DNA of 33,624 nt from an uncultured Flavobacteriaceae bacterium (lineage in GTDB: Bacteria; Bacteroidota; Bacteroidia; Flavobacteriales; Flavobacteriaceae), in assembly GCA_938017825.1 (NCBI GenBank), contig CALIJE010000118.1:1-33624 (forward strand), written 5' to 3'. Positions within the stretch are counted from its first letter, which is position 1. Each line of letters starts with the position of its first letter. The translations under genes were made by a program, and so were the position numbers. The notes under the pieces were generated by a model. The model did not search any database and had not been told where the DNA came from. It worked only from the letters and a program-made list of their open reading frames with translations. Below are positions 1 to 33,624 of the stretch, one piece after another.

Positions 1-35
1 AGAATTCCGATCAACAAATAACTTACTGTACGCAT
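1..35 (-). CDS. Start of a second YeeE/YedE-type half transporter (partial)
   Basis: Only the first codons are in the window. On the minus strand an ATG at 35-33 opens MRTVSYLLIGI and runs off the left edge without a stop. It begins 2 bases after the stop of the YeeE/YedE gene (stop at 40-38). In Bacteroidota the small YeeE/YedE transporter is commonly encoded as two adjacent short genes, and the second often starts with a similar hydrophobic stretch. From position, spacing and the hydrophobic N-terminus I infer it is the partner half-transporter (PmpB-like, DUF6691). Eleven codons cannot prove this. Confidence 0.5.
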   Translation of the reverse strand, partial: MRTVSYLLIGI

Positions 36-37
36 AG

Positions 38-595
38 CTAAAAAATTAAAGGAAAAATAAAATGCACCATCGCAAGACCGCCTGCAAAAAAACCGATGAC
101 CGCAATCAGCGACGGAAGCTGTAAATTGCTTAAACCCGAAATCGCATGGCCAGAGGTACAACCGCCCGCGTAACGGGCGCCGAAACCCACAAGGAGGCCA
201 CCAATACCCAAAATCCCTAGGCTCTTTAAATCGATGAATGCCGTATTGGCAAATAGCTCCGTAGGCATATAGGCATTCCCGGCACTTTCAAAACCAAGAG
301 TCTTCAGCTTCGAAATTGTTGTCTCACTTATTGCCACAGCCGAGTCAGCACTCAAATAATTCGCAGCAATATATCCTCCAATAATGGCTCCCACCACGAC
401 CGTTAGGTTCCATTTTTGTGACTTCCAATCGAACTTAAAAAAGTCAGATGCGTTGTCGGCGCCACAAATGGTACAGAGGGTTCGGAGGTTCGAAGACATT
501 CCAAAATTTTTCCCGACCATGATCAGCAAAAACATGATCAGGGCAATCATAGGGCCCGAAACATACCAAGGCCAAGGTTCAAAAATCCAGTTCAT
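38..595 (-). CDS. YeeE/YedE family sulfur-compound transporter, half-size
   Basis: A 185-residue inner-membrane protein of the YeeE/YedE (DUF395, sulf_transp) family, which imports thiosulfate or other sulfur compounds. Hydrophobic segments lie near residues 11-30, 63-82, 125-143 and 160-182. The family signature GGCTSGH is at 144-150 with Cys146, the kind of conserved Cys thought to pass the sulfur species through the pore. A C-x-x-C pair (Cys41, Cys44) sits in the first loop. Full-length YeeE is about twice this size, so the partner starting at base 35 probably supplies the other half. It is divergent from the sulfite oxidase operon at 719, which suggests a shared sulfur role. ATG at 595. 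The family is confident; the substrate is inferred. Confidence 0.85.
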   Translation of the reverse strand: MNWIFEPWPWYVSGPMIALIMFLLIMVGKNFGMSSNLRTLCTICGADNASDFFKFDWKSQKWNLTVVVGAIIGGYIAANYLSADSAVAISETTISKLKTLGFESAGNAYMPTELFANTAFIDLKSLGILGIGGLLVGFGARYAGGCTSGHAISGLSNLQLPSLIAVIGFFAGGLAMVHFIFPLIF

Positions 596-644
596 AAAAT
601 AGAATTAGTACAAACGAATACGCTTCGCTCAAAATTTTCAGCAA

Positions 645-652
645 CAAAGGTA
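645..652 (-). promoter_or_regulatory. Candidate -7 promoter box for the YeeE/YedE gene
   Basis: The minus strand reads TACCTTTG, matching the Bacteroidota -7 consensus TAnnTTTG, about 50 bases upstream of the ATG at 595. A TTTG lies 15 bases further upstream, closer than the usual spacing, so the -33 element is uncertain. Confidence 0.4.
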
Positions 653-686
653 ACAACTTCATCCGGTCAAAATCATATCTTCAGAA

Positions 687-704
687 TTGTTTAAATTCGA
701 ACAA
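687..704. repeat. Imperfect 18-bp palindrome upstream of the sulfite oxidase gene
   Basis: TTGTTTAAATTCGAACAA has five perfectly paired outer bases and two paired inner bases. It ends 14 bases before the ATG at 719 in the 123-base divergent region. The position fits an operator acting on the sulfur genes, but arms this short can occur by chance in A+T-rich DNA. Confidence 0.25.
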
Positions 705-718
705 ACAGAATTCGCGCA

Positions 719-1939
719 ATGCAAAGAAGAAAATTCATTTCGAAAACAATGCTCGCCAGCCTGGCTTCGGCTATAGGCACGGATATAGTTTACGGAAATA
801 TGCTCCCTGCCCAATACCCTGTGCTGGCCCTTCAAGATCCAGACCCATTTGCACTATTCAGCAAGGATAGCCAGATGGTCTTGCTAAACGACAGGCCCTG
901 GAATATGGAGGCGCAGGCGCACTTGTTAGATGATAAAGTGACCCCGAATAAATATATGTTTATTCGGAACAACGGTATTATCCCTGAAAATATAGATGTG
1001 AATTCGTGGACCTTGAAATTCGACGGTGAGTCGGTTCGTCAAGAAAAAACCTATACCCTGGCCGAGTTAAAATCAAAATTTCCCCAGCACACCTATCAAC
1101 TTACCTTGGAATGTGGTGGTAACGGTCGTAGCGAATTTGACCCCCCTGCCAAAGGAAATCAATGGACAATCGGTGCAGTTGGTTGCGCAAGATGGACGGG
1201 CATTCGACTAAAAGATATACTTGAAGATGTAGGCGTCAAAAACGATGCGGTCTATATCGGATACCATGCCGCTGATACCCACCTCAGTGGGGACCCCACA
1301 AAAGAACCCATTTCACGTGGTGTTCCTATGGCAAAAGCATTGCAAGATGAAACACTGATCGCCTTTCAAATGAACGGCAAGGACATTCCCTTGGCCCACG
1401 GCTATCCCCTGCGTCTCATTGCAGGAGGTTGGCCAGCCTCTGCTTCTGGTAAATGGTTGAATGGCATTAGTGTTCGAAATAAAGTGCATGATGGCACCAA
1501 AATGACAGGTACAGCCTATCGCGTTCCTTGCGAACCTGTTGCGCCAGGAGAAAAAGTCAAGGACGAGGATATGTGCATAATCGAATCGATGCCGGTAAAA
1601 TCCTTGATCACCTATCCCAAGAGCGGAGCTACGCTCAAAAGTGTCGCATCCTTGCAAATTCGTGGGCACGCTTGGGCAGGTGAACTAGAGGTTTCAAAGA
1701 TGGAATACTCCATCGATTTTGGAAGTACATGGCAAGCTTGTTCTTTAGAAAAGCCTACCAATCGCTTGGCTTGGCAACATTTTAATGCGACAATCAATTT
1801 TCCCAAAAAGGGATATTACGAGATATGGGCACGCGCTACCGATAGTCAAAAAATGGCTCAGCCAATGCTGCTGCCGGGGTGGAATCCCAAAGGCTATCTG
1901 AATAATGCCTGTCATCGTATTGCCATAAAAATAACCTAA
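719..1939 (+). CDS. Molybdopterin-dependent sulfite oxidase/dehydrogenase catalytic subunit
   Basis: A 406-residue sulfite oxidase-family enzyme (SorA/SoxC-like) that oxidises sulfite to sulfate outside the cytoplasm using a Mo cofactor. The N-terminus MQRRKFISKT carries a twin-arginine (RRxFI) motif before a weakly hydrophobic stretch, as expected for Tat export of a folded Mo enzyme. The Mo-binding domain spans about 75-265. It includes TLECGGNGRS with the expected Mo-ligand Cys132, followed by GAVGCARWTG. A C-terminal Mo-co dimerisation domain (about 290-403) ends the protein. The TAA stop shares its last A with the ATG of the cytochrome c gene (TAATG), so the two are translationally coupled, which fits a SorAB-type dehydrogenase. 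Sulfite as substrate is inferred from the family; related enzymes can act on sulfoxides (MsrP/YedY) or as SoxC. Confidence 0.88.
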   Translation: MQRRKFISKTMLASLASAIGTDIVYGNMLPAQYPVLALQDPDPFALFSKDSQMVLLNDRPWNMEAQAHLLDDKVTPNKYMFIRNNGIIPENIDVNSWTLKFDGESVRQEKTYTLAELKSKFPQHTYQLTLECGGNGRSEFDPPAKGNQWTIGAVGCARWTGIRLKDILEDVGVKNDAVYIGYHAADTHLSGDPTKEPISRGVPMAKALQDETLIAFQMNGKDIPLAHGYPLRLIAGGWPASASGKWLNGISVRNKVHDGTKMTGTAYRVPCEPVAPGEKVKDEDMCIIESMPVKSLITYPKSGATLKSVASLQIRGHAWAGELEVSKMEYSIDFGSTWQACSLEKPTNRLAWQHFNATINFPKKGYYEIWARATDSQKMAQPMLLPGWNPKGYLNNACHRIAIKIT

Positions 1940-2424
1940 TGAAAGGTCTAGAACAATATAAGGAGAGTGCGGCACAAATACGTAAGTTGATGACTAGTGT
2001 ACTCATCATTTTTATGTTGGCCGTAACCGTTTTGGTCTATTTACTCATCGACCCGACCTTGACCGCTTTTTCATCTGAAACTACTGATGGGGACTATGAG
2101 ACCACATCTGATATTACCGATGAGGATTACGATAAAATAGAAGATGGTATTCACCTGCGTACCGGTTTTGTGGAAGGCGACGGACTCATGCTGGTGGTAA
2201 ATAATTGTACCAACTGCCATTCCGCAAAATTGGTCACCCAGAACCGAATGTCGAAAGAGCGATGGACAGCTACGATTCGCTGGATGCAAGAAACCCAAAA
2301 CCTGTGGGACCTTGGCGGCAATGAAGAACCGATTATCAATTATCTGGCTACCCATTACGCCCCGACCCAAAAAGGGCGCAGACAAAATCTGAGCAACTTC
2401 GAATGGTATGACCTGGAAGAATAG
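1939..2424 (+). CDS. Membrane-anchored monohaem cytochrome c, SorB-like
   Basis: A 161-residue protein with one uncleaved transmembrane helix (about 18-38), then an acidic linker (Glu/Asp/Thr-rich, 46-70) and a small c-type cytochrome domain. The haem site is CTNCH at 90-94; Met104 or Met116 could be the sixth ligand. It starts on the last base of the sulfite oxidase stop codon and overlaps the next gene by 17 bases. The probable role is accepting electrons from the sulfite oxidase and passing them to the respiratory chain on the periplasmic face. The acidic linker may let the haem domain reach the Mo enzyme. Haem attachment is directly supported; partnership is inferred from coupling. Confidence 0.82.
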   Translation: MKGLEQYKESAAQIRKLMTSVLIIFMLAVTVLVYLLIDPTLTAFSSETTDGDYETTSDITDEDYDKIEDGIHLRTGFVEGDGLMLVVNNCTNCHSAKLVTQNRMSKERWTATIRWMQETQNLWDLGGNEEPIINYLATHYAPTQKGRRQNLSNFEWYDLEE

Positions 2425-3346
2425 TGCATATTTACTTCTGCTGTTCTGCTTCTTTTCCTGTAAAAACGAAAAGGATAAAACTCCCCTAATTTCTTTTGGT
2501 GAAAGCGATTTGATAACGGTCGCACAGCTCCTTGAACACAAGGCGTCGCCACAGCTAAAAATCATCGATTTTAGAAAGAAGACCAACTATCTAGAAGGCC
2601 ACATCCCAAATGCTATTCAAATTTGGCGCAGCGATATAGAGGATACGTCTTTCCCTTACAAGGGCATGATGGCATCCAGAACACAGATAGAACAACTGTT
2701 CTCAAAACTAGGAATCAAATCTAGGGATACCCTAGTAATCTACGACGACATGGCATCCTGCGATGCGGCCCGATTGTGGTGGGTTTTAAAATGTTATGGT
2801 TTTGACCAAGTAACCCTTCTCGATGGAGGTATCAAGGCTTGGCTAGCTGCCAATGAACCTCTATCAAAAACCCATCCAAATTACGAAAAGACCGCGTTCA
2901 AACTGCCGCTTACTAGAGGCCTGAAATACCATATCGACAGGCAAAATCTTAGCAATTTGCTTAAAGATAGTTTGCCTGTTTTTGTTTTAGACACCAGAAC
3001 TTCAGATGAATATTCAGGGAAAAGACAAAAGCCTGGGGCTACAAAAGGGGGGCGTATTCCGAATAGTGAATTGTTCGACTGGTCTCAGGCAGTTGATTTA
3101 AACGGCTCACAAAAATTCAAATCCATCCCCGAATTAAAGACCCTTTACGGGAAGTTAAATATTCAAGAAGATGCGAACATCATTACCTATTGCCATAGCG
3201 GGGTGCGATCCGCCCATACCACTTTTGTATTGACCGAATTATTAGGATATGAAAATGTGAGGAATTATGACGGTTCTTGGTCTGAATGGAGCCATTTCGA
3301 TGAGATGCCTTTTGAAAAAGACAGTATTACCGTAATTTTACACTAG
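2408..3346 (+). CDS. Lipoprotein sulfurtransferase with two rhodanese domains
   Basis: A 312-residue protein with a lipoprotein signal peptide (hydrophobic 7-17, then FFSC with Cys18 as lipid site) and two rhodanese modules, about 30-150 and 160-305, the layout of thiosulfate and 3-mercaptopyruvate sulfurtransferases. The second module carries the active-site loop CHSGVRS with Cys262 as the persulfide-forming residue; the first is the inactive copy, as usual. The active loop differs from both classic forms (CRKGVT, CGSGVT), so donor preference is open. The gene overlaps the cytochrome c by 17 bases. An envelope-anchored sulfurtransferase beside a sulfite oxidase suggests it releases sulfite or persulfide sulfur that is then oxidised on site. 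Confidence 0.87.
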   Translation: MTWKNSAYLLLLFCFFSCKNEKDKTPLISFGESDLITVAQLLEHKASPQLKIIDFRKKTNYLEGHIPNAIQIWRSDIEDTSFPYKGMMASRTQIEQLFSKLGIKSRDTLVIYDDMASCDAARLWWVLKCYGFDQVTLLDGGIKAWLAANEPLSKTHPNYEKTAFKLPLTRGLKYHIDRQNLSNLLKDSLPVFVLDTRTSDEYSGKRQKPGATKGGRIPNSELFDWSQAVDLNGSQKFKSIPELKTLYGKLNIQEDANIITYCHSGVRSAHTTFVLTELLGYENVRNYDGSWSEWSHFDEMPFEKDSITVILH

Positions 3347-3348
3347 TT

Positions 3349-4227
3349 ATGGAAAAGTATCTGGATGCTTTTGTGAATGCCTTTAACGGTTCGGTCAGCT
3401 GGACATGGAAATCGATTCTCTTCGAAGTGCCATGGTACACCAACTATTTTTGGGGACTTATTGCCATTTCGCTTTTGGTATGGCTGCTCGAAATCGTTTT
3501 TCCATGGCGCAAGGAACAAGCGATCTTTCGCAAAGACTTTTGGTTGGATGGTTTTTATATGTTCTTTAATTTCTTCCTGTTTTCTATCGCCATTAGCGGG
3601 GTTTATAAAATCTTACAGCTGTTCTTTGAGGATATTGGTATTACCGCAAAAAGCCTTGCCATTGTAGATCCAAGTGGTTGGCCCATGTGGGTTCAGCTCC
3701 TTGTATTTTTTGTCGTACTCGATTTTGTTCAGTGGTTTACACACATTATGTTACACAAGTTTCCGGTACTTTGGCAATTTCACAAAGTACACCATAGCGT
3801 CAAAGAAATGGGTTTTGCGGCCCATCTGCGGTACCATTGGATGGAGAACATATTCTACAAGCCACTAAAAACTTTCGGGGTGATGATCTTGGGGGGGTTT
3901 GAACCAGAACAGGCCTATATCGTACACTTTATAGCCATTGCCATAGGCCATTTGAACCATGCCAACATTAAACTTAGCTGGGGGCCGTTAAAATACCTTA
4001 TCAATAACCCGGTGATGCATTTATACCATCATTCGTATGTGCTGCCAGAAGGCCGATACGGCGTCAACTTTGGTATTAGTTTGAGCCTCTGGGACTACAT
4101 TTTCAAGACGAATTATATCCCTGAAGACAGTGGTACGATTGAAATAGGTTTCCCTGGTGATGAAGCATTGCAGCATGGCTTCTTTAGGCAATTGTTTTAT
4201 GGTTTTGTCAACCGGAAAAGAGAATAG
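3349..4227 (+). CDS. Sterol desaturase/fatty acid hydroxylase superfamily membrane protein
   Basis: A 292-residue membrane protein with helices near 33-52, 67-90 and 113-130 and the di-iron histidine clusters of the sterol desaturase (FA_hydroxylase) family. These are HIMLH at 132-136, HKVHH at 145-149, HLNH at 201-204 and HLYHH at 224-228. Such enzymes use O2 to hydroxylate or desaturate lipids. It starts 2 bases after the rhodanese stop, so it is the last gene of the sulfur operon. Why a lipid-type oxygenase is co-transcribed with sulfite oxidation genes is not obvious. The bacterial members are mostly uncharacterised and the substrate cannot be told from sequence. Confidence 0.8.
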   Translation: MEKYLDAFVNAFNGSVSWTWKSILFEVPWYTNYFWGLIAISLLVWLLEIVFPWRKEQAIFRKDFWLDGFYMFFNFFLFSIAISGVYKILQLFFEDIGITAKSLAIVDPSGWPMWVQLLVFFVVLDFVQWFTHIMLHKFPVLWQFHKVHHSVKEMGFAAHLRYHWMENIFYKPLKTFGVMILGGFEPEQAYIVHFIAIAIGHLNHANIKLSWGPLKYLINNPVMHLYHHSYVLPEGRYGVNFGISLSLWDYIFKTNYIPEDSGTIEIGFPGDEALQHGFFRQLFYGFVNRKRE

Positions 4228-4293
4228 CGGTCCTTTTTTCTTCCCCTCGGTTATCCAGGTAGTGCTAATCGCCGCTTAAATTCACAATCAGCA

Positions 4294-5256
4294 ATGAGGT
4301 CGATCAACGATACCCCACCTATTTCAATACGTAAAAACATCGCGCTTCTAAAGAACGATTTAGACGCCAAGATTCCGGAGAAAAAGCTCGATCAAAATTT
4401 GCTCATAGCGACTTGGAATATACGGGCATTTGGCAATCTAACCCGAAAATGGGATTCAGACGAAACCGATTCCCCCAAACGCGATTTGCATTCGGTGCTC
4501 TGTATTGCGGAAATCATTAAAAAGTTCGATGTGATCGCCCTGCAAGAAGTAAAGGGCAATATTAGGGCCCTTCGTGACACCCTTAAAGTTCTTGGCGCAA
4601 ATTGGTCTTTGATACTTACCGATGTGAATAAGGGCAAGGTGGGCAATGGTGAGCGCATGGCCTATTTGTTCGATACCAGAAGGGTACAGCTATCAGGACT
4701 AGCAGGAGAACTGGTCGTTCCTGAAGAATGGGAAGATGCCATCAACGACGGGGCATTGACCAAACAGTTTGTTCGATCGCCCTATGCCGTAAGCTTTCAA
4801 TCGGGAAACCATACGTTTATCTTGGTTACCTTACATATTTTGTATGGGAAAAGCCCAAAAAGCAGGGTCGAGGAACTGAGGGGAATTGCCAAATGGTTAT
4901 CGAGCTGGGCCAACAGTATGAATGCCTATCACCATGACCTTATTGCTTTGGGGGATTTTAATATCGATGCAAGGGGCGATCTACTAGACCAAACATTCTT
5001 GTCTGAAGGCCTCTATGTTCCGCCAGAACTGCAAAATGAGAAAGTGACACGATCCATATTTAATGAGACCAAATATTATGATCAAATCGCCTGGTTCGAC
5101 GGAGAAGGGAACGGACCGAAACTTTCCATGGAATTTTTGAATGGAGGTAATTACGACTTTGTGCCTACTGCGCTCAAAAATCGAAAATTGAAAAACAAAA
5201 ATCTCTCTTGGCTCATTTCAGATCACTATCCCCTTTGGGCAGAATTTAAAGTCTAA
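4294..5256 (+). CDS. Endonuclease/exonuclease/phosphatase-fold protein
   Basis: A 320-residue protein of the DNase I-like EEP superfamily of Mg2+-dependent phosphodiesterases. Motifs appear in order: TWNIRAFG (40-47), metal-binding Glu85 in LQEVKG, TLHILYG with His181, GDFNID (220-225) and the closing SDHYPLW with Asp310-His311. There is no signal peptide, so it is probably cytoplasmic. The ATG at 4294 is the first in frame and gives about 38 residues before the fold starts. It is followed after 3 bases by a permease gene with which it is probably co-transcribed. Members cleave DNA, RNA or phosphoinositides; the substrate here is unknown. Confidence 0.8.
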   Translation: MRSINDTPPISIRKNIALLKNDLDAKIPEKKLDQNLLIATWNIRAFGNLTRKWDSDETDSPKRDLHSVLCIAEIIKKFDVIALQEVKGNIRALRDTLKVLGANWSLILTDVNKGKVGNGERMAYLFDTRRVQLSGLAGELVVPEEWEDAINDGALTKQFVRSPYAVSFQSGNHTFILVTLHILYGKSPKSRVEELRGIAKWLSSWANSMNAYHHDLIALGDFNIDARGDLLDQTFLSEGLYVPPELQNEKVTRSIFNETKYYDQIAWFDGEGNGPKLSMEFLNGGNYDFVPTALKNRKLKNKNLSWLISDHYPLWAEFKV

Positions 5257-5259
5257 CAA

Positions 5260-6546
5260 TTGAAAACAAACAAAATAGGTTGGAAAACCGCAGCGGCCTT
5301 GGTGATTTCCAGTATGGTCGGTACGGGGGTATTTACCAGTCTGGGCTTTCAATTAGTCGATATCCAAAACACATGGAGCATTGTGCTGCTTTGGGTTTTG
5401 GGAGGGGTTTTTGCTCTCATCGGAGCCTTCACCTATGCCGAATTGGGAACCAATTTCGATGAATCTGGGGGAGACTATATTTTTCTGTCGAAATTAATTC
5501 ACCCTTTGGTCGGGTATGTCTATGCGTGGATCTCTTTAACCGTTGGTTTTACCGCTCCGATCGCTATCTCGGTGATGGCCATGAAGAGTTATCTAAGTCC
5601 GATCAACCCTTCGATATTCAACGACTGGTTCGGAGTTGTAGTCATATTGGTACTGGCCGCCATGCATTCTTTTAGCATCGGTCAAAGCGGAAAATTTCAC
5701 AATATTTCTACGGTAATCAAAGTCGGATTCGTGCTTCTATTGATCGTCTTGGGCTTTTATTATGTTCCAGTACAGGAAGGAGCAATAGATCTAGGTGCTT
5801 CGTGGCGCGAAGAACTCTTTCTTCCCGGTTTTGCGGTTTCCCTGTTATACGTCACCTATGCATACACCGGCTGGAACGCGGCTGCCTATATTGTTGACGA
5901 GATACAGGACGTTCGTCGCAATCTTCCAAAGGCCTTAATCTTGGGAACGGTCTTCGTGACCATTTTGTTCGTACTAATGCAAGTAGTGTTCTTGAAGCAC
6001 GCTACGATCTCACAACTGTCGGGAAAGGTAGAAGTTGCTTTTGTTGCCTTTAAAAACCTGTTTGGCGCACAGGGAGGCAATTGGGTAAGCTATTTTATTG
6101 CGATTCAATTAATCGCCACGATCAGCGGATATATGTGGACCGGTTCGCGTATAACCTATGCAATGTCTAAAGACCATTCTTTATGGAAAAAGCTAGCAGT
6201 AAAAAACAAAAACGGAATCCCAGTAAGAGCCCTTTGGCTACAAGCAATTATTGCTATTGTACTCACCCTGACCGGAACCTTTGAACAGGTTTTGCTTTAC
6301 GCCAGTTTTGTTTTGCAACTAATGGGCACTTTAACGGTAGCCTCTATATTTTGGTTGAAAGGAAGAACAAATGCATACAAAAGCCCTTTAAAGCCATTTT
6401 TACAGATTGCCTTCGTAGTCTTCAGCCTTTGGATTTTAGGCTATATGCTGTTCGAAAGACCTCTAGAAAGTACTATTGGTCTGCTGTTTGTGCTGGCGGG
6501 GATACTCACCTATTTTATGTCAAAAGGGAAAGGACATCAGCACTAA
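5260..6546 (+). CDS. APC-family amino acid permease
   Basis: A 428-residue inner-membrane transporter with about 12 hydrophobic segments. TM1 contains the broken-helix motif SSMVGTGVF (17-25), typical of the amino acid-polyamine-organocation superfamily, where the Gly-rich break binds the backbone of the amino acid substrate. The start codon is TTG at 5260, 3 bases after the preceding stop; the family N-terminus begins right there and no ATG is available nearby, so TTG is well supported. Substrate unknown. It ends just before a 445-base non-coding region. Confidence 0.85.
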   Translation: MKTNKIGWKTAAALVISSMVGTGVFTSLGFQLVDIQNTWSIVLLWVLGGVFALIGAFTYAELGTNFDESGGDYIFLSKLIHPLVGYVYAWISLTVGFTAPIAISVMAMKSYLSPINPSIFNDWFGVVVILVLAAMHSFSIGQSGKFHNISTVIKVGFVLLLIVLGFYYVPVQEGAIDLGASWREELFLPGFAVSLLYVTYAYTGWNAAAYIVDEIQDVRRNLPKALILGTVFVTILFVLMQVVFLKHATISQLSGKVEVAFVAFKNLFGAQGGNWVSYFIAIQLIATISGYMWTGSRITYAMSKDHSLWKKLAVKNKNGIPVRALWLQAIIAIVLTLTGTFEQVLLYASFVLQLMGTLTVASIFWLKGRTNAYKSPLKPFLQIAFVVFSLWILGYMLFERPLESTIGLLFVLAGILTYFMSKGKGHQH

Positions 6547-6821
6547 TTCGCTCGAGATAAATGCAGTAGGATTACGTAGCAACAAAGGCGGTGTTCAATC
6601 AGCTAAAAATGTATGAAATTAAGGTAGAAGCGAAGACGGATATTGTTGGAGTTGCCCAACAAGCCTTCGTCAATGCAGAAGTCAGGCGTATTTAAACAAG
6701 CAGCTGTGAGGCTGGTGATGTGAGTGTGAATGATACGCTAACAATCATCTGTGTATTCTGCCGCACTGTAGTTTTAAAAAAGAATCCTTACCGTCATAAA
6801 ACTCAGTTTTACATACATTAT

Positions 6822-6855
6822 TTTGTTTAAGTAATTATAATTATTCTTAAACAAA
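6822..6855. promoter_or_regulatory. 34-bp palindrome, candidate operator of the photolyase operon
   Basis: TTTGTTTAAG at 6822-6831 is the exact reverse complement of CTTAAACAAA at 6846-6855. The 14-base centre TAATTATAATTATT contains the self-complementary AATTATAATT, so the site is almost symmetrical over its whole length. Long arms and an A+T centre suit a dimeric regulator such as a MerR-type protein. It lies 137 bases upstream of the first photolyase-family start. No regulator gene is in the window, so the binding protein is unknown. It is not a good terminator: there is no G+C stem and no T-run after it. Confidence 0.5.
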
Positions 6856-6873
6856 CATTATCTTTATTTAAAT

Positions 6874-6891
6874 TAGTATCAGAGGATACTA
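6874..6891. repeat. Hairpin abutting a 10-codon frame
   Basis: TAGTATC (6874-6880) and GATACTA (6885-6891) are perfect 7-base arms around AGAG. The right arm runs into the ATG of the 10-codon frame at 6891, so in RNA the hairpin would hide that start codon. It could be a translational switch or a second protein-binding site. Confidence 0.35.
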
Positions 6892-6923
6892 TGTTCGGAA
6901 TATTCAAAAAGAAATCGGAGTAA
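6891..6923 (+). pseudogene. 10-codon frame MFGIFKKKSE: gene relic or leader peptide
   Basis: ATG at 6891 encodes MFGIFKKKSE followed by TAA. From memory, many flavobacterial genomes have a small protein of about 55-60 residues (Lacal_2735-type) that starts almost identically (MFGLFKKKSE). If so, this is a truncated relic: the following 68 bases before the photolyase-family gene are too short for the rest, and no frame continues cleanly. The alternative is a genuine lysine-rich leader peptide, since it sits right behind a hairpin and before the operon. I favour a relic, with low certainty. Confidence 0.35.
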
Positions 6924-6991
6924 GATCTGTTTCGAATGCACTATGTTCTGGGCAGAAAGCCAATTTAGGAAATAAGATAAGCAAGCGTTGA

Positions 6992-8110
6992 ATGGAATTA
7001 TTTGAGGAAGAATTACCAATATTTCCGCTATCCTATGCAGAAATCATGCAACGCCTTAGGCGTGTAGACCCAATTAAATACGGGGCAACGCGTAATTACC
7101 TAAATGGTGCTGTCAGCTATTTATCTCCTTATATTTCTAGAGGTGTGATTTCAACCAAATTGGTGCTTGCTGAAATACTAGGAAGAGGCTTTAAACCTGC
7201 TCAAATTGAGAAATTTATTCAAGAATTGGCATGGCGCGACTATTGGCAGCTGGTATGGATTGCGAAAGGAGATGCGATAAATCAAGATCTTAAACACCAA
7301 CAGAAACCTATTTCAAATAGACAAATTTCAAACGCAATTGTAGATGCAAAAACTGGGATTATTGCCATAGACACGGCTATTAGGAATTTTTATAAAACCG
7401 GCTATTTGCATAATCATATGCGAATGTACATCGCAGCAATTGCCTGTAATATGAGTCAGAGTCATTGGAAAGTTCCTGCGCAATGGATGTACTTTCATTT
7501 GTTAGATGCAGACTGGGCCAGCAATGCACTAAGTTGGCAATGGGTTGCAGGGGCTAATTCAAATAAAAAATATGTAGCCAACCAAGATAATATCAACAAG
7601 TATTGCGGAACCAACCAAAAAAAATCCTTCTTAGACATTCCGTACGAACAATTTGCAAGCCTTGACATACCCGAACATCTTAAAGAAACAAGCCCCTTAA
7701 ACCTCCAGACCGTATTGCCGAAACCTGAAGCTCTTCGAATAGATAAAAACTTGCCAAGCCATATCTACAATTTTTATAATGTGGACCCACTTTGGAAAAA
7801 GGATACTCCAGCAAACAGGATTCTATTGCTAGAACCTTCTCATTTTAAGCAATATCCTGTTTCACAAAAATCGATTGATTTTATCCTATCTATTTCAAAA
7901 GTGAACATTGAAAATATTCAAATTTATGTCGGAGAGTTTGAGACGCTTGTTGCTGATTATGAATTATTGAATGTGTTCTATAAAGAGCACCCACTAAACA
8001 ATCACTATAGCGGTATCAAAGAAGAAAGAGACTGGATGTTTGAGGTGAAGGGGTATTACCCTTCATTTTACTCTTTTTGGAAAAAATGTAAAAAACAATT
8101 ACGCTATTGA
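6992..8110 (+). CDS. Photolyase-type FAD-binding protein lacking the N-terminal antenna domain
   Basis: A 372-residue protein whose first 210 residues match the C-terminal FAD-binding domain of photolyases and cryptochromes. Landmarks are [10 protein letters not shown] (42-51), ELAWRDYW (78-85), [10 protein letters not shown] (136-145) and [13 protein letters not shown] (172-184). Aligned by hand to E. coli photolyase, the flavin-site residues Asp372, Asn378, Trp382 and Trp359 correspond to Asp172, Asn178, Trp182 and Trp159; no clear third Trp of the classic chain is visible. The usual N-terminal alpha/beta domain is absent. Instead residues about 275-372 form a C-terminal segment reading as beta-alpha-beta ([11 protein letters not shown], helix, IQIYVGEF). 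Its [11 protein letters not shown] echoes [12 protein letters not shown] in the N-terminal domain of the third operon protein. The ATG at 6992 has no Shine-Dalgarno sequence. Its stop overlaps the next start (TTGA). DNA repair or light sensing is inferred. Confidence 0.82.
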
Positions 8111-9564
8111 AAAAACAAGCCTTAAATATCGTTTGGCTAAAGCGTGATATACGGTCACAAGATCACGAACCCTTGTTAAAGGCAGAAAAAAGCGGTGAAA
8201 ACTATCTTATTATATACTTGTTTGAGCCCAGTCTAATTAACCATCCTGATACAAGTCTGAGGCATTTACAATTTGTATATCATTCTATCCTCGCACTGAA
8301 TAAAATCTTAGCAACTTATAATAGGCAAGTAACCCTATTTTATGGCGAGGCTCCCATGGTGTTCAACTACCTCAATGAGCGTTGCGATATCAAACATATT
8401 TTCAGCTATCGTGAAAGTGGCATACGAATAACTTGGGAACGCGATAAAGAAATTAAACAGTTTTGCACTGCACATAACATTACTTGGGAAGAATCGCAAC
8501 GCGATGGTATTTTACGCGGAATTAAAAACAGAAGCAACTGGAGTAAAAAATGGCATAAGGCCATGCACAATCCGATTATTCAAAATTCGTATTCAAAAGC
8601 CAAAGAACAAGCCTTAATCCATGGCTTTGTGCTTCCAAAAAAATTCAAAAATAAGCTAGACAACTATCCTGCTAACTTTCAGCCACCAGGAGAGTACAAT
8701 GCATGGCGGTACTTAAAATCGTTCGTGAACCAAAGAGGGTTTAACTATCAAAAACATATTTCTAAACCTGCTGCAAGCAGAATTTCCTGTAGCAGATTAT
8801 CCCCATATTTAGCATGGGGAAACATTAGTATTAAACAAGCCTTTCAATATGTTGGCACGCATCCTAACGGAACCAAAAATAGCCGTGCCTTTTCTGCCAT
8901 GCTCACCAGACTGCATTGGCATTGCCACTTTATTCAAAAATTTGAGGTTGAATGTGCCTACGAAACGGATTGTATCAACAGTGGCTATGAACTGTTACGA
9001 CATACCAAGAATGAAGCCTATATCGAGGCATGGAAAAACGGCAATACAGGCTACCCGTTAATTGATGCCTGCATGCGATCGGTTAGGCATACAGGTTGGC
9101 TGAACTTTAGAATGCGCGCAATGGTAGTTTCTTTCTTTGCCTTTAATTTGGACCAAGATTGGCGCGAGGGGGCGTATCATTTGGCAAGACAATTTTTAGA
9201 CTATGAACCCGGTATTCATTATCCCCAATTTCAAATGCAGGCTGGTACTACCGGAATTAACACCGTACGGTTATATAACCCTGTCAAAAATTCTCAAGAG
9301 CACGACCCGGATGGTACTTTTATTAGAAAATGGGTTCCAGAACTTGAAAAAATTCCCCTAAATCATATTCACGAACCCTGGAAAATGACATTCATAGAGC
9401 AAGGTTTTTACGGGCTTACCATTGGGGAAGACTATCCACACCCTATCGTAGATTTACAAGAAAGTTCGAGAAAAGCAAGAGCCAAAATATGGGGTCATAA
9501 AAAGCATCCTGCGGTACAAAAAGAAAAAAATAGGCTCTTAAGAACACATGTAAATCAACGATGA
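8107..9564 (+). CDS. Photolyase/cryptochrome family protein with atypical flavin pocket
   Basis: A 485-residue two-domain protein. An N-terminal alpha/beta photolyase domain (about 5-135, opening [13 protein letters not shown]) is followed by the helical FAD-binding domain (about 200-430). The latter includes [10 protein letters not shown] (229-238), RLHWHCHF (268-275), [11 protein letters not shown] (314-324), DWREG (351-355) and [13 protein letters not shown] (391-403). Where E. coli photolyase has Asp372, Asn378 and Trp382, this protein reads [14 protein letters not shown], giving Asp365, His371 and Phe375; Trp352 matches Trp359. The Asn beside flavin N5 and the first Trp of the electron chain are therefore replaced. 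The TTG start at 8107 overlaps the previous stop by 4 bases and is supported because the conserved IVWLKRD begins 7 residues later and no ATG is near. Whether it repairs CPDs, (6-4) products, or signals is open. Confidence 0.87.
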
Positions 9565-9692
9565 GGAAAAAGCAATACCTTCCTAAAAAAGTATGCCTGG
9601 TTTGTGAGCGGCCATTTACTTGGCGTAAAAAATGGGCAAAAAATTGGGATGAAGTAAAGTATTGTAGCCTGCGCTGTAGAAAGAACAAATGA
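9561..9692 (+). CDS. DUF2256 small cysteine protein
   Basis: A 43-residue protein with two cysteine pairs, Cys12-x-x-Cys15 and Cys35-x-x-x-Cys39, flanking a basic, Trp-rich segment ([14 protein letters not shown]). This matches the DUF2256 family, small predicted zinc-ribbon-like proteins that recur beside cryptochrome/photolyase genes in marine bacteria. Its ATG overlaps the preceding stop (ATGA) and its TGA overlaps the next ATG in the same way, so it is translated as part of the operon between two photolyase-type genes. Function is unknown. Metal binding is inferred from the cysteines; a role as accessory or nucleic-acid-binding subunit of the flavoproteins is speculation. Confidence 0.85.
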
Positions 9693-11176
9693 AAAGCACA
9701 AACCTCATATTTCCGCATCAATTATTTCAAGATTCTCCACTGTTCGACAGTAGTAGTTCTTACTATCTAGTTGAAGAATATTTATTCTTTAAACAGTACC
9801 CTTTTCACAAGCAAAAAATAGCTTTCCATAGAGCCTCTATGAAACAATACGCAGCTTTTCTTCGCAATGAAAAAAATATCGAAGCACATTATATTAATGC
9901 ACACGAAACTATTGCAGATGTAAGAATGCTCATCCCTTTTTTAAAAAAACAGGGGGTCACCCATATTAATTATATTGACCCTACAGACAATTGGCTTCAG
10001 AAAAGAATTGAAGAAGGATGTCTAGAAAATACTATTTCAACTCGTATTTTTGAGTCGCCTTTATTTTTAAACTCCAAGGAAGAACTGCGAGCATTCTTTA
10101 GAAAAGACAAAAAGAAATACCACCAAACATCCTTTTATACAGAACAGCGAAAAAAACGAAATATCCTTATTACGGTTGATGGAAAACCTGAAGGAGGTAA
10201 ATGGACTTTCGACTCGGAAAACAGAAAAAAATACCCTGCAAATAAGATTGCACCTGCAATTCAATACCCAGAATCAGACAGCTATTATGAAGAAGCAAAG
10301 CAGTATGTCGAAAGGTATTTTTCAACCCATTTGGGGAGCTTAACACCATACTCTTTATATCCCACAAATTTTAAAGCCACCGCATGGTGGTTGCAACAAT
10401 TTTTTGAACAGCGGTTCAATAATTTTGGAGCTTACGAAGATGCTATTGTTGCCGAAATTTCCATTTTAAACCATAGTGTTTTAAGTCCGATGCTGAATAC
10501 CGGGCTTGTTACCCCTTCTGAAGTCATAAATGCATGTTTAAGCTATGCCGCGGAGAACGAAATTCCCATAAATTCTACTGAAGGTTTTGTGCGCCAAATA
10601 ATTGGCTGGCGCGAGTTTATTCGAGGTATTTATGAAGCAAGAGGTACAGAAGAACGAACAAGAAATTTTTGGAATTTTAAAAAGAAAATTCCGCGTTCAT
10701 TTTACGATGGTACAACAGGAATTCCACCAATAGATAAAACCATAAAAAAAGTATTGAAAACAGGATACTGTCACCATATTGAGCGGCTTATGATCTTGGG
10801 CAATTTTATGTTACTATGTGAATTTGACCCTGATGATGTCTATAAATGGTTTATGGAGTTGTTCATTGATGCCTATGATTGGGTAATGGTCACAAATATT
10901 TACGGAATGAGCCAATTTGCCGATGGAGGCTTAATGGCTACCAAGCCTTATATCAGCGGGAGTAACTACCTTATGAAAATGAGTAATTACAAAAAAGGAG
11001 CGTGGCAAGCTACTTGGGATGGTCTGTTTTGGAGGTTTATGCATGTGCATCGCGACTTCTTTTTGGCTAACCCAAGATTGGGCATGCTTGTAAGAATGTT
11101 TGACAAAATGCCCAAGGAAAAGCAAGATGCCAATCTTGAAAATGCTCGTCTTTATATGAATAAGTTAAGCAACTAG
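9689..11176 (+). CDS. Bacterial (6-4)-photolyase/CryB-type protein without Fe-S cysteines
   Basis: A 495-residue protein of the prokaryotic cryptochrome/(6-4) photolyase group (PhrB/CryB, FeS-BCP). The N-terminal deoxyribodipyrimidine photolyase-related domain spans about 3-215 and the FAD domain about 225-490. Typical motifs are [10 protein letters not shown] (306-315), [11 protein letters not shown] (358-368), DAYDWVM (394-400) and GMSQFADGG (406-414). Classical members bind a 4Fe-4S cluster with four Cys: one just before the TGY.HHI.RLM helix and three after KPY.SG.NY. Here those stretches read TGIPPIDK (343-350) and [17 protein letters not shown] (432-448), with no Cys and a shorter loop. 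Cys361 and Cys377 are present but not at the expected sites. Last gene of the operon; its ATG overlaps the DUF2256 stop. Catalytic status is uncertain. Confidence 0.87.
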
Positions 11177-11206
11177 AAAATTCTGTGACCTTTACCTTGA
11201 AACGCA

Positions 11207-11232
11207 AAACCCCTCAATTTCTTGAAGGGTTT
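11207..11232. terminator. Bidirectional terminator between photolyase operon and tRNA
   Basis: AAACCCCTCAA and TTGAAGGGTTT form an 11-position stem with one mismatch around a TTTC loop. Read leftward it ends in TTTT and would terminate the tRNA transcript; read rightward it ends in GGGTTTATT, a weaker tail for the photolyase operon. Confidence 0.75.
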
Positions 11233-11245
11233 ATTGACATTGATG

Positions 11246-11319
11246 TGGTCCCACCTGGGCTCGAACCAGGGACCCCTTGATTATGAGTCAAGTGCTCTAA
11301 CCAGCTGAGCTATAGGACC
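11246..11319 (-). tRNA. tRNA with CAU anticodon, probably tRNA-Ile2
   Basis: On the minus strand 74 bases fold as a complete tRNA. The acceptor is GGTCCTA/TGGGACC, D stem GCTC/GAGC, anticodon stem CTTGA/TCAAG with loop CTCATAA, T stem CCTGG/CCAGG with loop TTCGAGC, and discriminator A. CCA is not encoded. Anticodon CAT could be elongator Met or Ile2 (lysidine-modified by TilS). The C4-G69 and C5-G68 pairs are those recognised by TilS in the E. coli Ile2 tRNA, which favours Ile. An initiator is unlikely because the anticodon stem lacks the three G-C pairs. Isotype is inferred; the tRNA itself is certain. Confidence 0.93.
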
Positions 11320-11376
11320 AATTTTTGGACTGCAATATTAGTGTTTATTTTTAAGGCCTACAAGACATGGCTTGAG

Positions 11377-11781
11377 CTATTCTTCAATTTCCTGACACAA
11401 TTCAACAAGCACCCCATTCGATGTCTTCGGATGCAAAAAAGCAACAAGTTTGTTGTCTGCACCTTTTTTTGGTTCATCGTTCAAGACCAAAAAACCCTCC
11501 GATTTTAATCGATCTATTTCTGCAACGATATCATCAACAGCAAATGCGATATGGTGCACCCCTTCTCCCTTCTTGGCCAAAAATTTAGCGATTGGGCCAT
11601 TTTCACTTGTTGTTTCAAGCAGTTCAATTTTGTTCGGTCCGGCTCTAAAGAAGGAAGTGCGAACACCTTCTGAAGCAACTTCCTCAATCTTATAGTGCGG
11701 AACGCCCAACAATTTTTCAAATAACAGATTCGAGGTTTCCAAATTTTGAACTGCAATACCAATATGTTCTATTTTGTTCAC
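11377..11781 (-). CDS. mce: Methylmalonyl-CoA epimerase
   Basis: A 134-residue glyoxalase/VOC-fold enzyme that interconverts (R)- and (S)-methylmalonyl-CoA in the propionate-succinate route. It has the two beta-alpha-beta-beta-beta modules of the family, with metal-ligand candidates His6 (KIEHIGIAV), Glu53 (KIELLE), His76/His77 (GEGVHHIAF) and Glu127 (VLVEL). Length is as expected. The start is GTG at 11781; no in-frame ATG lies upstream before a stop, and the conserved N-terminus begins at once. It is divergent from rbfA, with a candidate promoter and palindrome in the gap. Confidence 0.92.
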   Translation of the reverse strand: MNKIEHIGIAVQNLETSNLLFEKLLGVPHYKIEEVASEGVRTSFFRAGPNKIELLETTSENGPIAKFLAKKGEGVHHIAFAVDDIVAEIDRLKSEGFLVLNDEPKKGADNKLVAFLHPKTSNGVLVELCQEIEE

Positions 11782-11824
11782 TTGTGCTGAATTTGTTTCT
11801 GCATCCTTACTACTGCAGATGCTT

Positions 11825-11845
11825 CGTATTTATTACAAAAATACG
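11825..11845. repeat. Inverted repeat over the mce promoter
   Basis: CGTATTT (11825-11831) and AAATACG (11839-11845) are perfect 7-base arms with a 7-base spacer. They overlap the candidate minus-strand -7 box, as an operator would. Confidence 0.35.
11836..11843 (-). promoter_or_regulatory. Candidate -7 promoter box of mce
   Basis: The minus strand reads TATTTTTG, a match to TAnnTTTG, 55 bases upstream of the GTG start of mce. The -33 element is not clear. Confidence 0.45.
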
Positions 11846-11857
11846 GAGATTACTACG

Positions 11858-11865
11858 TACTTTTG
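11858..11865 (+). promoter_or_regulatory. Candidate -7 promoter box of rbfA
   Basis: TACTTTTG matches TAnnTTTG and ends 4 bases before the rbfA ATG at 11870. Transcription would start at or next to the start codon, implying a leaderless mRNA. Confidence 0.6.
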
Positions 11866-11869
11866 CCCA

Positions 11870-12262
11870 ATGGAAACACAACGACAAAAGAAGATTGGAG
11901 GGGTCATCCAAAAAGATATCGTAGATATCTTGCAACGGGCAGCCATTGATGGTGGCATGCGCGGTACAATTATTTCAGTTTCCAAAGTTGTCGTTACCAC
12001 AGATTTGTCTATTGCGAAAGTGTACCTGAGCATTTTTCCCAATAAGGAAGCTGACACATTGATGGAAGGTATCAAATCTAACCAGCCACTCATTAAACAC
12101 GAGTTGGCACAACGCACTAAACACCAATTACGGCGGGTGCCCGAATTGTTGTTCTTTTTAGATGATTCGTTGGACTATATCGAGAACATCGAAAAATCCT
12201 TGAAGGGGGAGGAAAACCCCATTATAGACAGAGACTTGCTCCCCAAACGAAAAAAATCCTAA
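11870..12262 (+). CDS. rbfA: 30S ribosome-binding factor A
   Basis: A 130-residue RbfA, a KH-fold protein that helps mature the 30S subunit and process 16S rRNA. Recognisable are the N-terminal helix (METQRQKKIGGVIQKDI), the VSKVVVTTDLSIAKVYLSI strand pair and RVPELLFFLDDSLDY near the end. The frame is open 32 codons further upstream, but the family N-terminus begins at the ATG at 11870, and a promoter box sits immediately before it, so I choose that start. It precedes an FtsX-like permease by 7 bases, a frequent pairing in Flavobacteriia. Confidence 0.93.
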   Translation: METQRQKKIGGVIQKDIVDILQRAAIDGGMRGTIISVSKVVVTTDLSIAKVYLSIFPNKEADTLMEGIKSNQPLIKHELAQRTKHQLRRVPELLFFLDDSLDYIENIEKSLKGEENPIIDRDLLPKRKKS

Positions 12263-12269
12263 TTACCGT

Positions 12270-13472
12270 TTGAACTTTTCGCTCTACATCGCCAAGCGCT
12301 ATCTAAAATCTAAAAGCAGCCAGAACGCGGTAAACGTCATCAATTTCATTACATTTTTGGTTATTGTTATCGGCTCTGCGGCGCTATTTATAGTACTTTC
12401 GGGATTTGACGGTCTCAAATCATTCAGTCTTTCCTTTAGCAATACTTTTGATCCCGATCTCAAGGCAATGCCGGCCACGGGTAAGTTTTTCTCTGTTTCA
12501 GAAGAACAAGAAAATGCTTTGAGCAACGTATCAGGTGTGGCTTCATATTCTAAGGAATTGGAAGAAAAAGTCTACCTCACCCACAAAGACAGGAGCCATG
12601 TAGCCTATATTAAAGGTGTTGACCAAAATTACAATCTGGTTACAGGGGTAGACAGTACGATTAGGTACGGAAATTGGACTATTGACGAGGTACAAGGGGT
12701 GGCGGGAATTGAAATTTCAAGGTTGCTCGGTATAACGATAAATGAATTTAGAAATCCGCTCCAAATTTTAGCCCCAAAAGCCGGAAAAGGATCCATTAAC
12801 CAGGAAACCAAGCCCTATAATGACATGCCCATCGTACTCAGCGGAGTATATGCCGTAGAGGAGAATCTGGATAAAAAATACGTCTTTGCGCAGCTACCTT
12901 TGGTGCAGCAATTTTTAGAGCGAGAAAACACACAGGTTTCTGGCATTAATTTTAAGCTCAGTAATGAAAAGGCGCCCGAACTCATTCGCAAAGAAATAAA
13001 AGAGGTGCTTGGCAATGCGATCATCCTAAAAAACAGACAAGAACAAAACAGTTCGCTACATCGTATGTTGAATACGGAAAATATGGTTACCTACTTGATT
13101 TTTACATTGGTATTGATTATCGCGGTCTTCAATTTGGTAGGCGCCTTGTTCATGATGATATTAGACAAAAGACAAAACCTAAAGACCCTCTATGATGTTG
13201 GGGCAACGATAAAGGACCTAAGACAGGTATTTTTTGTTCAAGGCTTATTGCTAACCTTCCTCGGAGGTTTGATCGGCGTTATCATTGGAGCTTTGCTCAT
13301 TGGTTCGCAATTGGCTTTTAGTTGGTTCAAGATTACGCCGACCTTGGCGTATCCGGTAGACTTTCAAGTGGTGAATATTCTTATTGTCCTCGCAACCATA
13401 TTCGTTTTGGGAGCTATTGCGGCAAAAATTGCCAGCAGCATAATCAACAAAAAACTGATTACGACAACCTAG
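12270..13472 (+). CDS. FtsX-like ABC transporter permease (LolC/LolE type)
   Basis: A 400-residue inner-membrane protein with TM1 near 22-45, a large periplasmic domain (about 50-265) and three more membrane helices (about 270-295, 315-345, 365-390): the MacB/FtsX permease layout. The opening FSLYIAKRYLKSKSSQNAVNVI is typical of lipoprotein-releasing permeases, so it may be part of a Lol-type system delivering lipoproteins to the outer membrane. No ATPase gene is adjacent. The start is TTG at 12270, 7 bases after the rbfA stop; the conserved N-terminus begins right there. Confidence 0.85.
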   Translation: MNFSLYIAKRYLKSKSSQNAVNVINFITFLVIVIGSAALFIVLSGFDGLKSFSLSFSNTFDPDLKAMPATGKFFSVSEEQENALSNVSGVASYSKELEEKVYLTHKDRSHVAYIKGVDQNYNLVTGVDSTIRYGNWTIDEVQGVAGIEISRLLGITINEFRNPLQILAPKAGKGSINQETKPYNDMPIVLSGVYAVEENLDKKYVFAQLPLVQQFLERENTQVSGINFKLSNEKAPELIRKEIKEVLGNAIILKNRQEQNSSLHRMLNTENMVTYLIFTLVLIIAVFNLVGALFMMILDKRQNLKTLYDVGATIKDLRQVFFVQGLLLTFLGGLIGVIIGALLIGSQLAFSWFKITPTLAYPVDFQVVNILIVLATIFVLGAIAAKIASSIINKKLITTT

Positions 13473-13498
13473 GTCGCTGAATGATTCGTGCCAAGCGA

Positions 13499-14494
13499 CT
13501 AAAGGCTGAATTGATGGTCGCCAAATTTTTCGAGCACCTCCTCAAAAGCCGCAAAAACATCTTCTGAGGCGTCGCTGGTTACCATCTTCATTCGGTAGGG
13601 CTTAAAATTTGGAATGCCTTTAAAGTAGTTCGTATAATGTCTGCGTGTTTCAAAAACACCTAAAATCTCGCCCTTCCAGTCAATAGACATCTGCAAATGC
13701 CTTTTTGCTGCATTCACACGCTCTTCCATAGTAGGCGGGGTTAAATGGGTTCCTGTTTCGAAGAAATGTTTTACTTGTCTAAAAAACCAGGGATTTCCAA
13801 TACTGGCCCGACCAATCATAGCCCCATCAAGGCCATATTCATCGCGCATTTTCATGGCCGCTTCCGGGCTGTCAATATCACCGTTCCCGAAAACCGGAAT
13901 ATGCATTCGAGGATTGTTCTTTACTTCCGCAATGGGTTTCCAATCTGCATTGCCCTTATACATTTGGGCACGTGTACGGCCGTGAATCGCAATCGATTTG
14001 CAGCCGACGTCTTGCAAGCGCTCTGCAACCTCAACAATTTTTATCGAATTTTCATCCCAGCCCAATCGCGTTTTTACCGTTACCGGAAGTTTGGTGTGTT
14101 CGACCATTGCTTTGGTCAAGGAAACCATCAAATCTATATCTTTCAAAATTCCCGCACCCGCCCCCTTGCTGACCACTTTTTTCACCGGACAGCCAAAATT
14201 AATATCAATAATATCAGGCTTTGAGGCTTCCACGATTTCAACGGAACGAAGCATTGAATCTAAATTGGCTCCAAAAATCTGAATCCCCACTGGGCGCTCC
14301 TTTTCATAAATATCAAGTTTCATGACGCTTTTGGCAGCATCACGAATCAACCCTTCGGAGGAAATAAATTCAGTATATACAACATCTGCCCCTTGTTCTT
14401 TGCAAAGCGCACGAAATGGTGGGTCGCTCACATCCTCCATGGGAGCGAGCAACAGCGGGAAATCTGGAAGTTGTATGTCACCTATTTTTGGCAT
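13499..14494 (-). CDS. dusB: tRNA-dihydrouridine synthase B
   Basis: A 331-residue FMN enzyme of the Dus family that reduces specific uridines in the tRNA D-loop. The TIM barrel begins with LLLAPMEDVSDPPFR (14-28), and the active site is INFGCPVKKVVSKGAGA with catalytic Cys102. Later landmarks are KTRLGWDE, the IHGRTRAQMYKG segment that binds FMN phosphate, and GNGDI. Length fits DusB. ATG at 14494. Convergent with the FtsX-like permease, 26 bases apart. Confidence 0.93.
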   Translation of the reverse strand: MPKIGDIQLPDFPLLLAPMEDVSDPPFRALCKEQGADVVYTEFISSEGLIRDAAKSVMKLDIYEKERPVGIQIFGANLDSMLRSVEIVEASKPDIIDINFGCPVKKVVSKGAGAGILKDIDLMVSLTKAMVEHTKLPVTVKTRLGWDENSIKIVEVAERLQDVGCKSIAIHGRTRAQMYKGNADWKPIAEVKNNPRMHIPVFGNGDIDSPEAAMKMRDEYGLDGAMIGRASIGNPWFFRQVKHFFETGTHLTPPTMEERVNAAKRHLQMSIDWKGEILGVFETRRHYTNYFKGIPNFKPYRMKMVTSDASEDVFAAFEEVLEKFGDHQFSL

Positions 14495-14535
14495 TCTTTT
14501 TCCTATGTTTTTCGGGACGGCAAATTTAAGGAAAT

Positions 14536-15759
14536 TTAGAACTTTATCCCGGCCTCGATTTTCTTGCCATCACGGGCAACGACCACCTTGGTTGTATTCC
14601 CTTCTTCAAATGTAGAAAGAGCACGCATATAACTCATCATATCAGTCACGAGACTATCTCCCAACTGCACTACAACATCGCCCTTTTGTAAGCCTGCTCT
14701 TTGTGCAGGTTTGTCCTCACTTACGCCATCGATACGCATTCCGTTGCCATCAAAAAGATAATCGGGCACCACCCCAAGGGCCACCTTAAAACGAGGAACT
14801 TCCTCGCTTTCGTTTTTCGTCTTTTTGAAGGCGAGTTTTGGTTTGTCGTCTAATTCCTTAATGATATCATAGATATATTCCGAAATCATTTCCATTCCCT
14901 TGTAATTCAATTTTTCAAAATCGTCGGTAGGTTTGTGATAGTCTTCATGCTGCCCGGTAAAAAAATGCAAAACGGGAATGTCTTGCAGGTAAAACGAGGT
15001 GTGATCAGAGGGTCCTACGCCCGATTCATTGAGTACTAATTTGAATCCAATATTGGTACTGTTCAACACCTGGGGCCAAATCGGGGTGGTGCCCGTACCG
15101 CTTATCGACAGTGTTTTGTTTTCACGCAATCTTCCGACCATATCCATATTGATCATATAATTTGTCTGAGATAAGTCGAAAGTCGGGTTTTTGGTAAAGT
15201 AATTGCTGCCCAACAACCCCATTTCCTCTCCTGAAAAAGCTATAAAAAGGTAGTTGCTTCCGTTAAGGGAATCTTTAAGTTTTTGCCCCAGTTGCAGTAG
15301 CACACTAACGCCGCTCGCATTATCGTCAGCTCCGTTGTGTATAGCTTCACCTTCGCGAAACAACGATCCTTCGCCACCCATTCCCAAATGATCAAAATGC
15401 GCTCCAATTACAATAGTCTTATCTGATTCGTTGTTTATATAGCCGATAACATTGGTGCCGGTAACGGTGCTGTCACCTATTACAAACTGTGTTTCTGAAT
15501 GTGGGTCTGTTTTGGGTTTAAAACTAAAGGTTTGAAAATACGTGCCGCCATCTCCTTTTGGTAAAAGGCCAATTGATCGCATGCGATCTTGAATATAATT
15601 GGCCGCTATCTGTTCTTCGGATGTTCCGGTCTCACGGCCCATTAAACTATCGCTGGCCAAAAATGAAACATCTTCTTTAAGAGAAACTACTTTGGGTTGT
15701 TCCGTTTTACAACAGAGCATCGAGAATAAAAAAAGGGAAAGGACAATTTTTTTCATCAT
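14536..15759 (-). CDS. M28 family Zn-peptidase lipoprotein with C-terminal PDZ domain
   Basis: A 407-residue secreted aminopeptidase-type protein. The N-terminus MMKKIVLSLFLFSMLCC is a lipoprotein-like signal with Cys16 or Cys17 as lipid site. The M28 catalytic domain carries the di-zinc ligands in order: IGAHFDHLG, NGADDNASG, SGEEMGLLG, NMDMVGR and a late DYHKPTDD. A PDZ domain fills about 325-407 (GVVPDYLF to the end), with AGLQKGDVVVQLGD. M28-plus-PDZ enzymes are common Bacteroidota peptide-scavenging or envelope proteases. It is divergent from the propeller lipoprotein with very close promoter boxes. Two adjacent ATGs (15759 and 15756) are both possible starts. Confidence 0.9.
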   Translation of the reverse strand: MMKKIVLSLFLFSMLCCKTEQPKVVSLKEDVSFLASDSLMGRETGTSEEQIAANYIQDRMRSIGLLPKGDGGTYFQTFSFKPKTDPHSETQFVIGDSTVTGTNVIGYINNESDKTIVIGAHFDHLGMGGEGSLFREGEAIHNGADDNASGVSVLLQLGQKLKDSLNGSNYLFIAFSGEEMGLLGSNYFTKNPTFDLSQTNYMINMDMVGRLRENKTLSISGTGTTPIWPQVLNSTNIGFKLVLNESGVGPSDHTSFYLQDIPVLHFFTGQHEDYHKPTDDFEKLNYKGMEMISEYIYDIIKELDDKPKLAFKKTKNESEEVPRFKVALGVVPDYLFDGNGMRIDGVSEDKPAQRAGLQKGDVVVQLGDSLVTDMMSYMRALSTFEEGNTTKVVVARDGKKIEAGIKF

Positions 15760-15768
15760 TTTTGGATG

Positions 15769-15776
15769 TAGATTTG
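15769..15776 (+). promoter_or_regulatory. Candidate -7 box for the TolB-like lipoprotein gene
   Basis: TAGATTTG matches TAnnTTTG and lies 18 bases before the chosen ATG at 15795. Confidence 0.5.
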
Positions 15777-15778
15777 TG

Positions 15779-15786
15779 CAAAATTA
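15779..15786 (-). promoter_or_regulatory. Candidate -7 box for the M28 peptidase gene
   Basis: The minus strand reads TAATTTTG, matching TAnnTTTG, 19 bases before the ATG at 15759. Only 2 bases separate it from the opposing box. Confidence 0.5.
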
Positions 15787-15794
15787 AGCATCCT

Positions 15795-16901
15795 ATGAAC
15801 AAGTTTTTATTGATCCTCTTCATTTTCACTTTTGTCAATTGTAAGACGGAACCGAAAAATGACAAATCAAAAGCCGAAAAACAAAGCTCACTAATGGCCG
15901 CAAGCGACACGCTTATCTATCCTGAGGAAAAATATTTCAAGAGTATTCGACAAATTACTTTTGGCGGGGACAATGCCGAGGCATATTGGAGCTGGGACGA
16001 CAAACAGATGATCTTTCAATCGAACAATGAAGCTTGGGGAATGAACTGTGATCAAATGTTCTTGATGAATATTCAGGATAGTTTTAAAGACCAAAAGCCG
16101 CCTATGATCAGTACTGGTATGGGGCGCACTACCTGCGCGTACTTCATGCCAGATAACAAACATTATGTATATGGGTCTACGCATTTGGCAGCCAAGGAAT
16201 GTCCTGAGGTGCCTCTTCGTAAAAATGGGAATTATGTATGGCCTGTTTACGATTCGTTTGACATTTTCGTGTCTGATTTAGAGGGAAATATTACAGCTCA
16301 ATTAACCGATGAAAAAGGTTACGATGCAGAGGCAACGGTTTCGCCCAAGGGTGATAAAATTGTTTTTACCTCGGATCGAAGTGGAGATCTTGAACTTTAT
16401 ACCATGAATTTAGATGGTTCTGAAGTGCAACAGATTACAGACGAATTGGGGTATGACGGGGGTGCATTTTTCTCGCCAGACGGTTCAAAATTAATTTTCA
16501 GGGCCTCACGACCAAAGACTGCCGAAGAAGTTAAGAAATACAAAGATCTACTTGCCGACGGATTGGTTGAGCCCACAGAAATGGAGTTGTTTATTTGTAA
16601 CGCTGACGGCACAGATCTAAAACAATTGACTTTTCTGGGCAATGCCAATTGGAGTCCGTTTTTTCATCCGTCAGGGGAGAAAATATTGTTCTCGAGCAAT
16701 TTCGAAGCCGAAAAAGGCTTTCCTTTTAATCTTTACTTCATTGATATAGACGGTAAAAATTTAGAACGCGTAACACATGGGGAAACCTTCGACGCCTTTC
16801 CAGTTTTTTCAAATGATGGCAAATACCTTGCTTTTTCAAGTAACCGAAACAACGGTGGTACCCGCGATACGAATTTGTTCATTGCCGAGTGGCAAGAATA
16901 G
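15795..16901 (+). CDS. TolB-like beta-propeller lipoprotein (PD40 repeats)
   Basis: A 368-residue envelope lipoprotein. MNKFLLILFIFTFVNCKTE gives a signal peptide with lipid-site Cys16. The rest contains repeated WD40-like PD40 blades of the kind SPKGDKIVFTSDRSGD, SPDGSKLIFRASRP, HPSGEKILFSSN and SNDGKYLAFSSNRN, the TolB-type six-bladed propeller. Such domains bind proteins or peptides rather than catalyse. The frame opens 11 codons upstream (15762), but the signal peptide begins at the ATG at 15795 and the promoter box overlaps the upstream part, so I choose 15795. Its neighbour and divergent partner is a peptidase; a joint role is possible but unproven. Confidence 0.88.
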   Translation: MNKFLLILFIFTFVNCKTEPKNDKSKAEKQSSLMAASDTLIYPEEKYFKSIRQITFGGDNAEAYWSWDDKQMIFQSNNEAWGMNCDQMFLMNIQDSFKDQKPPMISTGMGRTTCAYFMPDNKHYVYGSTHLAAKECPEVPLRKNGNYVWPVYDSFDIFVSDLEGNITAQLTDEKGYDAEATVSPKGDKIVFTSDRSGDLELYTMNLDGSEVQQITDELGYDGGAFFSPDGSKLIFRASRPKTAEEVKKYKDLLADGLVEPTEMELFICNADGTDLKQLTFLGNANWSPFFHPSGEKILFSSNFEAEKGFPFNLYFIDIDGKNLERVTHGETFDAFPVFSNDGKYLAFSSNRNNGGTRDTNLFIAEWQE

Positions 16902-16910
16902 CACATTGGT

Positions 16911-19316
16911 TTAAAGCCTCTTGCGCTCATCCAATCGCTTCGATTTCTTGTTGGCCTTTATGCCCGTGTTTCCGAATTTATAACGAAAGCCCAAGGTAAG
17001 CTGTCTTGTCTCCCGTCTTGCCAGGGTGGTATTGTTCTGATCGGCGTATTGACGTATATCAAATAGCTGCCCTTGATTAAAAACATCGGTTAGGCCAATA
17101 GATACACTCGCTTTGTTTTTCCATAGGATTTTGCGCCCACTTACGTTTAGCTTGCTATAGCTCTGCCTTATTGCGTTACCAATTGGCAAGTCTGAATAGA
17201 AATTGTAATTAACATCTATGTACAAGGTCTTGTCGGCTAATAAGGTAAACGTATTATTGGTTCTAAATTTATAGCTCCATTGCCTGTTTTCAATATTCTG
17301 GCCTGTGGCTATATCCACAAAATCGTATTGTACGGAATAGTAACTTCCAAAGACATAAAAATCCCAAAAGTTGGTGGGCTGCTTATTAATACTAAAGTCG
17401 ATACCATAATTGATATTACGGTCAAAATTTGCCGTCTTAATCGTAAAAATCTTGCTCTCGTTATCCTGTTCCAAAAATTGTCGAAAAGGGTCTTTTTCAT
17501 TGCGATAAAAGAATTCTAGTGTATATGCTTTGTCATAGGTGTAGCCTCCTGTAATATAGTTTCTGGTTGCCGGTAGCAAATTGGGTTCTCCTTCGAAAAC
17601 CGAGTTGTTGCTCAGGAAAAGTTGAAACGGATTTACACTATTGTATCGCGGCCTTGTAATTCTACGATAATACTCCAATTGTAGGCCGTGTTTTTTTGAA
17701 GGCAGGTATTGAAATGAAAATGAAGGGAAGACCTCCCAATAATTTCGTTTATTGAGCTGCGTTGACATATCTAAATCGCCAACGGTAGCCGTATATTCTG
17801 CACGTAAACCAGCACTAAAGCGCCAAAGTTTGCTTTTTGTTTTGAGTCCGGCATATAGGGCCCAAATAGCTTCATCGTAGTCGAAATTTCCCATTTCGGT
17901 AGGACTGATGGCCGACTGACCAGTATCGAACCCTTGCTGAGATACGCTACTTCCTGAATTGATGTCAGCATATCTGAGCCCTGCTTCCAATTTAGCCTTG
18001 TCGCTCAGGGATGTTAAATAGTCTGCTTGGGCACTAAAAAGATTGATTCGCTGATCCGAATCAGTTGAAAAATCATTTTCCCCCGTGAGATTTCCGTCAA
18101 TATCCAAAAAATCTGTGTTTATATTTTGCGGCCGACCTTCGTCATAGTGCGTAAAATGCATGTTTAAAGAAAGTTCGGAACCCTCGTTTATGCTTCGCAC
18201 ATAATCCACGTATAGGGAGGTGTTCAATTTATTGGCATCAGACCTGTTTAAGGTAGTAAAACTTGATTGGGTGGCTCCAGAATTGTTCCCAATAAGGGTT
18301 TCGGATTCACTTTCGTTGAGCCATTGGGGTTGAAACAAGTTGATACTTGATACGCTCAGTCTATTCCGATCATCGAAGTCATAATCGAAAAAGGCCGATA
18401 TATTGTGACTTTGTCTTCGCCTTAGTATCACTTGTTCAGACACCCAAATGCTAGAGCCACCATTCGTTTCAAGAAATTCGGTATTATCGGAATAGCGGTC
18501 TATGAGCTTATTGTTTCCGTAACTATAATTGACCGAAAATGCACTTTTTCCTCCCTTAAAATAGTGGTCTGTACCGATAGTGTGTTTCGCAAATACTCCC
18601 TGTTTATATTGATTGTACACCGCACCATTATATCCCGAAATGAGATTTTTCTTTAGTATGATATTAACCAACATTCCGCCTTCCGCACTGTATTTCGCTG
18701 GGGGATTGGTTATCACCTCAATAGATTCTACATTGCTTGCCGAAGTACCGGATAGCAAATTCACAATATCATTCTCAGGTATATTAACTCTTCGCCCGTT
18801 GATTAAAATGCCAACGGCACCGCTTCCCTTAATCGTTAGCTTATCGTTAATAATCAAAAGATTGGGCGTTCTTTTAAGCACTTCCCAAATATCCCCATCC
18901 GCCAAGGAAGAATTTTCCACATTGAAGACCAAACGATCTACCTTTCGTTCGAGCTGTGGTTTTTGATTCATGACCACCACCTCATCGAGTTGTTGGCTAT
19001 GGTTCAATACGATATTCAGAGTATCGATATCACCACTTACGTCGAAAAGAATGGGTTCTGATTCAGAGGCGATATAGCTTGCCTTGATGAAATAGGTGCC
19101 TTTGTTGACCCCTGTAAGCTGAAATTTTCCATGCTCATCAGTCGTAGTGCCCTTTAGTAACGTAAAATATTCTTGGTTCAGCAGAAAAACATTGGCAAAT
19201 TCGATTGGGTTGTCTTCAGTGTCTTTGACGATGCCGCTCAGTGTATGTTCTTGGGCAAACATAACGATGTGCCCAAATATAAAAAGAGTTGAAAAAAGAG
19301 ACAAAAGTTGTTTCAA
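16911..19316 (-). CDS. TonB-dependent receptor-like outer-membrane protein
   Basis: An 801-residue outer-membrane protein. It has a signal peptide (1-21, cleaved after FAQ), a carboxypeptidase-regulatory-like domain (about 24-110, SGIVKDTEDNPIEFANVFL), a plug domain (about 125-225, with INGRRVNIPE and IEVITNPPAKYSAEGG) and a PF14905-type beta-barrel to the end. The C-terminus extends past the last strand (LGFRYKFGN) with a basic tail. It resembles the CarboxypepD_reg/OMP_b-brl_3 group rather than SusC (no SusD partner nearby). Ligand unknown. The start is TTG at 19316; the signal peptide begins there and no ATG is closer than residue 19. It converges with the propeller gene, 9 bases apart. 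Confidence 0.9.
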   Translation of the reverse strand: MKQLLSLFSTLFIFGHIVMFAQEHTLSGIVKDTEDNPIEFANVFLLNQEYFTLLKGTTTDEHGKFQLTGVNKGTYFIKASYIASESEPILFDVSGDIDTLNIVLNHSQQLDEVVVMNQKPQLERKVDRLVFNVENSSLADGDIWEVLKRTPNLLIINDKLTIKGSGAVGILINGRRVNIPENDIVNLLSGTSASNVESIEVITNPPAKYSAEGGMLVNIILKKNLISGYNGAVYNQYKQGVFAKHTIGTDHYFKGGKSAFSVNYSYGNNKLIDRYSDNTEFLETNGGSSIWVSEQVILRRRQSHNISAFFDYDFDDRNRLSVSSINLFQPQWLNESESETLIGNNSGATQSSFTTLNRSDANKLNTSLYVDYVRSINEGSELSLNMHFTHYDEGRPQNINTDFLDIDGNLTGENDFSTDSDQRINLFSAQADYLTSLSDKAKLEAGLRYADINSGSSVSQQGFDTGQSAISPTEMGNFDYDEAIWALYAGLKTKSKLWRFSAGLRAEYTATVGDLDMSTQLNKRNYWEVFPSFSFQYLPSKKHGLQLEYYRRITRPRYNSVNPFQLFLSNNSVFEGEPNLLPATRNYITGGYTYDKAYTLEFFYRNEKDPFRQFLEQDNESKIFTIKTANFDRNINYGIDFSINKQPTNFWDFYVFGSYYSVQYDFVDIATGQNIENRQWSYKFRTNNTFTLLADKTLYIDVNYNFYSDLPIGNAIRQSYSKLNVSGRKILWKNKASVSIGLTDVFNQGQLFDIRQYADQNNTTLARRETRQLTLGFRYKFGNTGIKANKKSKRLDERKRL

Positions 19317-19335
19317 ATCAAAAAGTGCCTAAATT

Positions 19336-19343
19336 CAAAAATA
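19336..19343 (-). promoter_or_regulatory. Candidate -7 promoter box of the TonB-dependent receptor gene
   Basis: The minus strand reads TATTTTTG, matching TAnnTTTG, 19 bases before the TTG start. Confidence 0.5.
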
Positions 19344-19455
19344 CTACATAATATTCGTAAAACCCTACTAAAATTGTACGCTTTATTCGAAGTTTTGAGG
19401 TGGCTGTTAAAACGCTTAATTCATGTGATTCACTTTTACCATACCGATTTTAACC

Positions 19456-19463
19456 TATCTTTG
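19456..19463 (+). promoter_or_regulatory. Candidate -7 promoter box of lepA
   Basis: TATCTTTG matches TAnnTTTG and lies 40 bases before the lepA ATG at 19504; the following GCACTC is a typical flavobacterial context. Confidence 0.6.
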
Positions 19464-19503
19464 CACTCGCTATTGAAGGCCTATTTCGAAGGGAGTAAAA
19501 TTT

Positions 19504-21300
19504 ATGAAACATATAAGGAATTTCTGTATTATCGCTCATATTGATCATGGTAAAAGCACCTTGGCCGATCGCCTACTCGACTTTACCGGAGCCGTATCAG
19601 AGCGCGAGAAAAAAGAACAGCTGCTCGATAGTATGGATTTGGAACGAGAACGTGGGATAACCATCAAGAGCCATGCCATACAAATGGAATATATATACGA
19701 GGGTCAGGAGTACATTTTGAACCTCATTGATACTCCTGGGCATGTAGATTTTTCATATGAAGTTTCTCGTTCTATAGCAGCCTGTGAGGGAGCCTTACTT
19801 GTTGTCGATGCGGCACAGAGCATACAAGCCCAAACGATAAGCAATCTATACTTAGCCCTTGAGAACGATCTGGAGATTATTCCTGTTTTGAACAAGGTCG
19901 ACTTGCCTAGCGCCAATCCAGAAGAGGTAACCGATGATATTGTTGATCTTTTGGGTTGCAAAGCCGAGGAGGTTATTCCTGCCAGTGCCAAGACCGGTAT
20001 TGGCATCGAAAATATTTTGAACGCCATAATTGAGCGCATCCCTGCTCCTGAAGGCAATGTTGATGAGTCGTTACAGGCTTTGGTCTTCGATTCTGTCTAC
20101 AACCCGTTTCGAGGAGTAGAGACGTATTTTAGGGTGATTAACGGAGAAATAAGAAAAGGGCAAAAGATTAAATTCGTTGCAACCAATAAAGACTATTTTG
20201 CCGATGAGGTCGGTACGTTGAAATTGACCCAGCAAATTAAGCAAAGTATAAAGGCTGGCGATGTTGGATATTTGATTACCGGAATCAAAGATGCTCGTGA
20301 AGTGAAGGTAGGAGATACCATTACCGATGCCGCGAAACCTACACAAAATGCAATTGAAGGTTTCGAAGATGTGAAACCAATGGTTTTTGCCGGTATTTAT
20401 CCTGTAGATACAGAGGAGTTTGAAGAGCTACGTGCTTCGATGGAAAAACTACAGCTGAATGATGCTTCTTTGGTATTTACTCCCGAAAGTAGTGCTGCTC
20501 TCGGTTTTGGTTTTCGATGCGGTTTCCTGGGTATGTTGCATATGGAGATTATTCAGGAGCGCTTGGAACGAGAGTTCAATATGACTGTAATTACTACGGT
20601 ACCAAATGTTAGCTATCATGCTTTTACACGCAAAAACCCCGAAACGCCACTGATCGTGAACAACCCTTCCGATTTGCCCGATCCTTCGAGCATTGATAGA
20701 GTTGAGGAGCCGTATATAAAGGCCACAATTATTACAAAGGCTGATTTTGTTGGCAATGTAATGTCTTTGTGTATCGATAAAAGAGGACAGATTACCAATC
20801 AGACCTATTTGACCACTGAACGGGTTGAGCTCAGTTTTGATATGCCTTTGGCAGAAATCGTGTTCGACTTTTATGACCGCTTGAAAACGGTCTCGAAAGG
20901 GTATGCATCCTTTGATTATGCCCCTATTGGCATGCGCCCCTCAAAATTGGTTCGCGTGGATATACTTTTGAATTCACAGCCGGTCGATGCGCTCTCTGCA
21001 CTTATTCATGCCGATAATGCGGTAACCATTGGCAAAAAGATGTGTGAAAAACTAAAGCAACTCATTCCAAGGCAACAGTTCGATATTCCAATTCAAGCGG
21101 CCATTGGTGCCAAAATTATATCAAGGGAAACGACCAAGGCCCTACGGAAGGATGTGACGGCCAAATGTTATGGGGGTGATATATCCCGTAAAAGAAAACT
21201 TCTCGAAAAACAAAAGAAAGGTAAGAAGCGAATGAGGCAGGTAGGGAATGTAGAGGTTCCGCAAGAAGCCTTTATGGCAGTTCTAAAACTCAATGACTAA
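19504..21300 (+). CDS. lepA: Elongation factor 4 (LepA), ribosomal back-translocase GTPase
   Basis: A 598-residue translational GTPase of normal LepA length. The G domain shows AHIDHGKST (P-loop, 11-19), the [10 protein letters not shown] switch I region, DTPGHVDF and NKVD. EF-G-like domains follow, then the LepA-specific C-terminal domain with [20 protein letters not shown] and KRMRQVG. It acts on stalled ribosomes and in 30S assembly. ATG at 19504 directly precedes the conserved [16 protein letters not shown] candidate promoter lies 40 bases upstream. Confidence 0.97.
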
Positions 21301-21314
21301 AAGTTGCCACTTTT
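21299..21314 (+). terminator. Weak hairpin with T-run after lepA
   Basis: AAAAGT and ACTTTT form a 6-bp stem around TGCC, followed by one more T. It begins in the last bases of the lepA stop codon. The stem is A+T-rich, so strength is doubtful. Confidence 0.35.
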
Positions 21315-21389
21315 TCTGCAGTTCATCGAATAAATTGAAATATTTTCCTACAATATGTGTTATTAATACTCAAAATAACACGCTTCTAA

Positions 21390-21623
21390 ATGACAACCTA
21401 CATCGCACAATTTCATGCAGTACACAAACTGATCGATATCGCGCAACAATCTTGTTTTATATGGAGGCAAGAGGGTGGCGAAATCGACAATCATCTCCTA
21501 GAGGAAAAAATAAAAAGGGAATCCTCTATTCACTTCTACCAAATGCTAATCGATTGGGATGGAGAAATTGATTCCAAGGACATTTCGGTAAAGATATGGA
21601 GTACGGAAACCTTTTCTGGATAG
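21390..21623 (+). CDS. Small hypothetical protein
   Basis: A 77-residue frame, acidic overall, with no signal peptide, membrane segment or motif I recognise. It sits between lepA and the convergent antiporter, in a stretch that would otherwise be 370 bases without a gene. Codon use looks protein-like (for example ATCGATATCGCGCAA and GATTGGGATGGAGAAATT), and the ATG lies 9 bases after an inverted repeat GTGTTATT/AATAACAC (21357-21364 and 21374-21381). No Shine-Dalgarno sequence or promoter box is evident. It may be a real lineage-specific gene or a chance frame. Confidence 0.5.
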   Translation: MTTYIAQFHAVHKLIDIAQQSCFIWRQEGGEIDNHLLEEKIKRESSIHFYQMLIDWDGEIDSKDISVKIWSTETFSG

Positions 21624-21672
21624 GTGCCCCTTTGCTTTAGAAGACTGATCGTCTCACTTAGGGTAGTACAAA

Positions 21673-23508
21673 TTAAGCTTGTTCTTCCAAATCAAACTTT
21701 TTTCCCAAATAGGCAAGCTGGTATCCTTCTTTAATATCGCTGAACTCATTGCTATTGGAAGATATTATTTGAATATCCCCCTCGGCATTCTTGAGAAAAA
21801 CCGGGATTTTATCCTTGTCGGCCTTGGTAGCCTCTATCAAGGATTGATACTGTTCAAGGCTGTTTACTTCTATCTCATGCAGGGTCGGGTATTTTCGGAC
21901 CACATCCATCAATTTTACAAAATCATCCGTTTGCGAAAACAAGCCTTCTTTGGGGTTATTCTCTGGATCGTTCATCTCATCGGCGTTGACCAAACGAAAA
22001 GAGCCATTTTCCCCAAACTGTTTTTCGAACTTTTTGATCGCGAACTTATTGATTTCCGAGTTGCCCGTTAACGCCATCAGATACCCAATATCGTTTAGTT
22101 CAATATTATCATTCAAAGTGTCTGAATAGATGTTCTCTGTAAGCGCCTCTAGCCCCGCTTTTTTCGCCTTGTTCACGTTGGTCTGATTGCTGTCTATCAA
22201 GACAACATGGCGATTGTTCTTCTGCAGGTATGAGCCGATAAGTCTTGAAAATTTAGACGCCCCAATAATTAATATTCCCTCTGATTTCTTCAAAAATACC
22301 CCGACGATTTGTGCAAACACCCTTGCGGTGGTAGCATTCAGTAAAACCGTTCCCAAGACAATCATAAACACCAAAGGCGTAATATATTCGGCTCCCGGTT
22401 CACCTGAGGCCAATAATTTGGATCCGAATAACGAAGCGATACCCGCTGCAACGATTCCTCGGGGGCCCACCCAACCGATAAACAATCTTTCCTTAAAATT
22501 TAGATTAGAACCGGCTGTACATAAGAAAACACCTAACGGGCGAACCACGAAAATAATTACGGCAAAAAGGGCCGCGGTCTGCCAGTTATATATCAATTCA
22601 AGATCTTCGATATTGATATTCGCAGAAAGCAAAATAAAGAGTATCGAGATAAGAAGTACGCTTAAAGACTCCTTAAAGTATAAGAGTTCCTTGATGTTCG
22701 GTAAATCGGTATTCCCCATGAACATGCCCATAACCACTACGGCTAGCAGACCAGATTCATGCGCAAAAATATCCGACACAACGAAAACCAAGAGCACAAC
22801 AGATAAGGAAACCACGTTCATTAGATAATGAGGTGCCAAGTTCTTTTTGATCACAAAGGTTAGGGCATAGGCGAAAGTAAGGCCAAAACTAAAGCCAAAA
22901 AGCAAAATTTTACCAAACTCCAACAACGCAGTCACGGTGAATTCCTGACCTTCACCAACGCTAATAAATTCATATACAAGTACTGCGGCCAATGCACCAA
23001 TGGGATCGATCAAAATACCTTCCCACTTCAAAACGGCAGCTACATCCTTTTTCAGCGGGATATTTCTCAATATTGGACTAATTACTGTAGGGCCTGTAAC
23101 AATAATCAAAGCGGCGAATAAGAACGAAATTTGCCAGCTAAGTCCAAAAATAAAATGTGCGGCCACACCCGCACATAGAAAAGTAACTAGACTACCAAGG
23201 GTAATCAATTTTGTTATTACTGGCCCTACGTTACGTATTTCTGAACGTTTTAAAGTAAGCCCCCCCTCAAACAGAATAATGCTAATGGCCAAGGAAACAA
23301 AATAGTATAATCCGTCACCAGGAAACAAGCCCGAAGTCCCATTCCATATCGGTTCAATCAGTTTCCTGCCATCCTCTGTGTACAAGGTTGCAATTGGCCC
23401 AACCAATAGCCCGATCAAAATCAATGGCAAAATTGCCGGCAATTTCAGCCGCCAAGCCACCCATTGAGCTATTATTCCCAGTACGATAATTCCCGCAAGT
23501 TCTAACAT
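21673..23508 (-). CDS. Cation:proton antiporter with C-terminal TrkA-N domain
   Basis: A 611-residue inner-membrane protein. Residues 1-390 hold about 12 membrane segments of the monovalent cation:proton antiporter family, including ISIILFEGGLTLK, IVTGPTVISPIL and WEGILIDPIGALAAVLVYE, where the acidic residue in the IDP motif is the expected ion-binding site. A cytoplasmic nucleotide-binding TrkA-N domain follows from about 400 (GILIIGASKFSRLIGSYL, then VVLIDSN) to about 520, with a regulatory tail. It probably exchanges Na+ or K+ for H+ under nucleotide control. ATG at 23508. It is divergent from the metallo-hydrolase at 23588. Ion specificity cannot be told. Confidence 0.9.
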   Translation of the reverse strand: MLELAGIIVLGIIAQWVAWRLKLPAILPLILIGLLVGPIATLYTEDGRKLIEPIWNGTSGLFPGDGLYYFVSLAISIILFEGGLTLKRSEIRNVGPVITKLITLGSLVTFLCAGVAAHFIFGLSWQISFLFAALIIVTGPTVISPILRNIPLKKDVAAVLKWEGILIDPIGALAAVLVYEFISVGEGQEFTVTALLEFGKILLFGFSFGLTFAYALTFVIKKNLAPHYLMNVVSLSVVLLVFVVSDIFAHESGLLAVVVMGMFMGNTDLPNIKELLYFKESLSVLLISILFILLSANINIEDLELIYNWQTAALFAVIIFVVRPLGVFLCTAGSNLNFKERLFIGWVGPRGIVAAGIASLFGSKLLASGEPGAEYITPLVFMIVLGTVLLNATTARVFAQIVGVFLKKSEGILIIGASKFSRLIGSYLQKNNRHVVLIDSNQTNVNKAKKAGLEALTENIYSDTLNDNIELNDIGYLMALTGNSEINKFAIKKFEKQFGENGSFRLVNADEMNDPENNPKEGLFSQTDDFVKLMDVVRKYPTLHEIEVNSLEQYQSLIEATKADKDKIPVFLKNAEGDIQIISSNSNEFSDIKEGYQLAYLGKKFDLEEQA

Positions 23509-23575
23509 TGATTCATCTTGTTAACGCGCAAGGTAAAAACAAGAATTGGAATATCATAGGTAAATAGGAATTCCC

Positions 23576-23583
23576 TATTTTTG
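23576..23583 (+). promoter_or_regulatory. Candidate -7 promoter box of the metallo-hydrolase gene
   Basis: TATTTTTG matches TAnnTTTG and ends 4 bases before the ATG at 23588, again implying a leaderless transcript. Confidence 0.55.
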
Positions 23584-23587
23584 ATTC

Positions 23588-24451
23588 ATGACCATTTACC
23601 CCATTGAAACCGGAAATTTCAAACTCGACGGTGGCGCCATGTTCGGTGTGGTTCCCAAATCGATCTGGCAAAAAACCAACCCTGCCGATAGCAACAATAT
23701 GATCGATATTGCCGCTCGAAGTTTGTTAATAGAAGATGGTGACCGACTGATACTGATCGATACGGGTATGGGTGACAAACAATCTGACAAGTTTTTCAAT
23801 TATTATTACAGATGGGGCGATTTTACGACCGACTCTTCCCTGGCCAAACATGGCTTTCATCGCGATGATATTACCGATGTGTTCATGACACATTTGCACT
23901 TTGACCATTGCGGTGGAAGCATACGATGGAACAGCGATCGAACCGGCTACGAACCTGCGTTTAAGAATGCGCATTATTGGACAAACAAGGCCCATTGGGA
24001 TTGGGCAACCAATCCGAACAATAGGGAAAAAGCATCTTTTCTGAAGGAGAACCTTATCCCAATGCAAGAGAGCGGGCAATTAAAGTTTATTGCTCGCGAC
24101 AACCAAAACTATCTTAAAGAATCTGAGCTTGGTTTTGGTATTCTTTTTGCAGATGGGCATACTGAAAAGCAAATGTTGCCACATATAAACTACCAAGGGA
24201 AAGTATTGGTTTTTGTAGCAGATCTTGTTCCAACAGCAGGTCATATTCCGGTGCCCTATATAATGGGATACGATACCAGGCCGTTAATTACCCTGGCCGA
24301 AAAGGACAAATTTTTGAAACAAGCGGCAAAAAACGACTATCTCTTATTCTTTGAGCACGATGCACACAATGAAATTTGTACCTTGCAGCAAACCGAAAAA
24401 GGAGTTCGATTGAATGAAATTTTCACTTTCAAGGACGTTTTCGCAAACTAA
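23588..24451 (+). CDS. Metallo-beta-lactamase-fold hydrolase
   Basis: A 287-residue hydrolase with no signal peptide, so probably cytoplasmic. It has the MBL signature HLHFDH at 102-107 after ITDVFMT, an upstream LILIDTGMG strand-turn, the later ligands in DGHTEKQ and FVADLVP, and a final FFEHDA. The arrangement resembles the AHL-lactonase/YtnP-like branch of the superfamily, but substrate cannot be assigned. ATG at 23588, immediately behind a promoter box. The S8 peptidase follows after 28 bases and may be co-transcribed. Confidence 0.87.
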   Translation: MTIYPIETGNFKLDGGAMFGVVPKSIWQKTNPADSNNMIDIAARSLLIEDGDRLILIDTGMGDKQSDKFFNYYYRWGDFTTDSSLAKHGFHRDDITDVFMTHLHFDHCGGSIRWNSDRTGYEPAFKNAHYWTNKAHWDWATNPNNREKASFLKENLIPMQESGQLKFIARDNQNYLKESELGFGILFADGHTEKQMLPHINYQGKVLVFVADLVPTAGHIPVPYIMGYDTRPLITLAEKDKFLKQAAKNDYLLFFEHDAHNEICTLQQTEKGVRLNEIFTFKDVFAN

Positions 24452-24479
24452 AAAAACAGTAACACCATAAAATAATATC

Positions 24480-26111
24480 ATGATCAAAAACACATCAAAG
24501 TTTTCCCTAATAATAGCAAGCTTACTACTTTTGGCGGGTTGCGGAGCAACCACAATGGTTTCCACACCAATTGCCAATATTGACACTACGCCCTTAAAAT
24601 TGGCAGATCTTACGGAAACCGAAAAACAGAATTGGGGACACCTCGATTTGGTGTCCGATACTATTCCTGGCATGAGCGTTGACAAAGCGTACAGGGAGTT
24701 AATCGGCCAAAAAAAAGGTTCAAAAATTATCGTTGCCGTATTGGATTCTGGCATGGATTTAAGACATGAAGATTTAGATGGAGTGCTTTGGACAAATACC
24801 AAAGAAAGAGCTGGTGATGGTGTCGACAATGACGGGAACGGTTATGTTGATGATATCCATGGCTATAATTTTTTAGGGGAATCATATAATGAACAGCTAG
24901 AAGCGGCACGAATCGTAAAGCTAAAGCTAGGAGATGCCGACACCCAAGCAAAAGCGAAGGCAAAAGTCGAGGAGAACTATGCCAAGGCCGGGCCAGAGAA
25001 ACAACGTTTGGAGCAGATTTCCCAAACTGTAAAAAATGCCGATGCCGCTGTTAAGAAAGAACTAGGGAAAGAAACCTATACCAAGGAAGATCTGGCGGCC
25101 ATGAAACCAACCGATCAAGCAATGCAGCAAAACGTTGGCATTCTTACCCAAATGTTCCAATATGCGGATAGTATTTCAGATTTACTAGACCAAATTGATG
25201 AGGGTATCACCTATTATTCAGATCAGCTCAACTACAACTACAATGTTGATTTTGACGGTAGGGCCGTCGTTGGCGACAAGCCCTATGACATTACCGATAC
25301 TAAATACGGGAATGGCAACCCACAAAACAGAGTAGAAGACGAGAGCCATGGCACCCACGTAGCGGGGATCATTGGAGCAGAACGCAATAATGGCAAAGGG
25401 GTCAACGGCGTAGCCAACAATGTAGCCCTTATGAGCATACGTGCCGTACCCAATGGCGATGAATACGATAAAGACATCGCGCTAGGTATTAGATACGCCG
25501 TGGATAATGGTGCAAAAATCATCAATGCCAGTTTTGGGAAAGGTTTTTCGCCAAATGCCCAATGGGTATACGACGCCATAAAATATGCCGCCTCAAAAGA
25601 CGTGCTTTTTGTGCATGCTGCAGGTAATGATGGTGCAAATCTTGATGATCCAAGTAATCCCAATTTTCCGAATGATCAGGTAAATAATGGTCCTGAAATA
25701 AGTGATAACGTGTTAACCGTAGGGGCCCTAGCGCCCAAATATGGTTCGGAGATGCTCGCAGTGTTTTCTAATTACGGCGATATCAATGTAGATGTATTCG
25801 CACCCGGCGATGAGATCTATTCGACAATGCCCAATAACAAATACGACTTCCAAGGAGGTACGTCAATGGCCGCTCCTGCGGTGGCGGGCGTAGCGGCCTT
25901 AATCTGGTCGCAATATCCAAAATTAACGGCCTCACAGGTTAAGAATATTATTATACAATCTGGTCTCGAGCCAAAGGCGAAAGTGGTTCTTGGTGGGGAT
26001 GCCTCGAAGACCGCGAGCTTGGGCGAAATTTCTATTTCTGGCAAAATGGTCAATGCCTACAACGCTTTGGTGATGGCCGAAGGAGTCTCGAAAGGGCAAA
26101 TAAAACTTTAA
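24480..26111 (+). CDS. S8 (subtilisin-like) serine protease lipoprotein
   Basis: A 543-residue envelope protease. The lipoprotein signal ends LLLLAGC with lipid-site Cys21. The catalytic triad is Asp89 (VAVLDSGMDLRHEDL), His290 (SHGTHVAG) and Ser462 (GGTSMAAPAVAG), with oxyanion Asn383 (AAGND). The Asp and His blocks are 201 residues apart, against a few tens in classical subtilisins. The gap holds an acidic, DxDxDG-like stretch (GDGVDNDGNGYVDD, 112-125), probably Ca-binding, and then a long charged helical insertion (about 135-270) rich in Ala, Lys, Glu and Gln. First of a run of protease genes; the M1 peptidase follows after 6 bases. Confidence 0.93.
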   Translation: MIKNTSKFSLIIASLLLLAGCGATTMVSTPIANIDTTPLKLADLTETEKQNWGHLDLVSDTIPGMSVDKAYRELIGQKKGSKIIVAVLDSGMDLRHEDLDGVLWTNTKERAGDGVDNDGNGYVDDIHGYNFLGESYNEQLEAARIVKLKLGDADTQAKAKAKVEENYAKAGPEKQRLEQISQTVKNADAAVKKELGKETYTKEDLAAMKPTDQAMQQNVGILTQMFQYADSISDLLDQIDEGITYYSDQLNYNYNVDFDGRAVVGDKPYDITDTKYGNGNPQNRVEDESHGTHVAGIIGAERNNGKGVNGVANNVALMSIRAVPNGDEYDKDIALGIRYAVDNGAKIINASFGKGFSPNAQWVYDAIKYAASKDVLFVHAAGNDGANLDDPSNPNFPNDQVNNGPEISDNVLTVGALAPKYGSEMLAVFSNYGDINVDVFAPGDEIYSTMPNNKYDFQGGTSMAAPAVAGVAALIWSQYPKLTASQVKNIIIQSGLEPKAKVVLGGDASKTASLGEISISGKMVNAYNALVMAEGVSKGQIKL

Positions 26112-26117
26112 TATACT

Positions 26118-27989
26118 ATGCGGTATTTTTTAAAATCATTGGTTTTTGCGGTATGCCTAATTTCAAGTGGCGTTACTGCCCAAAACACTTCCTATTGGCA
26201 GCAGCATGTTGACTATACCATGAATGTGGATGTGGATGTCAAAAACTTTCAATATACTGGCACCCAAAGACTGGTCTATACCAATAATTCGCCAGATGTG
26301 TTGAATCGGGTATATTATCACTTGTATTTCAACGCCTTTCAGCCAGATAGTGAAATGAACGCGCGCTTGGAAAGCATATCGGATCCAGATGGGCGAATGT
26401 TCTCCAAGGAGACTGGAAGTAGAATAACAACACTTACCGAAAGTGAAATCGGATATTTGCATGCCACAAGCCTAAAACAAGATGGCGTACCGGTTACGTT
26501 CAATGAAGAAGGTACCGTTTTGGTGGTCGAATTGGCAAAACCAATCCCTGCGGGCGGTAAAACGACCTTTGAAATGGAGTTCAAAGGACAGGTGCCCGTT
26601 CAAATTCGAAGGGCTGGGCGAAATAACAGAGACGGCGTTGCTCTTTCTATGAGCCAATGGTATCCAAAATTAGCGGAATATGATTTCGAAGGATGGCATG
26701 CAGACCCTTATATTGCTCGCGAATTTCATGGGGTTTGGGGCGATTTTGATGTGAAATTAACCCTTGATAAAACCTATGTGGTGGGCGGAAGTGGCTATCT
26801 TCAAAATCCGCAGGAAATTGGGCATGGCTACGAGGCAGCCGGAACTGAGGTAAAAAAACAAAAAGGCAAAACCCTCACATGGCATTTTAAAGCCCCTATG
26901 GTGCATGATTTTATGTGGGCTGCCGACCCCGAATATGTGCATGACACCCTGCAGATGGAAAATGGCCCCACCTTACATTTCCTGTACAAAAACGACTCCA
27001 TTTATAGAGATACTTGGACCAAAGTGCAGCCCTTGACCAAAAAGGCCATGGAGTTTTTCAATAAGAATATCGGCGAATACCCTTATAAACAATACTCGGT
27101 AATACAAGGTGGCGATGGCGGAATGGAGTACGCAATGGGTACACTTATTACCGGGGGCGATAAACCCGGGAGCGTAATTGGTACCATGATTCACGAGCTG
27201 GCCCATTCTTGGTTTCAACATGTGTTGGCCACCAATGAAGCGAAACATGAGTGGATGGATGAAGGCTTTACCTCGTTTATTTCTGCGCTCTGCAGTAATG
27301 AGATACGAAATCAGAACAAGGAGAATCCGTTCGAAAATTCGTACCGTGGATACTATTATCTGGTCTCCAGTGGGCTAGAACAACCTCAATCAACACACTC
27401 AGATCGTTACAATTCGAATATGCCGTATGGCATTGCCGCCTACAGCAAAGGGGCGATATTCCTTTCACAATTAGGCTATGTGATTGGGCAGGACAAACTA
27501 ATGGAAACCATTAAAAAATACTACTCCGATTTTAAGTTCAAGCATCCGGTGCCGAATGATATTAAACGAACTGCTGAAAAAGTTTCTGGAATGGAGTTGG
27601 ATTGGTATCTCACGGACTGGACACAGACCACAAATACGATTGACTATGGTATCAAAACCGTAACAGCGGAAGGACAGAAAACCAAGATTGTTTTAGAACG
27701 TATTGGGCTTATGCCAATGCCGTTGGATGTGCTAGTGGTATATAACGACGACACTCAAGAAACTTTTTACGCCCCCTTGCGAATGATGCGGGGAGAAAAA
27801 GAAAATCCTTATCCGCAACTAAAGCGCACCCTCCTTGAGGATTGGCCATGGGCATTTCAAACCTATGATTTTAGTATTGATAAACCCTTGGAAAGTATTA
27901 AAGCCATTATGATAGATCCGTCACAATTAATGGCCGATGTCAATCCAGCAAACAATCTTTGGCCAGAATCAGCCAAAAAGCAAGAGTAA
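26118..27989 (+). CDS. M1 family metallopeptidase
   Basis: A 623-residue secreted zinc aminopeptidase of the M1 (gluzincin) family. The signal peptide is about residues 1-21 (ending GVTAQ). The N-terminal beta domain runs to about 250. The catalytic domain carries the exopeptidase-type GGMEYAMGTL and the zinc motif HELAH (359-363), with the third ligand Glu382 in DEGF exactly 19 residues after the second His. Cleaved peptides probably feed uptake from the periplasm or surface. It starts 6 bases after the S8 protease stop, so the two are very likely one transcript. ATG at 26118. Confidence 0.93.
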   Translation: MRYFLKSLVFAVCLISSGVTAQNTSYWQQHVDYTMNVDVDVKNFQYTGTQRLVYTNNSPDVLNRVYYHLYFNAFQPDSEMNARLESISDPDGRMFSKETGSRITTLTESEIGYLHATSLKQDGVPVTFNEEGTVLVVELAKPIPAGGKTTFEMEFKGQVPVQIRRAGRNNRDGVALSMSQWYPKLAEYDFEGWHADPYIAREFHGVWGDFDVKLTLDKTYVVGGSGYLQNPQEIGHGYEAAGTEVKKQKGKTLTWHFKAPMVHDFMWAADPEYVHDTLQMENGPTLHFLYKNDSIYRDTWTKVQPLTKKAMEFFNKNIGEYPYKQYSVIQGGDGGMEYAMGTLITGGDKPGSVIGTMIHELAHSWFQHVLATNEAKHEWMDEGFTSFISALCSNEIRNQNKENPFENSYRGYYYLVSSGLEQPQSTHSDRYNSNMPYGIAAYSKGAIFLSQLGYVIGQDKLMETIKKYYSDFKFKHPVPNDIKRTAEKVSGMELDWYLTDWTQTTNTIDYGIKTVTAEGQKTKIVLERIGLMPMPLDVLVVYNDDTQETFYAPLRMMRGEKENPYPQLKRTLLEDWPWAFQTYDFSIDKPLESIKAIMIDPSQLMADVNPANNLWPESAKKQE

Positions 27990-28034
27990 TATAGGAGATG
28001 TCTCTTTCTAAAGACTGCTCTGCTGCAACAAAAA

Positions 28035-28409
28035 ATGAATTATTCCTTCCCTAAGAAAGAAAAACTAAAGAGCAAAAAAATAATTGATAGGCTTTTTGCA
28101 GAAGGTAAATCGATTACTGCTTTTCCTATTAAGCTCATTTATCTCAAAACCGACCTTCCATTCGATGTGCCAATACAAACAGGGGTAACTGTATCTAAAA
28201 GGAACTTTAAAAGTGCTGTGAAGCGTAATCGAATAAAGCGCTTGTTACGGGAGAGTTATCGCCTTAACAAACACCTTGTTTTTAACAATAGTGAGGGGGG
28301 TTTTGCGTTTCTATTTTTATACCTTGGTAAGGAAATGCCCAATTATAGGCTTGTCGATGAAGGTTTATCGACCGTACTTCATAAATTCTTAAAGAAATAT
28401 CCGCTATGA
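28035..28409 (+). CDS. rnpA: Ribonuclease P protein component
   Basis: A 124-residue basic protein, the protein subunit of RNase P, which trims tRNA 5' ends. It begins FPKKEKLKSKKIIDRLF, continues with GVTVSKRNFKSAVKRN and shows the RNR signature RNRIKRLLRESYRL. Length is usual. ATG at 28035; its last four bases (ATGA) overlap the start of the S41 protease gene. It is not beside rpmH here, unlike in many bacteria; the rnpA/S41 coupling is familiar in Flavobacteriia. Confidence 0.95.
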   Translation: MNYSFPKKEKLKSKKIIDRLFAEGKSITAFPIKLIYLKTDLPFDVPIQTGVTVSKRNFKSAVKRNRIKRLLRESYRLNKHLVFNNSEGGFAFLFLYLGKEMPNYRLVDEGLSTVLHKFLKKYPL

Positions 28410-30034
28410 ATACATTGCTCAAAAAGAAAATTCTAATTCCAGTTATCGCCGTTCTTGTTCTTGTGGGCGCAAGTAGTTTTAAAAGTGATTTCTTTGAGAT
28501 CGCCAAGCAGATTGAAATATTCACAACTCTTTTCAAGGAGCTTAACATGAACTATGTAGATGAGACCAATCCTGCTGAATTAATGGATACGGCTATCAAG
28601 AATATGCTCGAAGACCTGGATCCCTACACTCGTTTTCTGAATGAGCAAGACGTAGAAACCTATCGCATAAACAATGCGGGCCAATATTCAGGAATTGGCG
28701 CCCTAGTGCGTTCCTTCAAAGATAAACTCTTGATTATAGAGCCCCACCAGGGCTACCCTGCGGATGTCGCTGGCCTAAAAGCAGGAGACGAGATCATTCA
28801 AATAGGAGAAACAAAGGTGGCCGATTTCGACGACAATGCCAGCGAATTGCTTAAAGGAGCCAACAATACTTCGATCGATGTTACCTACAAAAGACAGGGC
28901 AAAATAATGACCGCGACCATTAAACGTGCAGGAGTAGAAATCGATGCCGTGCCCTTCTATGATATGGTCGATGATAAGACCGCTTATATCGTACTCTCAA
29001 AGTTCAATGCTAAAGCTTCGAAACAAACCAAAGCGGCCCTTATAGATTTAAAGGGCAAAGGCGCAGAAAAGGTCATTTTAGACCTTAGGGGAAATCCTGG
29101 CGGATTGCTTTCCGAAGCAATTAATGTAACCAATCTCTTTGTGGATAAGGGTGAATTGATCGTCACCACTAAAAGCAAGGTAAAGAAATTCAACCGTGAG
29201 TATAAGACAAAGAACAAACCGGTTGATACTGAAATTCCTCTTGTTATATTGGTCGATGGAAGTAGCGCTTCGGCCAGCGAAATTGTATCAGGAAGTCTAC
29301 AAGACCTAGATCGTGCTGTCGTAATGGGAGCTAGAAGTTTTGGCAAAGGGTTGGTGCAACGTCCTTTGAAATTAACATATGGCACTCAATTAAAAGTTAC
29401 GATTTCTCGTTATTTCACGCCATCAGGACGGTGTATTCAATCATTGGATTATTGGAATCGCGATGGGGATAACAAGGCCGTTCGAAATACCTCTTTCAAA
29501 GAATTCAAGACGCGAAATGGAAGAAAAGTTCAAGATGGTGGCGGGGTGTTGCCTGATATTGAAATAGCAGCAATTAAGGCCAACGAACTAACAACGGCCC
29601 TACTCAACAATAATGTGGTTTTTGACTATGCCACAAACTATTATTATAACCACAAGGTGCCAGAGGTCTCTAGTTTTAATTTTGCAGATTCAGACTTTAC
29701 CGATTTTACTGAATTTGTGTCTAAAAGTGATTTTTCTTTTGAAACCAAGGCTGAGAAAGCGATCAAGGAGGCTATGGCCGACAAGGAAAATGTTGTTTTT
29801 AACAAAACTGTAGAAAACGATTTAAAGACCTTGTTGTCAGACATGGAAGCCAGTAAATTGGAAGCTTTGAAAAAGCACCAGAACGAAATTCAAAAAAAAT
29901 TGGAAGATGAAATCGTAAAACGCTATTTCTATCGTGAAGGTCTTTACGAATATTACCTCGAGAATGATGAGGCTATTTTAGCCGCCACAGAACTTCTTAA
30001 CAACAACAGTGAATACAATGCCGTTTTAAAATAA
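28406..30034 (+). CDS. S41 family C-terminal processing protease
   Basis: A 542-residue CtpA/Prc-like protease. One N-terminal hydrophobic segment (9-25) acts as signal or anchor. A PDZ domain lies at about 90-175 (AGLKAGDEIIQIGE), then the S41 core: DLRGNPGGLLSEA (226-238), the serine loop VDGSSASASEI (283-293) with the nucleophile among Ser286-Ser289, and Lys314 in SFGKG as general base. A charged, coiled-coil-like tail follows (about 450-530). It probably trims or degrades envelope proteins. Translationally coupled to rnpA through ATGA. Confidence 0.94.
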   Translation: MNTLLKKKILIPVIAVLVLVGASSFKSDFFEIAKQIEIFTTLFKELNMNYVDETNPAELMDTAIKNMLEDLDPYTRFLNEQDVETYRINNAGQYSGIGALVRSFKDKLLIIEPHQGYPADVAGLKAGDEIIQIGETKVADFDDNASELLKGANNTSIDVTYKRQGKIMTATIKRAGVEIDAVPFYDMVDDKTAYIVLSKFNAKASKQTKAALIDLKGKGAEKVILDLRGNPGGLLSEAINVTNLFVDKGELIVTTKSKVKKFNREYKTKNKPVDTEIPLVILVDGSSASASEIVSGSLQDLDRAVVMGARSFGKGLVQRPLKLTYGTQLKVTISRYFTPSGRCIQSLDYWNRDGDNKAVRNTSFKEFKTRNGRKVQDGGGVLPDIEIAAIKANELTTALLNNNVVFDYATNYYYNHKVPEVSSFNFADSDFTDFTEFVSKSDFSFETKAEKAIKEAMADKENVVFNKTVENDLKTLLSDMEASKLEALKKHQNEIQKKLEDEIVKRYFYREGLYEYYLENDEAILAATELLNNNSEYNAVLK

Positions 30035-30092
30035 TGCGCCTTAGGGGACTGCGCGTGGGATTGTGTTAAAAGGGCGAATTACCATTGGTAAA

Positions 30093-31199
30093 TCATACCT
30101 TGAAATATACGTTGTGCCTATCTAGGAAGTAGGTAATGTACCAGAAGAAAAATAGCACCAATAGCGAGCTTGTTACCCCTATTACCTCATTGGAAACCCC
30201 TAGTGGCTCTAGGAGTCCATTTGTCCAAATTGCTCCAAATTTTCGAAACCATTGTACCCCAACGGTTTCTGCCAAAAGATAAATGAAAATCGAGTTGGTC
30301 CCCACGACCGAAAAGATTTTCAGCCATTTTTTTCTATTATTTTTCACGTCAATAAGCCAATAAAACAAGGCAAGGGTCAAAACCGCTAAACCTCCGGAAG
30401 CCAAGGTGAAAGATGAGGTTGCGATACGCTTAATTATCGGAGTGATACCCAACCCGTCCATAACGAATCCGGTCACGAGAATAACCGTTCCCCAAATCAA
30501 AAATGGCTTTAGTTTTTCTTTTGCAGAATTACTGCTCAATAAAATTTGACCGCAAATAACGCCCCAAATCGTATGTGCGGCCGTGGGAATAAAATTCACG
30601 AACACCCAATACCCGTCGTTTACTTGCCCCATGGTCAGTAGATCTACATATGAACCAAAGCTCTCGTGACCCAGAGCATAAGGTGCATCAGGGTTGTACG
30701 AACGATAAAGAATTTCGGTCAAAGCCAATATGGCAATTGAAATTCCTACTTGCACCCGATGCGGAAGGTTCATTATAGCGTATGCAATTAGGATGGTAAA
30801 TGAAAGTTGCACCAGAACATTCCATAATTCCCAGACCAAAGCCTGGCTATACACACAGTGCAATAAGACGCCGAACGAAAATAGCAAAAAACATCTTCTC
30901 AAAATATGTCTGGTTCGTTGTCCACTGGTCTGAGAAAGCTTTCGTTTGCCCAAAGAAAATGGCATGGCTACCCCAACTATAAACATAAAAAAGGGTTGGA
31001 TCAAATCCCAGAATCGAAGGCCGTTCCAAGGATGATGATGCAACTGATGAGCGAGTCCGGATAAAGGGGAGCCTTCGGTTAACTCAGTAAAACTATGGTG
31101 AAATCCTGCCGCTTCGGCCACCAACAAAAACATGATAAGTCCACGAAAGACATCGAGTGAAAAAAGACGTTTTGAAACCTGGTCGTCGGTATTCTGCAT
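30093..31199 (-). CDS. Membrane acyltransferase, HGSNAT/NagX-like (DUF5009)
   Basis: A 368-residue multi-pass membrane protein of the heparan-alpha-glucosaminide N-acetyltransferase-like group, with about 10 hydrophobic segments. The family opening RLFSLDVFRGLIMFLL appears at residues 11-26. The conserved WNGLRFWDLIQPFFMFIVG and a His-rich loop before it follow. Bacterial relatives (NagX) are thought to move acyl groups onto sugars across the inner membrane. An in-frame TTG at 31223 would add 8 residues (MARLKPTL); I prefer the ATG at 31199 because the conserved part starts about 10 residues later. Convergent with the S41 protease. Confidence 0.85.
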   Translation of the reverse strand: MQNTDDQVSKRLFSLDVFRGLIMFLLVAEAAGFHHSFTELTEGSPLSGLAHQLHHHPWNGLRFWDLIQPFFMFIVGVAMPFSLGKRKLSQTSGQRTRHILRRCFLLFSFGVLLHCVYSQALVWELWNVLVQLSFTILIAYAIMNLPHRVQVGISIAILALTEILYRSYNPDAPYALGHESFGSYVDLLTMGQVNDGYWVFVNFIPTAAHTIWGVICGQILLSSNSAKEKLKPFLIWGTVILVTGFVMDGLGITPIIKRIATSSFTLASGGLAVLTLALFYWLIDVKNNRKKWLKIFSVVGTNSIFIYLLAETVGVQWFRKFGAIWTNGLLEPLGVSNEVIGVTSSLLVLFFFWYITYFLDRHNVYFKV

Positions 31200-31331
31200 T
31201 AAAGTTGGCTTTAGTCGCGCCAATAAGTTAATTAATATTCTTTAGAAACTCCTCTATCTAACAAGGTCTATATGAATCGAAACCACGCATTCTTTTTATA
31301 CTTATCTTAGTTTTCGCTGAACCTGTATCTC

Positions 31332-32303
31332 ATGAAATTTTCTGTTTTGTTTTGCTTTTTATTGCTTTTGTCTTCCTGTGGTGAAAGTGGGGGGCCTCAA
31401 ACAGAGGGCTCAACCTCTGAAGGGATTCGTTCAGCAAATGCAATTTCCTTAGTTGTGCTAGGTACTGTACAAGATGCCGGTTCTCCCCATATTGCATGTA
31501 AAAAAGAGTGTTGCGCAGGCTTGTTCGAAAATCCCGATGTTCGAAGAAAGGTGGTTTCTTTAGGTCTTATCGACCACAAAAACCAGCAAATGTTTCTTTT
31601 TGATGCAACCCCTGATATTGCGTCGCAAGTAAAAATTTTGAAAAACAAGGCTTCCTGGAACGCCAACGAATTGCCCGATGGTATTTTCCTCACCCACGCA
31701 CATATTGGTCATTATTCAGGTTTGATGTATTTGGGCAAAGAAGCTACCAACGCAGTGAACGTGCCCACTTATGTGATGCCAAAAATGAAACGCTATTTAG
31801 AAAAGAACGGACCGTGGAGTCAATTGGTTTCAAATGAAAATGTTGCTCTTTGGCCTATTGAAAACAATCAAAAGGTTCAACTCAACCCTAGGTTAAAAAT
31901 TGTGCCGCTTCTTGTGCCGCATCGTGACGAATTTTCTGAAACAGTGGGTTTTAGAATCATAGGGCCCAACAAAAGTGCTTTGTTCATACCTGACATTGAC
32001 AAATGGCAAAAGTGGGAAACGAGTATTGTTGATGAGATTAAAAAAGTGGATTATGCTTTTCTCGATGCCAGCTTTTATGATGGCGATGAATTGAATACCC
32101 GCGATATTTCGCAAATTCCGCATCCATTTGTAATCGAGAGCATGGAAATTTTCAAGGGGCTTTCCTCTTCAGAAAAGAATAAGGTTCACTTTATTCATTT
32201 CAACCATACAAATCCCTTACTCGATGATACAAGTGAACAAGCCGCAAAGGTGTTTGCGAACGGATTTAAAATTGCGAAATTCAAAGACCATTATCAATTG
32301 TAA
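31332..32303 (+). CDS. PqqB-like metallo-beta-lactamase-fold lipoprotein
   Basis: A 323-residue protein with a lipoprotein signal (LLLLSSC, lipid-site Cys16) and an MBL-fold body. It looks closest to PqqB: VLGTVQDAGSPHIAC with Cys56, Cys60 and Cys61 echoes the Cys-rich start of PqqB, followed by FDATPDI and the metal-loop region THAHIGHYSGL. That loop gives HxHxGH (His122, His124, His127) with Gly126 where MBL hydrolases have Asp. Later candidates are His in LVPHRDEF, Asp in PDIDKW and His in HFNHTNP. PqqB itself is cytoplasmic in PQQ synthesis, so an envelope-anchored relative is unusual. It lies 47 bases before a PQQ-dependent dehydrogenase gene, suggesting a related job. Function unknown. 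Confidence 0.83.
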   Translation: MKFSVLFCFLLLLSSCGESGGPQTEGSTSEGIRSANAISLVVLGTVQDAGSPHIACKKECCAGLFENPDVRRKVVSLGLIDHKNQQMFLFDATPDIASQVKILKNKASWNANELPDGIFLTHAHIGHYSGLMYLGKEATNAVNVPTYVMPKMKRYLEKNGPWSQLVSNENVALWPIENNQKVQLNPRLKIVPLLVPHRDEFSETVGFRIIGPNKSALFIPDIDKWQKWETSIVDEIKKVDYAFLDASFYDGDELNTRDISQIPHPFVIESMEIFKGLSSSEKNKVHFIHFNHTNPLLDDTSEQAAKVFANGFKIAKFKDHYQL

Positions 32304-32350
32304 CTACCGAACCATAGTTGGCCTTCGTAAACAGATTATTTTGTAGAACA

Positions 32351-33624
32351 ATGAAAAAATTGGGGTTTTTAGTCATGCTAGTTGCTTGCATCTTGTTGGG
32401 TTGCAAAAATGCCGAGGATGAAAATGCCGCCAAAATAGAATTTTCTACCTGGTCCTCTTATTTGGGTGATTCAGGGCGAAGCCATTATTCAACACTTTCT
32501 CAGATCACAAAAGACAATCTCAAAGACCTAAAAGTTGCTTGGTCTTATGAGGCCTCGGATTGGGGACAAATGCAGATGAATCCATTGGTAGTCGATTCGA
32601 TTTTGTACGGGGTGACCGCCGCACTTAGGGTCGTTGCCCTAGATGCCCGTTCGGGACAGGAAATTTGGCAATTTGGGGACTCTATCAAGGTATGGCACTC
32701 TACCAGTCGCGGGGTTTCTTACTGGCAAAAAAATGACGATCGGCGCATACTTTTTACCCGAGGGGCAGATTTATTTGCATTAAACGCCTTAACCGGTGAG
32801 CCTGTAAGGAGCTTTGGAACCAATGGTCGAATAGACCTGCGATCAGGCATGGCCGAATCGGCTAAAAATCAGTTTGTAATTTCGAATACTCCCGGAACCA
32901 TTTTTAAAGACCTTATTGTTATGCCCTTACGCCTTTCTGAAGGGGCTGGTGCTCCTCCTGGAGATATAATGGCCTTTAATGTCATAAGCGGAAAGGTCGA
33001 GTGGGTCTTTCACACCCTTCCTAAAAAAGGTCAATTTGGCTATGCTTCATGGAGTACAGATCCAAGGAAAAGCCCCATTGTTGGCGCGGCAAATAATTGG
33101 GCGGGGATGGCGGTTGATGAAGAGGCAGAGATTATCTACGTTCCAACAGGTTCCGCTGCCCCTGACTTTTATGGTGGTGATCGCCTTGGTGCAAACCTGT
33201 TTGCGAATTGTCTTCTTGCCTTAGATGCAAATACGGGAAAACGACTTTGGCATTTTCAATTGACACATCATGATATTTGGGACAGGGACCCCCCTGCTCC
33301 CCCTACTCTTCTATTGATAGAACGAAATAACCAAAAGATTCCTGCTGTTGCACAAGTTACCAAGCAAGGATATGTTTATGTGTTCAATAGACTAACCGGT
33401 GAGCCTTTATTCGATATTGACGAAGTGCCTGTTCCCTCCTCGACAATTAAGGGGGAAAAAACGTCACCAACTCAGCCGTTGCCACAAAGACCTAAGCCGT
33501 TTGCTAGACAGTCACAGGATCTTACAGAAAACGATATTAGTCCGTTTGCAGAAAACAAGGATGAACTTTTGGAGATTTTTCGAAATTCCGATCGGCGGCA
33601 ATACGCGCCACCTGCCTTAACTTC
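32351..33624 (+). CDS. PQQ-dependent dehydrogenase lipoprotein (partial, 3' end missing)
   Basis: At least 424 codons, open to the right edge of the window. The signal peptide ends ILLGC with lipid-site Cys18. The body is a quinoprotein beta-propeller: repeated blade motifs such as ALDARSGQEIWQF, ALNALTGEPVRSFG, LALDANTGKRLWHFQ and YVFNRLTGEPL, plus WSSYLGDSGRSHYSTLSQI and QLTHHDIWDRD, as in membrane glucose/alcohol dehydrogenases. It would oxidise a sugar or alcohol in the periplasm using PQQ. No haem c motif is visible in the part present; flavobacterial members sometimes carry one further on. ATG at 32351. Confidence 0.92.
   Translation, partial: MKKLGFLVMLVACILLGCKNAEDENAAKIEFSTWSSYLGDSGRSHYSTLSQITKDNLKDLKVAWSYEASDWGQMQMNPLVVDSILYGVTAALRVVALDARSGQEIWQFGDSIKVWHSTSRGVSYWQKNDDRRILFTRGADLFALNALTGEPVRSFGTNGRIDLRSGMAESAKNQFVISNTPGTIFKDLIVMPLRLSEGAGAPPGDIMAFNVISGKVEWVFHTLPKKGQFGYASWSTDPRKSPIVGAANNWAGMAVDEEAEIIYVPTGSAAPDFYGGDRLGANLFANCLLALDANTGKRLWHFQLTHHDIWDRDPPAPPTLLLIERNNQKIPAVAQVTKQGYVYVFNRLTGEPLFDIDEVPVPSSTIKGEKTSPTQPLPQRPKPFARQSQDLTENDISPFAENKDELLEIFRNSDRRQYAPPALT

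Follow-up and report, generated by a model that had tools for sequence, protein, structure and literature searches.

Here we report a compact operon that encodes three very different photolyase-type flavoproteins (P1, P2 and P4) and a tiny zinc-finger-like protein (DUF2256), and that recurs in relatives of its host, an uncultured Flavobacteriaceae bacterium. Gene structure, conservation, active-site residues, a structural model of P1 and gene co-occurrence suggest that it probably serves marine Bacteroidota as a cassette for light-dependent repair of UV damage, in which P1, P2, P4 and DUF2256 divide the labour. It looks like a set of tools for repair in sunlight, not a single machine.

Operon organization

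The operon lies within a 33,624-nucleotide stretch of DNA (hereafter referred to as the window) (Table 1). As the original prediction had stated, consecutive genes overlap by four bases at every junction: TTGA at 8107-8110, ATGA at 9561-9564 and ATGA at 9689-9692. TTGA recurs at the P1/P2 junction in 39 of the 50 relatives in which P2 adjoins P1, and ATGA at the DUF2256/P4 junction in 33 of 63, both above chance. The prediction had also doubted that the genes encode mere duplicate repair enzymes; duplicates are ruled out because the three flavoproteins fall into separate tree groups and differ in their active sites, which predict different jobs. In sequence scans, neither promoter-like sites (21, with 15.7 expected, sd 3.3) nor terminators (5, with 4.4 expected, sd 2.4) clearly exceeded expectation, and a search with Rfam found a single tRNA.

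Table 1 Features of the operon and its upstream flank in the window.
Feature	Position	Strand	Description
Small-gene remnant	6890-6925	+	Start of a small gene, breaking off after MFGIFKKKSE; the intact gene heads the operon in many relatives
DUF2805/TIGR03643 remnant	6935-6991	+	Final 18 codons and stop; the intact version sits immediately 5′ of P1 in relatives
P1	6992-8110	+	372-aa ORF
P2	8107-9564	+	485-aa ORF, TTG start
DUF2256 gene	9561-9692	+	43-aa ORF
P4	9689-11176	+	495-aa ORF

Two gene remnants precede P1. The first was recognized by local DNA alignment to three relatives' loci (L236, L241 and L243), with scores of 42-50, whereas 20 shuffles for each alignment reached 29-32 at most; the intact small gene is presumably that labelled Lacal_2735. 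The second reads NALCSGQKANLGNKISKR before its stop codon, and the relatives' proteins end in KCSRQKAISGNKISKR before theirs. An intact DUF2805 gene is located at G000:C49:26891-27106, and the window operon lacks a flavin reductase, the gene for which is instead on contig C49. The window's copy of the operon looks horizontally acquired, and its upstream flank looks like a deletion scar.

Architecture and active site of P1

Consistent with the original prediction, P1 has no N-terminal antenna domain: Pfam assigns FAD_binding_7 at residues 75-194 only, and no DNA_photolyase. A confident AlphaFold2 model (pLDDT 89.6) revealed a C-terminal α/β domain (approximately residues 250-372) that the prediction had missed, so that, by Pfam and the model together, the FAD domain is N-terminal and the second domain C-terminal. 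The equivalents of E274, W277, N341, M345, N378, W359 and W382 are invariant in a 45-sequence alignment. In the tree, P1 groups (support 96/87, with a long-branch warning and with published NewPHL sequences outside the tree) with proteins from Ruegeria, Peteryoungia, Novosphingobium and Deinococcus, which we take to be of the inverted (NewPHL/SPL) type, a type reportedly covered by Emmerich 2020 and Xu 2021. The window's P1 contains cysteine at positions 152, 205 and 366 only (Cys in 43, 43 and 45 of the 45 aligned rows, respectively), fewer than the four Fe-S cysteines of the SPL FAD domain, so that an SPL-type four-Cys cluster is absent. These features identify P1 as a predicted inverted-topology, NewPHL/SPL-like photolyase with an intact CPD-repair site, the residues of which appear compatible with CPD repair in single-stranded DNA. 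In one genome (G079), the P1 gene is split into two pieces with a stop.

The 50 matches listed by Foldseek are photolyases or cryptochromes, with the exception of one mitoribosome entry in which the matched chain is itself a putative photolyase. When the profile of the P1 C-terminal domain was compared with N-terminal domains, it matched those of P2 (E 0.0036, 9.1% probability) and class I (E 0.0052, 7.0%) ahead of DASH (E 0.041) and DPRP (E 0.25), against E 0.024-0.58 in a control of three column shuffles with three profiles; the comparison is no more than suggestive of a relocated antenna domain.

Distribution of P1 and CRY-DASH

We surveyed a family sample of 120 genomes, in which P1 calls had E values up to 2.3e-96 (next match, 1.5e-19) and DASH calls up to 1e-60, and a phylum sample of 247 genomes. 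P1 occurs in 12 of the family genomes and DASH in 40, and none has both. Among the 57 family genomes with a P4-family gene, 11 have P1, 40 DASH, none both and 6 neither (Fisher p 6.7e-8, kinship ignored); among the 83 genomes of the phylum sample with a DPRP gene, 16 have P1 only, 51 DASH only, 1 both and 15 neither (Fisher p 7.8e-8, kinship ignored). Over all genomes the test is weak (p 0.008 for n = 120 and p 0.13 for n = 247; Fisher, kinship ignored). P1 thus seems to stand in for CRY-DASH. The two apparently swap beside the (6-4)-type enzyme, and this mutual replacement supports the idea that the inverted-topology photolyase and CRY-DASH do the same job. Genome G199 carries P1 together with distant DASH matches.

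P4 and the loss of Fe-S ligands

P4 comprises a DPRP domain (Pfam E 4.6e-55) and a FAD domain, with PDB entry 7ykn as its best match (1.8e-78). None of the four Fe-S cysteines is present, as had been predicted: C350 is replaced by proline and C454 by alanine, and the stretch containing C438 and C441 is absent. P4 therefore does not have the four cysteines that define FeS-BCPs as [4Fe-4S] proteins, and the same holds across its clade, where none of the 84 rows has a cysteine at any of these positions, against all four in 16/16 canonical relatives. H366, L370, M410, W390, Y424 and Y430 are retained in 84/84 rows of the clade; W342, an electron relay of PhrB, is tyrosine in 83/84. With its DPRP N-terminal domain, its FAD domain and H366, L370, M410 and Y424, P4 has the hallmarks of prokaryotic (6-4) photolyases, and we regard it as a putative Fe-S-free relative of these enzymes that has kept the repair residues. 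According to excerpts of the respective papers, H366 and Y424 are required for repair by PhrB (PMC4619345), and the function of the cluster in relatives of P4 is called unknown (PMC12082625). Besides the change at W342, two statements in such excerpts speak against (6-4) repair by P4: AfPhrB is reported to need its Fe-S cluster to remain stable, bind its substrate and carry out repair (PMC9178010), and activity on CPDs has been suggested for the Fe-S-free relative from picocyanobacteria (PMC9426592), although the Fe-S-free PromaPL is counted as a 6-4 photolyase (PMC9178010).

P2 and its altered active site

The original prediction that P2 has phenylalanine at the flavin-proximal Trp site (W382 of the Escherichia coli enzyme) proved correct, and five further active-site positions are altered. 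In E. coli numbering, the substitutions are E274R, N341F, M345A, N378H, W382F and W384M, all six present in 54/54 rows, while the FAD contacts R236, R344 and D372 (54/54) and S235 (53/54) and the residues W277 and W359 (54/54) are retained. A sister group (n = 17) shows the same residue pattern, with L or I at W382, and the pattern also occurs in Salinivibrio, Tritonibacter and Persicobacter. R, F, A and F at E274, N341, M345 and W382 place P2 outside the class I CPD photolyases; its own clade (100/100 support) and a TIGR02765 score of 143.8 bits, well below the cut-off of 317.05, place it outside CRY-DASH. A eukaryotic-type (6-4) photolyase also seems unlikely: the N341 and M345 positions are His sites in those enzymes, and P2 has F and A there. 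Excerpts of the photolyase literature contained no named class matching P2. P2 thus belongs to a separate bacterial clade of the photolyase/cryptochrome family, and since its CPD-repair residues are replaced, it may be cryptochrome-like or have some other activity. The nearest P2 group occurs with P1 in five of seven family genomes; of the other two, G066 has its P2 only 302 bases away from the end of a contig, and G046 has a P2 with an internal stop.

The retention of the FAD contacts while E274, N341, M345, N378 and W382 are replaced in every row, together with the like pattern in the sister group and in the Salinivibrio, Tritonibacter and Persicobacter proteins, makes it conceivable, though clearly less likely than not, that P2 senses light as a bacterial cryptochrome and either controls the operon or signals the redox state of flavin, leaving repair to P1 and P4. 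However, Pfam detects no output domain in P2, the loss of W382 takes away the usual photoreduction route, and P2 may instead repair another lesion. As a further, rather doubtful possibility, P2 could be an unrecognized photolyase for another substrate, reduced by a flavin reductase instead of a Trp chain: W277 and W359 are kept, the new active-site residues are fixed across three bacterial groups, and a flavin reductase gene lies directly 3′ of P2 in 24 of the 50 loci with P2 after P1, but such a gene is also present in 16 of 80 loci without P2. Both readings would refine the repair-cassette explanation and are compatible with it.

Conserved coupling and separate occurrence

The original prediction called for a neighbourhood survey, and the genes proved not to be usually apart in relatives; across Bacteroidota they form a same-strand, overlapping set of well-conserved order. 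Among the P1 loci surveyed, 67 extend for 4.5 kb or more downstream; P2 is absent from 27 of these and P4 from 8, and a flavin reductase gene is present in 36 (PF01613 was tested on one). DUF2256 and P4 occur together in two genomes, G014 and G063, in which neither P1 nor P2 gave a match; in Salinivibrio and Tritonibacter, DUF2256 adjoins a P2-class gene in stretches with no P4-type gene annotated; and in Persicobacter sp. JZB09, a 17-kb stretch has P1-P2-P4 and no DUF2256 match.

The operon could be a coordinated photorepair unit, in which two architecturally unusual photolyases are regulated by, or take over from, P2, as a non-canonical cryptochrome of a new class (signature R274/F341/A345/H378), and DUF2256, as a zinc finger and dedicated photolyase partner; we think this unlikely. 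The original prediction went further, from translational coupling to a multi-subunit assembly; the conserved, coupled gene set stands, and the leap to an assembly lacks support, as the modules also occur apart. That P1, P2, DUF2256 and P4 form a single physical light-dependent repair or signalling assembly is thus quite improbable: the conserved order and four-base overlaps, the frequent company of P1 and the nearest P2 group, and DUF2256 directly 5′ of P4 speak for it, but the P1 loci without P2 or P4, DUF2256-P4 without P1 or P2, and the Persicobacter stretch without DUF2256 show that the parts are often found separately, which argues against an obligate complex.

The DUF2256 mini-protein

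DUF2256 belongs to Pfam family PF10013 (E 7.5e-22; 77.6 bits against a cut-off of 25). Its CxxC-x19-CxxxC motif, with four cysteines invariant in 44 sequences, and a modelled hairpin with a short helix (pLDDT 83.5, pTM 0.50) indicate a probable zinc finger. In Bacteroidota, DUF2256 accompanies the P4 family: 53 of the 54 family-sample genomes and 73 of the 79 phylum-sample genomes with DUF2256 have both, with 4 and 10 genomes, respectively, having the P4 family only, 1 and 6 DUF2256 only, and 62 and 158 neither. The two genes lie within 2 kb of each other in 49 of the 53 family genomes with both, and DUF2256 is immediately 5′ of P4 in 63/66 loci. Outside Bacteroidota, photolyase genes are often missing from the surroundings of DUF2256: of eight plasmid regions inspected, three had one beside it. 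The literature library that we searched rarely mentions DUF2256 and yielded no description of it together with a photolyase. The position of the gene directly 5′ of the Fe-S-free P4 and the four invariant cysteines might suggest that DUF2256 provides in trans the metal site lost by P4, but this is very improbable because DUF2256 is equally common with canonical Fe-S enzymes (33/34 genomes) and with the Fe-S-free group (20/23).

Proposed function of the repair cassette

For the preferred light-dependent repair cassette, we infer the biochemical activities, induction by light or UV and the role of DUF2256 from sequence. P1 would act as an inverted-topology CPD photolyase in the CRY-DASH niche and, given that niche, would probably prefer CPDs in single-stranded DNA. 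P4 would dispense with an Fe-S cluster in repairing (6-4) photoproducts. P2 would bind FAD, and its loss of the CPD-repair residues and proximal Trp makes a cryptochrome-like or otherwise specialized partner likelier than a CPD photolyase. DUF2256 may be a zinc-finger-like accessory to the (6-4)/P2 part, perhaps in folding, cofactor loading or DNA contact. The short overlaps would couple translation and so lead to joint production of the set, and the flavin reductase of many relatives may help to keep FAD reduced. If this is true, bacteria of the sunlit ocean have a light-repair kit that departs from the textbook one: an entire (6-4)-type clade exists without the Fe-S cluster, the wider P2 clade has its CPD-repair site replaced, and DUF2256, a common small protein, gains a testable role.

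Comparison with known systems

Set beside class I CPD photolyases and CRY-DASH, P2 shares both Pfam domains of a standard photolyase and their order, but forms its own clade and has lost the CPD-site residues. P1 resembles NewPHL/SPL, described as inverted-topology photolyases in excerpts of PMC9426592 and PMC13274461, in having its FAD domain first and second domain last, an intact CPD site and a tree group shared with inverted-type proteins; it differs in lacking the four-Cys cluster and in its C-terminal domain, which gives a poor alignment with the alphaproteobacterial ones. P4 matches the FeS-BCPs (PhrB, CryB and Vc(6-4)) nearly end to end and shares 32-37% identity with the canonical relatives in its family, but has 0/4 Fe-S cysteines, a shortened loop and W342Y. 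By its description in excerpts of PMC9178010, the Fe-S-free subgroup M, with PromaPL, is like P4 in its DPRP and FAD domains, retained (6-4) residues and absent Fe-S ligands; P4 differs in sharing an operon with P1, P2 and DUF2256. A search of limited coverage, in excerpts of the literature on photolyase gene clusters in Flavobacteria, found no report describing this operon. A likeness in organization is seen in the UV-B-inducible operon of Synechococcus PCC 7335, which, according to an excerpt of PMC9649867, contains two photolyases and likewise unites genes from different photolyase classes.

Operon architecture and gene order

The four reading frames of the operon and the four-base overlaps between them stand as originally predicted (table below). 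The sole Pfam match of P1 is FAD_binding_7; P2 matches DNA_photolyase and FAD_binding_7, the 43-residue peptide matches DUF2256, and P4 matches DPRP and FAD_binding_7. No NCBIfam model matched P1, P2, DUF2256 or P4 at its cut-off. The window's genome, which is 87% complete, contains one further FAD_binding_7 match, a class I-like photolyase on contig C119.

Features of the window and of other loci discussed in the text
Feature	Location	Strand	Description
Sulfite dehydrogenase genes	719-3346		SorA/SorB-like, then rhodanese-type sulfurtransferase; all NCBIfam matches below cut-offs
Junction	6890-6991		Start of first small gene joined to end of DUF2805, upstream of P1
P1	6992-8110		Inverted-topology photolyase, FAD domain first
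P2	8107-9564		Photolyase/cryptochrome family; TTG start
DUF2256	9561-9692		43 residues
P4	9689-11176		Prokaryotic (6-4) photolyase type
tRNA-Met	11245-11319	minus	Immediately after the operon
L222	G000:C119:1-3307		Short contig whose genes resemble SRPBCC, SDR (both labelled by eye) and class I photolyase; similar to one island end in relatives
P2 with internal TGA	G046:C2:207043-208491		Genome lacks a P1 orthologue; may be an orphan gene in decay
Deinococcus sp. QL22 plasmid pair	L330:2869-4160		FAD-domain protein and separate C-terminal-domain protein, 4-base overlap; like a split inverted photolyase

Gene order was compared in the best 80 of at least 494 confirmed P1 relatives from a genome scan, a set that leans to close relatives because only these were kept (L276 and L295 appear identical to the survey records G026 and G104). 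The usual order among these 80 is small gene, DUF2452, DUF2805, P1, P2, flavin reductase, DUF2256, P4 (one member each of Flavin_Reduct, DUF2805 and DUF2452 was tested), and in all 80 loci those of P1, P2, flavin reductase, DUF2256, P4 and DUF2805 that were identified share one strand. For 67 of them the sequence runs on for 4.5 kb or more downstream; among these, P4 occurs in 59, DUF2256 in 56, P2 in 40 and flavin reductase in 36, P1, P2, DUF2256 and P4 are complete in 32, and P1-P2 stands alone in seven of the eight loci without P4. Within the same best 80, DUF2256 lies directly 5′ of P4 in 63 of the 66 P4-bearing loci, and P2 adjoins P1 in 50, in 39 of which its TTG start overlaps the stop codon of P1. 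The operon is also present in an uncultured Dokdonia (L266), and Persicobacter carries P1-P2 on two plasmids, with P4 next on one of them.

P1 and CRY-DASH

P1 and CRY-DASH (DASH) co-occur in none of the 120 genomes sampled from the window's family (the family sample) and in 1 of the 247 of the phylum sample, with P1 called at a gap between 2.3e-96 and 1.5e-19 (family) or at E 1e-50 (phylum) and DASH at E 1e-60; nor was DASH called in the flanks of the best 80 of at least 494 P1 loci. The exclusion is strong in genomes with a P4-family gene (p 6.7e-8, family; 7.8e-8, phylum) and weak across all genomes (p 0.008 and 0.13), in a test that ignores kinship. Of the 12 P1-bearing genomes in the family sample, 11 carry the window-type P4, defined by at least 55% identity and taken as Fe-S-free, and none carries a canonical P4 relative.

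In relatives with DASH, the counterpart of the P1 operon is a DASH-type island, which we take, with several labels assumed, to read TetR, AarF, flavin reductase, SDR, DUF2256, DASH, FeS-BCP or P4, P2 sister, ..., FolE, SDR, GPx, TspO, SRPBCC, class I photolyase. L198, L200, L212, L215, L228 and other Flavobacteriaceae loci hold a large conserved light/oxidative-stress-like island around DUF2256, DASH, a (6-4)-type enzyme and the P2 sister, with presumed TetR, AarF, FolE, GPx and TspO genes. In many bacteria DASH has reportedly been replaced by NewPHLs, as Emmerich is said to have described in 2020.

Diagnostic residues of the flavoproteins

In an alignment of 45 P1 sequences, E78, W81, N141, M145, N178, W159 and W182 are invariant; matched by eye, they correspond to the CPD-photolyase residues E274, W277, N341, M345, N378, W359 and W382 in what we take to be the E. 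coli numbering. An AlphaFold2 model of P1 (mean pLDDT 89.6) has an all-helical FAD domain followed, from about residue 250, by an alpha/beta domain, and its Foldseek matches include photolyases and cryptochromes.

P2 (54 rows, two of them from the window, with one or more species duplicated and three sequences under 440 residues left out) and its sister group (17 rows) have R at E274, F at N341, A at M345, H at N378 and M at W384; W382 is replaced by F in P2 and, among the sister rows, by L in 12 and by I in 5. Every row of both keeps R236, R344 and D372, and S235 is retained in 53 P2 and 16 sister rows. Proteins of Salinivibrio, Tritonibacter (V at W382) and Persicobacter follow the P2 pattern and form a single clade with P2 and its sister group (support 100/100), for which no name was found in the excerpted literature on photolyases and cryptochromes.

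None of 84 P4 rows (four short loci sequences and a partial G095 gene left out) has Cys at the four Fe-S positions: C350 is P and the C438/C441 stretch is absent in all, C454 is never C, and in two rows a different Cys lies close to these positions. The four cysteines are present in each of the 16 canonical relatives. H366, L370, M410, W390, Y424 and Y430 are retained in 84 of 84 P4 rows, and W342 is Y in 83.

DUF2256 and its association with P4

DUF2256 (predicted hairpin and short helix; pLDDT 83.5, pTM 0.50) has invariant C12, C15, C35 and C39 in 44 sequences, and an excerpt of PMC4047054 assigns it to TRASH, a clan of metal-binding domains. In the family sample, 53 genomes have both DUF2256 and a P4-family gene (at most 2 kb apart in 49), 4 the P4 family alone, 1 DUF2256 alone and 62 neither; in the phylum sample, which overlaps it in some genomes, the counts are 73, 10, 6 and 158, with two weak matches, G130 (below cut-off) and G201 (27.7 bits), among the 79 for DUF2256. 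Two of 14 control genomes have both DUF2256 and DPRP, and Haloferax volcanii has DPRP alone.

On plasmids the association is looser. DUF2256 adjoins a P4-like cryptochrome/photolyase-family gene in Rhizobium, a P2-class gene in Salinivibrio and Tritonibacter, and an SDR gene, with FolE nearby, in Sphingobium; in four of eight regions no photolyase is annotated within 5 kb, in incomplete gene tables. Among the records listed (60 of 135 for DUF2256, 60 of 85 for P4), 28 have both, at most 1 kb apart in 22, many being near-copies of Rhizobium and Acinetobacter plasmids. Pantoea accounts for 57 of the 135 DUF2256 plasmid records.

Origin of the window copy

Judged from its sequence, the junction upstream of P1 is a deletion scar. 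Contig C49 of the same genome carries copies of DUF2805, flavin reductase and the small gene, and the 15 kb of it that were searched gave no photolyase match. GC3 is 0.341 for P1, 0.371 for P2 and 0.337 for P4; 54 other long, mechanically called ORFs average 0.426 (s.d. 0.039), and four of them are at or below 0.371. Together with the adjoining tRNA-Met, the low GC3 of the operon genes points to acquisition near the tRNA. Searches of the single same-genus genome sampled (G018) gave nothing for P4, P2 or DUF2256 and, for P1, a weak match only. Horizontal acquisition of the operon is likely.

Proposed function

Probably made together from the operon, P1 would act as a CPD enzyme, P4 as a (6-4) enzyme and DUF2256 as a small helper that binds metal, with P2 as a non-canonical flavoprotein; expression may be induced by light, and a cryptochrome and a photolyase of Dokdonia MED134 are light-regulated, according to an excerpt of PMC9040609. 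Being weak and overlapping P1, the TTG start of P2 would fit lower, P1-dependent synthesis. The original prediction took the coupling of the four genes as grounds for proposing a multi-subunit assembly; a shared operon explains it well enough, and a physical complex of the products is possible without being needed.

Comparison with known photolyases

Loss of the Fe-S cluster is itself already known, because PMC9178010 describes an Fe-S-free subgroup M of prokaryotic (6-4) photolyases; it also reports that AfPhrB requires the cluster for stability, binding and repair. In PhrB, repair is lost in H366 and Y424 mutants and most photoreduction in W342F and W390F (PMC4619345, in excerpt). PMC9426592, in excerpt, identifies Phr2 with the Prochlorococcus (6-4) photolyase PromaPL, yet raises in its discussion the possibility that Phr2, being Fe-S-free, acts on CPDs.

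In a tree of 55 FAD domains, with a long-branch warning at this point, P1 clusters with proteins of Ruegeria, Peteryoungia, Novosphingobium and Deinococcus (support 96/87), which likewise start with the FAD domain; by eye, their C-terminal ends share with P1 an aromatic pair and, after it, a helix rich in Lys and Arg. Comparable arrangements are described in excerpts of PMC9426592, where Phr7 has an N-terminal FAD domain and a C-terminal domain and the domain order is reversed in Phr4/5 and Phr6, and of PMC13274461, where NewPHL/SPL enzymes of inverted topology repair CPDs in single-stranded DNA.
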